Source of the DNA: Chitinophaga sp.
GTDB lineage: Bacteria; Bacteroidota; Bacteroidia; Chitinophagales; Chitinophagaceae
Assembly (NCBI RefSeq): GCF_019236475.1
Contig: NZ_JAFAIX010000009.1
Span: 310,001-374,000, forward strand
Direction: 5' to 3'
DNA: 64,000 nt
Made by a program: the position numbers and the translations under genes. Numbering within the stretch: position 1 is the first letter of the stretch; the number at the start of each line of letters is the position of its first letter. This document shows positions 1 to 64,000 of this stretch, one piece after another. Under the pieces are notes generated by a model, which saw only the letters and a list, made by a program, of their open reading frames with translations, searched no databases and had not been told where the DNA came from.

Positions 1-222
1 ACGGTCTGCTGTTACAGCAGGATAGGACTGCAGCCATTGCTGGAGTTTGGCAGGTTCCAGGAAGTATTGGCAGATATTTTCCAGCGCATTGTTGATAAAT
101 GCCGGGATAAACCATCCATTGGCGATATAAGCCCTCTCCTTAACCACTTCCCATTCAGGGCTGTTTCCGGCCAGGTATTGGCCCAGGCGCACCAGCGCTG
201 CTTCTTTTTCTGCTATATTCAT
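1..222 (-). CDS. LuxC-like acyl-CoA reductase, N-terminal fragment (runs off the left edge)
   Basis: The minus strand is open from the ATG at 222 to base 1 (74 codons, no stop), so only the N-terminus is present. It reads MNIAEKEAALVRLGQYL and later NGWFIPAFINNALENI. The second motif matches the NxWFTPExVxxALE pattern near the start of Bacteroidota acyl-CoA reductases (LuxC family), which reduce fatty acyl thioesters to aldehydes with NADPH. The catalytic Cys lies outside the window. Divergent pairing with a 4Fe-4S ferredoxin is an arrangement I recall for this family in Bacteroidota. The family call is moderate because only a quarter or less of the protein is visible. Confidence 0.6.
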   Translation of the reverse strand, partial: MNIAEKEAALVRLGQYLAGNSPEWEVVKERAYIANGWFIPAFINNALENICQYFLEPAKLQQWLQSYPAVTADR

Positions 223-242
223 GAATCTTTAATAAATAATGA

Positions 243-272
243 CTTGATTAAACCCGGAAAATTATATTTTTG
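243..272 (+). promoter_or_regulatory. Bacteroidota-type promoter upstream of the first ferredoxin
   Basis: A TTG at 244-246 is followed 18 bases later by TATTTTTG (265-272), which fits the Bacteroidota -33/-7 consensus TTTG...TAnnTTTG. Transcription would start near 277-279, leaving a leader of about 40 nt before the ATG at 317. Confidence 0.55.
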
Positions 273-316
273 TCCACAAAATTAATGGCTTACTACTTAA
301 ACAAAAAGTTTACTCT

Positions 317-664
317 ATGGCAATTAAGATAACAGACGAATGTATTAACTGCGGCGCTTGCGAACCAGAATGCCCAAACAATGCAATTTATGAAGGCGGA
401 GTGGAATGGGCCATTGCTGATGGAACCAGTGTAAAAGGAACTTATACCCTGATGGATGGCTCCACTATGGATGCTGATCAGCGTAATGCTCCTATTAGCG
501 TAGATACATACTACATCGTTCCTAATAAATGTACTGAATGCCAGGGATTTCATGAGGAACCACAATGTGCAGCTGTTTGCCCTGTAGACTGCTGTGTACC
601 AGACGAAATGTACCAAGAAACAGTAGATGAACTGCTGGGTAAGAAAGAAAAACTGCACATGTAG
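317..664 (+). CDS. 2[4Fe-4S] dicluster ferredoxin (Alvin type)
   Basis: A 115-residue soluble electron carrier. Motif I is C9-x2-C12-x2-C15-x3-C19-P. Motif II is C72-x2-C75-x8-C84-x3-C88-P; the long eight-residue spacer is typical of the Allochromatium vinosum ferredoxin group. By family wiring, cluster I uses C9, C12, C15 and C88, and cluster II uses C19, C72, C75 and C84. A linker of about 50 residues separates the motifs. The ATG follows a good promoter, and a strong hairpin with a T-run ends the unit, so it looks monocistronic. The divergent neighbour is an acyl-CoA reductase, which suggests a role in lipid or aldehyde redox, but no partner is proven. A shorter paralogue lies 160 bases downstream. 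Confidence 0.93.
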
Positions 665-687
665 TTAATATATTCAAAGGAAGCTAG

Positions 688-721
688 AACCGCTCTGGAA
701 TGGTGCCAGAGCGGTTTTTTT
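688..721 (+). terminator. Intrinsic terminator after the first ferredoxin
   Basis: Stem ACCGCTCTGG (689-698) pairs with CCAGAGCGGT (706-715) around a 7-base loop, followed directly by a run of six to seven T. Confidence 0.9.
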
Positions 722-822
722 ATGCTCATAACAGTCTTCGTATATACGCTGGACGTTAGGTAATCATAGGTAGGCATCGTACCTTGCCAGTGACATAGAT
801 TAATAACTAAATCTTATTCCCT

Positions 823-1140
823 ATGGCATTAAAAATTAATGAATGCCCCAACAACGCCATTTATGAACAAGGCGTAGAATGGTCCCTGGCAGAGGGGACC
901 TCCCTCAAAGGACAGGTAGTCCTCAGGAACAATGAACCGCTGGATACCAGCCAGCGAAAACCCCCTCTCAGCAACGATATCTTTTACATCGTCCCGGACA
1001 AATGCACGGAATGCCAGGGTTTCCATGAAGCACCCCGCTGCGCGGATGTTTGCCCCGTAGATGCCTGTGTTCCGGACGAATTGTACAGAGAAACGCTTGA
1101 CGAACTACTCGAGAAACAGGCTTTTCTCCATGCTGAATAA
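823..1140 (+). CDS. Ferredoxin paralogue lacking cluster I ligands
   Basis: A 105-residue paralogue of the preceding ferredoxin, alike from the ECPNNAIYE segment to the C-terminus. Relative to its neighbour it lacks 11 residues near the N-terminus, exactly the stretch holding C9, C12 and C15. It keeps C8 (equivalent to C19), C61, C64 and C73, which together form a complete ligand set for cluster II; C77, the remaining cluster I ligand, is left alone. It is therefore best read as a one-cluster ferredoxin derived from a two-cluster one. The frame is intact and conservation downstream is high, arguing against simple decay. A possible weak promoter, TACCTTGC (780-787), lies upstream. An assembly or sequencing loss of about 33 bases cannot be excluded. 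Confidence 0.8.
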   Translation: MALKINECPNNAIYEQGVEWSLAEGTSLKGQVVLRNNEPLDTSQRKPPLSNDIFYIVPDKCTECQGFHEAPRCADVCPVDACVPDELYRETLDELLEKQAFLHAE

Positions 1141-1157
1141 CACACGATAGCTTTGCT

Positions 1158-1190
1158 GGAGCCCGGCCCCTGGCCGGACTCCCTTCTTTC
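1158..1190 (+). terminator. Probable terminator after the second ferredoxin
   Basis: GGAGCCCGGCC (1158-1168) pairs with GGCCGGACTCC (1172-1182) with one mismatch and a CCT loop, followed by a pyrimidine-rich CTTCTTTC. Confidence 0.6.
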
Positions 1191-1210
1191 CGCTATTATT
1201 TTCTGGCCTC

Positions 1211-1240
1211 TTGTACGGCAAAAAACTTTCCTTAACTTTA
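1211..1240 (+). promoter_or_regulatory. Bacteroidota-type promoter for ddl
   Basis: TTG (1211-1213), a 19-base spacer and TAACTTTA (1233-1240) resemble TTTG-N19-TAnnTTTG. The ATG of ddl lies 24 bases downstream. Confidence 0.5.
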
Positions 1241-1263
1241 CCCGCTTATAGCTCAGTCATCTT

Positions 1264-2253
1264 ATGAAGAAAAATATTGCTTTAGTTGCCGGTGGCTACT
1301 CCGGAGAATATGTAATTTCAGTACAAAGCGCTGTTACCATTGAGAAAAACCTGGACAGCAACAAGTATGCGGTCTATAAAATTATTGTTACCCGCGAGGG
1401 CTGGACACACACTGCTCCTGATGGCCAACAATATGAGGTGGATAAGAATGATTTTTCCCTGACCATCAATGGGAATAAAATCAAATTTGACTGTGTTTTT
1501 ATCGGTATTCACGGCACTCCTGGCGAAGATGGCCGCCTGCAAGGATATTTTGAAATGCTGGACATTCCATACACTAGCTGTGGAATGGTTACCTCTGCAC
1601 TGACCTTCAACAAAAGCTATTGCAATAAAGTAGTGGCGGCGTTAAATGTGGTGAATGTTTCCAAATCCGTTCATATCTTCAATAATCAGCCTTATAATAC
1701 CCAGGATATCCTCCAGCAACTGCACTTACCGATATTTGTAAAGCCTGCAGAAGGTGGCAGCAGTATCGGTATGTCAAAAGTTAAAACTGCAGAAGAGCTG
1801 CAACCAGCTATTGACAAAGCTTTCAAGGAAGATTCCCAGATCCTGATCGAAGAATTTGTAAAGGGTAGAGAACTGACAATTGGCGTATACCGCGCTGGTG
1901 GCCAGTTGCATGTACTCCCTATTACAGAGGTAGTGAGCAGCAAAGAGTTCTTCGACTACGAAGCGAAATATACACCAGGCGTTTCCAACGAAATCACGCC
2001 AGCTCCTGTACCTGCTGAAATTACAGCCCTGGTACAACAAACCGCTTCTAAACTGTATAACCTGCTGAACTGTAAAGGCATCACCCGAATCGACTTTATT
2101 TGGGAGGAAGCCAATAATAAACTATTTTTCCTGGAAGCCAACACCATGCCCGGTCAGTCTGAAAACAGCCTGATCCCGCAACAGGTAAGGGCTGCAGGGA
2201 TGACTTTGACCGACTTCTACGGCGCTGTGCTGGAAGAAGCGATGAAAGGCTAA
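1264..2253 (+). CDS. ddl: D-alanine--D-alanine ligase
   Basis: A 329-residue cytoplasmic ATP-grasp ligase that makes D-Ala-D-Ala for peptidoglycan. Visible motifs are the N-terminal GGYSGEYVIS (10-19) with the binding Glu at 15, HGTPGEDG (83-90), the ATP-binding IFVKPAEGGSSIGM (157-170), and the Mg-binding C-terminal FFLEANTMPGQSE (288-300). Length is normal for Ddl. It is followed by a PASTA-domain protein 36 bases on, consistent with a cell-wall operon. The start is the first ATG after a recognisable promoter. Confidence 0.95.
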   Translation: MKKNIALVAGGYSGEYVISVQSAVTIEKNLDSNKYAVYKIIVTREGWTHTAPDGQQYEVDKNDFSLTINGNKIKFDCVFIGIHGTPGEDGRLQGYFEMLDIPYTSCGMVTSALTFNKSYCNKVVAALNVVNVSKSVHIFNNQPYNTQDILQQLHLPIFVKPAEGGSSIGMSKVKTAEELQPAIDKAFKEDSQILIEEFVKGRELTIGVYRAGGQLHVLPITEVVSSKEFFDYEAKYTPGVSNEITPAPVPAEITALVQQTASKLYNLLNCKGITRIDFIWEEANNKLFFLEANTMPGQSENSLIPQQVRAAGMTLTDFYGAVLEEAMKG

Positions 2254-2289
2254 CCTGTAACTGATTTATCACTTTTAACGTAATAAACT

Positions 2290-3108
2290 GTGTTTGATTT
2301 TATTACTAAACGATCTTTTGTAGTCAATGTGGTGGCGGTGATTGCCATGTTTTTCCTGTTGGCTGTCATCTTCTTTACGATGCTGCCTATCATTACCAAA
2401 CATGGTAAACAGCTCACAGTGCCTGATGTAAAAGGTTTGAATGTTAAAAATGCTATTGCCAAACTGGAAGCTGCTGGATTTGATGCAGAAGTGAGAGATT
2501 CTATTTTTATCGATAGTATTCCGCCACTGGCAGTATGGGCCCAAACGCCCGATAAAGGGGCGGAAGTGAAAATGGGTAGAACCATCCACCTGACCGTCAA
2601 TAAAACCGTAGCCCCAATGGTGGCTATGCCGGACTTAGAAGGACTTACCTTCCGTAGTGCGGAAATGATGCTGAAAAGTCTGCGCCTGAATGTAGGGGAT
2701 ACTATCTATAAACCGGATTTCGCTACCAATACGGTGTTGCAACAGCTCCTAAATGGCAAAACACTGAAACCCGGTACCATGGTGGCGGAAGGAACCAATA
2801 TCACCCTGATTCTCAGTAGTGGTAGAGGAAGCGTGGAGAACCCAGTACCTGATTTTATCGGTCTGACTTATGCAGAAGCAAAGGAAATCCTGAGCGCCAG
2901 CAATCTAAACCCAGGTTCAGTAATTATCGATCCAAATGTATCAGATACCCTGAATGCCTACATTTACAAGCAGTATCCTACCCGTAAGAACGAAATCGGG
3001 GATTTCAATATGGTAAGAGCTGGGGAAGCCGTAGATCTCTACCTATCTGCTACCAAACCGGTGAAAGATAGTTCTGGAGCTGCACAGCAGCCTCCTGCGG
3101 GTGAGTAG
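2290..3108 (+). CDS. PASTA-domain membrane protein
   Basis: A 272-residue protein with one N-terminal membrane helix (about 11-35) and three PASTA repeats (about 41-110, 111-182, 185-250) facing the periplasm; each repeat has a PD-x-x-G-L signature. PASTA domains in other bacteria bind peptidoglycan or lipid II, usually on Ser/Thr kinases or penicillin-binding proteins, but no kinase or transpeptidase domain is present here. The only suitable start is GTG at 2290; the next ATG lies inside the membrane helix. It is transcribed with ddl, which supports a cell-envelope role. Confidence 0.85.
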   Translation: MFDFITKRSFVVNVVAVIAMFFLLAVIFFTMLPIITKHGKQLTVPDVKGLNVKNAIAKLEAAGFDAEVRDSIFIDSIPPLAVWAQTPDKGAEVKMGRTIHLTVNKTVAPMVAMPDLEGLTFRSAEMMLKSLRLNVGDTIYKPDFATNTVLQQLLNGKTLKPGTMVAEGTNITLILSSGRGSVENPVPDFIGLTYAEAKEILSASNLNPGSVIIDPNVSDTLNAYIYKQYPTRKNEIGDFNMVRAGEAVDLYLSATKPVKDSSGAAQQPPAGE

Positions 3109-3159
3109 GAAAAATTGGTTAATTTTACTGGTAATCAACAATCATTAAAAAAGAAAAGT

Positions 3160-3465
3160 ATGCAAAACATAACTGCTGAAGAATTAAAAGCACGTCTGGA
3201 TGCTGGTGAGCAACTGACACTGGTGGATGTAAGAGAACCACACGAACGCGCTGAATTCAATATTGGCGGCATTCATGTGCCATTGGGTCAAATCCAGATG
3301 ATGCAAATCGATGAACTGGAAGGACTGGAAGGTAAAGAAGTAATCGTTTACTGCCGCAGTGGTAACCGCAGCGGACAAGCAGCTATGTCACTGGAAACAC
3401 AAGGCTTCACCAATGTGTTGAACCTGGCCGGCGGTATGCTGAAATGGAGAGAAATCTACGGTTAA
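3160..3465 (+). CDS. Single-domain rhodanese-like protein
   Basis: A 101-residue rhodanese domain starting at the ATG at 3160, which fits the family length; an upstream in-frame TTG is less likely. The fold markers LVDVREPHE (21-29) and the active-site loop YCRSGNRSGQ with Cys65 are intact, so sulfurtransferase or persulfide-carrier activity is plausible. It follows the PASTA gene and ends before a strong hairpin. The physiological sulfur acceptor cannot be told from sequence. Confidence 0.9.
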   Translation: MQNITAEELKARLDAGEQLTLVDVREPHERAEFNIGGIHVPLGQIQMMQIDELEGLEGKEVIVYCRSGNRSGQAAMSLETQGFTNVLNLAGGMLKWREIYG

Positions 3466-3525
3466 TCCGTGTTTTTGATATTTTTATCGAGATAATTCCG
3501 GGAGCAGCAAAATGCTCTTGCCGAC

Positions 3526-3571
3526 AAAAAAAGGGGAAATTGACGTCACAGATGTCAATTTCCCCTTTTTT
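3526..3571. terminator. Bidirectional terminator between rhodanese and RidA genes
   Basis: An 18-bp perfect stem (3527-3544 with 3554-3571) is flanked by an A-run on one side and a T-run on the other, so it can end transcripts from both convergent genes. Its apex is TGACGTC-ACA-GATGTCA, a motif shared with two other terminators in this window. Confidence 0.9.
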
Positions 3572-3587
3572 GATACAGCTTCTTTTA

Positions 3588-3974
3588 TTATGATTTTACT
3601 ATTGCGGTAGCTTCTATTTCCACCAAATAGCGGGGATCAATCAGTTTGCTGACCTCCACCATGGTAGTAGCGGGTTTGATACTTTTGAAGAACTCGCCAT
3701 GAGCACGGCCAAATTCTTCCCAGCGACTGATATCCGTCACAAACATCCTGGTTCTTACCACATCATGTAAAGTGGCGCCCGCCCTAATTAATACCGCTTC
3801 GATTTTGGCGAGAATAAATTTCGTTTGTTCATACGCGTTACCCTCTGCCACCACTTTCCCTTCATCTTCTGCAACGGTACCTGATACTTCAATAACATTT
3901 CCGGTTCTCACTGCTCTGGAATAACCTACTTTGTCTTCCCAGGTGGCTCCGGAGGAATAATTGGTACGAGTCAT
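3588..3974 (-). CDS. RidA/YjgF family protein
   Basis: A 128-residue protein of the Rid superfamily, whose members hydrolyse reactive enamine/imine intermediates or have drifted to other small-molecule roles. The family C-terminal half is visible: VRTRMFVTDISRWEEFG and ATTMVEVSKL followed by VEIEATAI. The N-terminal SGATWEDKVGYSRAVRTGN resembles the Rid7-like subgroup more than canonical RidA. It faces the rhodanese gene across a shared terminator. The next upstream gene on this strand is an uncharacterised membrane protein whose stop is 26 bases from this start, so co-transcription with the amidoligase operon is possible. Confidence 0.85.
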   Translation of the reverse strand: MTRTNYSSGATWEDKVGYSRAVRTGNVIEVSGTVAEDEGKVVAEGNAYEQTKFILAKIEAVLIRAGATLHDVVRTRMFVTDISRWEEFGRAHGEFFKSIKPATTMVEVSKLIDPRYLVEIEATAIVKS

Positions 3975-4000
3975 ACAGCTAATATTTGTGATAAAGATAA

Positions 4001-5077
4001 TTATTTACTGTCGGCTGGCGTATTCCGAAATTTCACCACCTTCCCTAATAGATCAAACCAGAACGGAGCCCCTAGGGAAATGGCCATGGCAGTCATAAAC
4101 CAACCTGCCAATACCAACCAGATGTTTGCCTGCAGCGGGTGTGAGAGTCCGAGTCTCCCTACAGCAAAATCCCGGTGAATGCCCAACACATTGCGCGCCT
4201 CTGCCGCATCTCTGCGCAACATGCCATATACGGCCACTACAGCCGTATCCGCCACAAATGCCTTTACACTCGTATCTTGACGCAAGAAAGCACTGTCTTT
4301 ATAAAATAGTTGATGTTGTTGCAACGTGTCTACCATGGGATAAAAGGCATCGCTTCTACTGCTGGCCAATTGCACCATTTCCTGTCGTACTGTTTTATCT
4401 TTCATCAAAATCCTGGCAATCGCGATGGTATCTACGTTGAAGATACCGGCAATGAAGAAGCCAATGATCAATAGCCAGGTCTGGCAATGCTTGCGATACC
4501 AACTGCTGGCCCTAGACATGGTTTCATTGAACCAGGATTCTAATTGTATCCTGAACTGAGGAATATCTTCACCTGCATCTGCAAACAAATTTCGTATATG
4601 CGATACCGTATGTTGGCCTAATTGCAGGCTGTTTTCTTCCAGCGCGGCCTGGATCGTTTCCGTATCACTGCTCTTGGCAGTAGTACTGGTTCGCAACAGG
4701 TGCACAATCGTTTGAGAAAAGATAGTCGGACTGATATACGCCGGCCTGGATGCGGCGGTATTTTCTCCTAAGTAATGAATGGAAGGAGAGTCGTAGAATT
4801 TTTTCAATATGGGAGCATCGGCAAATGGATTGAAATAGTGGACAATACTCCATCCTTTTTCGTAAAACCAGGTAAAAAACGTGAATTTTCCGAATTTTCC
4901 CAGGTCATTTGCATGAGTATCTTCATCCAACATGCGTCGTAGCGCTTTCGACAAGATACGTGACCGCAGGCCAAAGGCGCGCGCGATCATTTCCTGTAAG
5001 ATAGTGACGAACAGAGAATATAGGAGATAAATGAATATCAGCCCCAGGGCAACATCGATGGCAAGGTTACTAAACAT
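4001..5077 (-). CDS. Conserved membrane protein of unknown function
   Basis: A 358-residue protein I cannot assign. It has a hydrophobic N-terminal segment (about 5-30), a second membrane segment (about 200-222) and a C-terminal one (about 318-342). The last ends in ISLGAPFWFDLLGKVV, a motif I recall from uncharacterised bacterial membrane proteins. The roughly 170-residue region between the first two segments is soluble and rich in charged residues. It lies 45 bases downstream of the last ATP-grasp gene of the amidoligase operon and may be its final or penultimate gene. No enzymatic motif was seen. A transport, scaffold or sensor role is possible but unsupported. Confidence 0.75.
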   Translation of the reverse strand: MFSNLAIDVALGLIFIYLLYSLFVTILQEMIARAFGLRSRILSKALRRMLDEDTHANDLGKFGKFTFFTWFYEKGWSIVHYFNPFADAPILKKFYDSPSIHYLGENTAASRPAYISPTIFSQTIVHLLRTSTTAKSSDTETIQAALEENSLQLGQHTVSHIRNLFADAGEDIPQFRIQLESWFNETMSRASSWYRKHCQTWLLIIGFFIAGIFNVDTIAIARILMKDKTVRQEMVQLASSRSDAFYPMVDTLQQHQLFYKDSAFLRQDTSVKAFVADTAVVAVYGMLRRDAAEARNVLGIHRDFAVGRLGLSHPLQANIWLVLAGWFMTAMAISLGAPFWFDLLGKVVKFRNTPADSK

Positions 5078-5122
5078 ACATAGGGATTTGGATCAAAAAT
5101 AGGGTGCAGGTACGCAGGTTAT

Positions 5123-6331
5123 TTACGTAGCTGCCGGAATAGCTTCAAAGAAACAGCAACTGCCACCTACCCAGGTATCATTACTGTTGAAGCCCACTCC
5201 AATCATTCTGCCCTTACTGATGCGGGACAGGTTATGCACGAGCATAGGTCGGGCCGCACCATCTGGCCAGATATAGATCATGCGAATTTCACAGATTGCA
5301 TTACCATCTGGCGTTACGATAACAGGTGCATATTGTACCCGATGCTGCAATATCCAGTTTTCCGGATCTTTGATCGCATTGATATCTTCTGCTGTTACAT
5401 CAATCTTCACGCCCTGGCCTGCAAAGGAAAACAAAGGTTTCAGTACATAATTCTCTAGATCGGTCGGAATTACCGGCAGTTGATGCAGAAACCAGCTTTT
5501 AGGCACATAATCACTGTGCAACAAAGGCATAGTATACTTACTGATCCGATAAAACCAGTTTGGATGCGTAATCCACTCTACATCTAAGTCTTGGAAGAGA
5601 TTTACATGCTCGCCCAAGGTGGATTGCTGACGTTGCAGATCGTCGAAGATAATGCGGTTATAGATGCGTTTTACAGGTGTGAGTACGCCATCTTTACGAT
5701 AGAAAAGGTGATTGCCTTCCTGTACCAGGTCTGTAATGCACACGGCACGAATCCCCAGGTATTTTTCGGTGCTGTAAAAATCGATTTTGGTTTTCTGTTC
5801 TTCCGGTTTTACTTCCAATAGAATGACTTCTTCCGGTGGAAGATCGCCGATGATCATCTCCCGTAGGAGCTGATAATAGCTATCGTCATCCAGACCGTTG
5901 AAATAGTTATTGAGTTCCTGAGGGATTTCAAAATGATTCCTAAACTGTTTGGCCATCACCTGCTGGAAGGCGTTCATGGTAGGGAAGCCTTGCAGTTCTA
6001 TCAGTTGTGGTTCCAGTTCGCCGGCTTCGTTGCGGGTAACGGCGAAATCGATCACAATGAAGTGCGGATGGTCATTTTCTCCAGGCACTTTGAGGGCTGG
6101 AGGAATGGCTTCTTCCGTCAGTGTTTTGAAATCGGGCCGCAGTATTACATTCACTACTTCTTCGCAAGCCTGTACTAGCTTGGCTGTCAGGTCGCCGGGA
6201 ACAAATACAGGCGTTTCAGCCACTCTGAATGCGGGGGCTACACCGGCTTCTTCGGCCATTCCCTGTAAGAAATGGTGATATGCCGTTGTGGTGAACTTTT
6301 CGTTATAGGCTTTTCTTACGGAAGGAATCAT
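5123..6331 (-). CDS. ATP-grasp-like protein of the amidoligase operon
   Basis: A 402-residue protein without a clear named family. Its C-terminal third carries ATP-grasp-like elements: YVLKPLFSFAGQGV (295-308) resembles the phosphate-binding loop strand, ILQHRVQ (327-333) the adenine hinge, and CEIRMIYIW (347-355) a metal-binding strand. The N-terminal part has IVIDFAVTRNEAGELEPQLIE (92-112), similar in layout to the first half of glutathionylspermidine-synthase-like or circularly permuted ATP-grasp proteins. A ligase joining a carboxylate to an amine is the most likely activity. It starts 11 bases after the amidotransferase gene, so translation is probably coupled. Substrate unknown. Confidence 0.65.
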   Translation of the reverse strand: MIPSVRKAYNEKFTTTAYHHFLQGMAEEAGVAPAFRVAETPVFVPGDLTAKLVQACEEVVNVILRPDFKTLTEEAIPPALKVPGENDHPHFIVIDFAVTRNEAGELEPQLIELQGFPTMNAFQQVMAKQFRNHFEIPQELNNYFNGLDDDSYYQLLREMIIGDLPPEEVILLEVKPEEQKTKIDFYSTEKYLGIRAVCITDLVQEGNHLFYRKDGVLTPVKRIYNRIIFDDLQRQQSTLGEHVNLFQDLDVEWITHPNWFYRISKYTMPLLHSDYVPKSWFLHQLPVIPTDLENYVLKPLFSFAGQGVKIDVTAEDINAIKDPENWILQHRVQYAPVIVTPDGNAICEIRMIYIWPDGAARPMLVHNLSRISKGRMIGVGFNSNDTWVGGSCCFFEAIPAAT

Positions 6332-6342
6332 AGTAAAATAGC

Positions 6343-7227
6343 TTAGAAGAATGTGTTTTCGTTATCATTATGGGCCGCTACCTGTACCAGTCGTTCGATG
6401 GTGGCCAATCGCTCACTGAGCGCACCATAGATGGCATAATCCAGGAATGCGGTGATGAAGCGGTCGTGTGTCAGCATGATTTTATCCGGATCGGTGAGCT
6501 GGGTAAGCATGCTTTCATACTTTTCAATACCGTGATGGGCGATGACCTGTTCTTTCTTTTCGTCTTGTAACAGGTACATGTGCATACCAGCGGCATCTGC
6601 TTCGGGATGGAACTGGGTTCCTATGAAATGTTCATTGAACCGGATGGCCATGGTGGCGCGTTCCAACGGAACGTGCGGACGTTCTTTTTCAATGGCGAGT
6701 ACTTTGGCGCCCATGGCGGCTAGGTTCTCTTCATTGAGTTCTATTACTTGCCAGTTGCGGCTGTCCACAATGTAAAAAGGATCAGGCAATGCGGAGAATA
6801 CTTTTTCCTGCATGCCCGCAGCAGTTTTATGTACGGGGAAAACGCCGAAGGCAGGGGATTTGCGCTTGCAAACATTCCCTAGCTTGTAATAGCGGCACAT
6901 GATCTGGTAGGAGTGACAGATAAAAAGCACAGGCTTTTTCTGTTCATGTGTTTTATTCCATGCCATCAGGTTTTCCACGAGGTGGAAATAAGCCTTTTCC
7001 CAGTCGCTACCTTCACTATCGACCGGACTTCCAGGGCCGCCAGTGGAGATATAAATATCGTAGGATGTATCTGGTACCTGTTGCTGTAGTCTTACCTCAA
7101 ATTCATCAAAAAGCAGATTGAGCGAGTGCATCTCTGCATATTTCAGCAATATCTCCCGGATACAGCGCATACCCTCGTTCGGTACGCCTTCGTACATATC
7201 CAGCACGGCTATTTTAATGGTGCGCAT
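6343..7227 (-). CDS. Class I glutamine amidotransferase-like protein
   Basis: A 294-residue GATase-I fold protein. The triad is visible: Cys104 in LFICHSYQIM, and His207/Glu209 in GTQFHPEAD. The oxyanion strand STGGPGSP (61-68) is also typical. The nucleophile elbow reads C-H-S-Y-Q rather than the usual G-x-C-x-G-x-Q, so the flanking glycines are missing. A C-terminal extension of about 70 residues follows the triad. In this operon it could hydrolyse a gamma-glutamyl amide or supply ammonia to a partner ligase; the altered elbow makes simple glutaminase activity less certain. The gene is flanked by the GCS2-type ligase and an ATP-grasp gene. Confidence 0.85.
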   Translation of the reverse strand: MRTIKIAVLDMYEGVPNEGMRCIREILLKYAEMHSLNLLFDEFEVRLQQQVPDTSYDIYISTGGPGSPVDSEGSDWEKAYFHLVENLMAWNKTHEQKKPVLFICHSYQIMCRYYKLGNVCKRKSPAFGVFPVHKTAAGMQEKVFSALPDPFYIVDSRNWQVIELNEENLAAMGAKVLAIEKERPHVPLERATMAIRFNEHFIGTQFHPEADAAGMHMYLLQDEKKEQVIAHHGIEKYESMLTQLTDPDKIMLTHDRFITAFLDYAIYGALSERLATIERLVQVAAHNDNENTFF

Positions 7228-7265
7228 GCTGCAAAATTACAAATATCATGGGAGGAATCCTGGAA

Positions 7266-8366
7266 TTAGCAGTTCGCAAGAAATTGTTGCTGAATGAAAT
7301 CGGTTACTGCAACGAGGTCTTGGGTATCTTGGTACACTTTCAGTTGCCTATCGGCGCCAGTTCCATTTTCGAGGATGCGGGCGGTGGCACTGAGAATTTC
7401 CCGGCTGCCTAAGTCATCTACCACATCGTCAATGAAGTCGAGCAGTTCAAAGATGAGTGCCCTGGCATTCACTTCCATTTCCTTACCGAAATCGATTAGG
7501 TTGCCCTCGATGCCATAACGGGAAGCCCGCCATTTATTTTCGTTGACGAGAGCCCGGTTATAGATAATGAAGTTCAAGTTCTGCATGCGGAGCTTATAGA
7601 TCTTAGCACATACGGCTTGGAACAATCCAGCAATGGTGATGGTATCGTCTAGGGTTAAAGGCACATCACAGATCCGGAATTCCACGGTGTTGAAGAAAGG
7701 ATGTACGCGCAGGTCCCACCATACTTTTTTGGCATTGTCTATACAGTTGGTTTTCACCAGGAGCTGGATATAACGATCGTATTCTTCAATGCTGCTAAAG
7801 TAATCCGGGATACCGGTACGAGGGAATTTATCAAAAACCTTTGTGCGGAAGGATTTAAAACCGGTATTCCGGCCTTCCCAGAAAGGGCTGTTGGTGCTTA
7901 ATGCAAATATATGCGGTAGGAAATACCTAACGGAATTAGCGATGTGTAGTGCCATATCCCGACTTTCCATGCCTACATGTACGTGCAGGCCAAAAATGAG
8001 ATTGGAGCGTGCGGCATCCTGCATTTCGTTGACGATTTCGAAATAGCGGGGATTATCCGTAATCAATTGCTGTTGCCAGTGGCTGAAAGGGTGAGTCCCG
8101 GAAGCGCCGATGCTGAAGCCAAGATCCCCGGCAATCTGCGCGATGGTTTTACGCAGGAGGGCTACATCTTCGCGGGCATCGTGGATATTATTACAAACGC
8201 GGGTGCCTACTTCCACTACTGCCTGGTGAAATTCTGCTTTCACCTGGTCGCGGATAACCTTGTGGGCATGTTCCACAATTTTTTGTTCATGCGATCTCAA
8301 CTCCCTGGTTACGGGGTCCATCACCATGTATTCTTCTTCTATACCCACTGTGAACGCATTGTACAT
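7266..8366 (-). CDS. Carboxylate-amine ligase, GCS2/YbdK family
   Basis: A 366-residue member of the glutamate-cysteine ligase type 2 family, which belongs to the glutamine-synthetase-like fold and joins a carboxylate to an amine using ATP. Motifs are VGIEEEYMVMD (7-17), GASGTHPFSHW (87-97), FGLHVHVGM (125-133) and NTVEFRICD (226-234), which carry the expected metal and nucleotide ligands. Length is normal for YbdK-like proteins. Family members often have only weak gamma-glutamylcysteine synthetase activity, so the true substrate may be another amino acid. It sits in the middle of the operon with two ATP-grasp genes and an amidotransferase, which points to stepwise amide-bond formation. Confidence 0.92.
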   Translation of the reverse strand: MYNAFTVGIEEEYMVMDPVTRELRSHEQKIVEHAHKVIRDQVKAEFHQAVVEVGTRVCNNIHDAREDVALLRKTIAQIAGDLGFSIGASGTHPFSHWQQQLITDNPRYFEIVNEMQDAARSNLIFGLHVHVGMESRDMALHIANSVRYFLPHIFALSTNSPFWEGRNTGFKSFRTKVFDKFPRTGIPDYFSSIEEYDRYIQLLVKTNCIDNAKKVWWDLRVHPFFNTVEFRICDVPLTLDDTITIAGLFQAVCAKIYKLRMQNLNFIIYNRALVNENKWRASRYGIEGNLIDFGKEMEVNARALIFELLDFIDDVVDDLGSREILSATARILENGTGADRQLKVYQDTQDLVAVTDFIQQQFLANC

Positions 8367-8433
8367 AAAGTGCTCCTATCGTTTTTAATTTATACAAATG
8401 TATGTCGGGAAATCAATCGGGTGTAATTTTTTT

Positions 8434-9369
8434 CTATTTATCAGGATGGATAAATTTTCCCCAAGTGAGGTTGTCTTTTCCGGGTTCCTGTGCGATGGCT
8501 CTTTCTATGGCATATTCGGCGCTTATTTCCACGATCCATTCGAAATTCTTTTTTCCAATGGAGTGAATATCGGCATCGGGAGCAGGATTGCAAAAGTCGA
8601 TTGCATAAGGTACATCCCCTCTGACGGCAAATTCCACGGTATTGAAATCGTATCCCAGGTGTTGGTTCAATGCCAACGTATCCCGGGTAATTTCATCCAA
8701 CACAGCCTGGGGCGTGTCGAAATCAGCATGGTAACGCTCGTGATGCTGATGACGGGGATTGTAGGGCATAATATGCACATGTTTCCCGCCAATACAGTAA
8801 CAACGGTAGTAGGAAGTGAAATCGATCTCCTCCTGCAACATCATGACTAATTGACCTGTTTCCTGGTGGATATTGTAAAACTCTTGTTTGTCGTTCAATC
8901 GGAATACGTTCTTCCAACCGCCGCCATCAAAGGGTTTGAGGTAGGCAGGAAAGCCTACATAGTCGAAGATGGCATTCCAACTGAGGGGGTAAATCAAATT
9001 GCGAAATGATTTATCGGAGGTATTGTCCGGCAACTGAAAAGAGGGGAGCAGTGCGGTTCTGGGCACGCGTACACCAATTTTTTCTGCGAGGGCGTTATTG
9101 AAAAATTTATCGTCGGCGCTCCACCAGAACGGGTTGTTGATAACGGCGGTTCCAGAAGCGGCGGCATTTTTTAGATAAGCCCGGTAGAAGGGTACATCCT
9201 GGGAAATACGGTCTATGATCACAGCATATCCAGCCGCTTCTCCCTGTAATACTTTGTCGATGGTGACAAATTCTGCGAATATTCCCGGCGGATTTTTCCG
9301 GTTAATAGCGTCTACGAATGCTTGTGGAAAGGTATTTTCCTGTCCGAACAGGATGCCAATCTTTTTCAT
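8434..9369 (-). CDS. ATP-grasp ligase (RimK/LysX/Ddl-like)
   Basis: A 311-residue ATP-grasp enzyme. Visible parts are an N-terminal Rossmann-like segment MKKIGILFGQENTFP, the phosphate-binding strand PAYLKPFDGGGWKNV (141-155), a hinge LQEEID (178-183), and the C-terminal Mg-binding AIDFCNPAPD (256-265). Such enzymes activate a carboxylate as acyl phosphate and couple it to an amine. A His-rich stretch YNPRHQHHERYH (203-214) lies before the last domain. Its gene begins three bases after the stop of the upstream esterase, so the two are very likely co-translated. The substrate cannot be named. Confidence 0.88.
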   Translation of the reverse strand: MKKIGILFGQENTFPQAFVDAINRKNPPGIFAEFVTIDKVLQGEAAGYAVIIDRISQDVPFYRAYLKNAAASGTAVINNPFWWSADDKFFNNALAEKIGVRVPRTALLPSFQLPDNTSDKSFRNLIYPLSWNAIFDYVGFPAYLKPFDGGGWKNVFRLNDKQEFYNIHQETGQLVMMLQEEIDFTSYYRCYCIGGKHVHIMPYNPRHQHHERYHADFDTPQAVLDEITRDTLALNQHLGYDFNTVEFAVRGDVPYAIDFCNPAPDADIHSIGKKNFEWIVEISAEYAIERAIAQEPGKDNLTWGKFIHPDK

Positions 9370-9372
9370 GTG

Positions 9373-10080
9373 TTACCTGATTAATGAGAGATAGCGAGGA
9401 AGCATATTACGCCATGCTGGCCAGTCGTGGGTACTTTCCGGACGTATATCCAGCCAATGGTTGATATCCTTCCTGGTCAGTATGCCAGACATATTTTCAT
9501 TCTGTGTGCGGGTAACATCGTTGTCGGCGACGCCGAGAATGATACCCATACGCCAGAGGGCTTCGTGTTGATTGTCGCGTATAAAATCCACGGGATTACT
9601 ATAATAGACTTGATCGTCATAATAGCCATCCAGCCTGGATTTTATATCAAAAATGCCGCTGAGGGAGAAAAGATAAGATACAATTTCCGGATGACGAAAT
9701 GCAAAAGAGGTGGCATGAAATCCGCCGAAACTGCAACCAGCAGTGATAACCCGGGTATGGCCTGTTTCGGTAGTCATCCTCGGATATATTTCTTCCAGCA
9801 GGAGTTTGTCATAACGTTGATGGTTATACGCTCTTTCAGCGGGTGTGATGTCTTTGTTGTACCAACTACTCGTGTCATAACTATCCGGGCAATATACCCG
9901 AACAATTCCTTCGTCAATAAACCAACTGATAGCCTCTATGAGGCCTCTGTCTTTACTTTCATAATATCTACCCATGGAGGTAGGAAACAATAGGAGCGGA
10001 TAGCCAGCATGCCCGAACACCAACATTTCAAATTCCTGGTCTATGTTGGGGGAATGCCATTTATAGAAATTTTCAATCAC
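9373..10080 (-). CDS. Esterase D-like alpha/beta hydrolase (first gene of the amidoligase operon)
   Basis: A 235-residue alpha/beta-hydrolase of the esterase-D group. The nucleophile is Ser117 in AGCSFGGFHA; the probable catalytic His is His218 in ESTHDWPAW; LGVADND (182-188) is where the acid usually lies. No signal peptide is seen, so it should be cytoplasmic. It is the first gene of the minus-strand operon and ends three bases before the ATP-grasp gene. A role in removing or transferring an acyl group from the amide product, or deprotecting a substrate, is inference from context. Confidence 0.88.
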   Translation of the reverse strand: MIENFYKWHSPNIDQEFEMLVFGHAGYPLLLFPTSMGRYYESKDRGLIEAISWFIDEGIVRVYCPDSYDTSSWYNKDITPAERAYNHQRYDKLLLEEIYPRMTTETGHTRVITAGCSFGGFHATSFAFRHPEIVSYLFSLSGIFDIKSRLDGYYDDQVYYSNPVDFIRDNQHEALWRMGIILGVADNDVTRTQNENMSGILTRKDINHWLDIRPESTHDWPAWRNMLPRYLSLIR

Positions 10081-10142
10081 GGTGCAAGCTTTGTCTAAAT
10101 TTAAAAAATGTTTCGCGAATTGAATATGCGTACCTTCAATTT

Positions 10143-10913
10143 ATGATCTGGAATGATTTCGTTTATGCACCCGGACTGGACCGGGAGGTGCTCCTGGATA
10201 TTTACCAGTTCAGCGAACAGCCGAAAACATTGCTGCTGTTGAATGACGGACAAGAAGTTCGGAAAATGGATATGGCTGCATTATTGGATAACCTACGATT
10301 GCCAGTGGCGGTTGTGGCTATTCATGCAGGTCCAGCGCGATTGCAAGAATACGGCATCGCATCTCAACCCGATTACAACGGAGATGGCGCTAAAGCCGGC
10401 GCCTATACTACGTTTATCAATACCGTTTTACTTCCCGCCCTCTATAATCGTTTTCCTGATTGGAAACCCTTACCAGTGGCCTTTGCAGGCTTTTCCCTGG
10501 GAGGTTTGTCCGCCCTGGATATCGTTTGGCACCATCCGGATATTTTTTCCTTTGCTGGCGTATGTTCTGGCTCCCTTTGGTGGCGAGATGTGCCACTGGG
10601 CCCCGATTACAGCGATGCCAATAACCGTATCATGCACCGATTGATCCGCCAAAGTGCCTATCAACCTGGATTACAGTTTTTCTTCCAATGTGGCACCGAA
10701 GATGAAACCGCTGATCGTAACGGGAATGGCATCATAGACAGCATTGATGATACCAAAGATCTGATCCAAGAGTTGTTATCCAAAGGATATGAAATGGATA
10801 AAGACCTGTGGTATTATGAAATTGCCGGGGGCAGACACGATGCTATCACCTGGGAAAAAGCCCTGACGGCCATGTTGTTGTTGCCTTTTTTCAATGGTCC
10901 GGATAGAAAATAA
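10143..10913 (+). CDS. Esterase with EF-hand-like loop, divergent to the amidoligase operon
   Basis: A 256-residue alpha/beta-hydrolase distantly like the other esterase here. Ser118 lies in AGFSLGGLSA and His232 in GGRHDAITW. Between them is DRNGNGIIDSIDD (191-203), which matches a dockerin/EF-hand calcium loop with acidic residues at spacing 1-3-5-9-12. Another acidic turn, DYNGDG (77-82), precedes the nucleophile. No signal peptide is visible. It starts 62 bases from the start of the first operon gene, so a shared control region is likely. TACCTTCA at 10131-10138 resembles a -7 box. Its last 23 bases overlap the convergent OmpA-domain gene. Confidence 0.85.
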   Translation: MIWNDFVYAPGLDREVLLDIYQFSEQPKTLLLLNDGQEVRKMDMAALLDNLRLPVAVVAIHAGPARLQEYGIASQPDYNGDGAKAGAYTTFINTVLLPALYNRFPDWKPLPVAFAGFSLGGLSALDIVWHHPDIFSFAGVCSGSLWWRDVPLGPDYSDANNRIMHRLIRQSAYQPGLQFFFQCGTEDETADRNGNGIIDSIDDTKDLIQELLSKGYEMDKDLWYYEIAGGRHDAITWEKALTAMLLLPFFNGPDRK

Positions 10914-12345
10914 TAATCTCCACTCTTCTGTTTTTCTGCCTACCCTGACTGGTGCTGTTATCTGCTACTGGTATGGATTCTCCCATCCCGTTAATAGCGG
11001 TGATCGCGGTTTGTGGATGTTTTTGTCGCACATAAGCCGCTACAGAGGCTGCTCTGCGCATACTCAGGTCCATATTATACAGTACTGTTCCTTTATTATC
11101 CGTATGACCGGTGATGGCCAGTTGTATGCCAGGAATGTCTGGGATATGGCGAAGAACGCTATCTAACGAGGCATAAAGGTGTTGATTCAATGCGCTGCTG
11201 TCGAACTTGAAAAGAATATCCGGAATAACGAGGGTATCTGTTTTAGCAACAGGTACTGATTCTTCTTTAGCCGGTTGGCAGCTAATGATTTCCACGGTTT
11301 CTATAGAGTCCATTCCAGGGCGCGGATGCGTATATCCTTTTATCACAAAGTCATCAAAGCTGAACCCCCGGTTATAGACCAGGTATTTTGCCACTTCATT
11401 GGCCCGATCAGTGGCGATAATCTCGTTATACTGGGGATTGGCTTTCAAGTAAGAGTAACCCGATATGAAGATTTTCTCTTTGACATCCTCAGGCTTTACC
11501 GTGAACACGCGTCCTAACTGATCTGCATATACGTGATTGATATCTTTACGATTGCTTCTGAAAAATTCGGGGGAGATGGTCACTGTATCACATTTACCGC
11601 TATGCTGAATTACCCGCAAAGGTAGTTGCAGCTTGGGTTTGAGAGCGGCTTGGTACAAAGAGGTGCTGGGACGTGCATAGGAATGCCGCCAGCGGTCGTT
11701 GTACAGGAGTTTACGGATACTATCGGCCATAGTGGCGTTGTAGGCCTGGCCGTCTAAGGGCGTGATGGCAATACTATCAATATAGCAATAGAGGTCGCGG
11801 GCATTTTTAGGAGAAGAAGGTGCACTGAAATTCCCCATTACGAGGTAGGCATAATTATCTGCTGCCGTGAAGGTGGCCGTTGATTTTATCCATCCTTCCT
11901 TTGGTTTATCGGGAGTGGATTTGGTGAGATGGATAGTAGGCGTAGCGGCCAGTTGTACTGGAATGTCCTGGAAGGTTTCAGTGGTATCCAGTTTTATGTC
12001 AAGGAAAGTTGATGCATTTGATGTATTGAGCCAGAATACTTCCAGTTGATAACGGGTACCTTTCCGTAATGGATTGAGCAACTGCGTTTTATAATAAGGC
12101 CGAAAGCTGGTATTGGCGCGGTTTTCCATGATCAGGGTAATGGAATGATTGTCAGACGCGGTTTCCCCATCATAGATAACTTTACTGAAAAAGGGGGCGG
12201 TGGGATACCAGGCTCTTGGCGCACATCTGGCGGCATATTCGATGCAAATGTTAACTTCATTGAAACCGGGATTGGGAAGCAGATTTTGTGCAGATACGCT
12301 CGTACAGATGCAAAACAACAACAACGTGGTAAGGATAGATTTCAT
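10891..12345 (-). CDS. OmpA-family outer-membrane/peptidoglycan-linking protein
   Basis: A 484-residue exported protein. Residues 1-19 form a signal peptide ending in SVSAQ. The N-terminal 200 residues begin NLLPNPGFNE, a carbohydrate-binding-like beta-sandwich opening common in Bacteroidota surface proteins. The C-terminal domain (about 365-480) is a complete OmpA-like peptidoglycan-binding domain: ILFKFDSSALN, ITGHTDNKGT, and NRRVEIIIF. It likely anchors a surface or periplasmic module to the wall. Its 3' end overlaps the convergent esterase gene by 23 bases. A second, degenerate OmpA-like segment with NPQYNEIIATDRANEVAKYL lies around 300-335. Confidence 0.88.
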   Translation of the reverse strand: MKSILTTLLLFCICTSVSAQNLLPNPGFNEVNICIEYAARCAPRAWYPTAPFFSKVIYDGETASDNHSITLIMENRANTSFRPYYKTQLLNPLRKGTRYQLEVFWLNTSNASTFLDIKLDTTETFQDIPVQLAATPTIHLTKSTPDKPKEGWIKSTATFTAADNYAYLVMGNFSAPSSPKNARDLYCYIDSIAITPLDGQAYNATMADSIRKLLYNDRWRHSYARPSTSLYQAALKPKLQLPLRVIQHSGKCDTVTISPEFFRSNRKDINHVYADQLGRVFTVKPEDVKEKIFISGYSYLKANPQYNEIIATDRANEVAKYLVYNRGFSFDDFVIKGYTHPRPGMDSIETVEIISCQPAKEESVPVAKTDTLVIPDILFKFDSSALNQHLYASLDSVLRHIPDIPGIQLAITGHTDNKGTVLYNMDLSMRRAASVAAYVRQKHPQTAITAINGMGESIPVADNSTSQGRQKNRRVEIIIFYPDH

Positions 12346-12421
12346 AAGGGTACTGATTAGCGTCTAAACGTGACAAAATCCGGTTTTATTTTAACAGCGG
12401 CTCGGATTTTAAGATAAATAT

Positions 12422-12429
12422 TAAATTCG
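12422..12429 (+). promoter_or_regulatory. Possible -7 element before the Lgt-like gene
   Basis: TAAATTCG differs from TAnnTTTG at one base and lies 8 bases before the TTG start. No convincing -33 element was found at the expected distance, so this is a weak call. Confidence 0.25.
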
Positions 12430-12436
12430 TAAAAAC

Positions 12437-13207
12437 TTGAAAACCTTGCAGTTTCCAGTAACTCTTCCAATTGGATCAACCCATTTGCCCCTTCATGCAC
12501 TGACGGAAACCTTGGGTATGTTCATCGGTTTCAGATTCTTTTTATTGCTGAAGAAGCGTCAGGGAGACGCGGTTACTCCGTCCAATCGCATCTGGGCTAT
12601 TATAGGAGCTATTTTTGGCGCACTCTTCGGCAGCCGATTGTTGGGGGCACTGGAAAACCCACCCGAACTCGCGTCTGCCCATAATATCTTACTCTACGTC
12701 TATGCTAGCAAAACCATAGTGGGCGGCCTTCTCGGAGGACTCGCAGGTGTAGAGCTCACCAAAAAGCTGATAAAAGAAACCCGATCCACCGGTGATTTAT
12801 TTGTTTATCCGCTGATACTTGCCATGATGATAGGACGTATCGGGTGCTTTAGCATGGGCGTGTACGAAGAAACCTATGGTTTGCCTACTACGCAGCCATG
12901 GGGCATGTACCTCGGCGATCAGTACCTCCGACATCCTGTAGCCCTATACGAAATCTTATTCCTCGGACTGTTGTGGATTTCGCTGGCATTGCTGGATAGA
13001 AAGGTAGTATTGGTTCAGGGGGCGCGATTTAAGCTGTTCATGGTTGCTTATTTATTATTCCGTTTCTTACTCGATTTCATAAAACCCGGTTACAGGTTTT
13101 CTATTGGTATAGGATCTATACAGATAGCCTGTTTGCTGGGATTACTATATTATCTCCCGGATTTCATTATACCGGGCCGACTCATTGAAAAACGCCATTA
13201 TGCCTGA
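12437..13207 (+). CDS. Lgt-like integral membrane protein (diverged prolipoprotein diacylglyceryl transferase fold)
   Basis: A 256-residue polytopic protein of about seven membrane segments. It has the Lgt signature order: a GG-rich segment (96-104), MIGRIGCF (131-138), RHPVALYE (165-172) and FRFLLDF (208-214). True Lgt transfers diacylglycerol from phosphatidylglycerol to lipoprotein Cys. Against E. coli Lgt as I recall it, the Arg of GRIG and of RFLxxE are kept, but the Asn after GRIG is Cys137, the essential His of the first motif is replaced in VGGLLGG, and the final Glu is Asp213. It therefore probably acts on another lipid. The start is TTG, since the first ATG is residue 28. It overlaps the radical SAM gene by 8 bases, implying coupled translation. 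Confidence 0.75.
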   Translation: MKTLQFPVTLPIGSTHLPLHALTETLGMFIGFRFFLLLKKRQGDAVTPSNRIWAIIGAIFGALFGSRLLGALENPPELASAHNILLYVYASKTIVGGLLGGLAGVELTKKLIKETRSTGDLFVYPLILAMMIGRIGCFSMGVYEETYGLPTTQPWGMYLGDQYLRHPVALYEILFLGLLWISLALLDRKVVLVQGARFKLFMVAYLLFRFLLDFIKPGYRFSIGIGSIQIACLLGLLYYLPDFIIPGRLIEKRHYA

Positions 13208-14630
13208 AAAAAATTACACCTATTATGATTTCACATTGAGCATTTGCAGTACTTGTTTACGCAGAGCAGATGCCAAAGTGATCTTCGAAGACGGAAAAGT
13301 GTTTATGGTAAAACGCTGTCCGGAACATGGAATGGAAAAAGTACTGATTGCGACGGATATTGAGTATTACAAAAATACCCGTAACTACAACAAACCTTCT
13401 GAAGCACCTTTAAAAACCAATACCAATACGCATTACGGATGCCCTTATGATTGCGGATTATGCCAGGATCATGAACAGCATTCTTGTTTGAGTGTTATTG
13501 AACTGACAGACAGATGTAATCTCACCTGTCCTACCTGTTATGCAATGTCCAGTCCGCATTATGGCCGTCATCGTACATTGGAGGAGATCGAGCAGATGTT
13601 GGATATCATCGTTGCCAATGAGGGGCAACCGGATGTGGTACAATTGAGTGGAGGAGAACCGACGCTGCATCCTCAGTTCTTCGAGATATTGGATATTGCC
13701 AAACGTAAGCCTATACGACATCTGATGGTCAATACCAATGGTATTCGTATTGCGAAAGACAAGGAATTCACTGCCCGCCTGGCTACCTATATGCCTAATT
13801 TTGAGATCTACTTACAATTCGATTCTTTCCGACCGGAAGTGCTGGAACGTATGCGTGGTAAGGATTTGACGGATATACGCAAACAGGCGCTGGAAAACCT
13901 GAATGAAGTAAACCTCAGTACAACACTGGTGGTTACGCTCCAGAAAGGGCAAAATGAAGATGAGATGGGGGCTATTATTGATTATGCCCTGAAGCAGCGT
14001 TGTGTGCGTGGCGTTACATTCCAGCCGGTACAGGTGGCGGGCCGTACGGATGATTTTGATCCTGCTACCGATCGTATAACGTTAACGGAAGTACGTCAGC
14101 GGATATTGGAGCAGTCGCCCATCTGGCAGCCGAATGATATTATTCCGGTTCCTTGTAACCCGGATGCATTGGCGATGGCGTATGCCCTGAAAATTGACGG
14201 GGAGGTCTTTCCGCTCACCCGTTATGTAGATCCGGCGGTTTTGCTGAATAACGGAAAAAATACGATTGTATATGAACAAGACGAGCGTTTGCATCAGCAT
14301 GTGCTGAAGATCTTCAGCACGGGGATTTCCACTGATGCCGCTGTCAATGATATGCAGTCGTTATTATGTTGCTTGCCGCAGATACAAGCGCCCGGACTGG
14401 ATTATACCAACCTATTCCGGATAGTGATTATGCGTTTTATTGATGCTTATGATTTTGATGTCAGGGCGATTAAGAAGTCTTGCGTACACATTGTACATAA
14501 AGATGGGCGCATTATTCCATTTGAGACCATGAACCTGTTTTACAGGGACGACAAAGAGGAATACCTGAAAGCATTGCAGATGGAAATGGGTGGCCCAAAG
14601 CGGATGGTATCTCCCGATATAAAATCATAA
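13200..14630 (+). CDS. Radical SAM enzyme resembling the tetraether lipid synthase (Tes/MJ0619) family
   Basis: A 476-residue enzyme. In order it has an N-terminal metal ribbon, C16-x2-C19 and C40-P-E-H-G; an auxiliary cluster motif C81-x3-C85-x2-C88 (CPYDCGLC) with C96 nearby; the radical SAM motif CNLTCPTC (C106, C110, C113); and SGGEPT (150-155). The C-terminal CVHIVHKDGRIIPFETMN is also typical of the family. Archaeal members join lipid tails carbon to carbon. The ATG at 13200 overlaps the stop of the Lgt-like gene; an earlier in-frame TTG is less likely. The pairing with a lipid-handling membrane protein suggests a lipid substrate, but this is inference. Confidence 0.82.
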   Translation: MPEKNYTYYDFTLSICSTCLRRADAKVIFEDGKVFMVKRCPEHGMEKVLIATDIEYYKNTRNYNKPSEAPLKTNTNTHYGCPYDCGLCQDHEQHSCLSVIELTDRCNLTCPTCYAMSSPHYGRHRTLEEIEQMLDIIVANEGQPDVVQLSGGEPTLHPQFFEILDIAKRKPIRHLMVNTNGIRIAKDKEFTARLATYMPNFEIYLQFDSFRPEVLERMRGKDLTDIRKQALENLNEVNLSTTLVVTLQKGQNEDEMGAIIDYALKQRCVRGVTFQPVQVAGRTDDFDPATDRITLTEVRQRILEQSPIWQPNDIIPVPCNPDALAMAYALKIDGEVFPLTRYVDPAVLLNNGKNTIVYEQDERLHQHVLKIFSTGISTDAAVNDMQSLLCCLPQIQAPGLDYTNLFRIVIMRFIDAYDFDVRAIKKSCVHIVHKDGRIIPFETMNLFYRDDKEEYLKALQMEMGGPKRMVSPDIKS

Positions 14631-14938
14631 AGCCTATGTATATTTTTAGGATGGTTGTTTTGATGACCGGAATACCGCTAGGCTTAGCTGTGATTTTCAT
14701 TTCTACCAAGGAGTTGGAAGGGCTGATAGCAACGGCAATACTGGCGGAGGTAGTGATACCTTCATATATCCTTGGAGCGCTCATACTGGCATTCCTGCGA
14801 AAGAAGGAAATAGCCCAAGCTATGGGATGGAGTGTAGGAATTTTATTGTTGATAGGGTTCTCTTTTTTGGGGCTGCTGGGAATAATGTAGGCAGACAGCA
14901 ATGGTTATTATCTCCCAATATAAAATTTAAAGTTTATG
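14609..14938 (+). repeat. Footprint of a 300-bp tandem duplication
   Basis: TATCTCCCGATATAAAAT (14608 onwards, the last codons of the radical SAM gene) recurs as TATCTCCCAATATAAAAT at about 14909, each followed by a similar leader ending in TATG. The two small membrane genes that follow are paralogues, so unit length is about 300 bp. Confidence 0.75.
14636..14890 (+). CDS. Small membrane protein, copy 1
   Basis: An 84-residue hydrophobic protein with a likely two to three membrane helices. It shares MTGIPLGxA near the N-terminus and a matching second half with the gene at 14936. The ATG lies six bases after the radical SAM stop, so it is probably in the same operon. No known family was recognised. 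Confidence 0.6.
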   Translation: MYIFRMVVLMTGIPLGLAVIFISTKELEGLIATAILAEVVIPSYILGALILAFLRKKEIAQAMGWSVGILLLIGFSFLGLLGIM

Positions 14939-15205
14939 AATAATTTCTGGAAGATGACATGTTATATGACCGGCATCCCGCTGGGAATAGCGTTGTTATT
15001 GGGTCTTGTTGGTGGAGAGGATGGATTGGCATCCGCGGCAATTATGGGATTGGCGTTGATACCTATTTATTTTTTTACTATGATCATACTGGCGATTATG
15101 GGTAAGGCGGATGCGGCAAAAGCCATGGCATTGAGTATGGGGTTAATGTTGTTGATTGGGTTATCTATCTGTGGCGCGGTGATGTCTGGGATGAATTTTC
15201 ACTAA
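14936..15205 (+). CDS. Small membrane protein, copy 2
   Basis: An 89-residue paralogue of the preceding gene, with the shared MTGIPLGIA segment, a central IPxYF/Y hydrophobic stretch and a K-x-x-x-AMA/GxS segment. Its 30-base upstream region repeats the 3' end of the radical SAM gene and the first small gene's leader, showing that it arose by a tandem duplication of about 300 bp. Function unknown; a regulator or accessory subunit of the membrane enzymes upstream is possible. Confidence 0.6.
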   Translation: MNNFWKMTCYMTGIPLGIALLLGLVGGEDGLASAAIMGLALIPIYFFTMIILAIMGKADAAKAMALSMGLMLLIGLSICGAVMSGMNFH

Positions 15206-15226
15206 TTATCGTAGTGGCTATAAACG

Positions 15227-15265
15227 AAAAGCGGCTGTATCACTTGATACAGCCGCTTTTTTTAT
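15227..15265. terminator. Bidirectional terminator
   Basis: AAAAGCGGCTGTATCA (15227-15242) pairs with TGATACAGCCGCTTTT (15245-15260), followed by a T-run. It separates the small membrane gene from the convergent Oar-like receptor. Confidence 0.9.
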
Positions 15266-15282
15266 GGAGATTGAAATAAATC

Positions 15283-18200
15283 TTAGAAAGAATATCTCAG
15301 ACCCAGTTGCATACCCCAAGTGCTCAGGTTAGAAATGTTATTCTGGTAAGCATTGTTTACCAGGTTAGCACCTACGTTAGCCATTTGGTAAGTAACCACG
15401 CCGTTTGCATTTACACCTTTACTAACCAGTGGGTTAGTTACAGTAGTCTGCTGTCTTACGCCCCAGTTTTTGTTCAGGAGGTTAGGCAGGTTCAGCATGT
15501 CTACGCTGAATTGCAGGGTATGACGGGTACCACCTTTGGTAGTCAGGTAGAAGTCCTGCAGGAAGCGGGCATCCAGTCTGTTGTACCAAGGGAGAACGGC
15601 GCCATTTCTGTCAGCGTATTGGCCTTTGTGTTTTTTTAGGTATTTGCTGCTGCTGATGAATTGGTCATAAGCTGCTTGTTGATCAGCAACAGTGAACACT
15701 CTTGCATCAGGTTTACCAGCGTTGTAAGTGAACTGAGTGAAGTTCACATCAGCACCAGTTTTGTAGATGTACATCAGGTCAGCAGAGCTGTTACCGTCAC
15801 CGTTGATATCACCATTGATAACGTAGCTAACGGTAGAGAGGTTAGAACCTTCGTAGAACAGAGACAGGGTAGAAGCGAAGTGCTTAGCATACTCTTTTCT
15901 GTAAGAAACGTTCGCAACTACACGGTGAGGCATAGCGTACTGAGAAGGTCCGAGTTCCAGGGAGTTGGAAGTACCCACGTTAGGGTTAGACTGCCAGATA
16001 GAAGCTGCCTGGTTACCTGGGTTACCAGTTACGTCTTTAGCGTTAGTGTAAGTATAAGCTACGGAACCATACAGACCGTTAGAGAAGGTTTTGCTCAGTT
16101 GACCGGTGAAAGACATAGAGTACCCTTTGTTGGTGTTCTCCATGATAACAACAGTAGTCTGACCTTTATTCAGGTATTTATCTGACTGGTTAGCCAGTAC
16201 ACCATACCAAGGACGGTTATCACCGTTAGCATTCAGTTGTTTGGTTGGTTCCAGCAGGTTCGGGTTACGCATAACAACCGCGTTGATGTCTTTGGTAAAC
16301 ATCGCCTCGAAAGTAGCGGTGAAACCACCACCAAGTGCTTTATCGATACCTAGGTTAGATCTCCAAATCTGAGGGAATTTGAATTTAGGATCGATCAGGG
16401 TAAAGCCTGAAGGTGCTACAGGAGAAGGAGCAGTAGGGAATTTATTCAGGTAAGCGCTTGCATTTGGATTGAAAGTGATTCCAGCCAGATCAGCAGCTTT
16501 GTTCAGTACAACCTGGTTCTGATACATACCAGAGTTGGTAGGCATGTTGGTCAGGTATACGAAAGGAATTTTACCAGTGAAGATACCGGTTCCACCACGA
16601 ACGATCAGGGATTTATCACCCATTACATCCCATCTGAAACCAACTCTTGGAGACAGCATCAGTTTGCTGTTAGGCCATTTACCAGTAGAGAAGTGAGTCA
16701 TGTTACCATCTTTGTCAGGGAAAGACAGTGCAGTGATAGCTGGGTTTTCCAGCGGTTGTTGTGGGTAGATAGGCAGATCAGCGCGTAAACCTACAGTCAA
16801 TTTGAAGTTAGGTTTAACGTTCCACTCATCCTGTACGTAAGCGCCCAGTTGAGCGATTTTCAGGTTAGCAGAGAATACAGAAGAATCGCCTGGTACCAGG
16901 GTATAGGTATTTGCGTAGAAAGCAGGAGTTGCATTGTTCATGAAGTCAGCCAGGGTATTATAGATATAATAGCTGGAAGAACCAGGCATGAACATGTTAC
17001 CTAATTTCTGGTATTCGTAAGAGATACCAGCAGTGAAGGTATGATCACCTTTGTACAGGGTGAAGTTATCAGTAATGTTGAAGATATTATTGATAACATC
17101 GTTGTTGCGGGTGAATGGATCAGTACCAAAGCTGATATAGTTTTTGCCGGTACCATCGAAGATATCTACAGTTGGGAATGGATTGCCCATTGAGAAACGG
17201 GTATCCTGGTTCTTAGTGTAAGTAACGATGAACTGGTTAGACATTCTGTTAGAGAATGCAGAGTTTAATTCCAAGCTACCGGATTTCACCCAGTGGTTAG
17301 TACCATAGTTAGAATTAGCAAAGCCCATAGACTGGTTGCTGAAACGGTTGTTTGGCAGACGAGAGATACCTGAAGCACCACCACCCAGTACAAATGCGTT
17401 ACCAGTTGTTGAGTTAGGAATGGAGCTTAAGTTCAGCATGCTGTTGTCAGAACCTTTGAAATCAGAATATTTCAGGGTCAGTTTGTGAATGCTGTTGATA
17501 TTCCAGTCAACTTTCGCGAGGATCTTATGGTTTTTGGTTTCAAATGCAGGGAAGTTATTGAAGCTTCCTGGATCATAACCATATTTAGATTTCAGGAAAT
17601 CAGACAGTTTCTGCAGAGAGTCAGCAGAAGTAGCAGACATATTTGCAGGACGTGTACCAGTGAAACCTGAAGGAGTTGGCTGCCAGGTTACACCAGGAGC
17701 AGAAGATTTCTCATACTCACCGCTCACGAAGAAGAACAATTTATTCTTAACAATAGCGCCACCGAGGGTACCACCGAATATTTTATTTTCGCTCTTAGGC
17801 AGTGTCAGGGTGTTATCGTGTACTTTAGTACCGTTGAAGCTCTGGTCACGATAGTAACCATAAACGCTACCATGGAAGTCGTTAGTACCACTTTTGGTAA
17901 CAGCATTAATACCAGCACCAGTAAAACCTGATTGTCTTACATCATAAGGAGCGATATTAACAGAGATTTGATCATAAGCGTCCAGAGAAATAGGAGATGC
18001 ACCACCACCTGGTGTTGGGTCACTGCTCAGACCGAAGTTGTTGTTCAGGTTGGCACCATCTACTTGCAGGTTGTTCAGACGACCATCACGGCCACCAAAA
18101 CCGTTACCATTTGCCTGAGGAGTGAGGCGGGTAAAGTCAGTGATGTTTCTAGTTACAGTAGGAAGAGTTTGTAATTGACGGAGGCCTACTACAGTTGATG

Positions 18201-18600
18201 CGCCCGTTTTGTTTTGGTTTAAACTTGCAGATTTGCTACCTACTACATTTACAGTTTTCAATTCTTTACCAGAGGTCATTGTCTGGTTGATAACGAAAGG
18301 TTCGCCCAGGTTGAGGCTGATACCTTCCATAGTGATCGTTGTGAAACCGATGAAAGATATTTCTACCTTGTAAGGGCCGCCGATACGCATGCCCGGAATG
18401 GTGTAGTTACCATCGGTTCTAGTAACTGTACCGTACACTGTACCAGAAGGAACGTGTGTAGCTTTTACAGTGGCGCCGATCAATCCTTCGCCCTTGTCAT
18501 CCTTAATCCTACCCGTGATGCTAGAGGTCGTAACCTGACCAAAGCTGACAAAGGCAAGAAGCATTAAAGAAAATGTTAATAATAATTTTCTTAATCCCAT
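15283..18600 (-). CDS. Oar-like TonB-dependent outer-membrane receptor
   Basis: A 1105-residue outer-membrane protein from the ATG at 18600, chosen because MGLRKLLLTFSLMLLAFVSF begins a clean signal peptide ending near residue 21; longer in-frame starts add a charged lead. Residues about 25-110 form a carboxypeptidase-regulatory-like beta domain (SSITGRIKDDKGEGLIG), followed by a TonB plug (about 125-230, with RNITDFTRLTP and GRDGRLNNLQVDGAN) and a long beta-barrel ending in Phe. This matches the Myxococcus Oar type, not SusC. No SusD partner is adjacent, so the ligand is unknown. Codon choice looks more restricted than in the neighbours, which may indicate high expression. Confidence 0.9.
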   Translation of the reverse strand: MGLRKLLLTFSLMLLAFVSFGQVTTSSITGRIKDDKGEGLIGATVKATHVPSGTVYGTVTRTDGNYTIPGMRIGGPYKVEISFIGFTTITMEGISLNLGEPFVINQTMTSGKELKTVNVVGSKSASLNQNKTGASTVVGLRQLQTLPTVTRNITDFTRLTPQANGNGFGGRDGRLNNLQVDGANLNNNFGLSSDPTPGGGASPISLDAYDQISVNIAPYDVRQSGFTGAGINAVTKSGTNDFHGSVYGYYRDQSFNGTKVHDNTLTLPKSENKIFGGTLGGAIVKNKLFFFVSGEYEKSSAPGVTWQPTPSGFTGTRPANMSATSADSLQKLSDFLKSKYGYDPGSFNNFPAFETKNHKILAKVDWNINSIHKLTLKYSDFKGSDNSMLNLSSIPNSTTGNAFVLGGGASGISRLPNNRFSNQSMGFANSNYGTNHWVKSGSLELNSAFSNRMSNQFIVTYTKNQDTRFSMGNPFPTVDIFDGTGKNYISFGTDPFTRNNDVINNIFNITDNFTLYKGDHTFTAGISYEYQKLGNMFMPGSSSYYIYNTLADFMNNATPAFYANTYTLVPGDSSVFSANLKIAQLGAYVQDEWNVKPNFKLTVGLRADLPIYPQQPLENPAITALSFPDKDGNMTHFSTGKWPNSKLMLSPRVGFRWDVMGDKSLIVRGGTGIFTGKIPFVYLTNMPTNSGMYQNQVVLNKAADLAGITFNPNASAYLNKFPTAPSPVAPSGFTLIDPKFKFPQIWRSNLGIDKALGGGFTATFEAMFTKDINAVVMRNPNLLEPTKQLNANGDNRPWYGVLANQSDKYLNKGQTTVVIMENTNKGYSMSFTGQLSKTFSNGLYGSVAYTYTNAKDVTGNPGNQAASIWQSNPNVGTSNSLELGPSQYAMPHRVVANVSYRKEYAKHFASTLSLFYEGSNLSTVSYVINGDINGDGNSSADLMYIYKTGADVNFTQFTYNAGKPDARVFTVADQQAAYDQFISSSKYLKKHKGQYADRNGAVLPWYNRLDARFLQDFYLTTKGGTRHTLQFSVDMLNLPNLLNKNWGVRQQTTVTNPLVSKGVNANGVVTYQMANVGANLVNNAYQNNISNLSTWGMQLGLRYSF

Positions 18601-19021
18601 GATTTGAGAATTTTGATTCATGGCGCAAAGATGAGCAATTCTCATGGTTAAATTTTAACTCTGTATTAACAAATTGTTAAGAGCCTTGCTGAAAATTGAA
18701 AGGGGCTAAAAAAAATTTGAAGCTTTTTATTAAAAGAATTATTCGTAGGACATTTACCAAATATTTCTGCTAAAATTTCGCGGCTGTCAAATTTACCTTA
18801 TTGTTAATAACTGGAATCGCTGTAAACACTGAACCTTTAGCGGTTTAGTTTGTTTCGGGCAACTTATTTTAAGTCAGTAAAATATATGTTAATTTAATAG
18901 TGCGTAATTAACATAGCTGCAACATAATTTTAACAGAGAAACCGAGATCACATGGTCCAGTTTTCCATGTTTAATTGTCGTAACTTTGCGCCATTCAATT
19001 ATTACTTCGAAGAACTATTTT
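18601..19021. other. Divergent control region between the Oar-like receptor and ribBA
   Basis: About 420 bases without a gene, strongly AT-rich. On the minus strand, TTTG (18673-18670), a 19-base spacer and TAACCATG (18650-18643) could be the receptor promoter, but the -7 box has two mismatches. On the plus strand a good -7 box precedes ribBA. No FMN riboswitch core was found. Confidence 0.5.
18981..18988 (+). promoter_or_regulatory. -7 element of the ribBA promoter
   Basis: TAACTTTG matches TAnnTTTG exactly and lies 33 bases before the ATG at 19022. The -33 region is poor (TTTT at 18961-18964). Its position supports the ATG over an in-frame TTG at 18986. Confidence 0.55.
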
Positions 19022-20224
19022 ATGTTAGATACAATAGAAGCTGCAATAGAAGATATAAAAAACGGAAAGCTGGTAATTGTAGTGGACGATGAGGACCGCG
19101 AAAATGAGGGAGATTTCATCACTGCTGCCCGCAACGTTACTCCTGAAATCATCAACTTTATGAGCATCCATGGCCGCGGCCTCATTTGCGCTCCCCTCGT
19201 GGAAGAACGCTGTGAAGAACTCGGCCTCGAATTGATGGTAAGGGACAATACTGCTCTTCATCAAACACCCTTTACCGTTTCTGTAGACTTGCTCGGACAT
19301 GGTTGCACCACCGGTATCTCTGCACACGACAGGGCTAAAACCATTCAAGCCCTGATCGATCCGGCCACCAAACCGGAAGATCTTGGTAAACCAGGTCATA
19401 TCTTCCCCCTGAAAGCTAGATCAGGTGGCGTACTCCGCCGCTCAGGTCATACCGAAGCTGCTATCGACCTAGCCCGCCTCGCAGGTTTTGAGCCCGCAGG
19501 CGTACTCGTGGAAATCATGAATGAAGATGGCACCATGGCCCGACTTCCTGAACTCCGCGAAATCGCTACCAAGTTCGATATGAAACTGATCTCCATTAAA
19601 GATCTGATCTCTTACCTCCTCAACCAGGAAACCCTGATTGAAGAAGGCGTTAGCGTTCAAATGCCTACCAAATACGGCAACTTCGAACTGATCGCCTTCA
19701 AACAGGTGAACACCGGCGAAATCCATATGGCGCTGAAAAAAGGGGAATGGGAAAAAGGTGAACCCGTACTGGTACGCGTACACTCTTCCTGTGTAACCGG
19801 CGATATCCTGCACTCTCTGCGCTGCGACTGTGGTGAGCAATTAGCTGCTGCCATGAAAATGGTGGAGAAAGAAGGAAAAGGACTGATCCTGTACATGAAC
19901 CAGGAAGGACGTGGCATCGGCCTCATGAATAAACTGAAAGCATACAAACTCCAGGAAGAAGGCCGCGATACCGTAGAAGCCAATCTGGAACTTGGTTTCA
20001 AAATGGATGAACGCGATTATGGCGTAGGGGCACAAATCCTTCGTCATCTGAATATCTGCAAACTGCGCCTTATTACCAATAACCCGCGCAAACGCGCTGG
20101 CTTGCTAGGTTATGGACTGGAAATAGTGGAAAACGTTCCTATTGAAATTCATCCGAATCCGCATAACGAGAATTATCTCCGTACTAAAAGAGATAAACTC
20201 GGACATGAAATCCTGAAAGGATAA
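19022..20224 (+). CDS. ribBA: Bifunctional 3,4-dihydroxy-2-butanone-4-phosphate synthase / GTP cyclohydrolase II
   Basis: A 400-residue fusion that supplies both starting branches of riboflavin synthesis. The N-terminal half (1-200) has the RibB signature [10 protein letters not shown] (22-31), [10 protein letters not shown] (95-104) and the SGHTEA loop (141-146). The C-terminal half has the RibA zinc ligands C257, C268 and C270 in HSSCVTGD and LRCDCGEQ, then NQEGRGIGL (293-301) and a final segment ending HEILKG. All visible catalytic positions are present. The start is the ATG at 19022, just downstream of a consensus -7 box. A hairpin follows the gene. No riboswitch was seen, so control by FMN is not evident. 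Confidence 0.97.
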
Positions 20225-20248
20225 TTTTTATACCATATTATATTATGT

Positions 20249-20284
20249 AAAGGGAATGACGTCTGCGACGTCATTCCCTTTTTG
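20249..20284 (+). terminator. Terminator of ribBA
   Basis: AAAGGGAATGACGTC (20249-20263) pairs with GACGTCATTCCCTTT around a 3-base TGC loop, then a T-run. The apex TGACGTC-TGC-GACGTCA belongs to the motif shared with terminators at 3526 and 40975. Confidence 0.92.
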
Positions 20285-20289
20285 TTTTC

Positions 20290-20318
20290 GTCGCCCCTGC
20301 CCGCCGGGCAGGGGCGAC
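20290..20318. repeat. Perfect GC-rich palindrome with 3-base loop
   Basis: GTCGCCCCTGCCC and GGGCAGGGGCGAC are perfect reverse complements separated by GCC. It directly abuts and overlaps the first unit of the 79-bp tandem array. Confidence 0.9.
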
Positions 20319-20487
20319 AGCCGGGAGAATTTTGCTTTGCGCGAATTGCCACCGCAGGAAATGCGATTATGTTGAATCGACTTTAGGACTGGGTGACAGC
20401 CGGGAGAATTTTGCTTTGCGCGAATTGCCACCGCAGGAAATGCGATTATGTTGAATCGATTCTAGGACTGGGTGACAGCCGGGAGAT
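20316..20487. repeat. 79-bp tandem repeat array (two units plus a partial third)
   Basis: Units start at 20316, 20395 and 20474, each beginning GACAGCCGGGAGA. The first two differ only by a couple of bases near their ends (CGACTTTAGG against CGATTCTAGG); the third breaks off after about 13 bases. The array lies between ribBA and the convergent TamB-like gene. No transposase or attachment site is linked. Confidence 0.9.
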
Positions 20488-20501
20488 TTTTACTTGTATT
20501 A

Positions 20502-23500
20502 TTATTGATCAGAAGACTTCTTCGTGCTATCTGGTGGAGGCACCAGTTTTATGCCGCTACTATCTACTATATGATGGCGGGTACTATCCGGCCGTGGCTT
20601 AGCGCGTAAGGCCTTGTTGCGATTGAATAACTCCAGGAACCGGTCATACTCTCTCACGTAGGAAATACCCAAACCTGATTTCGTACGGTTGTTCAGGTTA
20701 TATACGTCGTAATCAGATTTACTGAAGGCATTGATACGGAAACGACCATCCGGCGTCAGTAGGTATTCGATGCGGAAGTCGCCTGCAAAACGGTTGGAGC
20801 TAGCAGAGGTAGCTGTTTTACCCCAGTCGTAATCTCCACCTGCATACAGTCGGAAGCGGTTATTAAATAAGGTACTGGTGACACCGGCACTTACCTGGTT
20901 ACGATCTACAGAGGAATTATCCGGTAATCCGCCTACGTTATAAGCGCGATAGTTTACATTGATGCCTATACCGCTTCCTTTGAGCAAGGCGCCGGTTATA
21001 TTATTAAGGATAGCAGATGCCTGTGCGGAAATCGCTTGTCCCACGCTGTTTTTACCAGTGATGCCCACATTGGCGCCACCACCGGCATCATCCGGCAGGA
21101 ATTGGTTGGCGATGAGCAATCCGTATATCTGTAAGAGGGCTTTGTTCTGGTCGTTGTTGATTTCTTTCAGTTTAGCTGCTACGCCGCTCTCATAAGACAT
21201 GGTGCCTACTTCGGGGAGTTCAATGGAATAGGTGATGTCTGGTTTCATGAGGGCGCCGCGCAGGTTGATCAATACATCCACTTTCTCCTGACGGGTAGCG
21301 AGTTTGTCGTTCGCAGCGAGGGTGGCTGCCTGACCTACCAGGTTGTACAAGCTCACTTTAGGGAGTGAGTACTTGGCGGTGATATTCATCTTGGCTTCAC
21401 GGGGATCTCCATTCCAACTGATGCTACTGTTTTTCTCAATGTCAAATTTCCAGCTAGTAACACGTTGGAAGGTGAAGTTATAGGAACCATTACTGATTTC
21501 ATAGTTGCCGAACATATTGAAATCACCGTCTGTATTAGCAATGATTTGCAGATTACCCGTTCCGTTGGCGGAAATGATGTCTCCCGTTGTAGCATCCAAA
21601 ATCACATCAATCTGTGCATCCGGATTGGCGGCGATGTCTAGCTTTACGGTTAGTTTGGTATTGTCTTTCTTTTTCTTGTTTTCTTTTATCTCTGTACCGT
21701 ATGTTTTGAAAGTAATGTAATCATACTTGCCAATGTCTTTACTGTCGGATATTGGGAGATAGAAATGTGTTCCGCGGATCGGTCTTGCTAATACGTGCAA
21801 CTGTAAATCATTCAGCGGCCCGGAGAAATAAACCTTTCCATCAGCGATGACATCCCCGTAAAATAGGTCATTATCATGCGCCGTGGTATTAAGGAAAAGG
21901 AATTTACGACCCGTTACATCAAAGTCGAAATTGAGTTTATCGAAGTGATCATGGCTGATATAGCCGTTGGCGGTCCCTTTTGTGTTGTATTTATCAATAA
22001 CAGTGAAGCTACCGAATTCAATCAGGTTGTCGTCTACATTCACATTCAGCTTAGGTATCCGATAACGGGTACCCAGGTAATCTACGGTAACGCCTACGGT
22101 GTCAAGCGCCAGTTTACCCACCACAGATGGTAGATCAGTGGTTCCTGAAATATTCAGGCTACCAGATACGGAGCCGGTAAGATCATGTACATAACCCGCC
22201 AGGTATTTATTGAGTAGATTGATATTAGCGCCACCCAGGTTGATAACGGCGTCTAGCCCTTTGTCACTTTTGGAAGTGCCCACACGGCCTTGGGCCATGA
22301 AGTTCATACCTGTATTATCCGACTGTACAGAGAAATTTACCACGCCGGTATGTTGCAGATAGCTACCCTCGAAGGTTACCAATCCTATGGAATCGTTGTC
22401 TATCCGCAAATCTCGGGTACGCAGCGAAGTATTGATATCTAGGTTTTGGGTAGGATCAGATATATTAATAGTACCATCGGTGACACCTTCAATCCGCGTA
22501 GCTACCAGTTGACTAGGTATCACATCTGCGAGGTTCAGGTTTTTCAAGGTGATGATAAACCTGGATTCATCCGGATTGAATTCGTTTGTTTCTACTGTGA
22601 TGCTTTGATCGTTGCGGGTAACACGCAGATTTTTCACTGTCAGGAAATGCTTACTCCAGTAAATCTCATTACCTGGCGTTACATTCCATTGGCGTTCATT
22701 CACGGTAAAGGCACTATTGAGGAAATTCACCTTTATGCCTTCCTGTACGGTGACGACACGGGCATAGAAGCCATCCAAGCTACTGGTGTCTTCAGCCTGC
22801 ATATCCATTTTGATGTAAGAAGTATCATTGGAGGAAGAGGCTAGAATCAATGGGTTTTGTAAAACGACATTGCTTCCATTCAGTACCTTACCTACGGTAC
22901 TGCTTAGATTCACCTTGTGGGCATTACCATCCCCTTTGATTTGTAAGTCCTGTAGATGATATCCCATGATGCTGGCTTCTGGTACTTGTACGTTTAAGGC
23001 CAGGTTGCCGGAAGTGGTATTGAGAGAGCCTTCCACTGTGGAATTATCGAAACCGGTTACGGCGGTGGTAAATCCTTTGATGAGTTTGGCAATGTTGCCA
23101 AACTGGAAATGGAATTGGAAGTCTTCCTGGATTTTACTGTTCACCGGCGCTTTGAAATAGCTAGGGTAGTAGCGGTACAACAGGAATTGGAAGGCATCTG
23201 GCAGTTCGAGGAAGCTGTATTTCCCTTTTACATATCCATCCACTTCACTACCATTGATCAGAAGGGTTTTCTGATCTACATCGGTATGTGCGCTGATAGC
23301 GAGGGAGTCAAATTCTAGGCGACTTTTATCTTTAAACACAGAAACGTCGTACATCCTGGCCACCCCTTCGAAGTTATCGATATTGCTACCGGCGAAGTTC
23401 AAGTCCAGTTTGGCTTGCAGGGTAATAGAATCATTTACCAGGTGTAGCGCTTTCAGGTCACTTTTCCGGATTTCAGAATTGAATTTAAAAACGGGGAGTT

Positions 23501-25331
23501 TCTCGTTAAAGTCGATTGTCCCGGAGAAGTCCATATCCAGGTTAGGATCGTTGGCGGTGAGGGCGCCATTAAAGAATTTCCGGTTCATTTCTCCTTTGGT
23601 GCGGATATTCTGGTATTTGTAACCGTAGAGGGAAATACTCTGTACATCTGCATCCAAGGAAGCTTTGAGGGTTTTGAAGTTAAACCCGGCCCCGTTTACG
23701 CGGGCATTCAAGGTCGCTTCTTGGAGGTCGGGGATATTGAGCAGGCTACCCAGGTCGAAATTATTTGTAGTCAGACTACCGGAGTATACCGGTACATCGC
23801 GGTTGGTTTTAAAGTTCAAGTCGGACGTCACCTGGCCGAGGTTCGTTTGGAACTGGCCATAGGCCACGAAGTCGTTGATGAAACCTGTATAGCTTCCTTT
23901 AAATCGGATATTCGTGAGTCGGTCTATGCGTACATTGGCGGTTACATCTTTCACGAGGGGCATGATCTGCATAACATCCGTGCCGGTGGTCACCAGGTCG
24001 TCTGTATGGAAATCGATGAATGTTTCATTGATGTCTGGCAATCCGCGCATTTCCAGGGAGCCTTTGAGGCGAGTGGTATTGCCGGCTTCCAGTTCTACAT
24101 CGGAAGCTTTTAGGTTGCTGACAGGGCCACGGGCGTTTCCGTTGATGGTAATTTCCTTTTTCCAAGAGGAGAGCGGAGGCGCGAAGTAGGCGATATCATC
24201 TGAGGAAACTTTACAGTTCTTGAAATTGGCCCGCATGTATACCAGGTCGATATAATCGCTCATATCGTCGAAGTCACTGTACTGCATGGTATAGTAATCA
24301 CCGATATGGCTACGATTGGTCTCGAGGTCCAGGTGGGAAAACTCCATTTCCACGGGCGACATTTTAAACCTACTGGTCAGTTTTTTCACCTCAAAGCCAC
24401 AGCGTTCGCGGGTGGTGAGGGAAAGGTCGCCGATGATACTGTCTTTGAAGATACTGGTATTAGTGAGTGACAGGTTAATATCTCCGAAGCGGATATGATG
24501 GGGTGCAAAATAGCCATCTTCGATTTTCGTAGTGTCTTCCGGGTTATCCACGCCGAATAATCCGTTTTTGATTGTGAGTTCTTTTACCAGCAGTTTCCAG
24601 TTGGCGCCGTTCCAGCGAAGCTGGGTGCTATCGTAGGTTACAGGCGTATTGGCTCTAGGCCGTTTTTTACGGAGTGGGGAAGAGCTATAGCTACTGAGGA
24701 TAAAGCTGGGTTGGTCCAGGGAAATTTCCTGGATATCGACATTATGTTTTTTCAGGTCCAGACTTTTGGCATCCAGGTAAATACGTTTGGCATAGCCGCG
24801 CATATCTTCGCCGACCCATTGATCTATTTGATTGATGCGGATGTTGCGCAGGTCGATTTTTTTGAGATCTAGGGAGATGCCGGTATTCTGTTTGGGTGTT
24901 TTACTTGGAGCAGAGCCGAACGCATCCGAAATAAAAGCATAGTTCCATACGGAGTCGTTGCGGGGACGGAGCAAGTTTACTTGTGCATTTTCCAGTCCTA
25001 TGAATTTGATAACAGGTTTATCCTGGAAGAAGAACCAGTCTGTAATCCTTAACTGTAGCTTGCCGGCATAGATGAGCGTGTCTTTATGCTGATCTTCAAT
25101 GAGCGCGCCTTCTAGATCCAGGCTGTTGAATAGCCGGATATTCACATGTTTGATTTCCACCCTTGTATTCAATTGTTCGGACAATCTGTTGGTAGCCTCA
25201 TGTACCAGGAAGTTCTGGACAAAAGGAATGTTTACCAATACTCCGATCAAAATGATGAGGCCTAACAAACACAGTAGAATCACCGATAATATTTTCCGTA
25301 TTTTTTTCAGGCGGCTAAGTTTATCCGGCAA
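20502..25331 (-). CDS. TamB-like translocation and assembly module protein (DUF490)
   Basis: A 1609-residue protein with an N-terminal membrane anchor (about 12-34) and a long run of beta-strand repeats, the AsmA/TamB layout that forms a hydrophobic groove across the periplasm. The conserved C-terminal domain is visible in GNYEISNGSYNF, the DKLATRQEKVDVLINLRG segment and YSIELPEVG. TamB proteins act in outer-membrane protein assembly or in phospholipid transport to the outer membrane. The C-terminal tail contains RNKALRAKPRPDSTRH and further Pro/Ser residues beyond the usual end. Length is typical of the large Bacteroidota forms. It is divergent from the isoaspartyl peptidase gene. Confidence 0.9.
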   Translation of the reverse strand: MPDKLSRLKKIRKILSVILLCLLGLIILIGVLVNIPFVQNFLVHEATNRLSEQLNTRVEIKHVNIRLFNSLDLEGALIEDQHKDTLIYAGKLQLRITDWFFFQDKPVIKFIGLENAQVNLLRPRNDSVWNYAFISDAFGSAPSKTPKQNTGISLDLKKIDLRNIRINQIDQWVGEDMRGYAKRIYLDAKSLDLKKHNVDIQEISLDQPSFILSSYSSSPLRKKRPRANTPVTYDSTQLRWNGANWKLLVKELTIKNGLFGVDNPEDTTKIEDGYFAPHHIRFGDINLSLTNTSIFKDSIIGDLSLTTRERCGFEVKKLTSRFKMSPVEMEFSHLDLETNRSHIGDYYTMQYSDFDDMSDYIDLVYMRANFKNCKVSSDDIAYFAPPLSSWKKEITINGNARGPVSNLKASDVELEAGNTTRLKGSLEMRGLPDINETFIDFHTDDLVTTGTDVMQIMPLVKDVTANVRIDRLTNIRFKGSYTGFINDFVAYGQFQTNLGQVTSDLNFKTNRDVPVYSGSLTTNNFDLGSLLNIPDLQEATLNARVNGAGFNFKTLKASLDADVQSISLYGYKYQNIRTKGEMNRKFFNGALTANDPNLDMDFSGTIDFNEKLPVFKFNSEIRKSDLKALHLVNDSITLQAKLDLNFAGSNIDNFEGVARMYDVSVFKDKSRLEFDSLAISAHTDVDQKTLLINGSEVDGYVKGKYSFLELPDAFQFLLYRYYPSYFKAPVNSKIQEDFQFHFQFGNIAKLIKGFTTAVTGFDNSTVEGSLNTTSGNLALNVQVPEASIMGYHLQDLQIKGDGNAHKVNLSSTVGKVLNGSNVVLQNPLILASSSNDTSYIKMDMQAEDTSSLDGFYARVVTVQEGIKVNFLNSAFTVNERQWNVTPGNEIYWSKHFLTVKNLRVTRNDQSITVETNEFNPDESRFIITLKNLNLADVIPSQLVATRIEGVTDGTINISDPTQNLDINTSLRTRDLRIDNDSIGLVTFEGSYLQHTGVVNFSVQSDNTGMNFMAQGRVGTSKSDKGLDAVINLGGANINLLNKYLAGYVHDLTGSVSGSLNISGTTDLPSVVGKLALDTVGVTVDYLGTRYRIPKLNVNVDDNLIEFGSFTVIDKYNTKGTANGYISHDHFDKLNFDFDVTGRKFLFLNTTAHDNDLFYGDVIADGKVYFSGPLNDLQLHVLARPIRGTHFYLPISDSKDIGKYDYITFKTYGTEIKENKKKKDNTKLTVKLDIAANPDAQIDVILDATTGDIISANGTGNLQIIANTDGDFNMFGNYEISNGSYNFTFQRVTSWKFDIEKNSSISWNGDPREAKMNITAKYSLPKVSLYNLVGQAATLAANDKLATRQEKVDVLINLRGALMKPDITYSIELPEVGTMSYESGVAAKLKEINNDQNKALLQIYGLLIANQFLPDDAGGGANVGITGKNSVGQAISAQASAILNNITGALLKGSGIGINVNYRAYNVGGLPDNSSVDRNQVSAGVTSTLFNNRFRLYAGGDYDWGKTATSASSNRFAGDFRIEYLLTPDGRFRINAFSKSDYDVYNLNNRTKSGLGISYVREYDRFLELFNRNKALRAKPRPDSTRHHIVDSSGIKLVPPPDSTKKSSDQ

Positions 25332-25406
25332 AAATAATTAATAGTTGCTATCAGCATGCAGCAAGAAGCAGAAATATCTTCTAAATTTATACCAAAAGTT
25401 CACAAA

Positions 25407-26483
25407 ATGTTCAAGCGACTGATATTACCATTTGCCGCCCTGGTGATGGGTTCCGGCTCATTGATGGCAGCCAGTGGGGTGGAGAGGGATTCCGCAACAC
25501 AGAAAACACGTTATATGTTGGTTATTCACGGAGGGGCGGGGACCATTCTGAAATCCCAGATGACCCCAGAAAAAGAAGCTGCTTACAAAGCAGGACTTAC
25601 TAAGGCATTGGAGGCAGGTTATACCATTCTGAAATCTGGAGGTAGTAGTCTGGATGCAGTAGAAGCCGCCGTAAAGGTGATGGAGGATAATCCTTTATTC
25701 AATGCAGGGAAGGGCGCAGTCTTTACCAATGAGGGGCGCAATGAAATGGATGCCGCCATTATGAATGGAAAAACCTTACAGGCGGGTGCTGTAGCAGGAG
25801 TAACGGTTGTTAAGAATCCGATTACTGCTGCTCGTGCTGTCATGGATAAATCGCAGCATGTATTGATGTTTGGCCCTGGCGCGGAGAAGTTTGCGAAGCA
25901 GGCCGGATGTGAAATTGTAGACCCCAGTTATTTTTATACGGAAGACAGATGGAAATCTTTGCTGAAAGTTCGAGCGGCGGATTCCACCAAAATGCAGTTG
26001 GATCACGATTCCACTATTCAACATAAACCAGCTACCAAATTAGGGGTGGAGAATAAAGATCATAAATTCGGTACCGTTGGTGCGGTGGCGATAGATAAAC
26101 AGGGCAACCTAGCTGCTGCTACTTCCACTGGAGGTATGACCAACAAAAAATTTGGCAGGGTAGGAGATAGCCCGATCATTGGTGCAGGCACTTACGCCAA
26201 TAATGCCACTTGCGCTATTTCTTGTACAGGATGGGGCGAATATTTCATCCGATTGGTAGTGGCAAAAACTGTCAGTGATCTCATGGAGTACAAGAATATG
26301 AGTGTAGCAGATGCCGCTGCGGAAATGATTATGAAGCAAGTGCCTAAACTTGGCGGTGATGGCGGTCTTATCGCGATTGATAAAGACGGTAATATCGCGA
26401 TGCCTTTCAATACTGCGGGCATGTATCGCGGTAGCGTAACTGCCGACGGCAAAATCGAAGTAAGTATTTATAAAGAGAATTAA
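25407..26483 (+). CDS. Exported isoaspartyl peptidase / L-asparaginase (Ntn hydrolase)
   Basis: A 358-residue protein from the ATG at 25407; this start gives a signal peptide (MFKRLILPFAALVMGSGSLM, cleavage near residue 22), whereas an upstream in-frame ATG adds polar residues. The family N-terminus YMLVIHGGAGTI (36-47) and the processing site GT at 222/223 (FGTVGAVAID) are present; Thr223 becomes the nucleophile after self-cleavage. TSTGGMTNK and GAGTYANN follow as expected. It removes isoaspartyl residues from peptides or hydrolyses asparagine in the periplasm. A terminator follows it, so it appears monocistronic. Confidence 0.92.
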   Translation: MFKRLILPFAALVMGSGSLMAASGVERDSATQKTRYMLVIHGGAGTILKSQMTPEKEAAYKAGLTKALEAGYTILKSGGSSLDAVEAAVKVMEDNPLFNAGKGAVFTNEGRNEMDAAIMNGKTLQAGAVAGVTVVKNPITAARAVMDKSQHVLMFGPGAEKFAKQAGCEIVDPSYFYTEDRWKSLLKVRAADSTKMQLDHDSTIQHKPATKLGVENKDHKFGTVGAVAIDKQGNLAAATSTGGMTNKKFGRVGDSPIIGAGTYANNATCAISCTGWGEYFIRLVVAKTVSDLMEYKNMSVADAAAEMIMKQVPKLGGDGGLIAIDKDGNIAMPFNTAGMYRGSVTADGKIEVSIYKEN

Positions 26484-26490
26484 TGCATAT

Positions 26491-26526
26491 GGGCTGACTG
26501 TAAATATACGTCAGCCCCTTTTTATT
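26491..26526 (+). terminator. Terminator after the isoaspartyl peptidase gene
   Basis: GGGCTGAC (26491-26498) pairs with GTCAGCCC (26510-26517), followed by CCTTTTTATT. Confidence 0.85.
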
Positions 26527-27199
26527 ATATTGTATCTGTCATTCTTCTGTCACAAACTTATCAACTGCTACCATGCTGCTATAGTTTGTAATATCTTGTT
26601 ATAAGGAACCAAAGTCGCAAAAACGTAACAGCACTACCCGAAATGATACCCGCAATGTTTGTGTGCTCCCGCTGTCCCGTCATGCATTAAAGATAAAAGT
26701 ATCGTCAACCAAGGCCCGCCAACGAGCAATTTTTTTCAACAATCATTTAGTACATCACCATCAAAAAAGTCATCGCGTAATTGTTAAACATGCTTTGCTA
26801 AATCGATTTTTTAAACTAAAACCAGGAGGTACACATCTACACTTTCACTATTGAATAATGAAAAAACCGTGCACCTGTGTACGGAGATCACCACATTTAT
26901 CAACCAGGAAATCCAATCATCATGCATTCCATCTATTTCTATCGAGGCTGCCATGGCAGCTAGTTTCATGTATTTCGGATGAGGCGCCGGCAGCGTAATG
27001 CCGTGTTCTCCTGCTGCTATTAAACTGCGGTACTCGTACTGCGGCAGGCCATCTCATGTCCTTACCTGAACGCCGGAAACCTCCCCTCCATTTACCCACC
27101 TTCCCTCCAAAAGGGAAAGGTCAGACCACGGATACCCAGTGGTAATGGCCATTCCATGCCCATACGGTATTCGCCAATTCTCACCACAAACCAACATCT
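26527..27199. other. Gene-free leader of the susCD operon
   Basis: About 670 bases with no supported gene on either strand. The first part is AT-rich; the last 200 bases are unusually C-rich, with CCTCCCCTCC and a small inverted repeat TTCCCT/AGGGAA near 27100-27120. No anti-sigma/sigma pair, hybrid two-component gene or clear TAnnTTTG promoter was found. It may encode a long 5' UTR or regulatory RNA, but nothing in it identifies one. Confidence 0.4.
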
Positions 27200-30100
27200 A
27201 TGTCAAAGAAAATTTTGTACTTGTTGCTCCTGCTATGCTGCTCGTTGAGCATGTATGCACAGCAGGGGAAGGTGACCGGGATCGTTAGAGACGAAAACGG
27301 CTCACCCATTCCAGGAGCTACCATCCTGGAGAAAGGTACCCAGAACGGTACCACCACTAATGTAAACGGTACTTTTTCCCTCACCCTGAAAGGCACCAGC
27401 AATGTGCTGGTAGTCACTTTCGTAGGTTATGCTCCCAAAGAACTGAAAGTAGGGGATAAAACCAATTTTCAAATCAGTCTGGCCCCAGACGCCAAATCCT
27501 TGAAAGATGTGGTAGTTATCGGTTACCAGGAAGTATCCCGGAGAAAGAACACCGCTTCTATCTCTAGTGTAAAGGGAGACATGATCAAAGACTTACCAGC
27601 GCCCAGTTTCGACATGCTCCTGCAAGGCCGCGTAACAGGCGTAAACGTGCAAAACTCTTCCGGAGAGCCAGGTGTACGCAATTCGGTGGTAGTAAGGGGA
27701 AACAGCTCAGTGCTGCGCGGTTATGATGAAGCCCGTGCCCTTAGCTCTCCGCTCTATGTAATCGATGGTGTGCCTGCTTCTACGGATGATATCAGTGTGC
27801 TTTCCTATGGGCAGGGTACCGGTACGAATATGTTGGCAGGCCTCAACCCCAATGATATCGAATCCATCGACGTATTAAAAGATGCTTCTGCTGCGGCTAT
27901 CTATGGTTCCAGAGGTTCTAACGGGGTCATTATCGTAAAAACAAGAAAAGCCAAATTGGGTAAACCTCAGTTCAACTTCAGTACCTATATGGGCTACTCC
28001 CAACAACGTAAACTGACAGAACTGGTAACAGGTGCAGAAGAGAGACGACAGAAACTCTGGGTACTGGGCCTATACAACAAATGGGCAGATAATCAATATC
28101 TCCCCCAAATGCTGACAGATAGCCTGAATCCGGCGTTTAATAATGCAACCGACTGGCAGTCGCTTTTCTATCAGACAGGTAAGATCAATAACTATGATAT
28201 GTCTATGTCTGGCGGTAGCGAAGCCGTGAATTACCGTATCAGCCTGGGTCACTACCGTGAAGAAGGTATCCTGAAAAACACTGGTTTTAAAAGATATAGT
28301 GTACTGGCCAATATCAATTCACAGATCACCTCCAAACTGACGAATACAACTATCATTAAAATATATCGTACAGATAGGCCTCGTTCGCTGAAAGATCGTA
28401 CTGGTGGCAACTTCGCCTTCAATAGCTATGAATTGCCTTCTTCTTTTTATAAGCTCACAGATGCCGGCAAACAATTCCTGCTGGGCAACAGTCAGAATAC
28501 AGATAAGAACCTGAACAACAGCATGCAGTTGAGTACCATCTTCAATTACAGTATTCGACCTAACCTGAATTTTAATACCACCATTTCCTACGAAACCGCC
28601 AATTCCAGCAGAAACTATTACGTACCTGCGGTGGTGCGCACCAATGGCTATGGCTACGCGTCTTCCTTTGCTGACAAATCAGAACACTTTACGGTATATA
28701 ACACCCTCGAATACACGAAAAAACTGGGACAGCATACTATCAATGTCATCGGCGGACAAAACCTGGAGTACAATTCCTACCGCAATACCTTCGCGTCAGC
28801 GGATTTCATTGCAAATGACTACGTGAATGTAGTAACGGTGGCTGATAAAAACTTCAGCACTGCCAGTTCCGGCTTCCAGGAAAGTGGCCTCCAGAGCTTG
28901 TTTGTACGTATGAACTACGATTTTAAAGGAAGATACTTGCTCTCTGGTGTATTCAATGCGGACGCTTCCTCGAAATTTGGTACGAAAAATCGCTGGGGTT
29001 ATTTCCCTTCTGTATCTGCGGGCTGGATCATCAGTGATGAACCTTTCATGAAAGGCACTGGCAACTGGCTAAATATGCTGAAAATCCGCGGTAGCTGGGG
29101 TATTACTGGTACGCAGCCGGAAGAAAACTATTTGGGCTATAACACCTATGCAGTGAACAATGCGAATTTCACTGATCCCACGTCTACCTATAACGGCGGT
29201 TCTGTTATCACTCCCAACTATCACAATGGGATTGCCCAGCGTAATCTTTCCTGGGAACAAAGTATCCAGAGCAATATCGGCTTGGAAGCTTCTCTGCTGA
29301 AGGATCGTATTAAAGTCACCATGGACGCCTATTCCCGAGGTACTAGCAGAGGATTTTTTGAATACAAACTGCCCGTTTATAGCGGATATGATCTCGCTAA
29401 AACAAATGCGATTGGTATACGTAACTCCGGACTGGAACTAATGATCAACACCCGTAACCTGTCGCCTACCAGTAAGGTGCAATGGTTTACTGATTTCAAT
29501 ATCTCCTATAACAAGAACGTTATTACGAGTCTCCCTAATGGCGGACGCAGCCTGATTATCCCCTATAACGGTGGCGCCTATGGGTTCGATTACCTACTCA
29601 CAGTAGGCAAACCTGCCAACCAGATGTTTGTGTTCCAATACGGTGGTGTGTATGCCTCAGATGCAGATGTGCCATTCAACAAACTAACAGGTAAACCACT
29701 GCAAAACTTTGTAGGTACTGATTATAAAGGTGGAGATCCTATCCTGATCGACCAGGTAGGTAACTACTACATTAAAGAACCGATGGACCAGATTGTTGGG
29801 GGAGACCCGAACCCTAAAGTGACGGGAGGTCTAAACAACGCCATCAGCTACAAAGGTTTTACAGTGGGCTTCTTCTTCACCTTTACTGCAGGTCGTCAGA
29901 TTCTGAATTCGTATATGCTACGTCGTTATGCCAACCTCTTCGATGCCAGCGGTGATGCCGGCGAATGGAAACTGGCACAGGGAGCCCTTTTCGATCTGAC
30001 AAAAGTGAACTTCTGGAAGAAACAAGGAGATCATGCAGATATTCCTTCCTTATCACTAGTATCCTCCGACCGCGATTATCACTACACCTGGTTTGATAAA

Positions 30101-30352
30101 AGTTCCATGTACATTGAAGATGGTAGCTACTGCCGACTGAAAAACCTCAGTCTAAACTACGCTTTTGGCCCCAAAGTGCTAAAGACCCTGAAGTTATCAC
30201 GGTTACGCATATACGGCGTAATGGATAATGTGTTTACCATTCAGCGTTCTCATGTACCGGATGTGGAAGCCGTTAACGCATATGGTGTATATGATGGCGA
30301 TGGTTACCCCATTCCGCGGAAATATACACTGGGACTTGATTTAGGATTTTAA
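27200..30352 (+). CDS. SusC/RagA-family TonB-linked outer-membrane transporter
   Basis: A 1050-residue outer-membrane protein. A signal peptide ends at YAQQ (about 21). A carboxypeptidase-regulatory-like domain (GKVTGIVRDENGSPIPGAT, about 23-100) precedes KDVVVIGYQEV, the TonB box region, and the SusC plug with RGNSSV, PLYVIDGVP and the hallmark ASAAAIYGSRGSNGVIIV. The beta-barrel continues to LGLDLGF at the C-terminus. No N-terminal STN signalling domain is seen, so it need not signal to an anti-sigma factor. It forms an active import complex with the SusD-like lipoprotein encoded 18 bases downstream. The substrate is unknown. Confidence 0.95.
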   Translation: MSKKILYLLLLLCCSLSMYAQQGKVTGIVRDENGSPIPGATILEKGTQNGTTTNVNGTFSLTLKGTSNVLVVTFVGYAPKELKVGDKTNFQISLAPDAKSLKDVVVIGYQEVSRRKNTASISSVKGDMIKDLPAPSFDMLLQGRVTGVNVQNSSGEPGVRNSVVVRGNSSVLRGYDEARALSSPLYVIDGVPASTDDISVLSYGQGTGTNMLAGLNPNDIESIDVLKDASAAAIYGSRGSNGVIIVKTRKAKLGKPQFNFSTYMGYSQQRKLTELVTGAEERRQKLWVLGLYNKWADNQYLPQMLTDSLNPAFNNATDWQSLFYQTGKINNYDMSMSGGSEAVNYRISLGHYREEGILKNTGFKRYSVLANINSQITSKLTNTTIIKIYRTDRPRSLKDRTGGNFAFNSYELPSSFYKLTDAGKQFLLGNSQNTDKNLNNSMQLSTIFNYSIRPNLNFNTTISYETANSSRNYYVPAVVRTNGYGYASSFADKSEHFTVYNTLEYTKKLGQHTINVIGGQNLEYNSYRNTFASADFIANDYVNVVTVADKNFSTASSGFQESGLQSLFVRMNYDFKGRYLLSGVFNADASSKFGTKNRWGYFPSVSAGWIISDEPFMKGTGNWLNMLKIRGSWGITGTQPEENYLGYNTYAVNNANFTDPTSTYNGGSVITPNYHNGIAQRNLSWEQSIQSNIGLEASLLKDRIKVTMDAYSRGTSRGFFEYKLPVYSGYDLAKTNAIGIRNSGLELMINTRNLSPTSKVQWFTDFNISYNKNVITSLPNGGRSLIIPYNGGAYGFDYLLTVGKPANQMFVFQYGGVYASDADVPFNKLTGKPLQNFVGTDYKGGDPILIDQVGNYYIKEPMDQIVGGDPNPKVTGGLNNAISYKGFTVGFFFTFTAGRQILNSYMLRRYANLFDASGDAGEWKLAQGALFDLTKVNFWKKQGDHADIPSLSLVSSDRDYHYTWFDKSSMYIEDGSYCRLKNLSLNYAFGPKVLKTLKLSRLRIYGVMDNVFTIQRSHVPDVEAVNAYGVYDGDGYPIPRKYTLGLDLGF

Positions 30353-30370
30353 CCATTTAAACAACCAGAC

Positions 30371-31864
30371 ATGAAACGAATCATTTCATATATAATACTC
30401 ATCGCATTTTGCAGTGTTTCCTGCAAGCAGGTACTGGAGCTCAGACCGAAGGAAACACCCAGTAGCGATGTATACTGGCAAAGTGAGAATGATGCGCTGG
30501 CGGCCACATTGGGCGCTTATTCCCTCTTGCGCGACGCGCTCACGGATCAAAACCGCTACTACGTTTACGGCGATGTGCCTTCCAAAGCTTTCCAAATCAC
30601 CTATAACTCAGATTATGCCATTCAGCAGTTGATTGCTGGCTCTTATGATGGCGTGTATTATGGTTACCTGGATAATCTGCAAGACTGGACAAAGTTCTAT
30701 AAGGCTATTGCACAGACCAACCTGTTGATCAAACGGCTGCCACAGATGGATGAAAAGAAATTCAAACTGGCAGACCGTAAGAAATATTTCCTGGGAGAAG
30801 CCCTGTACCTGAGAGCTTTTACCTATTTCTATATTTCACGGGTATGGGGAGACGTGCCGCTGGTAACTACAGCCGTTGAAGATGTCGTGGAGGCGAAACA
30901 ATATGGCAGAGAAACACAAGCTAAAGTACTGGCACAATGCATCGCAGACTTGGAACAAGCCAAGACACTGATTCCAACCGTAACGGAGTCGCCCTCGGAT
31001 AAAGGTATCCGTGCTAGCCTGGCTACTGTTCTGGCCTTGGAAGCGCATATCTACGCCTGGATGGGTAACTACCAAAAATGCGAAGAAATGACAAAAGATA
31101 TCGTAAATAATCCTGCACAGTTTAATCTACAGTTTATTACAGACTCTGCACAGTTCCAGCGTATATCGATTGGGCGTACTTCAGAAAGCATTTTTGAAAT
31201 CAGTATCAACTACGATCAGAATGAAAGCTCACAGCAAGGCATTGGTGAACGTACCTTATATAGTCCTTTCTTGGCTACACGTATCCCAAGCGGAGAGAAC
31301 GTTCCCTGGACATTGAGCATGGAAACCATCAATAAACTGTATGATATCAATGGTGCTGATACCTTGGATCTCCGCTACAAATCTTGGTTCTACCAGGTGA
31401 AGGGGGATCATCCTATGCTGAAAAAATATGCAAATGTGATTTATAAAGATGGTGAAGTAAAGAAGAACCCACGCTTCTCTAATAACATTATCATCTTCCG
31501 TTTGTCGGATATCATGTTACTGCGTGCGGAAGCACTGTACAAAACCGGTAATGAAGCAGGGGCCAGGGTATTGGTAGATCAGATTCGTGCGAGAGCAGGC
31601 ACCACACCAAGTGATCCGACTGTAACAGGGGCTGATTTCTTGTCATTCCTGGTATACGAGGAAATACGTGAGTTGTATGCAGAAGGGCATATGTATTATG
31701 ACCTCATACGCAATGATATGCTCTCTGAATTCAATGATGTATTTGATGGCGCATTAGATAAAGGAAGCGCCAATTACGGACGCCAGTACTGGCCGATTAA
31801 CAGGGATCTGTTCAAAGATAATCCCTATATGAAGCAAACGCCTTACTGGAGCGGTAGATTATAG
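30371..31864 (+). CDS. SusD/RagB-family nutrient-binding lipoprotein
   Basis: A 497-residue surface lipoprotein; the lipobox SVSC puts the lipidated Cys at 18. SusD features are the early LELRPKETPSSDVYWQSE, a TPR-rich helical scaffold with GEALYLRAFTYFYISRVWGDVP, and the C-terminal DIMLLRAEALYKTGNEAGARVLVDQIRARAG and EEIRELYAEGHMYYDLIR. It caps the SusC channel and binds the ligand outside the cell. It lies between susC and a fasciclin-domain lipoprotein gene in the same operon. Confidence 0.95.
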   Translation: MKRIISYIILIAFCSVSCKQVLELRPKETPSSDVYWQSENDALAATLGAYSLLRDALTDQNRYYVYGDVPSKAFQITYNSDYAIQQLIAGSYDGVYYGYLDNLQDWTKFYKAIAQTNLLIKRLPQMDEKKFKLADRKKYFLGEALYLRAFTYFYISRVWGDVPLVTTAVEDVVEAKQYGRETQAKVLAQCIADLEQAKTLIPTVTESPSDKGIRASLATVLALEAHIYAWMGNYQKCEEMTKDIVNNPAQFNLQFITDSAQFQRISIGRTSESIFEISINYDQNESSQQGIGERTLYSPFLATRIPSGENVPWTLSMETINKLYDINGADTLDLRYKSWFYQVKGDHPMLKKYANVIYKDGEVKKNPRFSNNIIIFRLSDIMLLRAEALYKTGNEAGARVLVDQIRARAGTTPSDPTVTGADFLSFLVYEEIRELYAEGHMYYDLIRNDMLSEFNDVFDGALDKGSANYGRQYWPINRDLFKDNPYMKQTPYWSGRL

Positions 31865-31887
31865 TCATCCACTTAAAAAAATTATGT

Positions 31888-32583
31888 ATGAAAAAGTTGA
31901 TTTATTATAGCTGTATGCTGGGCCTTGCTATCGTCCTGCTGCAGGCTTGCAAGAAAGATAATTATATTGTGGGAGGCAGTCTGCATAACCCAAAATACAA
32001 CGGCACTACTTACGATTATCTACATACTAATCACTTGTTCGATACCCTGCTGATAGTGATCGACCAGTTGGGATTGAAAGATGAAATTAATGCGAATAAC
32101 ACTACCTTCTTCGCACCTACAAATTATTGTTTCTATAATTATGTAAAGAAGATAGTGCAGGCCAGAAAACGTATAGCGCAAAATGATGAGAACCTGGTAG
32201 TGAATTTCAGTGATATAGATCTGAATACTCTACGGGATTCCATTCGGGCTTATATTTTTCCTGGAAGAATCGTATTGGATTCATTGGACAAGTATGGCAA
32301 AATGATTACTGCCATGGACGGAGAACAACGGTTGATCCGGGCTATTGAGGACCCCTCTGTAAATGTGGGCGGTACTAATTTTACGGATCTACCTAAATAT
32401 ATGTTTCTGACAAAAATTTATGGCACGCGCGACCCTGATAACCTCGACAGTCTGAAACTAATTCCGGATAGTCAGAAGGATGAGACATCCATCATGCAGA
32501 CCACGGGCATTATCACCAATAACGGGGTATTGCACGTGTTGAGCAATTATCACATCCTCACTTTTGCCAAAATTCCTCAATAA
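31888..32583 (+). CDS. Fasciclin-domain lipoprotein
   Basis: A 231-residue lipoprotein (lipobox LLQAC, Cys21). The fasciclin (FAS1) elements are visible: FDTLLIVIDQLGLKDEINAN followed by TTFFAPTNYCF (about 70-80), an internal stretch around LRDSIRAYIFPGRI, and the terminal TTGIITNNGVLHVLSNYHI. FAS1 domains mediate adhesion or ligand contacts. It follows susD by 23 bases and is part of the operon, so it probably decorates the SusCD complex on the cell surface. Its own ligand is unknown. Confidence 0.85.
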   Translation: MKKLIYYSCMLGLAIVLLQACKKDNYIVGGSLHNPKYNGTTYDYLHTNHLFDTLLIVIDQLGLKDEINANNTTFFAPTNYCFYNYVKKIVQARKRIAQNDENLVVNFSDIDLNTLRDSIRAYIFPGRIVLDSLDKYGKMITAMDGEQRLIRAIEDPSVNVGGTNFTDLPKYMFLTKIYGTRDPDNLDSLKLIPDSQKDETSIMQTTGIITNNGVLHVLSNYHILTFAKIPQ

Positions 32584-32589
32584 TTTACT

Positions 32590-33561
32590 ATGAAAATGTG
32601 TAAATATATTTCGCTGTTCCTTTTGCTGATAGCCGTTTTTGCTGCCTGCACTAAAGTAACGCCAGGTTATATCAGCGATCAGATTCGTTATGTAGACGAC
32701 ACCTTCAGGGTGCCTAAAGGAACCTACTATTCGGCCGACTGGCGCTCCTTTCAGGCAGATGGTTCCAGTTATCCACTCAGTGTAAAACTGCTGGAGATAA
32801 GGGACCTGGCCACTGGTAAAGTAGCCACGCAGTTTTCCGATTCCCAAAACGTTTGGGTATTCAACGAACTGTTTAACCCAGATACGGATACCACCGTGGA
32901 ACTCCTGAATAAGAAACGCACCATGCAAAGGGTACTGCCTATTCAAATCATGGAGAAATCCGGACAGGTAACGTTGAATCAAGGCTCTTTAAATATTCCT
33001 GATGGGAATTACACTTTTGATATCAGTGTTGCCAATGAGAGAGGGATGAAGGTATTCAAAAATATCGCGGTGTTGCAATTATACCTGGAGCAGTTCCAAG
33101 ATCAAGGAAAGGGCTGTGCATGGTTTAAGGATAATACCACTACCAGCGGGGATTTGGGCGCGCCTACCATGACTTGTACCAAAGTATCTGACCAAGGTTA
33201 TCGCGTAATTGTACGGATAACGGATAAAGCAGGAAATCCATTTAATCCGAAAGCAGGGGAGTTAATCAAACGTGGCGACAGGCCTTTGTTTGAAAGCTAT
33301 GCACGCTTTCATCCAGTACAATATACAGATACTACGATGATTTGTGATTATGAGGTAACGCCGTTCCCTATGAAGGAAGTGCCAGGTTATGGTTATCTGA
33401 TGTATTATCGTATACCCAGCCAGTTTGTAACGATTGATCCAGGCGTAACACCTACTCCTGATCCGATATATAGTGTGAATCCACGTTTTGCTTTCCGCCT
33501 GTTGGTACCAGGTACTTACCTGGTGAACATTAAGTTGCAGAAGGTTTTAAGAAAGATATAG
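32590..33561 (+). CDS. SusCD-associated lipoprotein (DUF5007-like)
   Basis: A 323-residue lipoprotein with lipobox FAAC (Cys20). The following TKVTPGYISDQIRYVDDTFRV resembles the start of DUF5007 proteins that accompany SusCD pairs; the middle is beta-rich, with GNYTFDISVANERGMKVFKNIA suggesting an Ig-like fold. It may be a surface binding protein like SusE/SusF. It begins seven bases after the fasciclin gene and closes the operon. The domain number is from memory and uncertain; lipoprotein nature and operon membership are clear. Confidence 0.7.
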   Translation: MKMCKYISLFLLLIAVFAACTKVTPGYISDQIRYVDDTFRVPKGTYYSADWRSFQADGSSYPLSVKLLEIRDLATGKVATQFSDSQNVWVFNELFNPDTDTTVELLNKKRTMQRVLPIQIMEKSGQVTLNQGSLNIPDGNYTFDISVANERGMKVFKNIAVLQLYLEQFQDQGKGCAWFKDNTTTSGDLGAPTMTCTKVSDQGYRVIVRITDKAGNPFNPKAGELIKRGDRPLFESYARFHPVQYTDTTMICDYEVTPFPMKEVPGYGYLMYYRIPSQFVTIDPGVTPTPDPIYSVNPRFAFRLLVPGTYLVNIKLQKVLRKI

Positions 33562-33580
33562 GTAAATGGTGAGAATAAGT

Positions 33581-33618
33581 ATTTGCAAGGGAGATGACTT
33601 GTTCATCTCCCTGCAAAT
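33581..33618. terminator. Hairpin between convergent susCD operon and TraB gene
   Basis: ATTTGCAAGGGAGATGA (33581-33597) pairs with TCATCTCCCTGCAAAT (33603-33618) with one bulged base. No long T-run follows, so termination strength is uncertain. Confidence 0.65.
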
Positions 33619-33623
33619 ATGAA

Positions 33624-34472
33624 TTATTTCACTGGCTCTACTGTATAACCTTGCTTACGCAAAAGATTAATCACTCCTTCTTCCCCTCCAAGATGACCTG
33701 CCCCAAAAGCAAAGAAAGTGCTGGATGTTGTTGCTGCCTTTTCTATAACAGGAATCCAGTTTTTATTGCGTGTATACAATAATACATTGGCGTATTCGGC
33801 ATAGGATGATTCTTGCAGTGCAAACTCAAAGATCTTATCTACATTGCCTTCAGCATAGTACTGTTTGGTTTGCTCATCTCTTTTGCGCGCCGCTTCAGGA
33901 TTTTTGATATCCTTAATGATATCCGCCATTTGCACGCTATCAGGGATGACGTCAAATATTTTGAGCTGTGTCTCCAAACTTTCTAATCCTTCCACTGGTT
34001 TATTACTAGCCTTGGCCATGCCAAGAAATTCCTGCTCCAGTCCTGTAGGCGGACATCTCATATGTTGCACCATTAACAAACTGATCAGCACCAATGGTTT
34101 GAGATGAATCAACTGTGTTGCCTCCATATGGAAGCTATCGCGGATATAATTGGAGAACACTTGGAAATCGCTATCAGACATCGCTTTGCGCAGGTCATTT
34201 TCAGGCTTGGGAGCAAGTAAGGCCTGCATTTTTGCGGCAAACTGCGGATCTGCCATATTCATTTCTAAATACAGTGTAGAGGCCTTATCGAAAGCCTGTT
34301 GGGCTGCAGGGGAAATTTTGATTTCTTCTTTACAGAGCAGGTGGTAGGTGCCATAGAGCCAGGAGGGCTGTTTAAGACCTTTCCCTGAGACTTTCCACAA
34401 CAGGGAAGATTCTTGTGCCTGGCTGACCAGCGTTGTAAAGCATACAAGGGTAAAAAGAAAAATCTTCTTCAT
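33624..34472 (-). CDS. TraB/GumN family protein
   Basis: A 282-residue exported protein with a signal peptide ending in SQAQ (about 19). The TraB/GumN markers are LWKVSGKGLKQPSWLYGTYHLLC near the start, TLYLEMNM (67-74), and the C-terminal FFAFGAGHLGGEEGVINLLRKQGY. Family members are proposed metallo-proteases or carry GxH/E motifs akin to Tiki proteins; activity here is unproven. It is the last gene of a minus-strand run beginning with ggt, three bases after the PLP enzyme gene. Confidence 0.9.
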   Translation of the reverse strand: MKKIFLFTLVCFTTLVSQAQESSLLWKVSGKGLKQPSWLYGTYHLLCKEEIKISPAAQQAFDKASTLYLEMNMADPQFAAKMQALLAPKPENDLRKAMSDSDFQVFSNYIRDSFHMEATQLIHLKPLVLISLLMVQHMRCPPTGLEQEFLGMAKASNKPVEGLESLETQLKIFDVIPDSVQMADIIKDIKNPEAARKRDEQTKQYYAEGNVDKIFEFALQESSYAEYANVLLYTRNKNWIPVIEKAATTSSTFFAFGAGHLGGEEGVINLLRKQGYTVEPVK

Positions 34473-34475
34473 GAG

Positions 34476-35558
34476 CTATGAATGGCGTTGATAAAATTCA
34501 AGTAAAAACTGTTGTAATATCTGAAGGTCTTTAGACAAATGCAGTGCCGAAATGATGGCTCTGTGTACCGGTGCATGATGTGGCAACGGATATGGAAAGC
34601 TGGAAATGATCAGATCTCTCTCTGACAAGTAATTTGCCAGGGAAGGACGATCATCATATTGCGGTAGTATGAATATCGGGAGACACGGATGCTGCTGATA
34701 GGGAACGCCTTCTAACAGGTGACGGGCGGTCTGAATATTCAACTTAAGCTGTTGTAATTGCTGTTTGATCAACGGTGCGGATTGCAGCCATGCAAAGGCA
34801 GTTGCTGGCATCATAGGCGTACTTGCGGTGAAGTAGGGGGTACGTTTTAGGGCCGCAATATCTGCTGCAGTACCAGCAATAACGCCACCTTCCGTACTAT
34901 ATGCTTTTGCCAGGGAAGTGGTGACCAGGTAACGTACGTTATCCGTACCTGGAGCCGTATGAATACTCCCTTTCCCTTCTGGTCCCAGTATCCCGAAACC
35001 GTGGGAATCATCCAGTATTACGAGCACCTGTCGACTCAACTGCCGCAGCCAATCGAAATTGAATACCGTTCCCGTAATCGGATTAACGGTATCTGATACA
35101 ATCACATAGGAATGATCAGGGTGATTGTTTACTTTTTCAATCGTCTGGGCTTCCCATTGCTGCCGCGTTTCCGTTGGTAATGCAGGCACATGATGCCAGA
35201 TCGCAGGATGCGCACCAGGTGCATATAACAGTTCTCCGCAATTGGCGGCATAGTGAATAGCAGCCTGACCAGATAGGTAACCAGAAGAAAACAGTACTGC
35301 TGCCTGCTGGTCCATCGTGGAGGCCAGGGCATGTTCCATTTCTTCGTATAGGCTTAAACGTATGTTGCTAACGCGGGATGCAGGAAATAAGGCGCCGAAT
35401 TGGTTGATACCCTCAATGAGGGTGGCTTTAAAAACAGGGTGTTGGTGTAATCCTAGATAGGAGAAGCCGGAAAAAAATAGACAGCTTCTCCCATCAATGA
35501 CTACCGTTCTGCCTGGGGTGAGATCGGTGTGGAACATAGGAATTGTTTGTGGAGACAA
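34476..35558 (-). CDS. Alpha-oxoamine-synthase-like PLP enzyme
   Basis: A 360-residue fold-type I PLP enzyme of the 8-amino-7-oxononanoate synthase / serine palmitoyltransferase group. It has SRVSNIRLSLYEEMEHALA (61-79) and the PLP pocket ILDDSHGFGILGPEGKGS (181-198), with Asp183 and His186 in place of the usual D-E-A-H positions, and the Schiff-base Lys218 in TTSLAKAYSTEGG. Such enzymes condense an amino acid with an acyl-CoA and release CO2. No bio genes are near, so BioF is only one option. It is slightly short for the family. It abuts a lipoprotein gene upstream with no gap. Confidence 0.82.
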   Translation of the reverse strand: MSPQTIPMFHTDLTPGRTVVIDGRSCLFFSGFSYLGLHQHPVFKATLIEGINQFGALFPASRVSNIRLSLYEEMEHALASTMDQQAAVLFSSGYLSGQAAIHYAANCGELLYAPGAHPAIWHHVPALPTETRQQWEAQTIEKVNNHPDHSYVIVSDTVNPITGTVFNFDWLRQLSRQVLVILDDSHGFGILGPEGKGSIHTAPGTDNVRYLVTTSLAKAYSTEGGVIAGTAADIAALKRTPYFTASTPMMPATAFAWLQSAPLIKQQLQQLKLNIQTARHLLEGVPYQQHPCLPIFILPQYDDRPSLANYLSERDLIISSFPYPLPHHAPVHRAIISALHLSKDLQILQQFLLEFYQRHS

Positions 35559-35993
35559 CTAGTCCTTTTTAGTGCAAAGGATAAAATGAAAATCGCCGGA
35601 TACCACTTTCATATCGAAATGATCATCATCCAGTCGATCTACTGTTACTAGGTTCTCCGCCTTACGATCTCCGTTAGAAGCAGTAACGGAAATAACTTTA
35701 CCATTACTGAGTATCCGATATTTACCGGAATCAGGTTTATTGTCGATGGTGGCAATGAACACGTTATTATCTAGGAACTGATAGTATACATTGCTGTAAT
35801 AGCCGTCTTTTAAATCGCGTGCCTGTGTGATCTGGGTCAGATTGTAAGGATCTCCTTTAGGCACCTTTACATCATATACCCGCCATTTTTTATGCAATAG
35901 CAATTCGTTCGTCTTACCGGTATTACATGCCTGCAGGAATAATGCAGCGATGATAACAGTAAAGACTACACGGAACATAGTGTTTGTTTTCAT
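35559..35993 (-). CDS. Small lipoprotein of unknown function
   Basis: A 144-residue lipoprotein with lipobox FLQAC (Cys23). The mature part, with KKWRVYDVKVPKGDP and a later FLDNNVFIATIDNKPDSGKYRIL, has a lipocalin-like beta pattern seen in many Bacteroidota lipoproteins, but no named family was recognised. Two starts are possible (35993 or the ATG at 35978). The stop touches the start of the PLP enzyme gene and the start is one base from the DinB-like gene, so these are co-translated. Confidence 0.75.
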   Translation of the reverse strand: MKTNTMFRVVFTVIIAALFLQACNTGKTNELLLHKKWRVYDVKVPKGDPYNLTQITQARDLKDGYYSNVYYQFLDNNVFIATIDNKPDSGKYRILSNGKVISVTASNGDRKAENLVTVDRLDDDHFDMKVVSGDFHFILCTKKD

Positions 35994-35994
35994 A

Positions 35995-36528
35995 TTATCG
36001 GGAACCGAATTTTGCTTTGTTATAGGCCTCTGACTGACCTTTTGGAATAGAAAGGCTATCCCATTTGTCTTTCAGTATCATCTTACCAATATAAACCATC
36101 TGTCCCACATGATAGGGAATATGTCCCAGTTGACGGTTAATGGCATCTACCACAATAAGTGGTTCATTGCGGATCATTACCGTCTTTTCCAGGTCTTCCG
36201 GCTTCAGGGAAGCCAAAGTATCCATCATACATTTCCAGCCTTCTTCCCAGAGGGCTTGAATAGCTTCCTTATCAAGATTATCGTTCTCAAATTCCTCATC
36301 GCGGTGACGGTTAGGTTTCTCGCCATCGGTGGTGAGGAAGTCTGTCCAGCGGGAGAGCATATTGCCGCGCACATGTTTCACAATGTGGGCAATGCTGTTT
36401 GGTTCTCCTGCTGGCTGCCAGTGTAACTGTTCAGTATTCAGGCGGGCAATGGTTTTGCTGCCCATTTCTTTGGCAGTGAGAAAACGTTGTTGAACGCTGG
36501 TCAGATATGCGGTTGCTAATGATGACAT
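35995..36528 (-). CDS. DinB-like protein (DUF1572)
   Basis: A 177-residue four-helix protein of the DinB/YfiT-like superfamily. Candidate metal ligands are His48 and His52 in SIAHIVKHVRGN and the later His residues in GHIPYHVGQMVYIGK, a common DinB pattern of three histidines. The DUF1572 subgroup matches WTDFLTTDGEKPNRHRDEEF. Such proteins are often small-thiol-dependent transferases or of unknown function. It is the second gene after ggt, 18 bases from its stop. Confidence 0.85.
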   Translation of the reverse strand: MSSLATAYLTSVQQRFLTAKEMGSKTIARLNTEQLHWQPAGEPNSIAHIVKHVRGNMLSRWTDFLTTDGEKPNRHRDEEFENDNLDKEAIQALWEEGWKCMMDTLASLKPEDLEKTVMIRNEPLIVVDAINRQLGHIPYHVGQMVYIGKMILKDKWDSLSIPKGQSEAYNKAKFGSR

Positions 36529-36546
36529 GATGAATCAGTTTTAGGA

Positions 36547-38253
36547 TTAATAACCTGCGGCGCTGTCGTCGCCGCGTTTGTCTGCTGCTGCATCCAGTTT
36601 TTTGGATGTCAGGTTTTTACGAATTAATTCTGTTCTGCCGATAGGGCCTCTTTTCACCACTTTGTACCCCATTGCTTCCAGTGCTTTGATGCTGGCTTCA
36701 TTGAAACCTGTTTCCACATATACTACATCTGGCAGCCATTGGTGATGGAATTTCGGTTTATTCACGGCATCATCTGGGGAAAGGCCGAATTCCAGCGAAT
36801 TTAACAGGGTCTGAAACACAGAGGTGATGATCGTAGAGCCACCTGGAGTGCCCAGGGAATAAACCGGCGTATTGTTTTGTAATACGATGGTCGGCGTCAT
36901 GCTGCTGAGCATACGTTTGCCGGGAGCAATTGCATTGGCTTCTGTGCCTACAAGTCCGTACATATTGGGTACGCCTGGTTTTACGCTGAAATCATCCATT
37001 TCATTATTCAGGAGGAAGCCGGCTTTACCTACCACTGTACGAGAACCGTAGTGCCCGTTGAGGGTAGTGGTGACTGCCACGGCATTTCCTTCTTTATCAA
37101 TAATGCTCAGATGCGTAGTTTGTTCGCTTTCCTTGATCAGTCCGGCTTTGGTTTGATCGCTGTTACCTGCTTTGCCTGGTTGATAATCTGCCATTCTTTG
37201 TTTCAGGTAATCCGGTTGGATCAGTTTTGCTACCGGTACTTTTACAAAGTCTGGATCGCCGAGAAACTCGGCCCTGTCGGCGTACGCGCGTCTCTCTACC
37301 TCAATCATCAACTGCATGGCCTCCGGCGATTGAAAACCCCATTTACCGATAGGGTACTTTTCTATCATCATCATCATTTGCTGTAAACAAATACCGCCAG
37401 AAGATGGGAGGGGCATGGTAACAATCGTTTTACCTTTGTACTGGAAGGAGAGAGCAGTTCTTTCTTTCGCTTTATAGTTCTTCAGATCTGCCAAAGTCAT
37501 GATACCATGACCGCGCTGCATTTCGGCTACAATTTTATTGGCCGTTTCGCCTTCATAAAATCCTGCCATTCCTTTTTCACGTACTAATCGGAGGGTATGT
37601 GCCAATTCCGGCTGTAAGAGGGTATCTCCGGCTTTCCAGGGTACATCTTTTACAAAAGCTGTGGGGGCAGTATTGAGTTTCAGGAATTCCGCTCTCGTAT
37701 CATTGAGGTTTTTTGCTTCCTGGGCAGTAATCACATATCCTTTCTCCGCCAGTTGGATAGCGGGATCAATCAACTTGCTGAATGGCAGTTTACCATATTT
37801 ATGAGAAGCATATAACCCAGCGATGGTGCCCGGTACGCCTGCGGCCAGGTGGCCATCCAAACTTAAATGCGTGATGGGATTACCTGCGCTATCCAGGTAC
37901 ATATCGCGACTAGCTTTCGCAGGGGCGGTTTCGCGGTAGTCGATAGCAATATTTTTCCCGTTTTTCAGGTGGGCTACTAGGAATCCTCCTCCGCCGATAT
38001 TGCCGGCGCCTGGGTATACGACCGCCAATGCCAACTGTGTAGCGATGGCCGCATCTACGGCATTCCCTCCTTGCTGCAATATGAGCACACCCGCCTGACT
38101 GGCAAGGGGATGGGCGGAAACCACCGCACCGTTGGGAACGGAAATATTTTTTTCTATGGTATAGTCGTAAGGGCGAAGTTGGTAGCCCGGTTGCTGGGCA
38201 CGGGCACTGAGTAATCCGCCGATGGCCACTCCAAATATTAACAGAAAACGCAT
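36547..38253 (-). CDS. ggt: Gamma-glutamyltransferase (periplasmic)
   Basis: A 568-residue GGT precursor with a signal peptide ending near ARAQ (20). The large-subunit N-terminus has GAVVSAHPLASQAG and GGNAVDAAIA. The self-processing site is Thr379 in SEQTTHLSIID; the mature small subunit would begin TTHLS. The Arg of YRETAP (106-111), which binds the gamma-glutamyl carboxylate, is present, as is the later MLSSMTPTIVL and GTPGGSTI oxyanion region. It hydrolyses glutathione and other gamma-glutamyl compounds in the periplasm. It heads a five-gene minus-strand run. Confidence 0.96.
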   Translation of the reverse strand: MRFLLIFGVAIGGLLSARAQQPGYQLRPYDYTIEKNISVPNGAVVSAHPLASQAGVLILQQGGNAVDAAIATQLALAVVYPGAGNIGGGGFLVAHLKNGKNIAIDYRETAPAKASRDMYLDSAGNPITHLSLDGHLAAGVPGTIAGLYASHKYGKLPFSKLIDPAIQLAEKGYVITAQEAKNLNDTRAEFLKLNTAPTAFVKDVPWKAGDTLLQPELAHTLRLVREKGMAGFYEGETANKIVAEMQRGHGIMTLADLKNYKAKERTALSFQYKGKTIVTMPLPSSGGICLQQMMMMIEKYPIGKWGFQSPEAMQLMIEVERRAYADRAEFLGDPDFVKVPVAKLIQPDYLKQRMADYQPGKAGNSDQTKAGLIKESEQTTHLSIIDKEGNAVAVTTTLNGHYGSRTVVGKAGFLLNNEMDDFSVKPGVPNMYGLVGTEANAIAPGKRMLSSMTPTIVLQNNTPVYSLGTPGGSTIITSVFQTLLNSLEFGLSPDDAVNKPKFHHQWLPDVVYVETGFNEASIKALEAMGYKVVKRGPIGRTELIRKNLTSKKLDAAADKRGDDSAAGY

Positions 38254-38338
38254 GGAAAAACTCTTTTAACTAAATTAGTATTACCAGCGAATTTCAGGAA
38301 ATTTACTCTACTTTGCCGGATATTTTATTCCTTTTTCT

Positions 38339-40855
38339 ATGCGTAAATATATATTGCTGGCACTAACGATAGTTGGTTTTCTGCCTGCCATGGCGCAGGC
38401 GCCTACCCCAGACGCTTTTCTGGGGTATACGCTCGGAACACGCTTTACGCCCTCTTATCGCGTAGCGGACTATTTCCGCGCTGTTGCTGCCAGCGTGAAA
38501 AATGTAAAAATAGAACAGTATGGCACTACTTACGAAGGTCGCCCACTCATCACTGCCGTCATAGCCTCTCCGGAGAATTTCGCCCGACTGGAGCAAATCC
38601 GCAGTAACAGCCTGGATGCTGCAGCCGCCAAAGCCAATATGCCTGCAGGTCAACCTGTTATCGTCTGGCTCAGTTATAATGTGCATGGTAATGAAGCTGT
38701 TTCCACAGAAGCAGCCATGAAAACACTGTATGAACTGACCAATAACGGTAATGCACAAACGCAGGAATGGCTTAAAAATGTGGTAGTTGTCATGGATCCC
38801 TGCCTGAACCCCGACGGACATGACAGGTATGTGAATTTTTATAATGCCAACAGAAGCCTGAAACCGAATGTAGACCGTTATACCCGGGAACATAATGAAC
38901 TATGGCCCGGCGGCAGACCCAATCACTATTATTTTGACCTAAACCGTGACTGGGCCTGGCAATCGCAGCAGGAATCGCAGCAACGCCTGGCCAGCTATAG
39001 CAAATGGATGCCACAGGTACATGTGGATTTCCATGAACAAGAAATAGATGCGCCTTATTACTTCGCCCCTGCCGCAGAACCTTTCCATGATGCCATCACT
39101 CCTTGGCAGCGTGAACTCCAAGTAATGATCGGGAAAAATAATGCTAAATACTTTGACCGCGAAGGCTGGTTGTACTTTACAAAAGAAAGGTTCGATCTGT
39201 TCTATCCTAGTTATGGCGATACCTATCCCATGTATAATGGTGCGCTTGGTATGACCTACGAACAAGGTGGTAGCGGAAGAGCCGGCGTAGCAGTGCTGAA
39301 GCAGGATGGAGATACGCTTACCCTCACAGACCGCATTGCTCACCATTTCACTACAGGGATGTCTACCATTGAAGTGGCGGCTACCAATGCGGCAAAAATC
39401 AATCAGGAATTTGCCCGCTTCTTCCATGATGCTAAAACAAACCCACAGGGCGTTTACAAAAGTTATGTTGTGAAAGCGGCCGGCAATCCGGAAAAACTAA
39501 ATACCTTGGCGGACTTGCTTCGCAAAAATAATATCACCTTTGGATATGGCGCTACTGTAGGCGCTGCCAGCGGTTTTAGCTACTTCTCCGGGAAAACAGA
39601 AAACTTTAACATCGACAAAGAAGACCTGGTCATCAGTGCTTATCAGCCGCATTCAACTATGCTGCGGGTATTATTTGAACCCGTGTCTCACCTTAGCGAC
39701 TCTGTAACATACGATATCACTGCCTGGGCTTTGCCTTATGCATTCGGATTACCTTCCTATGCCGTGAAACAAGGGCTTACTGCTGCCGCAGATTCTCCGC
39801 AGGTGAAGAACAACAAAGCATTGGCTGCAGAACAACCTTATGCATATTTGGCAAAATGGAACAGTATTCGCGATGCGCGTTTCCTCTCCGCATTACTGCA
39901 ACGCAATGTGAAAGTACGTTTTAGCGAAACGCCGTTTACCGCTGGTGGTAAGGATTTCCCAGCAGGAACGCTGATCATTACCCGCAATGGCAATGTTACA
40001 AATTTATCCGACTTCGATAACTATATCACCACGCAGGCCAATCGATTTCGCATTTCCTTGGATGCTGTCAGCACCGGTTTTGTAGAAAAAGGCACCGATT
40101 TCGGCTCTGATAAAATTCGTTTTATCAAAGCGCCGAAAGTAGTGATGTTGGCCGGCGACAACGTATCTTCCCTAGGATTGGGCGAGGTATGGCACTTCTT
40201 CGAACAACAACTGGACTATCCGATTAGTATTGTCAATGAAAGAAATGTGAATGAGGTAGATTGGCAGAATGTAGATGTACTGATTTTACCTGATGGCGAT
40301 TACGCTGCCCTGAATGATAAAGGCACTTCAGAAACGTTGAAGAGCTGGGTGAAAAGAGGCGGTAAACTGATTGCGATAGAAAATGCCGCAGCACAGTTAT
40401 CAGAGCTGGACTGGGGTGTACACATGAAGAAAGATGAAGGCAAACAGGAAGCTGGTAAAACTGCTGCCTACAACGAGTTGAAAACATATGCCAACCGGGA
40501 GAGAGAAAGTGTAAAACAGTTCATTCCAGGCGCTATTTACCGTGTGGATATGGATACTACACATCCGTTGGCATTCGGTTATACGAGCAAATATTACACG
40601 CTGAAACAAGATGCCCGTTTATATGATTTCTTCGACGGTGATGGTTGGAATGTAGGCATCATGAAACGCGATAATTACCTCAGCGGTTTCGTGGGTACTG
40701 CTACCTTGCAACGCCTGAAAGATGGCGTGATATTCGGTGTGAAAGACAGCGGACGTGGTAATATCGTGATATTAGCAGATAACCCTTTGTTCAGAAGCTT
40801 CTGGGAAAATGGGAAACTGCTCTTTGCTAACGCGGTATTCTTCGTAGGAGAGTAG
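38339..40855 (+). CDS. Exported M14-family zinc carboxypeptidase
   Basis: An 838-residue protein with a signal peptide ending at AMAQ (about 20). The M14 zinc site is visible: His116 and Glu119 in NVHGNEAVSTEA, a later His in VHVDFHEQEIDAPY (227-240), and MDPCLNPDGHDRYVNF with the Arg-rich NRSLKPNVDR substrate region between them. Beyond the catalytic domain (to about 360) lies a long region ending in a GATase-like fold (VVMLAGDN, VDVLILPDGDYAAL, IAIENAAAQLSEL) common in large Bacteroidota M14 peptidases. It probably digests peptides outside the cell or in the periplasm. It is transcribed alone. Confidence 0.9.
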   Translation: MRKYILLALTIVGFLPAMAQAPTPDAFLGYTLGTRFTPSYRVADYFRAVAASVKNVKIEQYGTTYEGRPLITAVIASPENFARLEQIRSNSLDAAAAKANMPAGQPVIVWLSYNVHGNEAVSTEAAMKTLYELTNNGNAQTQEWLKNVVVVMDPCLNPDGHDRYVNFYNANRSLKPNVDRYTREHNELWPGGRPNHYYFDLNRDWAWQSQQESQQRLASYSKWMPQVHVDFHEQEIDAPYYFAPAAEPFHDAITPWQRELQVMIGKNNAKYFDREGWLYFTKERFDLFYPSYGDTYPMYNGALGMTYEQGGSGRAGVAVLKQDGDTLTLTDRIAHHFTTGMSTIEVAATNAAKINQEFARFFHDAKTNPQGVYKSYVVKAAGNPEKLNTLADLLRKNNITFGYGATVGAASGFSYFSGKTENFNIDKEDLVISAYQPHSTMLRVLFEPVSHLSDSVTYDITAWALPYAFGLPSYAVKQGLTAAADSPQVKNNKALAAEQPYAYLAKWNSIRDARFLSALLQRNVKVRFSETPFTAGGKDFPAGTLIITRNGNVTNLSDFDNYITTQANRFRISLDAVSTGFVEKGTDFGSDKIRFIKAPKVVMLAGDNVSSLGLGEVWHFFEQQLDYPISIVNERNVNEVDWQNVDVLILPDGDYAALNDKGTSETLKSWVKRGGKLIAIENAAAQLSELDWGVHMKKDEGKQEAGKTAAYNELKTYANRERESVKQFIPGAIYRVDMDTTHPLAFGYTSKYYTLKQDARLYDFFDGDGWNVGIMKRDNYLSGFVGTATLQRLKDGVIFGVKDSGRGNIVILADNPLFRSFWENGKLLFANAVFFVGE

Positions 40856-40861
40856 TTTTTC

Positions 40862-40892
40862 GTGCTGTTCCGCGCATCGCGCGGAACAGCAC
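40862..40892. repeat. Perfect hairpin 1 (14-bp stem, 3-base loop)
   Basis: GTGCTGTTCCGCGC and GCGCGGAACAGCAC flank ATC. It begins seven bases after the M14 stop and may act as its terminator, though no T-run follows. Confidence 0.85.
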
Positions 40893-40936
40893 AGTAAGGG
40901 AATGTTGAAACTATCAAAGTGCAGTAGTTCCAAAAC

Positions 40937-40967
40937 GTTTAGTTCCGCCCGAAGGGCGGAACTAAAC
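40937..40967. repeat. Perfect hairpin 2 (14-bp stem, 3-base loop)
   Basis: GTTTAGTTCCGCCC and GGGCGGAACTAAAC flank GAA. The core GTTCCGC is shared with hairpin 1. Confidence 0.85.
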
Positions 40968-40968
40968 A

Positions 40969-41019
40969 AAAAAACAAAAGTCGAAAGTTGACATCGAAGA
41001 TGTCAACTTTCGACTTTTG
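40969..41019 (-). terminator. Terminator of the thioredoxin-like gene (21-bp perfect stem)
   Basis: CAAAAGTCGAAAGTTGACATC (40975-40995) and its exact reverse complement (40999-41019) flank GAA. On the minus strand the hairpin is followed by a T-rich run, so it ends the thioredoxin-like transcript. The apex is TGACATC-GAA-GATGTCA. Confidence 0.92.
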
Positions 41020-41035
41020 AAAAAAAAATATAAGC

Positions 41036-41644
41036 TTACATCTTACGTTTAATATTACAACCCAGCGCGCTAGAAGTCGCCACCACCACAGTTTTTCCCG
41101 CCAACATTTCATTAATGGCATTATGCAGCAGCTTACTTTTCACTGCTTCCGCATTACCCGGACTATCGTCAATAGCTCCTTTATATACTAGCTTCCCATT
41201 TTTATCAAAGAGAAAGCATTCCGGTGTATGATTCGCATCAAAAGCATCTGCAATTTCAGCATTGCGATCTACTAAGTAATACCATGAAATATTACGCTTT
41301 GCAGCATATTCTTTCATGGCAGCTAAGGATTCGCCAGCATTGCGACTCGCTTCATTAGAATTGATCATTACTACTCCCACACGATTGTTATGGGCTGTTT
41401 CGCAAATGTTTTGTAGTCGTTGTTCATTGCGGAGCATATAAGGACATTGGTTGGCAACAAAAATTACCAGCAATCCTGCACTGCTTTTGGCAGCATTAAG
41501 AGAAATTTCCTTGCCGGAAATATCGGTGAGACGCGTGTCAGCTTTGGGGATAGCGGCGCCCAATTCAAGGGATGCTTCATTCGTTGGAAGGAACGAAGAA
41601 AACAGCAAGGTACAGACAGATAAATATAGTGCGGACTTAATCAT
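41036..41644 (-). CDS. Exported thioredoxin-like/redoxin protein
   Basis: A 202-residue protein from the ATG at 41644, which gives a signal peptide (MIKSALYLSVCTLLFSSFL); a longer in-frame start adds a second hydrophobic segment. It has the thioredoxin-fold start GLLVIFVANQCPYM, with a CPYM site where peroxiredoxin-like family members carry a single reactive Cys plus a second Cys elsewhere, then RVGVVMINSNEASRN, a cis-Pro segment HTPECFLFDKNGKLVYKGAID, and a terminal ALGCNIKRKM. The C-terminal GC-x-IK is typical of this redoxin subgroup. Likely periplasmic thiol redox activity. Confidence 0.85.
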   Translation of the reverse strand: MIKSALYLSVCTLLFSSFLPTNEASLELGAAIPKADTRLTDISGKEISLNAAKSSAGLLVIFVANQCPYMLRNEQRLQNICETAHNNRVGVVMINSNEASRNAGESLAAMKEYAAKRNISWYYLVDRNAEIADAFDANHTPECFLFDKNGKLVYKGAIDDSPGNAEAVKSKLLHNAINEMLAGKTVVVATSSALGCNIKRKM

Positions 41645-41766
41645 AAAAACTATTTTCAGGTCCAACAAAAGGTGGTTAAATGTGACTAAAATCATCAGAA
41701 AGATAGGCCAAAAAATGATTCCTTTCACCCCCTAACACTTAAATCAACTTTAGCACCTGATAACCA

Positions 41767-41805
41767 ATAAAAAGCTGTTTCCCGACAGGCGGAAAACAGC
41801 CAAAA
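41767..41805 (-). terminator. Probable terminator of the M43 metalloprotease gene
   Basis: GCTGTTT (41774-41780) pairs with AAACAGC (41794-41800), with a few extra pairs at the apex, and on the minus strand it is followed by TTTTTATT. Confidence 0.7.
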
Positions 41806-41824
41806 ATCTTATCCAGCGGCCAGA

Positions 41825-44800
41825 TTAGCGTAATAGCAAGAAGCTCCCTTTTATGAGTTCTGTGGTGCCATCTACATATTCTACCAATGCCATATATACA
41901 TAACTGTCCATATTACCGGTACGATTGTTTACTTTTCCGTCCCAGCCAAATGCTTTGTCGTTTGCAGGTATATTAAATCGTTCAAACACCTTGTTACCCA
42001 TGCGGTTAAAGATGGTGAAGCTTTTCACTATCCTGATATCGCTGGAACCAATGATGTAGAAAATATCGTTTTGCCCGTCTCCATTAGGGGTGAAGGCCGT
42101 AGGCATAATGGTACGGGGCAGTGTGGAGGTGAGTATCGTAGCATCAGCGGAAGCCGTGCAATAATAACTGTTCGTAATAGTCACCTTGTACTTCATGCTG
42201 GAACGTACCGTGGCGATAGGGTTTGGACAATTATTGCAAGATAAACCTTCTGCTGGCGTCCAGGTCCAGGAGGTGGCCGGATCGCCTTCTACTTGTGTGC
42301 GCAATGGTACCTGTGCAGGACGTAATAAGTTCGATGTCACGGGAGATAGTTGCAAACTAAATGGAATGTATGCTACATCGCCGGTATTATTATCACGCAC
42401 TGTTTCCGGTAGAATCGCGTTATAATTTCCATTGGCATCTGTACTGCCATCGCTATTGATCACCGCTAAGATACCATGGCCTTTTTCAGGCGCAGGAATG
42501 GTATGCGTGTATACGTGACAGTTACCTTCCTGACGCACCGTAGTATAAAACACTGTACCTAGTCGCTTGCCAGTCCCATCGTCGTAAAAAGTAACTGGAA
42601 TCTTGGACATCACACTGTCATATCCGTTATGCATGCAGATATTGAAGGCTACGACTACTTCTCCTTCTTTGTAACAATGGGCCTCTTTTAAGTCGATGGT
42701 AAAGTCGGGCGCAAAGATGGCGATATGCGCGGTATCGTATAACGTACAGCCGTAATTATTCGTTACCTGCAATCTAATATCATCGCTGTTTTTCATCGCA
42801 GCAATAGGATTATCACAATTGGTACAACTGATGGTATAAGTATTAGCGGTAGACCAAGTAGGCTGGTACGGTTTATCCAGCGTAGTATTGTATCTCAGGT
42901 CAAATCTATCTTTACGATATACCTGTGTATCTGCTGGCATTACCTGGAGTACTGGTGGGGTGTAATCTGTATCATACTGATTATTGGTATAATCTTTTTC
43001 AATCAATCCACTTTGAATGGTGTAGGCTATTTTCCCACCTGTATTGACGGTTGCGAAAACCTTGCCACTGGCAGGAGTGCCAATAAAATGTCCGTAGTGA
43101 TCACACGCATTGACGCTATAGGTACTCGTGATGAAATCCGTGCCAAGCTGGATGGCGCCTGGTTGTGCAGGATCTGCATCATAAAAACGTACGATTAATC
43201 CTGGAGGAATATTACCCGCAATAAAATTGTTACACAGTTGGAAATCCACGTGCAGCCTATTGTTGCTGGCACAGGTAAGATGTTGGACCTGCACGGTATA
43301 ATCGTCTGCAATAGGAATATGGATCGTAGCCATAGCGCTATCATAGCAGCCGAGCGGAGAATAAGCAGTGATTTGGCGGGTAGTAACCGTGTCTTTGCGG
43401 TAAGGAGCTGTATAAGTAGGGGAGACGCAGTTACTACAACTGAGATCATCCACTGGGGCCCATGTAGCAGTTGCGATAGTCCCGTTTTTCCCTTCCGCTT
43501 TCAATACTGCGGTGGTGAGTGGTTGCACCGTCAGGTCTGAGATATCAATTACTGGCGTGAAACGGAAATGGCGTTTTACTGCGATATTATTATTGTAGTT
43601 AGACTCCACTACATTGGTATTCGGTAATGCCAACGGAAGCGTAGTGCCGTTATCATTAATCACCGCGTAAATGGAATCGAGGTTACCCATTTGTACATTG
43701 GCTACAGTGGTAAAAACTGGAGTACTACATTTACCTGGTAGATCTGCCGGCAATGGATATAAATTGCCCAGTAGCTTGGCTCCTGGCTGGCGGGGATCTT
43801 TATCATAAAAGGCTACTGTTGTTCCTTTGGGAATCGTTTTATAGCCCATGTTGGCCGCATACAAGCTAATCCGCAATTGATTCTGCTGATAACATTCTGC
43901 CTTGGTCAGATACAGTATTGCATCAGGAGTAGGATCATCTACCGTCACATGCAATGTTTCTGATTCATCCGTGCAAACGCCATCCGTAGCGATCAGGCGG
44001 ATATTATAAATCCCTGGGTCCAGGAAGGTATAAGTGAGATCTACGTTCGTGCTGATCACTTGTTCCGCCATGCCTTGGTTATTGCTCATCAGCCATTGGT
44101 AGGAAGTCGCGTTTCGAGAACGGTTGGTGAAAACGATTTTATCCAGTTCTATACCTTGTTTGGAAGCTATTTTTCGTTTATCGGGCGTGAATCTGGCTAC
44201 TACGCCGCAGCTCACTCCCACTACGTCGGTACTGATGGAAGTACAGCCGCCATTAGTAGCTAGTAGGGTAATTTTATAATTACGTTTATCTGTAACAGTT
44301 AGTGTAAAATCCTTAGTGGTAGCAGCAGGTAGATCGTCTACCAGCCATTGGAAAGTGGCGGTGCCGGTAGTGGTATTGGTAAATGTAATTTGATTGCCTT
44401 GCAGCGGGTAATCGATGTTCTTGCTGAAAGAGGCCGTGGCGGTAGGTATGCAAGGTGGATTGCATACCGTACTGTTGATCATTTGGGGCAGCGCAGCATT
44501 GATGAAATTATGCATACGGTCTGCCTGGCCCTGTGTGAATCCCAGGATACAGCCTGTTCCCTGGCCGTAGTCCATAAAATTATCCGGGAGATCTGGCACG
44601 TCTACACTGAAACCGGAGAGGGTATCGGTGCTGCAGGAATTTTGTGGCGTGGCGCAGGAATAACCGCCGGTAATGGTTTTTTCCGGAGGCGTATCGCATA
44701 CTTTGTCGCCATCCACGGTGCAATCATCATTCTTACAATCCATATTTCCGAAAGTATGCAGGAGGCTGAGATAATGGCCCATCTCATGCGCTACGAGACC

Positions 44801-45466
44801 AACACCGAGGCCCGCCACAACGATGTCTCCCCCAGCGCTAGCATATCCGCCCATCTTCATCCGCGTCCATTGGCCGCATTCAAACAGTTGCATGAACTCG
44901 GACTTAATATCCGTGACTACCCAGATATTGATATAACGATTGCCATCCCACCGGCCCAGGGCAGTAATTTTATCCCCTTCAAGATCATTATCGAAATCCG
45001 TCAAGTAGGACTTGACGCGGGTGATACCGGTGGTAATACTACCATCTGGCGCAGTTTGTGCCAAGCAAAACTGGATACCTGTATTGGTACGACCACCTGT
45101 AAAAGCGCCGGAGGCAGAATAGGCTTCATTCAGGTCTTTGATCGCCTTTATCACAGCAGCATCGGTGATGCTGGCAGGATTCTCATTGATAATATGTACT
45201 ACTACCGGAAGGGTAACGGTGCCGGTTGCACGAAAGCCAGCTCTTTGTCGGGCGAGGATGGCTTTATCCACGAATTGCTCCCTGGAAAGAAACTGTGGAT
45301 TGCTGCGCCATCTATCCATCATGATATCCGTACCGCATGGACGGATGGCTGCTGTCAACTGGGCCTTTGATAGCAATGGTGAACTGACGAATAGTATAAC
45401 AATAAGGATAATACGAGTGAGTGTTCCTTTACAGATTTGCATTTTCCAGGATTTGGTTGTTGGCAT
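41825..45466 (-). CDS. Secreted M43-type zinc metalloprotease with type B T9SS C-terminal domain
   Basis: A 1213-residue secreted protein with a signal peptide (about 14-35, SSPLLSKAQ). The protease domain (about 85-330) has the M43 zinc motif HEMGHYLSLLHTF (227-239), as in cytophagalysin and pappalysin, and a Met-turn DNFMDYG. It continues with PKD-like domains and three Cys-rich repeats, each with a D.DP.QPGA/DGTGKRLG-like segment and a W.P...LSC.NC..P motif (about 500-1110). The last 100 residues begin PTAFTPNGDGQNDIF and end in the CHU-type gliding-associated domain that directs export by type IX secretion. A consensus -7 box precedes it. Confidence 0.92.
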   Translation of the reverse strand: MPTTKSWKMQICKGTLTRIILIVILFVSSPLLSKAQLTAAIRPCGTDIMMDRWRSNPQFLSREQFVDKAILARQRAGFRATGTVTLPVVVHIINENPASITDAAVIKAIKDLNEAYSASGAFTGGRTNTGIQFCLAQTAPDGSITTGITRVKSYLTDFDNDLEGDKITALGRWDGNRYINIWVVTDIKSEFMQLFECGQWTRMKMGGYASAGGDIVVAGLGVGLVAHEMGHYLSLLHTFGNMDCKNDDCTVDGDKVCDTPPEKTITGGYSCATPQNSCSTDTLSGFSVDVPDLPDNFMDYGQGTGCILGFTQGQADRMHNFINAALPQMINSTVCNPPCIPTATASFSKNIDYPLQGNQITFTNTTTGTATFQWLVDDLPAATTKDFTLTVTDKRNYKITLLATNGGCTSISTDVVGVSCGVVARFTPDKRKIASKQGIELDKIVFTNRSRNATSYQWLMSNNQGMAEQVISTNVDLTYTFLDPGIYNIRLIATDGVCTDESETLHVTVDDPTPDAILYLTKAECYQQNQLRISLYAANMGYKTIPKGTTVAFYDKDPRQPGAKLLGNLYPLPADLPGKCSTPVFTTVANVQMGNLDSIYAVINDNGTTLPLALPNTNVVESNYNNNIAVKRHFRFTPVIDISDLTVQPLTTAVLKAEGKNGTIATATWAPVDDLSCSNCVSPTYTAPYRKDTVTTRQITAYSPLGCYDSAMATIHIPIADDYTVQVQHLTCASNNRLHVDFQLCNNFIAGNIPPGLIVRFYDADPAQPGAIQLGTDFITSTYSVNACDHYGHFIGTPASGKVFATVNTGGKIAYTIQSGLIEKDYTNNQYDTDYTPPVLQVMPADTQVYRKDRFDLRYNTTLDKPYQPTWSTANTYTISCTNCDNPIAAMKNSDDIRLQVTNNYGCTLYDTAHIAIFAPDFTIDLKEAHCYKEGEVVVAFNICMHNGYDSVMSKIPVTFYDDGTGKRLGTVFYTTVRQEGNCHVYTHTIPAPEKGHGILAVINSDGSTDANGNYNAILPETVRDNNTGDVAYIPFSLQLSPVTSNLLRPAQVPLRTQVEGDPATSWTWTPAEGLSCNNCPNPIATVRSSMKYKVTITNSYYCTASADATILTSTLPRTIMPTAFTPNGDGQNDIFYIIGSSDIRIVKSFTIFNRMGNKVFERFNIPANDKAFGWDGKVNNRTGNMDSYVYMALVEYVDGTTELIKGSFLLLR

Positions 45467-45490
45467 ACGGTGTTGTCACTGACACAGCCC

Positions 45491-45498
45491 CAAAATTA
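45491..45498 (-). promoter_or_regulatory. -7 element for the M43 metalloprotease gene
   Basis: On the minus strand the bases read TAATTTTG, an exact TAnnTTTG match, 24 bases before the ATG. The -33 region is T-rich but lacks a clear TTTG. Confidence 0.5.
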
Positions 45499-45545
45499 CA
45501 GGAAACATCTGTTAAAAAATTACTATTTGATTGGGAGTGGAAAAA

Positions 45546-46520
45546 TTATCTTGTGGAAGGAATGACCTTTGGCTTATGGCCGGCATTTTCCTTTCGATTT
45601 TCGCTGAGATAGCGAATACTCGCATTCAATTCGAACCCTACAAGCAGGAAGAAGGAATTGAAAAATACCCAGAGCATCAGGATCAGGATAGTACCGATAG
45701 AGCCGTAGATTTTGTTGTAATTGCCGAAATTATTCACAAAATAGGAGAAACCTATGGTCACGAGCATCATACCGCAGGTGGCAACAGTAGCGCCGGCGGT
45801 GATGAAATGCCATTTCTTGGCAGTAGCGGGACCGAAGCGATATAATACCGAATTGACAGAATACAACAGCATGATGATAATGATCCAACGGGAAATATCG
45901 ATGATATTTTTCACGAAGGAGCTGGTGATATGGAGCCAGTTGAAGATGGTCCGAAGCGTAGCACCTTGTGCGATCATCAAGCCTACTGTAATCAGGAGAA
46001 TGACACCCAGCAGGGCTGTCAACTGCAAGGCCACGAGCCTATTTTGCCACCATTTGCGTTTATGGAAGCCAGAGCGTTCCATTTTATTGAAGGAGCGGAG
46101 TATTCCCATCACGCCGTTGGAGGAATAGAAAAAACCCATCAGGAAGGCGACAGACAACAATCCATTACGGTGCGTATGGAGGAAGTCGTGGATCATTTCC
46201 CGTACAATCATGTAGGTATTGTAATTGGGCGTAAGATCCTGTGCTAGATCGTACAAGGTCGGCTCAATATTCTTCAGTGGAACAAAGGGTACCAATGTAA
46301 ACAAGAAGATAAAGAACGGAGGAATGGCCAACAGGAAGTTAAAAGAGATGGCGCGGGCACGGTCGCCGAGGCCACGGTTTTTAACTTCCTGTCCGAAATA
46401 TGTCAGCACATCATACAATGGCAGTCCTTCAAACCCTGGTAAAATCAATGTTTTAGTACGTTCTACCAGTTGTTTGTAGGGTTTCGATCTGAATATTAAG
46501 TTTTCAGGTTTAAATGCCAA
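45546..46520 (-). CDS. YihY/BrkB-family inner-membrane protein
   Basis: A 324-residue polytopic membrane protein with about six helices. The family pattern is seen in ARAISFNFLLAIPPFFIFLFT near the start, NGVMGILRSFNKMERSGFHKR in the middle, and GSIGTILILMLWVFFNSFFLLVGFELNA near the end. Despite an old ribonuclease BN label in this family, it is an inner-membrane protein of unknown role. It begins 27 bases after mltG on the same strand, so the two are probably co-transcribed. Confidence 0.9.
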   Translation of the reverse strand: MAFKPENLIFRSKPYKQLVERTKTLILPGFEGLPLYDVLTYFGQEVKNRGLGDRARAISFNFLLAIPPFFIFLFTLVPFVPLKNIEPTLYDLAQDLTPNYNTYMIVREMIHDFLHTHRNGLLSVAFLMGFFYSSNGVMGILRSFNKMERSGFHKRKWWQNRLVALQLTALLGVILLITVGLMIAQGATLRTIFNWLHITSSFVKNIIDISRWIIIIMLLYSVNSVLYRFGPATAKKWHFITAGATVATCGMMLVTIGFSYFVNNFGNYNKIYGSIGTILILMLWVFFNSFFLLVGFELNASIRYLSENRKENAGHKPKVIPSTR

Positions 46521-46547
46521 GATGATATATGTTGAGGTCAGTAATGA

Positions 46548-47597
46548 TTATAGTCCGCGTTTATTGAGTTCTGCCTGGTATTTTCTGGCATTTTCAAGAT
46601 GCTCTGAATAGGTAGCTGCAAACGCATGATAGCCGGAAAAATCCGATCTGGCGCAAAAATACAGATAATCTGTTTCTGGTGTATTCAGTACAGCGTTGAT
46701 GGATTTTTCAGACGGCGTACAGATCGGGCCAGGAGGCAGACCTTCATTGCGGTAAGTGTTATACGGAGAATCAAACTGGGTATGTCCTTCCCGGATTCTT
46801 TTCAGACCGAAATCTTGCAAAGCGAATTTCACAGTAGGATCGGCTTGAAGGCGCATGCCCTTGCGGAAGCGGTTCAGGTAAACACTAGATACCAGTGGTT
46901 TTTCGTCGTTTTTATTGGTTTCTTCCTCCACGATAGACGCTAGGATGGTTACCTGTATAGGCGTCAGGCCGAGGGCTTTGGCTTTCGCTTTACGTTCGTC
47001 TGTCCAGAAAGCGTCCATTGCTTTTTCCAGTTTCCTGAAAACGGCATCGGCATTGGTATTCCAATAGAATTCGTAAGTATTGGGCACTACCGCGCACATC
47101 ACGGTGTTGGTGTCCAGGCCAAATTGACGCAGGTATACCTGGTCTTTCAGCATGGCTCGGAGGGTAGTGGAGTCGGCTTCCAGGTTACTGGACACCTTAT
47201 GAACGAAGTCGTCTTTGGTGCGGAGTTTATTGATCACCAGGGTTACAGGTGATTGTTTCCCGGAGCGGAGCATCTTTACGATTTCGAAGTTGCTCATGCC
47301 ACGGGCAATTTTATATCTACCGGCTTTTACCTTGGCTGGATAACCAAACTCTTTTGCCACCCAGTTAAAGCTACCGGCATTGCGTATAATACCTTGTTCC
47401 TGGAGGCCATCTACTACGTTGTTGTAGGTGCTTCCAGTGCGTATGTAGAAGTATTTATTATCTCCAAAAGCGCGGGTGTTGGGTCCGAAAACTCTATAAC
47501 TGACATAGACCAGCGCCCCTGCTGCCAAGCATCCGATGATGAGCAGACTTCTTTTCAGGAGCATGGATTTCCCGGCGGATTGCTTCTTTTTTGCCAT
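46548..47597 (-). CDS. mltG: Endolytic murein transglycosylase
   Basis: A 349-residue protein from the ATG at 47597, which gives the usual short basic MAKKKQ lead before one membrane helix (about 15-38). The YceG/MltG domain shows a LysM-like region (IRTGSTYNNVVDGLQEQG), then ASIVEEETNK with the catalytic Glu around residue 224, YLNRFRKGMRLQADPTV, and the C-terminal SPYNTYRNEGLPPGPI. It cuts nascent glycan strands and so sets their length. An extra in-frame ATG 18 bases upstream exists but would overlap the terminator side of the gap. Confidence 0.95.
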   Translation of the reverse strand: MAKKKQSAGKSMLLKRSLLIIGCLAAGALVYVSYRVFGPNTRAFGDNKYFYIRTGSTYNNVVDGLQEQGIIRNAGSFNWVAKEFGYPAKVKAGRYKIARGMSNFEIVKMLRSGKQSPVTLVINKLRTKDDFVHKVSSNLEADSTTLRAMLKDQVYLRQFGLDTNTVMCAVVPNTYEFYWNTNADAVFRKLEKAMDAFWTDERKAKAKALGLTPIQVTILASIVEEETNKNDEKPLVSSVYLNRFRKGMRLQADPTVKFALQDFGLKRIREGHTQFDSPYNTYRNEGLPPGPICTPSEKSINAVLNTPETDYLYFCARSDFSGYHAFAATYSEHLENARKYQAELNKRGL

Positions 47598-47610
47598 AGA
47601 TAGTAATGGT

Positions 47611-47641
47611 AACAAAAAACCTCGCTTTTAACGGCGAGGTT
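47611..47641 (-). terminator. Terminator after secG
   Basis: AACCTCGC (47618-47625) pairs with GCGAGGTT (47634-47641); on the minus strand a run of T follows. It separates secG from mltG. Confidence 0.85.
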
Positions 47642-47665
47642 TGCGAATATATTATTCAAACAATA

Positions 47666-48034
47666 TTATTTAGACTGACCAGGAGCCGGTTTTGCAGGCT
47701 GACCCTGTTGTGCAGGAGCTGGTGCTGGCTGAGGTGCTTGTATTGGCTGATTACCAACGCTCTTTTCAATAGCTGTTTTTTCCAGGGTCTGGGTACCAGC
47801 TTTGGAACCAGAACCGATAAAGAAAGGAGCTGTCAGGCACAGAATAGCGATAATTGCTGCCAGTACCCAGGTACCTTTTTCAAGCACATCCGTAGTCTGA
47901 CGTACGCCAATCACCTGATTACCAATACCTCCAAAGGAACCGGATAAACCGCCACCTTTAGGATTCTGGATCAGAACGAAAAAGCCCAGTAACACACAGG
48001 CCAGGATAATCAGGATACCAAAAACTATCAACAT
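47666..48034 (-). CDS. secG: Preprotein translocase subunit SecG
   Basis: A 122-residue protein with two membrane helices (about 3-22 and 54-74) joined by the conserved cytoplasmic FFVLIQNPKGGGLSGSFGG loop. It assists protein movement through SecYE. The C-terminal tail is Pro/Ala/Gln-rich, as often in Bacteroidota. It follows the TPR-like gene by eight bases and is followed by a terminator. Confidence 0.95.
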   Translation of the reverse strand: MLIVFGILIILACVLLGFFVLIQNPKGGGLSGSFGGIGNQVIGVRQTTDVLEKGTWVLAAIIAILCLTAPFFIGSGSKAGTQTLEKTAIEKSVGNQPIQAPQPAPAPAQQGQPAKPAPGQSK

Positions 48035-48042
48035 AGAAACGA

Positions 48043-49299
48043 CTATTTATTTTTGTCTATTAGTGACTTTAAATCTTTTATCTTTTGCGCAAAATAAGCG
48101 TTTTTGTTGGGATTAAGCAAACTTAATTTTTGATATATCTGTATGGCATTCTGGTACTGATGCTGACGTACCCAAATTTCTGCCAATGTTTCAGATACAA
48201 TGTCTGTATCCACCTTAATAGAATCCAAAGCCATTTTCTCTACTGTTTCAGAGATTTCAGGCTCTTCGGTCTCTTCATACAGGCGGTGCAGTTGTTGCTG
48301 ATACCAATCTTTGCTGGTTCTGCCAGCGAAATTATCCTTCATCTGGCGTAGCCAGGAGGTAAAACTCTTCATTTCGGCTTCTCGCTGCACACTCAGTTCA
48401 TCAGCATGTTCCGGATCTTTCAAGCGTTTATATGCAAAATAATCATCTGTGAATAGTGGCTGAAATACTAATTCTGTTGCTTCTTCTGTCGGAATTTCCA
48501 ATGGAAATATTTTTATCGGCTCGGAAGACGCTTCTTCGGCTTCCGGCACTGCTGTTGTTTCAAAATTGTTTATGTCTGCTTGTGGCGGCGCAGCACTACT
48601 CACCTCTGGCTCATCCTCAGCAACAGGCGATGGTTCCGTTGCAACCGGCTCCTCTGCTGCTGCTAAGTGTACAGAAGGATCCAGTATGGCCATGTCTTCC
48701 GTTACTTCTTCCTCTACTGCCTGATCTACTACTTCCGCTGCTGGTAATTGAACAGTAGGGTTCAAGATGTCAAGGTCATGCTTCACTTCTTCCTCCACTG
48801 CCTGATCTACTACTTCTGCTGCTGATAATTGAACAGTAGGGTTCAAGATGTCAAGGTCCTGCGATACTTCCGCTTCATCATGCTGAATGGTTGTTGACTG
48901 TGTATTCAGTACGGAAGGCTCATGGATAATGGCCTCCGTGAAGGCGGTGGGCACTGCAGGTATATCGGCTTCGGTGTTTGCAGGAGCAGGGGGTGTGTGA
49001 ATAGCTTCCGGAAGCGTATCCGTAGGAATAACCCGCGCAATACGTTCTTCTACTGGCATTAATACCGCTTCGGTAGTAACGAACTGGTAGAAATGATGGG
49101 CCTGATGGCTGTAGATGCTACCGGTTTTGACAGTAGGACTATTTAAATCCTCATGGCGACTATAATCTTTCTTTGCCATAAGCACGCGAGCGGTTGCAAA
49201 GTAAGGATATTCCGTCACCAGCTTTTTTAAAGCGGCTTCATCTACCTGGTGAAGATCAGGTACATGGAAGATATGCTCAATAATCCTGTTTGGTGTCAT
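48043..49299 (-). CDS. TPR-like protein with an internal acidic repeat
   Basis: A 418-residue cytoplasmic protein. The conserved N-terminus (1-90) starts MTPNRIIEHIFHVPDLHQVD; the C-terminus (about 345-418) forms a TPR-like helical pair, LAEIWVRQHQYQNAIQIYQKLSLLNP. Between lies an acidic, Pro/Ala-rich linker holding about three 27-residue repeats with the core DILNPTVQL and AAEVVDQAVEEEV. Such proteins sit between lptE and secG in many Bacteroidota; the function is unknown. The repeat is also visible as an 81-bp DNA repeat. Confidence 0.8.
   Translation of the reverse strand: MTPNRIIEHIFHVPDLHQVDEAALKKLVTEYPYFATARVLMAKKDYSRHEDLNSPTVKTGSIYSHQAHHFYQFVTTEAVLMPVEERIARVIPTDTLPEAIHTPPAPANTEADIPAVPTAFTEAIIHEPSVLNTQSTTIQHDEAEVSQDLDILNPTVQLSAAEVVDQAVEEEVKHDLDILNPTVQLPAAEVVDQAVEEEVTEDMAILDPSVHLAAAEEPVATEPSPVAEDEPEVSSAAPPQADINNFETTAVPEAEEASSEPIKIFPLEIPTEEATELVFQPLFTDDYFAYKRLKDPEHADELSVQREAEMKSFTSWLRQMKDNFAGRTSKDWYQQQLHRLYEETEEPEISETVEKMALDSIKVDTDIVSETLAEIWVRQHQYQNAIQIYQKLSLLNPNKNAYFAQKIKDLKSLIDKNK
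48675..48870 (-). repeat. 81-bp coding tandem repeat inside the TPR-like gene
   Basis: CTGATCTACTACTTC begins near-identical units at 48721 and 48802, exactly 81 bases apart; a more diverged unit lies before them. The unit codes for 27 residues and keeps the frame. Confidence 0.85.
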
Positions 49300-49353
49300 A
49301 CCTGCTAATGTAATAAAAATCTGATATGTATCAGTCGTTGCTACAGAATTTGA

Positions 49354-49887
49354 CTACCAGTTAGCAAATGCCCGGTTAAAGATATCATCCGTAATATTCG
49401 GAATGATTTCATTATCCAGGAGGCCATTCTCTACGCTGCTCGCCAGTGAGGTAGCGGGGAAGTCGGCGCTACGGGAGAAGGATTGCGTGAATCCTTTTTT
49501 ATCGCCCACACGCTTCAGGAATATTACATTCACGGTCACTGTCAGCCTAGATCTGGAAGATTTATCGACATTGGTTACAGCGGCATTGGAATAAGTGTAA
49601 CCGGTGATGGTAGCCCTGAATTCATAATCCGCTCTCGGTTCTGTTTCCGCAACTTGTACCAGTTTGGTTTGTCCTTGAATTTTATCACGGAGTTTTTGCG
49701 TCATACGTTGGCCCAGGGTAGGGTTGTTGATAGGCGCTCTATTCTCCACAAAACGAACATTCACGGTTTTTGCTTCCTGGTCGATACTGGCGCCGGTGGC
49801 GGAGTATTTAACGGAGCAGCCGCTTAATATGGCGAGTACTCCGAAGGTCAGGAGTATCGGGAATAATTTCCTCATGTATGGATGCAT
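49354..49887 (-). CDS. LptE-like LPS-assembly lipoprotein
   Basis: A 177-residue lipoprotein with lipobox LSGC (Cys24). It has VKYSATGASID followed by NPTLGQRMTQKLRDKIQGQTKLV and GEYEF-like RADYEFRATITGYTYSN, the layout of Bacteroidota LptE-family proteins that plug the LptD barrel. It lies between the sigma-54 activator gene (four bases upstream) and the TPR-like gene. The start could be residue 1 or Met5; both keep the lipobox. Confidence 0.85.
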   Translation of the reverse strand: MHPYMRKLFPILLTFGVLAILSGCSVKYSATGASIDQEAKTVNVRFVENRAPINNPTLGQRMTQKLRDKIQGQTKLVQVAETEPRADYEFRATITGYTYSNAAVTNVDKSSRSRLTVTVNVIFLKRVGDKKGFTQSFSRSADFPATSLASSVENGLLDNEIIPNITDDIFNRAFANW

Positions 49888-49891
49888 TATT

Positions 49892-51133
49892 TTATTCTGC
49901 GATGTTATATTCTTTCAGTTTCCTGTACAGGGTTCTTTCAGAAATCCCCAGATCCAAAGCGGCATCTTTACGTTTGCCCTTATGTTTTTTGAGGGCTTTG
50001 ACGATGAGTTCCTTCTCTTTGTCGGCGATAGAAAGTGTTTCCTCTACTTCTTCGTGGTGATCGATTTTATTATCCTGTATAATGATAGGCTGTGCATTAC
50101 CAATGGTGGGCGCCTGCGGTGCAATATCTGTTGCCGTGGCAGGGTAGCTGTGTAATACATGGGTATCTGCTGGATGGAAATCGTGATTGTGTGCAATGGT
50201 CGGATTTTGCAGAATATCGAAGAACATCTTTTTCAGTTCTGTTACATCTTTCTTCATATCGAAGAAAAGTTTGTACAGGATGTCCCTTTCACTGGCGAAA
50301 TCGCCGCCATGTGGCTGAGGTGCAGCCAGCATGGGCAGTCTGTTTACTTCCAGGTGTTCTGGCAAGAATCGTTTCAGATCATGTGCCGTGACCATTTTAT
50401 CCGTAGATAGTACAGAAATCTGTTCTGCAATATTTTTCAGTTCTCTTACATTACCTCTCCATGGATAATTAACGAGCGCGTTGCGAGCTTCATCATCCAG
50501 TTGAATAGAAGGGGTTTTATATTTTTCAGAGAAATCTACGGAGAACTTACGGAAGAGCAGGGGAATATCCTCTTTTCTGTCACGTAGTGCAGGTACGCGG
50601 ATAGGTACGGTGTTGAGCCTGTAGTAGAGGTCTTCTCTGAACTTCCCTTGTTGGGTTCGTTCGAGGAGATCCCTATTGGTAGCGGCAATTACGCGTACAT
50701 CTGTTTTTTGTACTTTGGACGAACCCACGCGAATATATTCGCCAGTTTCCAGTACGCGGAGTAGTCGCGCTTGTGTTCCCAGCGGCATTTCCCCGATTTC
50801 ATCCAAGAAGATAGTACCGCCATTAACGGTTTCAAAATAACCTTTACGGTTGTCTACTGCACCGGTGAAGGAGCCTTTTTCGTGTCCGAATAGCTCGGAG
50901 TCGATAGTGCCTTCCGGAATAGCGCCGCAGTTTACCGCGATGAACGGATTGTGTTTGCGGGCGCTTAACGCATGGATGATCTGCGAGAATACTTCCTTAC
51001 CAACGCCGCTCTCTCCGTTTATCAGCACGGTGAGATCGGTATTGGCTACCTGTACAGCCACCTGCAGCGCGTAATTCAGCGCCGGGCTATTGCCGATAAT
51101 GCCGAACCTGTTTTTGATAGCCTGTATATCCAT
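49892..51133 (-). CDS. Sigma-54-dependent activator without a receiver domain
   Basis: A 413-residue bacterial enhancer-binding protein. The AAA+ domain begins almost at the N-terminus: Walker A NGESGVGKE (39-47), the sigma-54 contact loop GSFTGA (87-92, where GAFTGA is usual), Walker B GGTIFLDEIGEM (105-116) and an R-finger region (ATNRDL...REDLYYRLN). A Fis-type helix-turn-helix closes the protein (DAALDLGISERTLYRKL). With no receiver or GAF domain, it resembles PspF in layout and must be controlled by another protein or its level. No -24/-12 promoter was seen in the window. Confidence 0.92.
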   Translation of the reverse strand: MDIQAIKNRFGIIGNSPALNYALQVAVQVANTDLTVLINGESGVGKEVFSQIIHALSARKHNPFIAVNCGAIPEGTIDSELFGHEKGSFTGAVDNRKGYFETVNGGTIFLDEIGEMPLGTQARLLRVLETGEYIRVGSSKVQKTDVRVIAATNRDLLERTQQGKFREDLYYRLNTVPIRVPALRDRKEDIPLLFRKFSVDFSEKYKTPSIQLDDEARNALVNYPWRGNVRELKNIAEQISVLSTDKMVTAHDLKRFLPEHLEVNRLPMLAAPQPHGGDFASERDILYKLFFDMKKDVTELKKMFFDILQNPTIAHNHDFHPADTHVLHSYPATATDIAPQAPTIGNAQPIIIQDNKIDHHEEVEETLSIADKEKELIVKALKKHKGKRKDAALDLGISERTLYRKLKEYNIAE

Positions 51134-51184
51134 TTTTCGTTAAGCCGGTTTAGTGATATGATAATTATTACGGTGAAACAGTGC

Positions 51185-52609
51185 TTACTGTACCGCTACT
51201 CCTCTCAATGTTCCAGAAGTGCAGCTTTCCACTTTCACCATAACGTAATCTCCTTTCTGATAGTTTTCTTTCGGGAATACAATCACTTTATTCTGATCGT
51301 TTCTGCCGTAAAGTTCATCTGATGAGCGTTTGGAAGTGCCTTCCACCAATACTTTAAAGGTGCGACCTACTTCGCGCTGCATTCCTGCCAAGGAATTCTG
51401 GCGGTGGAGTTCTACTACTTCCGCCAATCTTCTTTTCTTCACATCTTCTGGAATATCATCCTGGTAACGACGTGCTGCCAGGGTGCCCGGACGCTCGGAA
51501 TAAAAGTACATATATGCCAGGTCATAACGAGCAAATCTCATCATGGCCATGGTATCTTGATGATCCTCTTCTGTTTCAGTGCAGAAACCAGTGATAATAT
51601 CAGTAGAAAGACCGCAATCCGGCAGTATTTCACGGATACGCTCTACTTTTTTGATATACCACTCACGGGTATACGTACGGTTCATCAACTGTAAGATACG
51701 GGTGCTACCACTCTGCACAGGTAGATGTATATAATTACAAATGTTTTCGTACTTCGCCATGATGAAGAGTACTTCATCTGTGATATCTTTTGGATGGGAG
51801 GTGCTGAAACGTACGCGGAGCAAAGGATTGATCAATGCTACTTTTTCTAGCAACTGGGCAAATGTAACGGTTTCATCTCCGGCATCGTTGGTCCAGTAAT
51901 AGGAATCCACGTTCTGACCGAGGAGGGTTACTTCCCGATAACCATTGTCGAACAGCTCTTGCGCTTCCCGAATAATGGAATAGGCATCCCGACTCCTCTC
52001 ACGGCCACGGGTAAACGGTACTACGCAGAAGGTACACATATTGTTGCACCCACGCATGATGGATACAAAACTTGTCACACCGTTATTATCTAGTCTCACC
52101 GGACTGATATCTCCATACGTTTCCTCTCTACTCAACAACACATTTACCGATTTCTGACCGCCTTCCGCTTCTGCAATGAGGGCAGGCAGACTGCGATAGG
52201 CATCTGGACCTACTACCAGGTCTACCAGTTTCTCTTCATCCAGCAGTTTACCTTTCAATCGCTCAGCCATACATCCTAGGATACCTACTAATAACCCCGG
52301 ACGCTCTTTCTTCGCACTCTTAAACTCCGTCAGGCGTTTACGTACCGTTTGTTCCGCTTTCTCCCGAATCGAACAGGTATTCACCAGGATGAGATTCGCT
52401 TCCTCTAGGTTACGGGTAGCACCAAATCCTTCGTCATTCAGAATGGATGCTACGATCTCACTATCGTTGAAGTTCATCGCACATCCGTAACTTTCTATAT
52501 AAAATTTCTTGCTATATGTATTGGAATGGTTGGCAGCAGGTGAGAAGGCTTCCCCCTGTCTACTTTCATCATGCACTTTGGTGTTCTGATCCAGCATTTC
52601 CTTTCTCAA
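51185..52609 (-). CDS. miaB: tRNA-2-methylthio-N6-dimethylallyladenosine synthase
   Basis: A 474-residue methylthiotransferase that adds the 2-methylthio group to i6A37 of tRNAs. The N-terminal UPF0004 domain has C43, C79 and C113 (SYGCAMN, NTCSIRE, GCMAER); the radical SAM motif is CNNMCTFC (C188, C192, C195); a TRAM domain ends the protein. An N-terminal extension of about 34 residues, including [18 protein letters not shown], precedes the usual start KFYIESYGC, as is common in this group. It is upstream of the sigma-54 activator in the same run. Confidence 0.96.
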
Positions 52610-52683
52610 ATTTAGGATGGCAAAAATAAGGAATAAAAGTTGAAAATGCCATTATGTCATTTTGATTGGCTAGCTTAAAAATG

Positions 52684-52712
52684 AAAACCCCTCCCGTCAG
52701 GCGGAAGGGGTA
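52684..52712 (-). terminator. Weak terminator between the conserved 166-aa protein gene and miaB
   Basis: ACCCCT (52687-52692) pairs with AGGGGT (52706-52711), with extra pairs inside, followed on the minus strand by TTTTCAT. Confidence 0.6.
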
Positions 52713-52738
52713 GGAAATAGCTTGTATGGCATGGAAAA

Positions 52739-53239
52739 CTATGCCTTTACACCCAATTTAGTGGCCAACCAGCTATCTTTCAGCGGGATGAGCCATTTGG
52801 TGTCCAGGTCGGCTTTATTCAGCACGGTATTATTCAAATACAGGGTATTTTCGTCGATATAGCCTTTTTCCAGGGCGTAAGGCACCTGGGCCAGTGGCAG
52901 CAACTGTACTTTATCTTTTACGATGAAGCCCAGCAACAGGCGATCGAAGAGGTTTACCTCGTATTGTCTTTCCAGGCTCTTGATGATACGTACGGAGCTG
53001 TCGGTACTACAACCGCTCACCATCGTTTGCGTTTCATCTGCCATTAAAATGATTACATGGTTCATCACCACGCCACCCCATCCTTTAATAGGGTCGCCAT
53101 GGGCATTCCATTGCGCCGTAAATTGGTGCAGTTGTTCGTTGATCTCCAATACTTCCTGTTCGTTGAATGGTCGATTGCTCTGATATATCCAAACCCTGGA
53201 AGAAGGAGAAAATCCCTCAGGGAAATTTATCTTGTCCAT
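52739..53239 (-). CDS. Conserved protein of unknown function, often mislabelled ABC transporter ATPase
   Basis: A 166-residue protein with RVWIYQSNRPFNEQEVLEIN near the start and HVIILMADETQTMVSGCSTDSSVRIIKSLE in the middle. No Walker motif, membrane segment or signal peptide is present, so the ATPase label I recall for homologues is not supported. It is co-linear with the two Fe-S genes upstream (24 bases), a grouping I recall from other Bacteroidota. Cys80 in SGCSTD is a notable conserved-looking residue. Function unknown. Confidence 0.75.
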   Translation of the reverse strand: MDKINFPEGFSPSSRVWIYQSNRPFNEQEVLEINEQLHQFTAQWNAHGDPIKGWGGVVMNHVIILMADETQTMVSGCSTDSSVRIIKSLERQYEVNLFDRLLLGFIVKDKVQLLPLAQVPYALEKGYIDENTLYLNNTVLNKADLDTKWLIPLKDSWLATKLGVKA

Positions 53240-53263
53240 ACTACAAAATTAGGTAATTCGGAT

Positions 53264-54043
53264 TTATTTCATGCTTTCGGCAATGATTTCGGCTAGGTCC
53301 AGTACCTGTACGGTATCTTCCTTGCCGGCTTCCTTCACACCGTCTGTGAGCATGGTCATACAGAAAGGACAGTTGGAGGCTACTACGGAAGCACCGGTTT
53401 CCACGGCTTCCCGGCCACGCTCAAAGTTGACACGGTCCGTACCTTTTTCCTCCTCCTTGAACATCTGCGCTCCACCGGCTCCACAGCAAAGACCTTTACT
53501 GCGACAGCGTTTCATCTCTATTAACTCGGCATCCAGTATTTCCAAGACTTTACGGGGCGCTTCATAGATATTATTCGCCCTGCCCAGGTAACAAGAATCA
53601 TGATAGGTGATTTTCTTACCCTTGAAGTTGCCGCCTTCTTTCAGTCGGATCTTCCCCTGGTCTATCAACTGTTGGAGATAGGTGGTATGGTGAATCACTT
53701 CATAATTACCACCCAGGGCAGGGTATTCATTTTTTATGGTGTTGAAGCAGTGAGGACAGGTCGTAACGATCTTCTTCACTTCATACATATTCAATACCTG
53801 GATATTGCTTTGGGCCATCATCTGGAAGATGAACTCGTTACCAGCGCGGCGTGCAGGATCGCCGGTGCAGCTTTCTTCTCTTCCCAGTACGGCAAATTTT
53901 ACCCCTACCTTATCCAGGATAGTGGCAAATGCCTTGGTTATCTTTTGTGTACGCTGATCGAAGCTGCTTGCACATCCCACCCAGAATAATACTTCCGGCG
54001 TTTCACTATTCGCGGCATATTCTGCCATTGTCTTTATATGCAT
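53264..54043 (-). CDS. Fe-S oxidoreductase with two CCG domains (HdrB/LutA-like)
   Basis: A 259-residue cytoplasmic protein with two cysteine-rich CCG-type domains. The first is spread over VLFWVGCASS, ESCTGDPARR and TCPHCFNT; the second over YHDSCYLGR, LCCGAGGAQM and NCPFCMTML. These motifs bind noncubane or other [4Fe-4S] clusters in HdrB, GlpC and LutA-like proteins. It lies 16 bases from the membrane Fe-S protein gene and probably forms its soluble partner in an electron-transfer complex. Donor and acceptor are unknown. Confidence 0.9.
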   Translation of the reverse strand: MHIKTMAEYAANSETPEVLFWVGCASSFDQRTQKITKAFATILDKVGVKFAVLGREESCTGDPARRAGNEFIFQMMAQSNIQVLNMYEVKKIVTTCPHCFNTIKNEYPALGGNYEVIHHTTYLQQLIDQGKIRLKEGGNFKGKKITYHDSCYLGRANNIYEAPRKVLEILDAELIEMKRCRSKGLCCGAGGAQMFKEEEKGTDRVNFERGREAVETGASVVASNCPFCMTMLTDGVKEAGKEDTVQVLDLAEIIAESMK

Positions 54044-54059
54044 CGGGAGATTTTTAAAA

Positions 54060-55382
54060 TTAACTATTCATTTCTTGGATCCATTGCTCACGGTCGTCTG
54101 GACCGAATTTCCATGGCGCCATGTTATTCTCGATGTTGCTGAACATGCCGGTCCATTCTGCCGGTGCGCTGGATTCTTCCATTACGAGGTAACGGCGCAG
54201 TTGGAGAATGATATCAAGAGGACTGATACTTACCGGGCATTCTTCCACACAGGCGTTGCAGGTAGTGCAGGCGCGCAGTTCTTCTTCCGTGATATAGTTA
54301 CGCAATAAGGTTTTGCCATCATCTTGGAAACTACCATTGGCTTTGATATTCTGACCTACTTCGGCTACACGGTCGCGGGTGTCCATCATGATTTTACGGG
54401 GAGACAACAGCTTCCCGGTCTGGTTAGCTGGACATGCAGCAGAGCACCTACCGCACTCGGTACAGCTATACGCATCTAGTAAGTTTTTCCAGGTAAGATC
54501 CTGTACATCCTTGGCGCCGAATTTCGGAATAACATCGGAAGCAGGTGCTTCGGAAGCCAGTTCCGGTTGGAGCATCGTTTTTACTTCATGCTGGATGGCA
54601 GGCATATTTTCCATTTCGCCCTTTGGTTCCAGGTTGGCATAATAGGCATTGGGAAATGCCAGGATAATATGCAAGTGTTTGGAATAGGGGAGATAGTTGA
54701 GGAAAGCCAGTACGCCGAGAATATGCATCCACCAGCAGCCACGCTCGATACCGATAACGGTGCTATCAGACATGCCGTGGAATACGGAGGCGAAATTATT
54801 GCTAATCCAGAAAGCGCCAGTAGGAATATAGTGCTCTACACCGCGCGCTTGCAGGTTTTGATCTGCCGCATTCATGGTGAGAAACAAGCACATTAATACG
54901 ATTTCGGTAATAAGGATATAATTGGCGTCGGACCGTGGCCATCCGTCCAGATCATGGCTGGCGAATCGTTTCAGTTTGATAATATTCCTGCGGATCAGGA
55001 AAATAGCACAACCCAGGATTACCAGAACAGCCAGGATCTCGAAAAGTCCTATCAGTACAGGGTAGAGGCTTCCTAATACGTTAACGAATAAACGATGCTG
55101 TCCCAAAATACCATCCAGGATGATCTCCAGGATTTCCAGGTTAATAATGATGAAGCCCGCATACACGAAGAAGTGCAGCACCGCTACCAAGGGGTTACGG
55201 AACATTTTCTTCTGACCGAAAGCCAGTAATAGCACGTTTTTCCAACGTTGATTCGGCTGGTCCGAAAGATCCGTATCCCGCCCCAGCAGTATGTTTTTCC
55301 TGATCTGGCGCACCTGTAGGGAGAACAGGTAAACGGCTATCCCAAAGGCAATTACAAATAACAACTCTTGTACAATTCGCAT
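54060..55382 (-). CDS. Membrane Fe-S oxidoreductase (nitrate-reductase-gamma-like plus 2[4Fe-4S])
   Basis: A 440-residue protein. The N-terminal 250 residues hold about five to six membrane helices with His70, His220 and His236 as possible haem b ligands, like NarI/HdrE/DsrM. The C-terminal part binds two [4Fe-4S] clusters: C307-x2-C310-x2-C313-x3-C317 and C372-x2-C375-x2-C378-x3-C382. Together with the CCG-domain protein it resembles HdrDE or DsrMK. It likely links the quinone pool to a soluble thiol or electron carrier. It is the first gene of a long minus-strand run. Confidence 0.9.
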   Translation of the reverse strand: MRIVQELLFVIAFGIAVYLFSLQVRQIRKNILLGRDTDLSDQPNQRWKNVLLLAFGQKKMFRNPLVAVLHFFVYAGFIIINLEILEIILDGILGQHRLFVNVLGSLYPVLIGLFEILAVLVILGCAIFLIRRNIIKLKRFASHDLDGWPRSDANYILITEIVLMCLFLTMNAADQNLQARGVEHYIPTGAFWISNNFASVFHGMSDSTVIGIERGCWWMHILGVLAFLNYLPYSKHLHIILAFPNAYYANLEPKGEMENMPAIQHEVKTMLQPELASEAPASDVIPKFGAKDVQDLTWKNLLDAYSCTECGRCSAACPANQTGKLLSPRKIMMDTRDRVAEVGQNIKANGSFQDDGKTLLRNYITEEELRACTTCNACVEECPVSISPLDIILQLRRYLVMEESSAPAEWTGMFSNIENNMAPWKFGPDDREQWIQEMNS

Positions 55383-55448
55383 TATTTCAGATTTGACTCC
55401 CTAATTTATGTTTTTTTTCGTTCGTAGAACGCAGATGGGTATTTTCAC

Positions 55449-55456
55449 TATTTTTG
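55449..55456 (+). promoter_or_regulatory. -7 element just before the phosphoribosyltransferase gene
   Basis: TATTTTTG is an exact TAnnTTTG match, ending four bases before the ATG at 55461. If used, the transcript would be leaderless or nearly so. No good -33 element was seen. Confidence 0.4.
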
Positions 55457-55460
55457 ATGT

Positions 55461-55955
55461 ATGGAAAGGAATGTAATTCTTACACAGGATATCATACAAA
55501 AGAAATTAGAGCGCATCGCTTATGAAATATATGAACATAACAGCGATGGCGAAGAAATCATCCTGGCAGGTATCTGGGAAAGAGGGCTGAATATTGCCCG
55601 TAAAATTGCGGATATACTGCAACAGATCTCTCCGCTGAAACCTCGTATCATTGAACTGCGATTGGATAAACAACAACCAAGTGAAGTTACTGTTTCAGAG
55701 CAGGTGGACTTCAATGGCAAGGTGGTAGTGGTAATCGATGATGTGGCGAACTCCGGACGTACCATGCTGTATGCCCTCAAACCTTTGCTGGCGTACCTCC
55801 CGCTGAAAATTCAGACGGCGGTACTGGTAGACAGAAAACATAAATCATTCCCGCTGTCGGTAGATTTTGTGGGTTTCTCGCTGGCAACTACCCTCCAAGA
55901 AAATGTAATAGTGGAAACGGAAGGTAGTGAAATCGTGTCTGCCTACTTAAAATAA
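55461..55955 (+). CDS. PRTase-family phosphoribosyltransferase (PyrR-like)
   Basis: A 164-residue type I phosphoribosyltransferase. The PRPP loop is VVVVIDDVANSGRT (88-101), where the Asp-Asp pair contacts the ribose, and IILAGIWERGLNIA (33-46) is the pyrophosphate-binding region. The layout resembles PyrR and related uracil/hypoxanthine enzymes, and PyrR-like members can be enzymes or regulators. No pyr operon is nearby, so the base specificity is open. A terminator follows at 55981. Confidence 0.88.
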   Translation: MERNVILTQDIIQKKLERIAYEIYEHNSDGEEIILAGIWERGLNIARKIADILQQISPLKPRIIELRLDKQQPSEVTVSEQVDFNGKVVVVIDDVANSGRTMLYALKPLLAYLPLKIQTAVLVDRKHKSFPLSVDFVGFSLATTLQENVIVETEGSEIVSAYLK

Positions 55956-55980
55956 TAATCAAGTAATTCTATGCATAATG

Positions 55981-56013
55981 ATCCGGTCATCTCTAGTGAC
56001 CGGATTTTTTATT
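55981..56013 (+). terminator. Terminator after the phosphoribosyltransferase gene
   Basis: ATCCGGTCA (55981-55989) pairs with TGACCGGAT (55997-56005), followed by TTTTTTATT. Confidence 0.9.
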
Positions 56014-56024
56014 GCCCCCTTTTT

Positions 56025-56963
56025 CTAGAAGTAAATGGGATGCAGGAACAATCGGCCTTTGCTGTCTAATTCCAGCGTAGGTGCTGGGAATTTCAGCATG
56101 TTCAATACTTGGAACATCACTTTTACCCCTTTCTTTTTCGTACGAATCCTGGTGAAATCCACATCTGGTGAAATATAGAACTGCCGGATACGGCCCATAT
56201 GCGTGTAGTCATAATGTTTACCATTGGTATCATCCCACCAGTTGACCGTACCGCCATACATATGCTCAGCGCCATAGCCTACAGAAATATTCAGCCAGCG
56301 CGGGAGGTTACTATTAGGTGCAAAAGAACGTAGGTTGACAGATAGCCAGTAGGTTTGGGCGTTATAATCCTTCAGGATTCTTTCCAGGAAACGTGTACCA
56401 AATAACTGGTTGGTTTTATCTTTTAATACCGGATCATCATATCTGCCGGGATGGGCACTGAATTTAATCTGGATACGTTGTTCATTCCAAGCCAATTCTT
56501 GACTGATCAGCATGGCGGAGCCAATAGTATTGGCGCCCATATCTCCCCAGGAGAAGCCCCATTCACTGGAATAGCCATCTAGTATTTCTATTACAGACTG
56601 ATAGGCGAGGCCACTCAATCCGCCGATCCATATTTGTTTTTTTCTTGGAAGTCCAGACCAGCGCCACATTTCGCGGCTATATTTCCCAATGAAATAAGCA
56701 CTGAAAATATGCCCCATTTTGTCCATCTGGTTCCACTCGTTCATATCATTGAAGAAATGGAAATTACTTCTGGGATAGTCTTTATACCAGGCAGCATTGA
56801 GGGCGATGAGACTAGTACCATACATTGCAGCAGTAGCGCCGCTAAGAATGGCCACTCGTCTTGGAATGGTAGTATCGGGAATGGTAGTAAAGGAAACTTT
56901 TTGCTGAGCGTAGCTAAAATGCAGCAAGAAGAGGATAGGTAATATGCACAGGATACGTTTCAT
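56025..56963 (-). CDS. DUF2279-family exported/membrane protein
   Basis: A 312-residue protein with a signal peptide ending at SYAQQ (about 19). The YFNDMNEW-like FHFFNDMNEWNQMDKMGHIFSAY segment (68-90), the following IEILDGYSSEWGFSWGDMGAN and the C-terminal PAPTLELDSKGRLFLHPIYF fit DUF2279, a Bacteroidota family with no assigned function. Two or three hydrophobic stretches suggest membrane association, and the C-terminus ends in Phe like an outer-membrane protein. It follows the phosphohexomutase gene across a terminator. Confidence 0.82.
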   Translation of the reverse strand: MKRILCILPILFLLHFSYAQQKVSFTTIPDTTIPRRVAILSGATAAMYGTSLIALNAAWYKDYPRSNFHFFNDMNEWNQMDKMGHIFSAYFIGKYSREMWRWSGLPRKKQIWIGGLSGLAYQSVIEILDGYSSEWGFSWGDMGANTIGSAMLISQELAWNEQRIQIKFSAHPGRYDDPVLKDKTNQLFGTRFLERILKDYNAQTYWLSVNLRSFAPNSNLPRWLNISVGYGAEHMYGGTVNWWDDTNGKHYDYTHMGRIRQFYISPDVDFTRIRTKKKGVKVMFQVLNMLKFPAPTLELDSKGRLFLHPIYF

Positions 56964-56970
56964 GCTGCAT

Positions 56971-57003
56971 TGAAAAACCGCAGCCCATGCGGACTGCGGT
57001 TCT
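56971..57003 (-). terminator. Terminator of the phosphohexomutase gene
   Basis: AACCGCAG (56976-56983) pairs with CTGCGGTT (56994-57001); on the minus strand a short T-run follows. Confidence 0.8.
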
Positions 57004-57017
57004 AAAGGTGTTTTTGC

Positions 57018-58742
57018 TTATTTCAGATGCATGTCCGAAATAATGCCATTTATTTTTGCTTCCAGTTCAGCGGTTACGGCGTCGTAATCAGCAACACTTT
57101 GCAGGGTTGTATTTACGCTGAAATAGAATTTAATTTTAGGTTCCGTACCGGAAGGACGGGCAGAAATTTTGCTACCGTCGGCCAGTACAAACTGCAATAC
57201 ATTGGATTTAGGCAGGTCGATCGGTTTGATTTCGCCTGTTTTGATATCCTTGATTTGTTTCAGTTGGTAATCGTACATCATTACCACTGGAGAGCCATTG
57301 ATAGCAGTAGGAGGGTTTTCCCTGTAGCCGCGCATCATTTCAGCAATTTCGTCGGCACCTCTCATTCCTTTTTTAGTGATAGAGATCAGTGATTCCAGGT
57401 AATAGCCGTATTTAATATAAATGCTGAGCAGTTGTTCGAAGAGGGTTTTGCCCTTGCTACGTGCTACTGCCGCCATTTCGCAGATCATTGCTACCGCAGA
57501 CACGGCGTCCTTGTCCCGCACCCTGTCGCCAATCATAGTACCATAAGATTCCTCACCACCACAGATGAATTTTTCTTTAGGTTCTTTATTGCGGATCAGT
57601 TCTGCGATCCATTTGAAGCCGGTAAGTACGTTATAGCAATTAATATTATTCTGTGCAGCAAATACATCGATCAGATCGGAGGTTACGACTGTTTTGCAGA
57701 CGAAATCTTCTGGTCTGGCGAGGCCTTTTTCTTTACGGCCTTCGATGATATAGTTGAAGAGGAGCGCTGCGGTTTGGTTACCATTGAGCAGGATCCATTT
57801 GCCATGGAGATCTTTAACGGCAATGCCTACACGGTCAGCGTCAGGGTCTGTACCGAGGAGGATATCCGCATCTATTGCCTCGGCTTTTTTCAGGCCAAGA
57901 CTCATCGCTTCTGCTTCTTCTGGGTTAGGATATACCACAGTAGGGAAGTTGCCATCTGGAGTGGCTTGTTCTTCTACAATGTTTACGTTGGTAAAGCCGT
58001 AACGTTTGAGGATTTCCGGTACCATGGTAATACCAGTACCGTGAATAGGCGTATAAACGATTTTCAGGTCGTGCTGTTGTTTGCAGATTTCCGGGTTGAT
58101 GCTCAGGGCCTGGAGTTCCTGGAGGTAAGCCTCGTCAATGTCTTTACCGATGATGGTAATATTGGCTTCGCCGCCGGTCCACTTTACTTCAGCCGGAGAA
58201 GTGATTTTCTCTACTTCGCGGATAACGTTTTTATCGTGAGGAGGTACCAGTTGGGCGCCATCATTCCAGTAAGCTTTGTAACCGTTGTACTCCCTTGGGT
58301 TATGGGAAGCAGTACATACTACACCGCCTTGGCAGTGCAGGTGACGGATGGTGAAAGACAGTTCCGGTGTAGGGCGGAGGCTTTCAAACAGGTATACTTT
58401 GATGCCATTGGCAGCGAAAACGTTGGCAGCGGTTTCTGCAAAGAAACGGGAATTGTTGCGACTGTCGTGCGCCAGTGCTACCTTAATCTCTCCTTCAAAG
58501 CTCTGTTTCAGGTAGTTGGCAAACCCTTGGGTAGCCATACCAACGGTATATTTATTCATCCGGTTGGTACCAACGCCCATAATGCCACGAAGGCCACCAG
58601 TCCCGAATTCGAGGTTACGGTAAAAAGCTTCTGTTAGGTCATCAGGGTTTTCAGCCTCCATTTTCTTAATGGTGGCAACGGTTTCCGCATCGTAGTTACC
58701 GTTGAGCCATTGGGCTACTTTGTTTTGAATATTGATATCCAT
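57018..58742 (-). CDS. Phosphoglucomutase/phosphomannomutase (alpha-D-phosphohexomutase)
   Basis: A 574-residue enzyme that interconverts hexose 1- and 6-phosphates. The start at 58742 (MDINIQNK) matches the family; Met at 58748 is an alternative, and the open frame continues upstream into pcm's start region, which is not expected to be translated. The active-site Ser146 lies in VCTASHNPREYNG, the metal loop is GTDPDADRVG, the sugar loop CGGEESYGTM, and the phosphate-binding RPSGTEPKIKFY near the end. All four loops are intact. Length suits the long PGM2-like type. Confidence 0.95.
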   Translation of the reverse strand: MDINIQNKVAQWLNGNYDAETVATIKKMEAENPDDLTEAFYRNLEFGTGGLRGIMGVGTNRMNKYTVGMATQGFANYLKQSFEGEIKVALAHDSRNNSRFFAETAANVFAANGIKVYLFESLRPTPELSFTIRHLHCQGGVVCTASHNPREYNGYKAYWNDGAQLVPPHDKNVIREVEKITSPAEVKWTGGEANITIIGKDIDEAYLQELQALSINPEICKQQHDLKIVYTPIHGTGITMVPEILKRYGFTNVNIVEEQATPDGNFPTVVYPNPEEAEAMSLGLKKAEAIDADILLGTDPDADRVGIAVKDLHGKWILLNGNQTAALLFNYIIEGRKEKGLARPEDFVCKTVVTSDLIDVFAAQNNINCYNVLTGFKWIAELIRNKEPKEKFICGGEESYGTMIGDRVRDKDAVSAVAMICEMAAVARSKGKTLFEQLLSIYIKYGYYLESLISITKKGMRGADEIAEMMRGYRENPPTAINGSPVVMMYDYQLKQIKDIKTGEIKPIDLPKSNVLQFVLADGSKISARPSGTEPKIKFYFSVNTTLQSVADYDAVTAELEAKINGIISDMHLK

Positions 58743-58834
58743 GGTCATCAGTTTTTTTATGGACTGGGAGGTCCAAATGGAGTGTAAAGTAAAAATAAAA
58801 AAACCAATGTGTGAAATTCCAATTCGGGATTTCA

Positions 58835-58863
58835 TTGAAAATCCCAGGTATTGGTTAAATTTG
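58835..58863 (+). promoter_or_regulatory. Promoter overlapping the 5' edge of pcm
   Basis: TTG (58835-58837), an 18-base spacer and TAAATTTG (58856-58863) match the Bacteroidota consensus. The -7 box ends five bases before the ATG at 58869, predicting a leaderless or near-leaderless transcript. Confidence 0.55.
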
Positions 58864-58868
58864 TGATT

Positions 58869-59522
58869 ATGAGGCGGTATGAAGATACTTACAAACAAAA
58901 AGGACTACGCAGACAATTAGTTGATAGTATCCGTCAGAAGGGAATTACAGATGAGAATGTCCTGGCGGCTATCGGCAATATCCCGAGGCATTTCTTCCTT
59001 GATACGGCTTTTGAAGGTATTGCCTATGAAGACCGTGCCTTTCCTATCGGTGAGGGACAAACGATTTCCCAGCCATACACGGTAGCTTACCAGACCCAAC
59101 TGCTGGAAATCAAGCCTTACGAAAAAGTCCTTGAAATAGGTACAGGAAGTGCCTATCAGGCCTGTGTGCTCGCCGAACTCAAAGCGAATGTGTTTACTAT
59201 TGAACGGCAGAAAAGGCTTTTCGATCATGTAAAGCAATTCCAGTTCAAGTCAAAATATCCCAATCTTCGCTGTTTCTATGGCGATGGCTATGAAGGCCTG
59301 CCTTCTTATGCTCCTTTCGATAAAATCCTTGTTACTGCTGCCGCTCCGGCCATCCCGGAAAAATTACTGCAGCAGTTGAAAGTTGGCGGTAAAATGGTGA
59401 TCCCTGTTGGCGGCCAAGACGTACAACGTATGCTGCGGATTACCAAAATCAACGATACTGATTTCGATCAGGAGCTGTTCGATAACTTCACTTTCGTACC
59501 TATGCTCTCCGGCAAAAGATAA
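58869..59522 (+). CDS. pcm: Protein-L-isoaspartate O-methyltransferase
   Basis: A 217-residue SAM-dependent methyltransferase that repairs isoaspartyl residues. The start is the ATG at 58869, giving MRRYEDTYKQKGLR; the SAM motif is VLEIGTGSAYQACVLAEL (87-104), preceded by QTISQPYTVAYQT, and followed by DKILVTAAAPAIPEKLLQQL. In the family the SAM motif normally reads GxGSGYxxA; here Ala replaces the second Gly (GTGSAYQ). It is divergent from the phosphohexomutase. Confidence 0.93.
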   Translation: MRRYEDTYKQKGLRRQLVDSIRQKGITDENVLAAIGNIPRHFFLDTAFEGIAYEDRAFPIGEGQTISQPYTVAYQTQLLEIKPYEKVLEIGTGSAYQACVLAELKANVFTIERQKRLFDHVKQFQFKSKYPNLRCFYGDGYEGLPSYAPFDKILVTAAAPAIPEKLLQQLKVGGKMVIPVGGQDVQRMLRITKINDTDFDQELFDNFTFVPMLSGKR

Positions 59523-59560
59523 AGCCTGCCAACATATTGCAGATGCCGGCAGGCAGTAGT
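59522..59560 (+). terminator. Weak hairpin after pcm
   Basis: GCCTGCC (59524-59530) pairs with GGCAGGC (59548-59554) across a 17-base loop, followed by AGTAGTTTTA. It lies between convergent genes and is only a weak terminator candidate. Confidence 0.5.
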
Positions 59561-59561
59561 T

Positions 59562-62042
59562 TTATAATCGGCCTTTTTCTGCATTAGGCTTTGGTGCTTC
59601 CTCTTGCGGCTTTTCCTCTTCGTCGTCCTGGCGCTTTTTCTTCTTGAAAAGGTTCGGGTCCATTTTGCCAAAACGGTAACGGACATTTAGGCGGATGAAG
59701 CGGGTAGCACGTTTGCGGTCATAGTCCTGTATGAAAGTAGGCGTCACATAGTGACTATTGTACTGTTGGGTATTCAACAGATCGGAGACATTCACTGCTA
59801 CCACCAGCCTGTTGTTCTTCAGGAATTCCTTTCTTACGCCCAGGTCAATACCGTTCATGGCTTTAAAGGTTCCCTGCGGCTGTATACGTGGTGAACGATA
59901 ATGTCCGCTGAGTTCTATATTGAAACGCTCTGGCAAACGGAACTGCATGTTGCCACTCAATCCATAAGTGAAGTTCTCGTTGTGAATGGTCACACTTTCA
60001 ATCTTATTATACTCCAGGTTCAGATTGGAATTGAATTTCCACCATTTAACGATCTTCCAACTATAAGAGAAATTAGCGCCCATATTCTGACTGGTGGCCA
60101 GGTTCATTGGGCGAGTAGTAGTCACGCCACTGATCGTATCAAGGGTACTGATGCGGTCAATATTATCATTCGTCTGCGCAAAATAAATACCTGTGCTCAG
60201 GTAATTATTCGTTTTTGGATACCAGGCAGAATAGTTCATTTCGAACTTATGCGTTAACGCGGAACGCAGATCTGGGTTACCAGTGCGGATATTCTGCGGA
60301 TCGGAGTTGTTGATGTAAGGCAGCAACTGATCGAAGTTTGGTCGGTCTATCCTGGTAGAATAGTTAAACACCAAGTTCTGATTCTGGTTCTTAGGCAGAT
60401 TATACTTCAGGAATACGCTCGGAAATATGTTAAAGAAAGACCGATTTACACGGGAGCTTTTTGTAAAGGAATAGCCACGGAGATACGATTGCTCTGCCCT
60501 CGCGCCTACTTGGTAACCAAGATTACCCAATGCATTGGCAAAGTTGAAATAACCTGCGTAGATGTCTTCCTCGTAATTATACTTATTGCTGAGCGACATA
60601 CTCTGGATAAAGGCCAGGCTGTCTCTATTATACAACATCGCTATATAATCATTCTCTATACTCCGCATCGTCGCTTTCACACCAGTTTCCAGCTTTCCTT
60701 TTTTACCAATTGGAGAGGTGTAGTCGGATTGCAGGTTCCAGAACTTATTCCCATTGCTACTTGTATTCTGCTGGTTGCCGGTACGATAGGCCGTGTCTAC
60801 ATTATGGTAAAAATAACTACTCAGATACTGGCTGTTGCCAGTACTGCCGTTATCACTATAGCTAACATATGCCGTCAGTTCCTGGTTGGGCTTTTTGTAA
60901 GTCCGTTTGTAACTCAGGCTGGTATTGTTATTATTGTTGTTATAGCGGCTGTTATTAGTCCGGATGCCGCTGGATAAAGGATTGTATTTCTCATCCAGGT
61001 TGTTGAGATTGATGTTTTCGTCCGTACCGCCGAAGCTATAATTCAGGCCCTGAGCGATGGTAATGGTATTGTGATCATCTAAGTAGTAATCGAATCCGAA
61101 GCGACCGCCATTGTTGCCGTTACGGTTATTATTCTCGCTGCGTTGGGTGAAATACCTGGTTTTACTGGTATCGGCAATGAGGTTTTCCCGATTGCTGAAG
61201 CCACTGCCGTTGAGGTCTTCATATCTACCGTTATAATTACCGAAGAAATTGAAGCGTCTCATGCGGAGACTCGCATTGGCGCTTCCATTTACCTGACCTC
61301 TGGAAGCCGCGCCAACATTGAACATCACGTTGTAACCGATGGCCTTATCTTTTTTCAACACGATATTGATAATACCGCCGCCACCTTGTGCTTCAAACTT
61401 GGCAGAAGGGTTATTAATCACTTCCACGCGGTCGATGCTTTCCGCTGGAATCATCTGCAGTGCTGTTTTTGCATCACCGAAGGGCGAGGGTTTGCCGTCT
61501 ACATAAATCGTAACACTCTTACCGCGAAGCGTCACGTTATCATCAATATCTACATCCACGCTAGGGATATTTTTCAGGATATCCGTACCAGTGCCACCTT
61601 CCGCATTGATCATATCGCCGGCATCAAATACCTGCCGGTCTATCTGCATGGAGAAGGAAGGCTTTTCTGCTTTCACTTCCACTGTACTTAATTCCTTGCC
61701 AGAGCGGTGCAGGTGCAAGGTTCCAACGAAGGCGCCCTTGCCTTCCACTACTTTAATGGCCTTCTCCAGTTTATCGTATCCCATGAAAGTGACACGCAAT
61801 ACATAGATGCCAGGATTAATATTAGTGAAACTGAAATTGCCACTGGCATTGGTATACATGCCGGTGACGACGGATGAATCGGAACTGTTGAGTACCACTA
61901 CCGAAGCCATTTCCACGGGTTTGGTAGTAGACAGGTCTACCACTTTCCCGTTCACTTTCGGTGGCGTGTGTGGCTGCGTTTGTGCATGAGCGTTACACAG
62001 CATACATAAAGTAGCAATCAACAGGGACAGTTTTTTTCGCAT
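59562..62042 (-). CDS. Outer-membrane beta-barrel receptor with carboxypeptidase-regulatory-like domain
   Basis: An 826-residue TonB-receptor-like protein. A signal peptide ends near NAHAQ (21). A carboxypeptidase-regulatory-like domain (VNGKVVDLSTTKPVEMASVVV, about 29-105) is followed by a plug (IDRQVFDAGDMINAEGGTGTD, IYVDGKPSPFGDAKTALQMIPAESIDRVEVINNPSAKF) and a barrel with many Asn-rich loops, ending in YRFGKMDPNLFKKKKRQDDE and a charged tail. The family (outer-membrane beta-barrel protein, OMP_b-brl type) has no SusD partner. It is adjacent to a paralogue. Confidence 0.9.
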   Translation of the reverse strand: MRKKLSLLIATLCMLCNAHAQTQPHTPPKVNGKVVDLSTTKPVEMASVVVLNSSDSSVVTGMYTNASGNFSFTNINPGIYVLRVTFMGYDKLEKAIKVVEGKGAFVGTLHLHRSGKELSTVEVKAEKPSFSMQIDRQVFDAGDMINAEGGTGTDILKNIPSVDVDIDDNVTLRGKSVTIYVDGKPSPFGDAKTALQMIPAESIDRVEVINNPSAKFEAQGGGGIINIVLKKDKAIGYNVMFNVGAASRGQVNGSANASLRMRRFNFFGNYNGRYEDLNGSGFSNRENLIADTSKTRYFTQRSENNNRNGNNGGRFGFDYYLDDHNTITIAQGLNYSFGGTDENINLNNLDEKYNPLSSGIRTNNSRYNNNNNNTSLSYKRTYKKPNQELTAYVSYSDNGSTGNSQYLSSYFYHNVDTAYRTGNQQNTSSNGNKFWNLQSDYTSPIGKKGKLETGVKATMRSIENDYIAMLYNRDSLAFIQSMSLSNKYNYEEDIYAGYFNFANALGNLGYQVGARAEQSYLRGYSFTKSSRVNRSFFNIFPSVFLKYNLPKNQNQNLVFNYSTRIDRPNFDQLLPYINNSDPQNIRTGNPDLRSALTHKFEMNYSAWYPKTNNYLSTGIYFAQTNDNIDRISTLDTISGVTTTRPMNLATSQNMGANFSYSWKIVKWWKFNSNLNLEYNKIESVTIHNENFTYGLSGNMQFRLPERFNIELSGHYRSPRIQPQGTFKAMNGIDLGVRKEFLKNNRLVVAVNVSDLLNTQQYNSHYVTPTFIQDYDRKRATRFIRLNVRYRFGKMDPNLFKKKKRQDDEEEKPQEEAPKPNAEKGRL

Positions 62043-62137
62043 GCAAGGGTACTTATACTAGCTCTTGTAATATTGGTTTGATGGCGTAAAACTAATAGGC
62101 GTATCGTTAAATAGTGTTTGTATGTGATGAGCGGCAA

Positions 62138-62188
62138 TCAAAAAATGATAGCCGGCGTTCCGCTATAGAAGCGGGTTGCCGGCTATTG
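62138..62188 (-). terminator. Terminator of the second outer-membrane receptor gene
   Basis: ATAGCCGGC (62148-62156) pairs with GCCGGCTAT (62178-62186) with further partial pairs inside; on the minus strand a T-rich run follows. Confidence 0.8.
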
Positions 62189-62213
62189 GTTGCATCCATC
62201 CTCTTTAATGATA

Positions 62214-64000
62214 TTAGTAACCCATATCCATTTGGTTATCGTTGCTATCAGGGCGTTGTTTCTTTTTCTTGAACAGGTTGGAATCGAATTTACCGAAACG
62301 GTAACTGAAGTTCAGCTTGAAGATCCTGGATTCGCGCTTGCGGATGTAATCCTGTGCGAATGCGTAGGTCACTTGGTTCAGCTCATACTGACGCGTGTTG
62401 AAGATATCTGAAACACTGAGCGTAAGGGACGCTGCTTTGTTTTTCAGGAAATCTTTTCTCACCGCTACATCCACCGTGCTAAAGCCTTTGATGGTACCCT
62501 GTGCAGAAGAAGGGATCATCATCATACCACCGCCTCCGCCGCCACGGCCGCCGCCTCCACCTCCACCACCATTGCCGCTGTTAGGCAGTGCCACAGTTGG
62601 CGCTTGGTAGGTCGCATTCACCTGGAAAGTGAAATTGGCAGGCAGTTTCGTTTCGGAATTAATTTTGCCCAACCAACTGAAACCACTGTTGTTAAAGGTA
62701 TGTTGACCGTCGTTTACCTGTAGATCTGTCTGATACAGGTTGACGTTGGTAGTAACATCCCAGCCGCGAATAATCTGATTTTTCATGGTCAGCTCTGCGC
62801 CATAGGAATTGCTTCTGTTGGCGTTGGTATACTGCGTCAGCAGGGTATCCTTGCCGATAGGCGTGCTGATAGTAGTAATCAAGTTATTGGTATTGCGGAA
62901 GTAAATGCTTCCTAAGAAATTGCTGTTCTTCCAGTTCTTCACGTAGGAAAACTCCAGGCTGTTGGTGTATTCCGGCTTCAGGTTTGGATTACCTTCCCGT
63001 TGGTTTTGCGGATCGCTATAATCGCGGTAAGGTATCAATTGGAAGAAGTTCGGACGATTTACTCTCCTGGAATAATTCAATTGCAGTTCCTGGTCTTTCT
63101 TTAATTTCTGAGAAAGGAACACACTTGGGAAGAAGCCAGGAGTTGCTTTGGTTGGCTTATAAATAACACCCTGGTTTTCTCCGCTGTAGATATATTGTTC
63201 TACGCGTAAACCAGCCTGGTAGCCGAAATTGCCGATGGTATTGGCAAAATTGGCATATCCTGCATAGATTCTTTCTTTATAACTGTAGTCAGTAGAGAGA
63301 GAATCAATATGTGGGAAGGAACCGGTAAGGGTATCCTGATTAAACACATCGTATCTGCTGCTATAATCTCTCATCGTGGCTTTCACGCCCAGTTCCAGCT
63401 TACCGTTCTTACCAATTGGATTGGTGTAATCGGATTGCATGGTGATGAAAGTGGTTCGACCGTCTGTGGTATTATTTTGTCTTACAGATTGTCCGAGTGG
63501 ATTGGAAGCGGGATCCAGCGCCTGGGTGATATAATCGCCATTGCGACTATTATTACTTCTGTTGAAGTTCAGGTCTGCGGTTAATTCCTGGTTTTGTTTG
63601 GCAAACGTGTGACGATAGTTGAGGGCAGACGTATAGTTACGGAAGCTCATTTTGCTATCGTTTTGGCGATCGTTTTTGCTCGTCACCTGTTTGTGTACAT
63701 CAGAGAAAGTACTGAGGAGATCTTCATGGGTTTTGAAATCGCCGCCACCAACGCTTTGAGTGAAGGAGATGGTATTCCTGTTGTCCATGTAGTAATCAAG
63801 GCCCGCACGACCAAACTGGAACAGTGGTTTGCTTAAGCTGTTGCTATGTTGGTTTAGGTAGTTGGTATCGCCTTTGGAGCCGCCGAAGTTGGTGCGGTAG
63901 GTATTTCCTTCGCCCCATGTTTGGTTGGCGTTCACGTTGTAGTTGGCGAACACATTGATTTTACCTTGGCGTACCGCGATGTTGCTACCGCCATTGTATT
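62214..64000 (-). CDS. Outer-membrane beta-barrel receptor paralogue, C-terminal part (runs off the right edge)
   Basis: The minus-strand frame is open from the stop at 62214 to base 64000, so the N-terminus (signal, regulatory domain, plug) lies beyond the window; about 595 residues are visible. The barrel resembles the neighbouring 826-residue protein: NRPNFFQLIPYRDYSDPQNQREGNP and the ending YRFGKFDSNLFKKKKQRPDSN. A glycine run, GGGGGGGG-R-GGGGGG, followed by MMM (about 62517-62575), sits before the last strands. The two genes are tandem duplicates. Confidence 0.9.
   Translation of the reverse strand, partial: YNGGSNIAVRQGKINVFANYNVNANQTWGEGNTYRTNFGGSKGDTNYLNQHSNSLSKPLFQFGRAGLDYYMDNRNTISFTQSVGGGDFKTHEDLLSTFSDVHKQVTSKNDRQNDSKMSFRNYTSALNYRHTFAKQNQELTADLNFNRSNNSRNGDYITQALDPASNPLGQSVRQNNTTDGRTTFITMQSDYTNPIGKNGKLELGVKATMRDYSSRYDVFNQDTLTGSFPHIDSLSTDYSYKERIYAGYANFANTIGNFGYQAGLRVEQYIYSGENQGVIYKPTKATPGFFPSVFLSQKLKKDQELQLNYSRRVNRPNFFQLIPYRDYSDPQNQREGNPNLKPEYTNSLEFSYVKNWKNSNFLGSIYFRNTNNLITTISTPIGKDTLLTQYTNANRSNSYGAELTMKNQIIRGWDVTTNVNLYQTDLQVNDGQHTFNNSGFSWLGKINSETKLPANFTFQVNATYQAPTVALPNSGNGGGGGGGGRGGGGGGMMMIPSSAQGTIKGFSTVDVAVRKDFLKNKAASLTLSVSDIFNTRQYELNQVTYAFAQDYIRKRESRIFKLNFSYRFGKFDSNLFKKKKQRPDSNDNQMDMGY

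Follow-up and report, generated by a model that had tools for sequence, protein, structure and literature searches.

Intrinsic terminators are usually regarded as unrelated sequences that merely fold alike. SPRITE, a dispersed short repeat of the pneumococcus, resembles a long terminator, with an 18-bp duplex, a T-rich tract and AAAA/TTTT ends (PMC3049150). Its 30 copies are over-represented between convergent genes and near gene 3' ends, its density is lower in the close relative S. mitis, and it is hardly present elsewhere; 63% of its insertions lie on the leading strand, a share said to mirror the coding bias (PMC3049150). According to work cited in the same paper, the DNA uptake sequences of Neisseria also sit in terminators (PMC3049150). 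Furthermore, template switching during replication is reported to create and keep perfect stems and to invert loops (PMC8794818), and a strand bias is reported for it in E. coli (PMC7202029).

Here, we describe a family of intergenic hairpins from a Chitinophaga sp. genome, starting from one gap in the 64,000-nucleotide stretch of DNA that was analysed (hereafter, the window). A search of the literature found no description of such repeats in Chitinophaga. We consider it likely that the focal site belongs to a dispersed, clade-specific family of intergenic double-hairpin elements, of which the first hairpin (hp1) is terminator-like, while the tandem arrays found at some copies are local duplications.

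Results

The Focal Gap Contains Two Hairpins and a Tandem Array

The features of the focal gap are listed in Table 1. An earlier reading of the window, made from its letters without database searches (the sequence-only reading), had described a perfect palindrome with a 13-bp stem between convergent genes, followed directly by two nearly identical 79-bp units and a broken third; all of this was borne out. The palindrome, hp2, has arms at 20290-20303 and 20305-20318 (14 nt each, 100% complementary, 1 nt between them) and folds as 13 bp with a triloop (-29.1 kcal/mol). The array as a whole (20312-20495) has a period of 79, 2.3 copies and 95% matches, and the sequence GCCGGGAGA occurs three times in the window, always at this array, against 0.31 occurrences expected. 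The GACAG said to be common to the end of the right arm and to the repeat units is real, although it straddles the palindrome edge (20316-20320). As had also been noted, the repeat is open in several frames; the ORFs span 34-69 aa, and nothing in them points to coding.

Table 1. Features of the focal intergenic gap and its flanking genes (positions in the window)
Feature	Position	Strand	Match or remark
ribBA (DHBP synthase + GTP cyclohydrolase II), left convergent gene	18986-20224	+	PF00926, PF00925
hp1, perfect 15-bp hairpin, core GACGTC-TGC-GACGTC	20249-20281	+	hp1 covariance model match C6:330249-330281
hp2, perfect 13-bp palindrome with triloop, GTCGCCCCTGCCC-GCC-GGGCAGGGGCGAC	20290-20318	+	
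Tail motif GACAGCCGGGAGAATTTT, first copy	20316-20333	+	family consensus GACAGnCAGGAGAnTTTT
Tandem unit 1, 79 bp (hp2 right arm + tail + 53-bp locus-specific spacer)	20312-20390	+	
Tandem unit 2, 96% identical to unit 1	20391-20469	+	
Tandem unit 3, stops after the tail motif, 26-nt stub	20470-20495	+	
tamB-like gene, right convergent gene	20502-25331	-	PF04357

The sequence-only reading had passed over hp1, which lies just upstream of hp2, carries a conserved core and turned out to be the principal component of the family. The focal hp1 folds at -22.7 kcal/mol, and its T-ended stem is followed by TTGTTTT on the + strand, the only strand on which this copy has a good U-tract. No Rfam family matched above its gathering score within the 64-kb window. 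Elsewhere in the window, at 48653-48870, there is another tandem repeat (81 bp, 2.7 copies); its period is a multiple of three, so it possibly lies inside a coding frame.

hp1 Forms a Dispersed Family of Terminator-Like Hairpins

The genome comprises 6.48 Mb in 14 contigs, about 70% of which was seen through searches alone. The hp1 survey covered contig C3 (1.41 Mb, an unbiased sample) and stretches around other sites, 1.96 Mb in total, and several tallies throughout the analysis were made by eye. At least 114 hp1 sites were found in this sample, with stems of 15-29 bp, free of mismatches in 89 of the 114. When up to three mismatches were allowed, the hp1 core gave 224 strand matches in the genome versus 16 for a reversed-pattern control, most sites being counted twice among the 224 since the core is near-palindromic. 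Contig C3 alone holds 22 sites, which scales to about 100 for the genome; our estimate of the total is ~110-130 copies in 6.5 Mb.

Genes around these sites were called by a simple codon-score method, so that single calls may be wrong, and with them 66 of the 114 sites fell between convergent genes, 46 between co-directional genes and one between divergent genes, one stayed unassigned, and none lay within a gene. In C3, the convergent share was 15 of 22 sites compared with 118 of 621 gaps overall. The sequence-only reading had raised the idea that copies might be confined to convergent sites, which the 46 co-directional gaps contradict.

Outer pairs 7-18 are Watson-Crick in 99% of cases versus 51% after shuffling the 3' arms among copies (113 copies, ungapped alignment). 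Most outer positions show each of the four pair types, and the six core pairs are nearly constant; some single copies with an altered core (GATGTC/GACATC) still pair as a hairpin. G-U pairs are almost absent from hp1 stems, compared with 3.7-5.7% in the other best hairpins of C3 gaps. Such scarcity would be expected if both RNA strands must pair, because a G-U pair on one strand is A-C on the opposite one. U-tracts flank the hairpin on both strands in 89 of the 114 copies, on one strand in 18 and on neither in seven. It is also important to note that 51% of the other convergent-gap hairpins in C3 have perfect stems, and perfection by itself is therefore not special to hp1.

hp2, the Tail Motif and the Tandem Arrays

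The hp2 family counts 85 exact CCCTGCCCNNNGGGCAGGG sites in the genome. A common order of modules among copies is hp1, a T-run, hp2 and the tail (GACAGnCAGGAGAnTTTT), with hp2 and the tail on one side in most copies of the element. A further motif, CTGTATCAAAAA, is present in 28 copies versus none for the control and often adjoins hp1; some of the copies that it borders have an inverted TTTTGATACAG on the far side. It may be an old terminal repeat or a part of the terminator. A MITE with GCTGTATCAAAA ends was considered and not favoured, these ends being found at many copies and seldom as a pair.

When the full 217-bp focal stretch was searched against the 6.48-Mb genome, it matched a single place. 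Its first ~50 bases (hp2 and the tail) matched dozens of places, and the other copies aligned to the first 55 of the 217 query bases at most. Accordingly, the 79-bp unit, for which the sequence-only reading had proposed a genome-wide search, is unique to the focal locus, the very outcome that it had named as contrary to its proposal. Other copies have in common with the unit only its first ~26 bp (hp2 right arm and tail), and the genome search gave no second match to the 53-bp spacer. Arrays with a period of at least 25 accompany 17 of 114 elements versus 8 of 450 control gaps (TRF, 350-bp flanks, raw counts), and one of these eight control gaps is itself hp2-like. The array units at family sites mostly contain the tail motif, with spacers and lengths that differ by locus, and the arrays at C4:114864 and C3:1403213 are missing from the corresponding gaps of C. 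dinghuensis. Taken together, tail-containing units that differ by locus and array-free gaps in C. dinghuensis indicate that the 79-bp array arose by local duplication, with hp2 and the tail as its anchor. A long array of the tail-motif type, with at least five units of 45 bp (GACAGCCAGGAGCGTTTT), was seen at C12:238427-238670. The best reading is that hp2 with its tail forms an accessory repeat, dispersed and liable to tandem duplications that differ by locus, the 79-bp array being one case; replication slippage or template switching at hp2 would give rise to such arrays.

Loop Polarity Follows Replication

Leading and lagging strands were assigned from contig-level GC skew and from the origin on C3, local skew in short windows being too noisy for single sites. 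A region around 638.5 kb of C3 (634686-638700) combines three parS-like sites, a DnaA-box cluster and the cumulative-skew minimum and is likely the replication origin; dnaA lies at C3:1,367 kb, ~730 kb away from it. The hp1 loop reads GCA (or a close variant) on the leading strand at 98 of 113 sites, with a binomial p of about 4e-16 that is indicative, since the sites are not fully independent and the skew of the short contigs C4, C5 and C12 is weak. C3 taken alone gives 19 of 21 (Fisher p 3e-4). The hp2 loops likewise follow replication, 55 versus 8, and do so at all 16 sites of C3. In co-directional gaps with lagging genes, the hp1 loop follows replication in nine cases versus three. Loop polarity thus tracks replication more than transcription.

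When blocks were named after the loop that prevails in them, which is partly circular, the loop was reversed in none of the 66 elements with hp2 on the usual side; where hp2 lies on the other side, the loop followed replication in 12 of 19 elements, or 12 of 24 with skew-assigned strands. Loop polarity is therefore partly independent of element direction. A general loop bias of all hairpins was rejected, since the other intergenic hairpins of C3 show no polarity (60 versus 75). The focal site belongs to the minority: both its loop and its hp2 point against the rest of contig C6. At one pair of orthologous hp1 sites, C3:321984 and L280, the loops of the two species are opposite (ACA versus TGC), making it a candidate for loop inversion. 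It is tempting to suppose that replication sets loop polarity in place, both hairpins having GCA/ANC loops on the leading strand whichever way transcription and, in part, the element itself run. These terminators would then act as DNA hairpins with a polarity linked to replication, either because loops invert with a strand bias or because a single-stranded hairpin is recognised; we put this forward with considerable reserve.

Distribution and Comparison with C. dinghuensis

Of 71 other same-genus genomes, 70 lack the exact hp1 core, the exception being C. dinghuensis with eight; it is also missing from all 48 genomes of the order that were searched. The hp1 covariance model gave 74 strand matches in C. 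dinghuensis and, among 43 same-genus relatives, was strong only there, with one or two stray matches in seven others; the composite hp1-hp2 pattern was recovered only from C. dinghuensis and as six single matches in unrelated genomes. The absence of the core from 70 of 71 genomes and the restriction of strong model matches to C. dinghuensis rule out an element widespread in the genus.

Eight orthologous hp1 pairs, in gaps whose flanking proteins are mostly 85-99% identical, were compared between the two species. One of them is identical over 20 pairs. Across the eight, 37 base pairs had changed on both arms and were still paired, five had changed on one arm and one otherwise. At L282 and L285, hp1-like hairpins of C. 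dinghuensis correspond to an ordinary terminator in the focal genome, and at L283 the C. dinghuensis hp1 stands against a hairpin with another core. Inheritance of the outer stem from an older terminator that received the core was also considered, and in the few comparisons between the two species no inherited stem was obvious.

In C. dinghuensis, a single ordinary terminator (AAGGAGGGGCCGTGTCG...CGACACGGCCCCTCCTT) occupies the focal gap, from which both hp2 and the repeat are missing, and most of the more distant species looked at have an unrelated hairpin there. These orthologous gaps give the strongest support for hp1 as the terminator of its gap, and for either a gain of the stretch with hp2 and the repeat here or its loss in C. 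dinghuensis. Downstream of ribBA in two other Chitinophaga species (L305 and L307), we observed inverted-repeat elements that have AACAAAACACCCATC arms and sequence of the GGATTAAAGGATT type; another palindrome family apparently occupies this position there.

Discussion

Judging from its stable hairpin, the U-tract that follows and its position just downstream of genes, hp1 is probably a mostly bidirectional Rho-independent (intrinsic) terminator. The focal copy, with its U-tract on the ribBA side, would chiefly terminate ribBA, and hp2, which precedes hp1 in the opposite transcript, may serve as an extra 3'-end hairpin. Selection for termination on both strands would preserve the perfect stems, probably with the aid of template switching from one arm to the other. 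Terminator selection alone is insufficient, given the conserved 15-bp core with a variable outer stem and the loop polarity.

The sequence-only reading had suggested that hairpin and repeat form one mobile or extragenic element. Its extragenic half stood: the hairpin and the start of the repeat are parts of one dispersed element found almost only downstream of genes, mostly convergent ones. Its mobile half gained no support, as neither a Y1/RAYT transposase nor a phage or plasmid homologue was found. A non-autonomous mobile element of the MITE or REP/BIME type, served by a transposase in trans and resembling a terminator in looks only, is a possible but rather unlikely account. A dispersed, species-restricted and composite family fits it, as do the CTGTATCAAAAA borders of many copies with the occasional inverted TTTTGATACAG opposite, the presence of hp2 in a focal gap whose orthologue lacks it, and the orientation of the hp2 side with replication in 66 of 85 elements, as expected for insertion linked to single-stranded DNA. 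However, the Y1 transposase domain (PF01797) has no match in the genome while matching in five control genomes, no phage or plasmid homologue was matched, no copies lie in genes, and CTGTATCAAAAA-like ends are paired within 3 kb at just two places in C3. By eye, the focal and other orthologous gaps show no clear target-site duplication, flanking T-runs blurring the junction. The outer stem, moreover, differs between copies and is thus not simply carried by one mobile sequence. Far less probable still, to the point of being hardly credible, is that the 79-bp repeat stands apart from the hairpins, as a minisatellite or coding repeat in its own right. The absence of its spacer elsewhere in the genome agrees with such a reading, but sequence of the hp2 right arm and tail opens the unit, most other array-bearing family sites are anchored alike, and the short ORFs bear no coding sign.

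The paired multi-base changes in orthologous hairpins (37 versus 5), the leading-strand polarity of hp1 (98/113) and hp2 (55/63) loops and the anchoring of tandem arrays on hp2 are also what one would look for if template switching during replication mainly maintains and polarises the hairpins, correcting stems to perfect palindromes and inverting loops with a strand bias, while stalled forks leave the 79-bp array behind incidentally. It leaves the conserved core unaccounted for, and since other C3 intergenic hairpins have no loop polarity, a general mutational bias is not enough; we entertain template switching as the main agent only tentatively. In another reading, the hp1 core would be a binding site for a polarity-using cellular protein (in replication, segregation or DNA uptake), placed in terminators as tolerant positions. 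The 15-bp core kept among varying flanks and the leading-strand polarity of hp1 loops speak for such a site, and the uptake sequences in Neisseria terminators offer a precedent. Yet ~110-130 copies per 6.5 Mb are few, the exact core is absent from nearly all other same-genus genomes, and the pairing kept despite the change to GATGTC/GACATC favours structure over a fixed duplex site, which makes a protein site improbable. A terminator family with an accessory hp2-tail repeat remains our preferred interpretation.

The family brings together ~100 terminator-like hairpins with a common tip, perfect stems despite stem turnover between two close species, and replication-dependent loop polarity. Such a natural data set may help to decide between selection and template switching as the process that preserves perfect hairpins. 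The family would also account for a class of minisatellites, each specific to its locus, as stutter at a single dispersed hairpin.

Comparison with Known Systems

Like ordinary intrinsic terminators, hp1 has a GC stem, a short loop, a U-tract and a position just downstream of genes, and in orthologous gaps ordinary terminators fill the same place. Ordinary terminators, in contrast, have no common 15-bp tip over ~100 unrelated genes, and in this genome loop polarity with replication is lacking in the others. The uptake sequences of Neisseria also place a shared sequence, in inverted form, in many terminators, in far more copies than hp1.

With REP/BIME elements (PMC2817692), the family shares extragenic palindromes in ~100 copies, two of them often close together. 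Unlike REP/BIME with RAYT (PMC2817692), the focal genome has no Y1 transposase match, and the RAYT/REP identity was rejected on this negative search. Where REP has GTAG/GTRG 5' of the palindrome, hp2 here starts mostly with GTCG/GTTG, as counted by eye; GTAG is found at the hp2 start in some C. dinghuensis copies.

Overall, the closest functional analogue of the hp1 family appears to be SPRITE, as far as a comparison by description allows: both have a long terminator-like duplex, AAAA/TTTT ends and enrichment in convergent gaps. The hp1 family differs in belonging to another phylum, in its number (at least 114 copies versus 30), in its conserved core with a variable outer stem, and in its second hairpin module and local tandem arrays. 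Finally, the loops of hp1 are polarised with replication in 87% of cases, compared with the 63% of SPRITE insertions on the leading strand.
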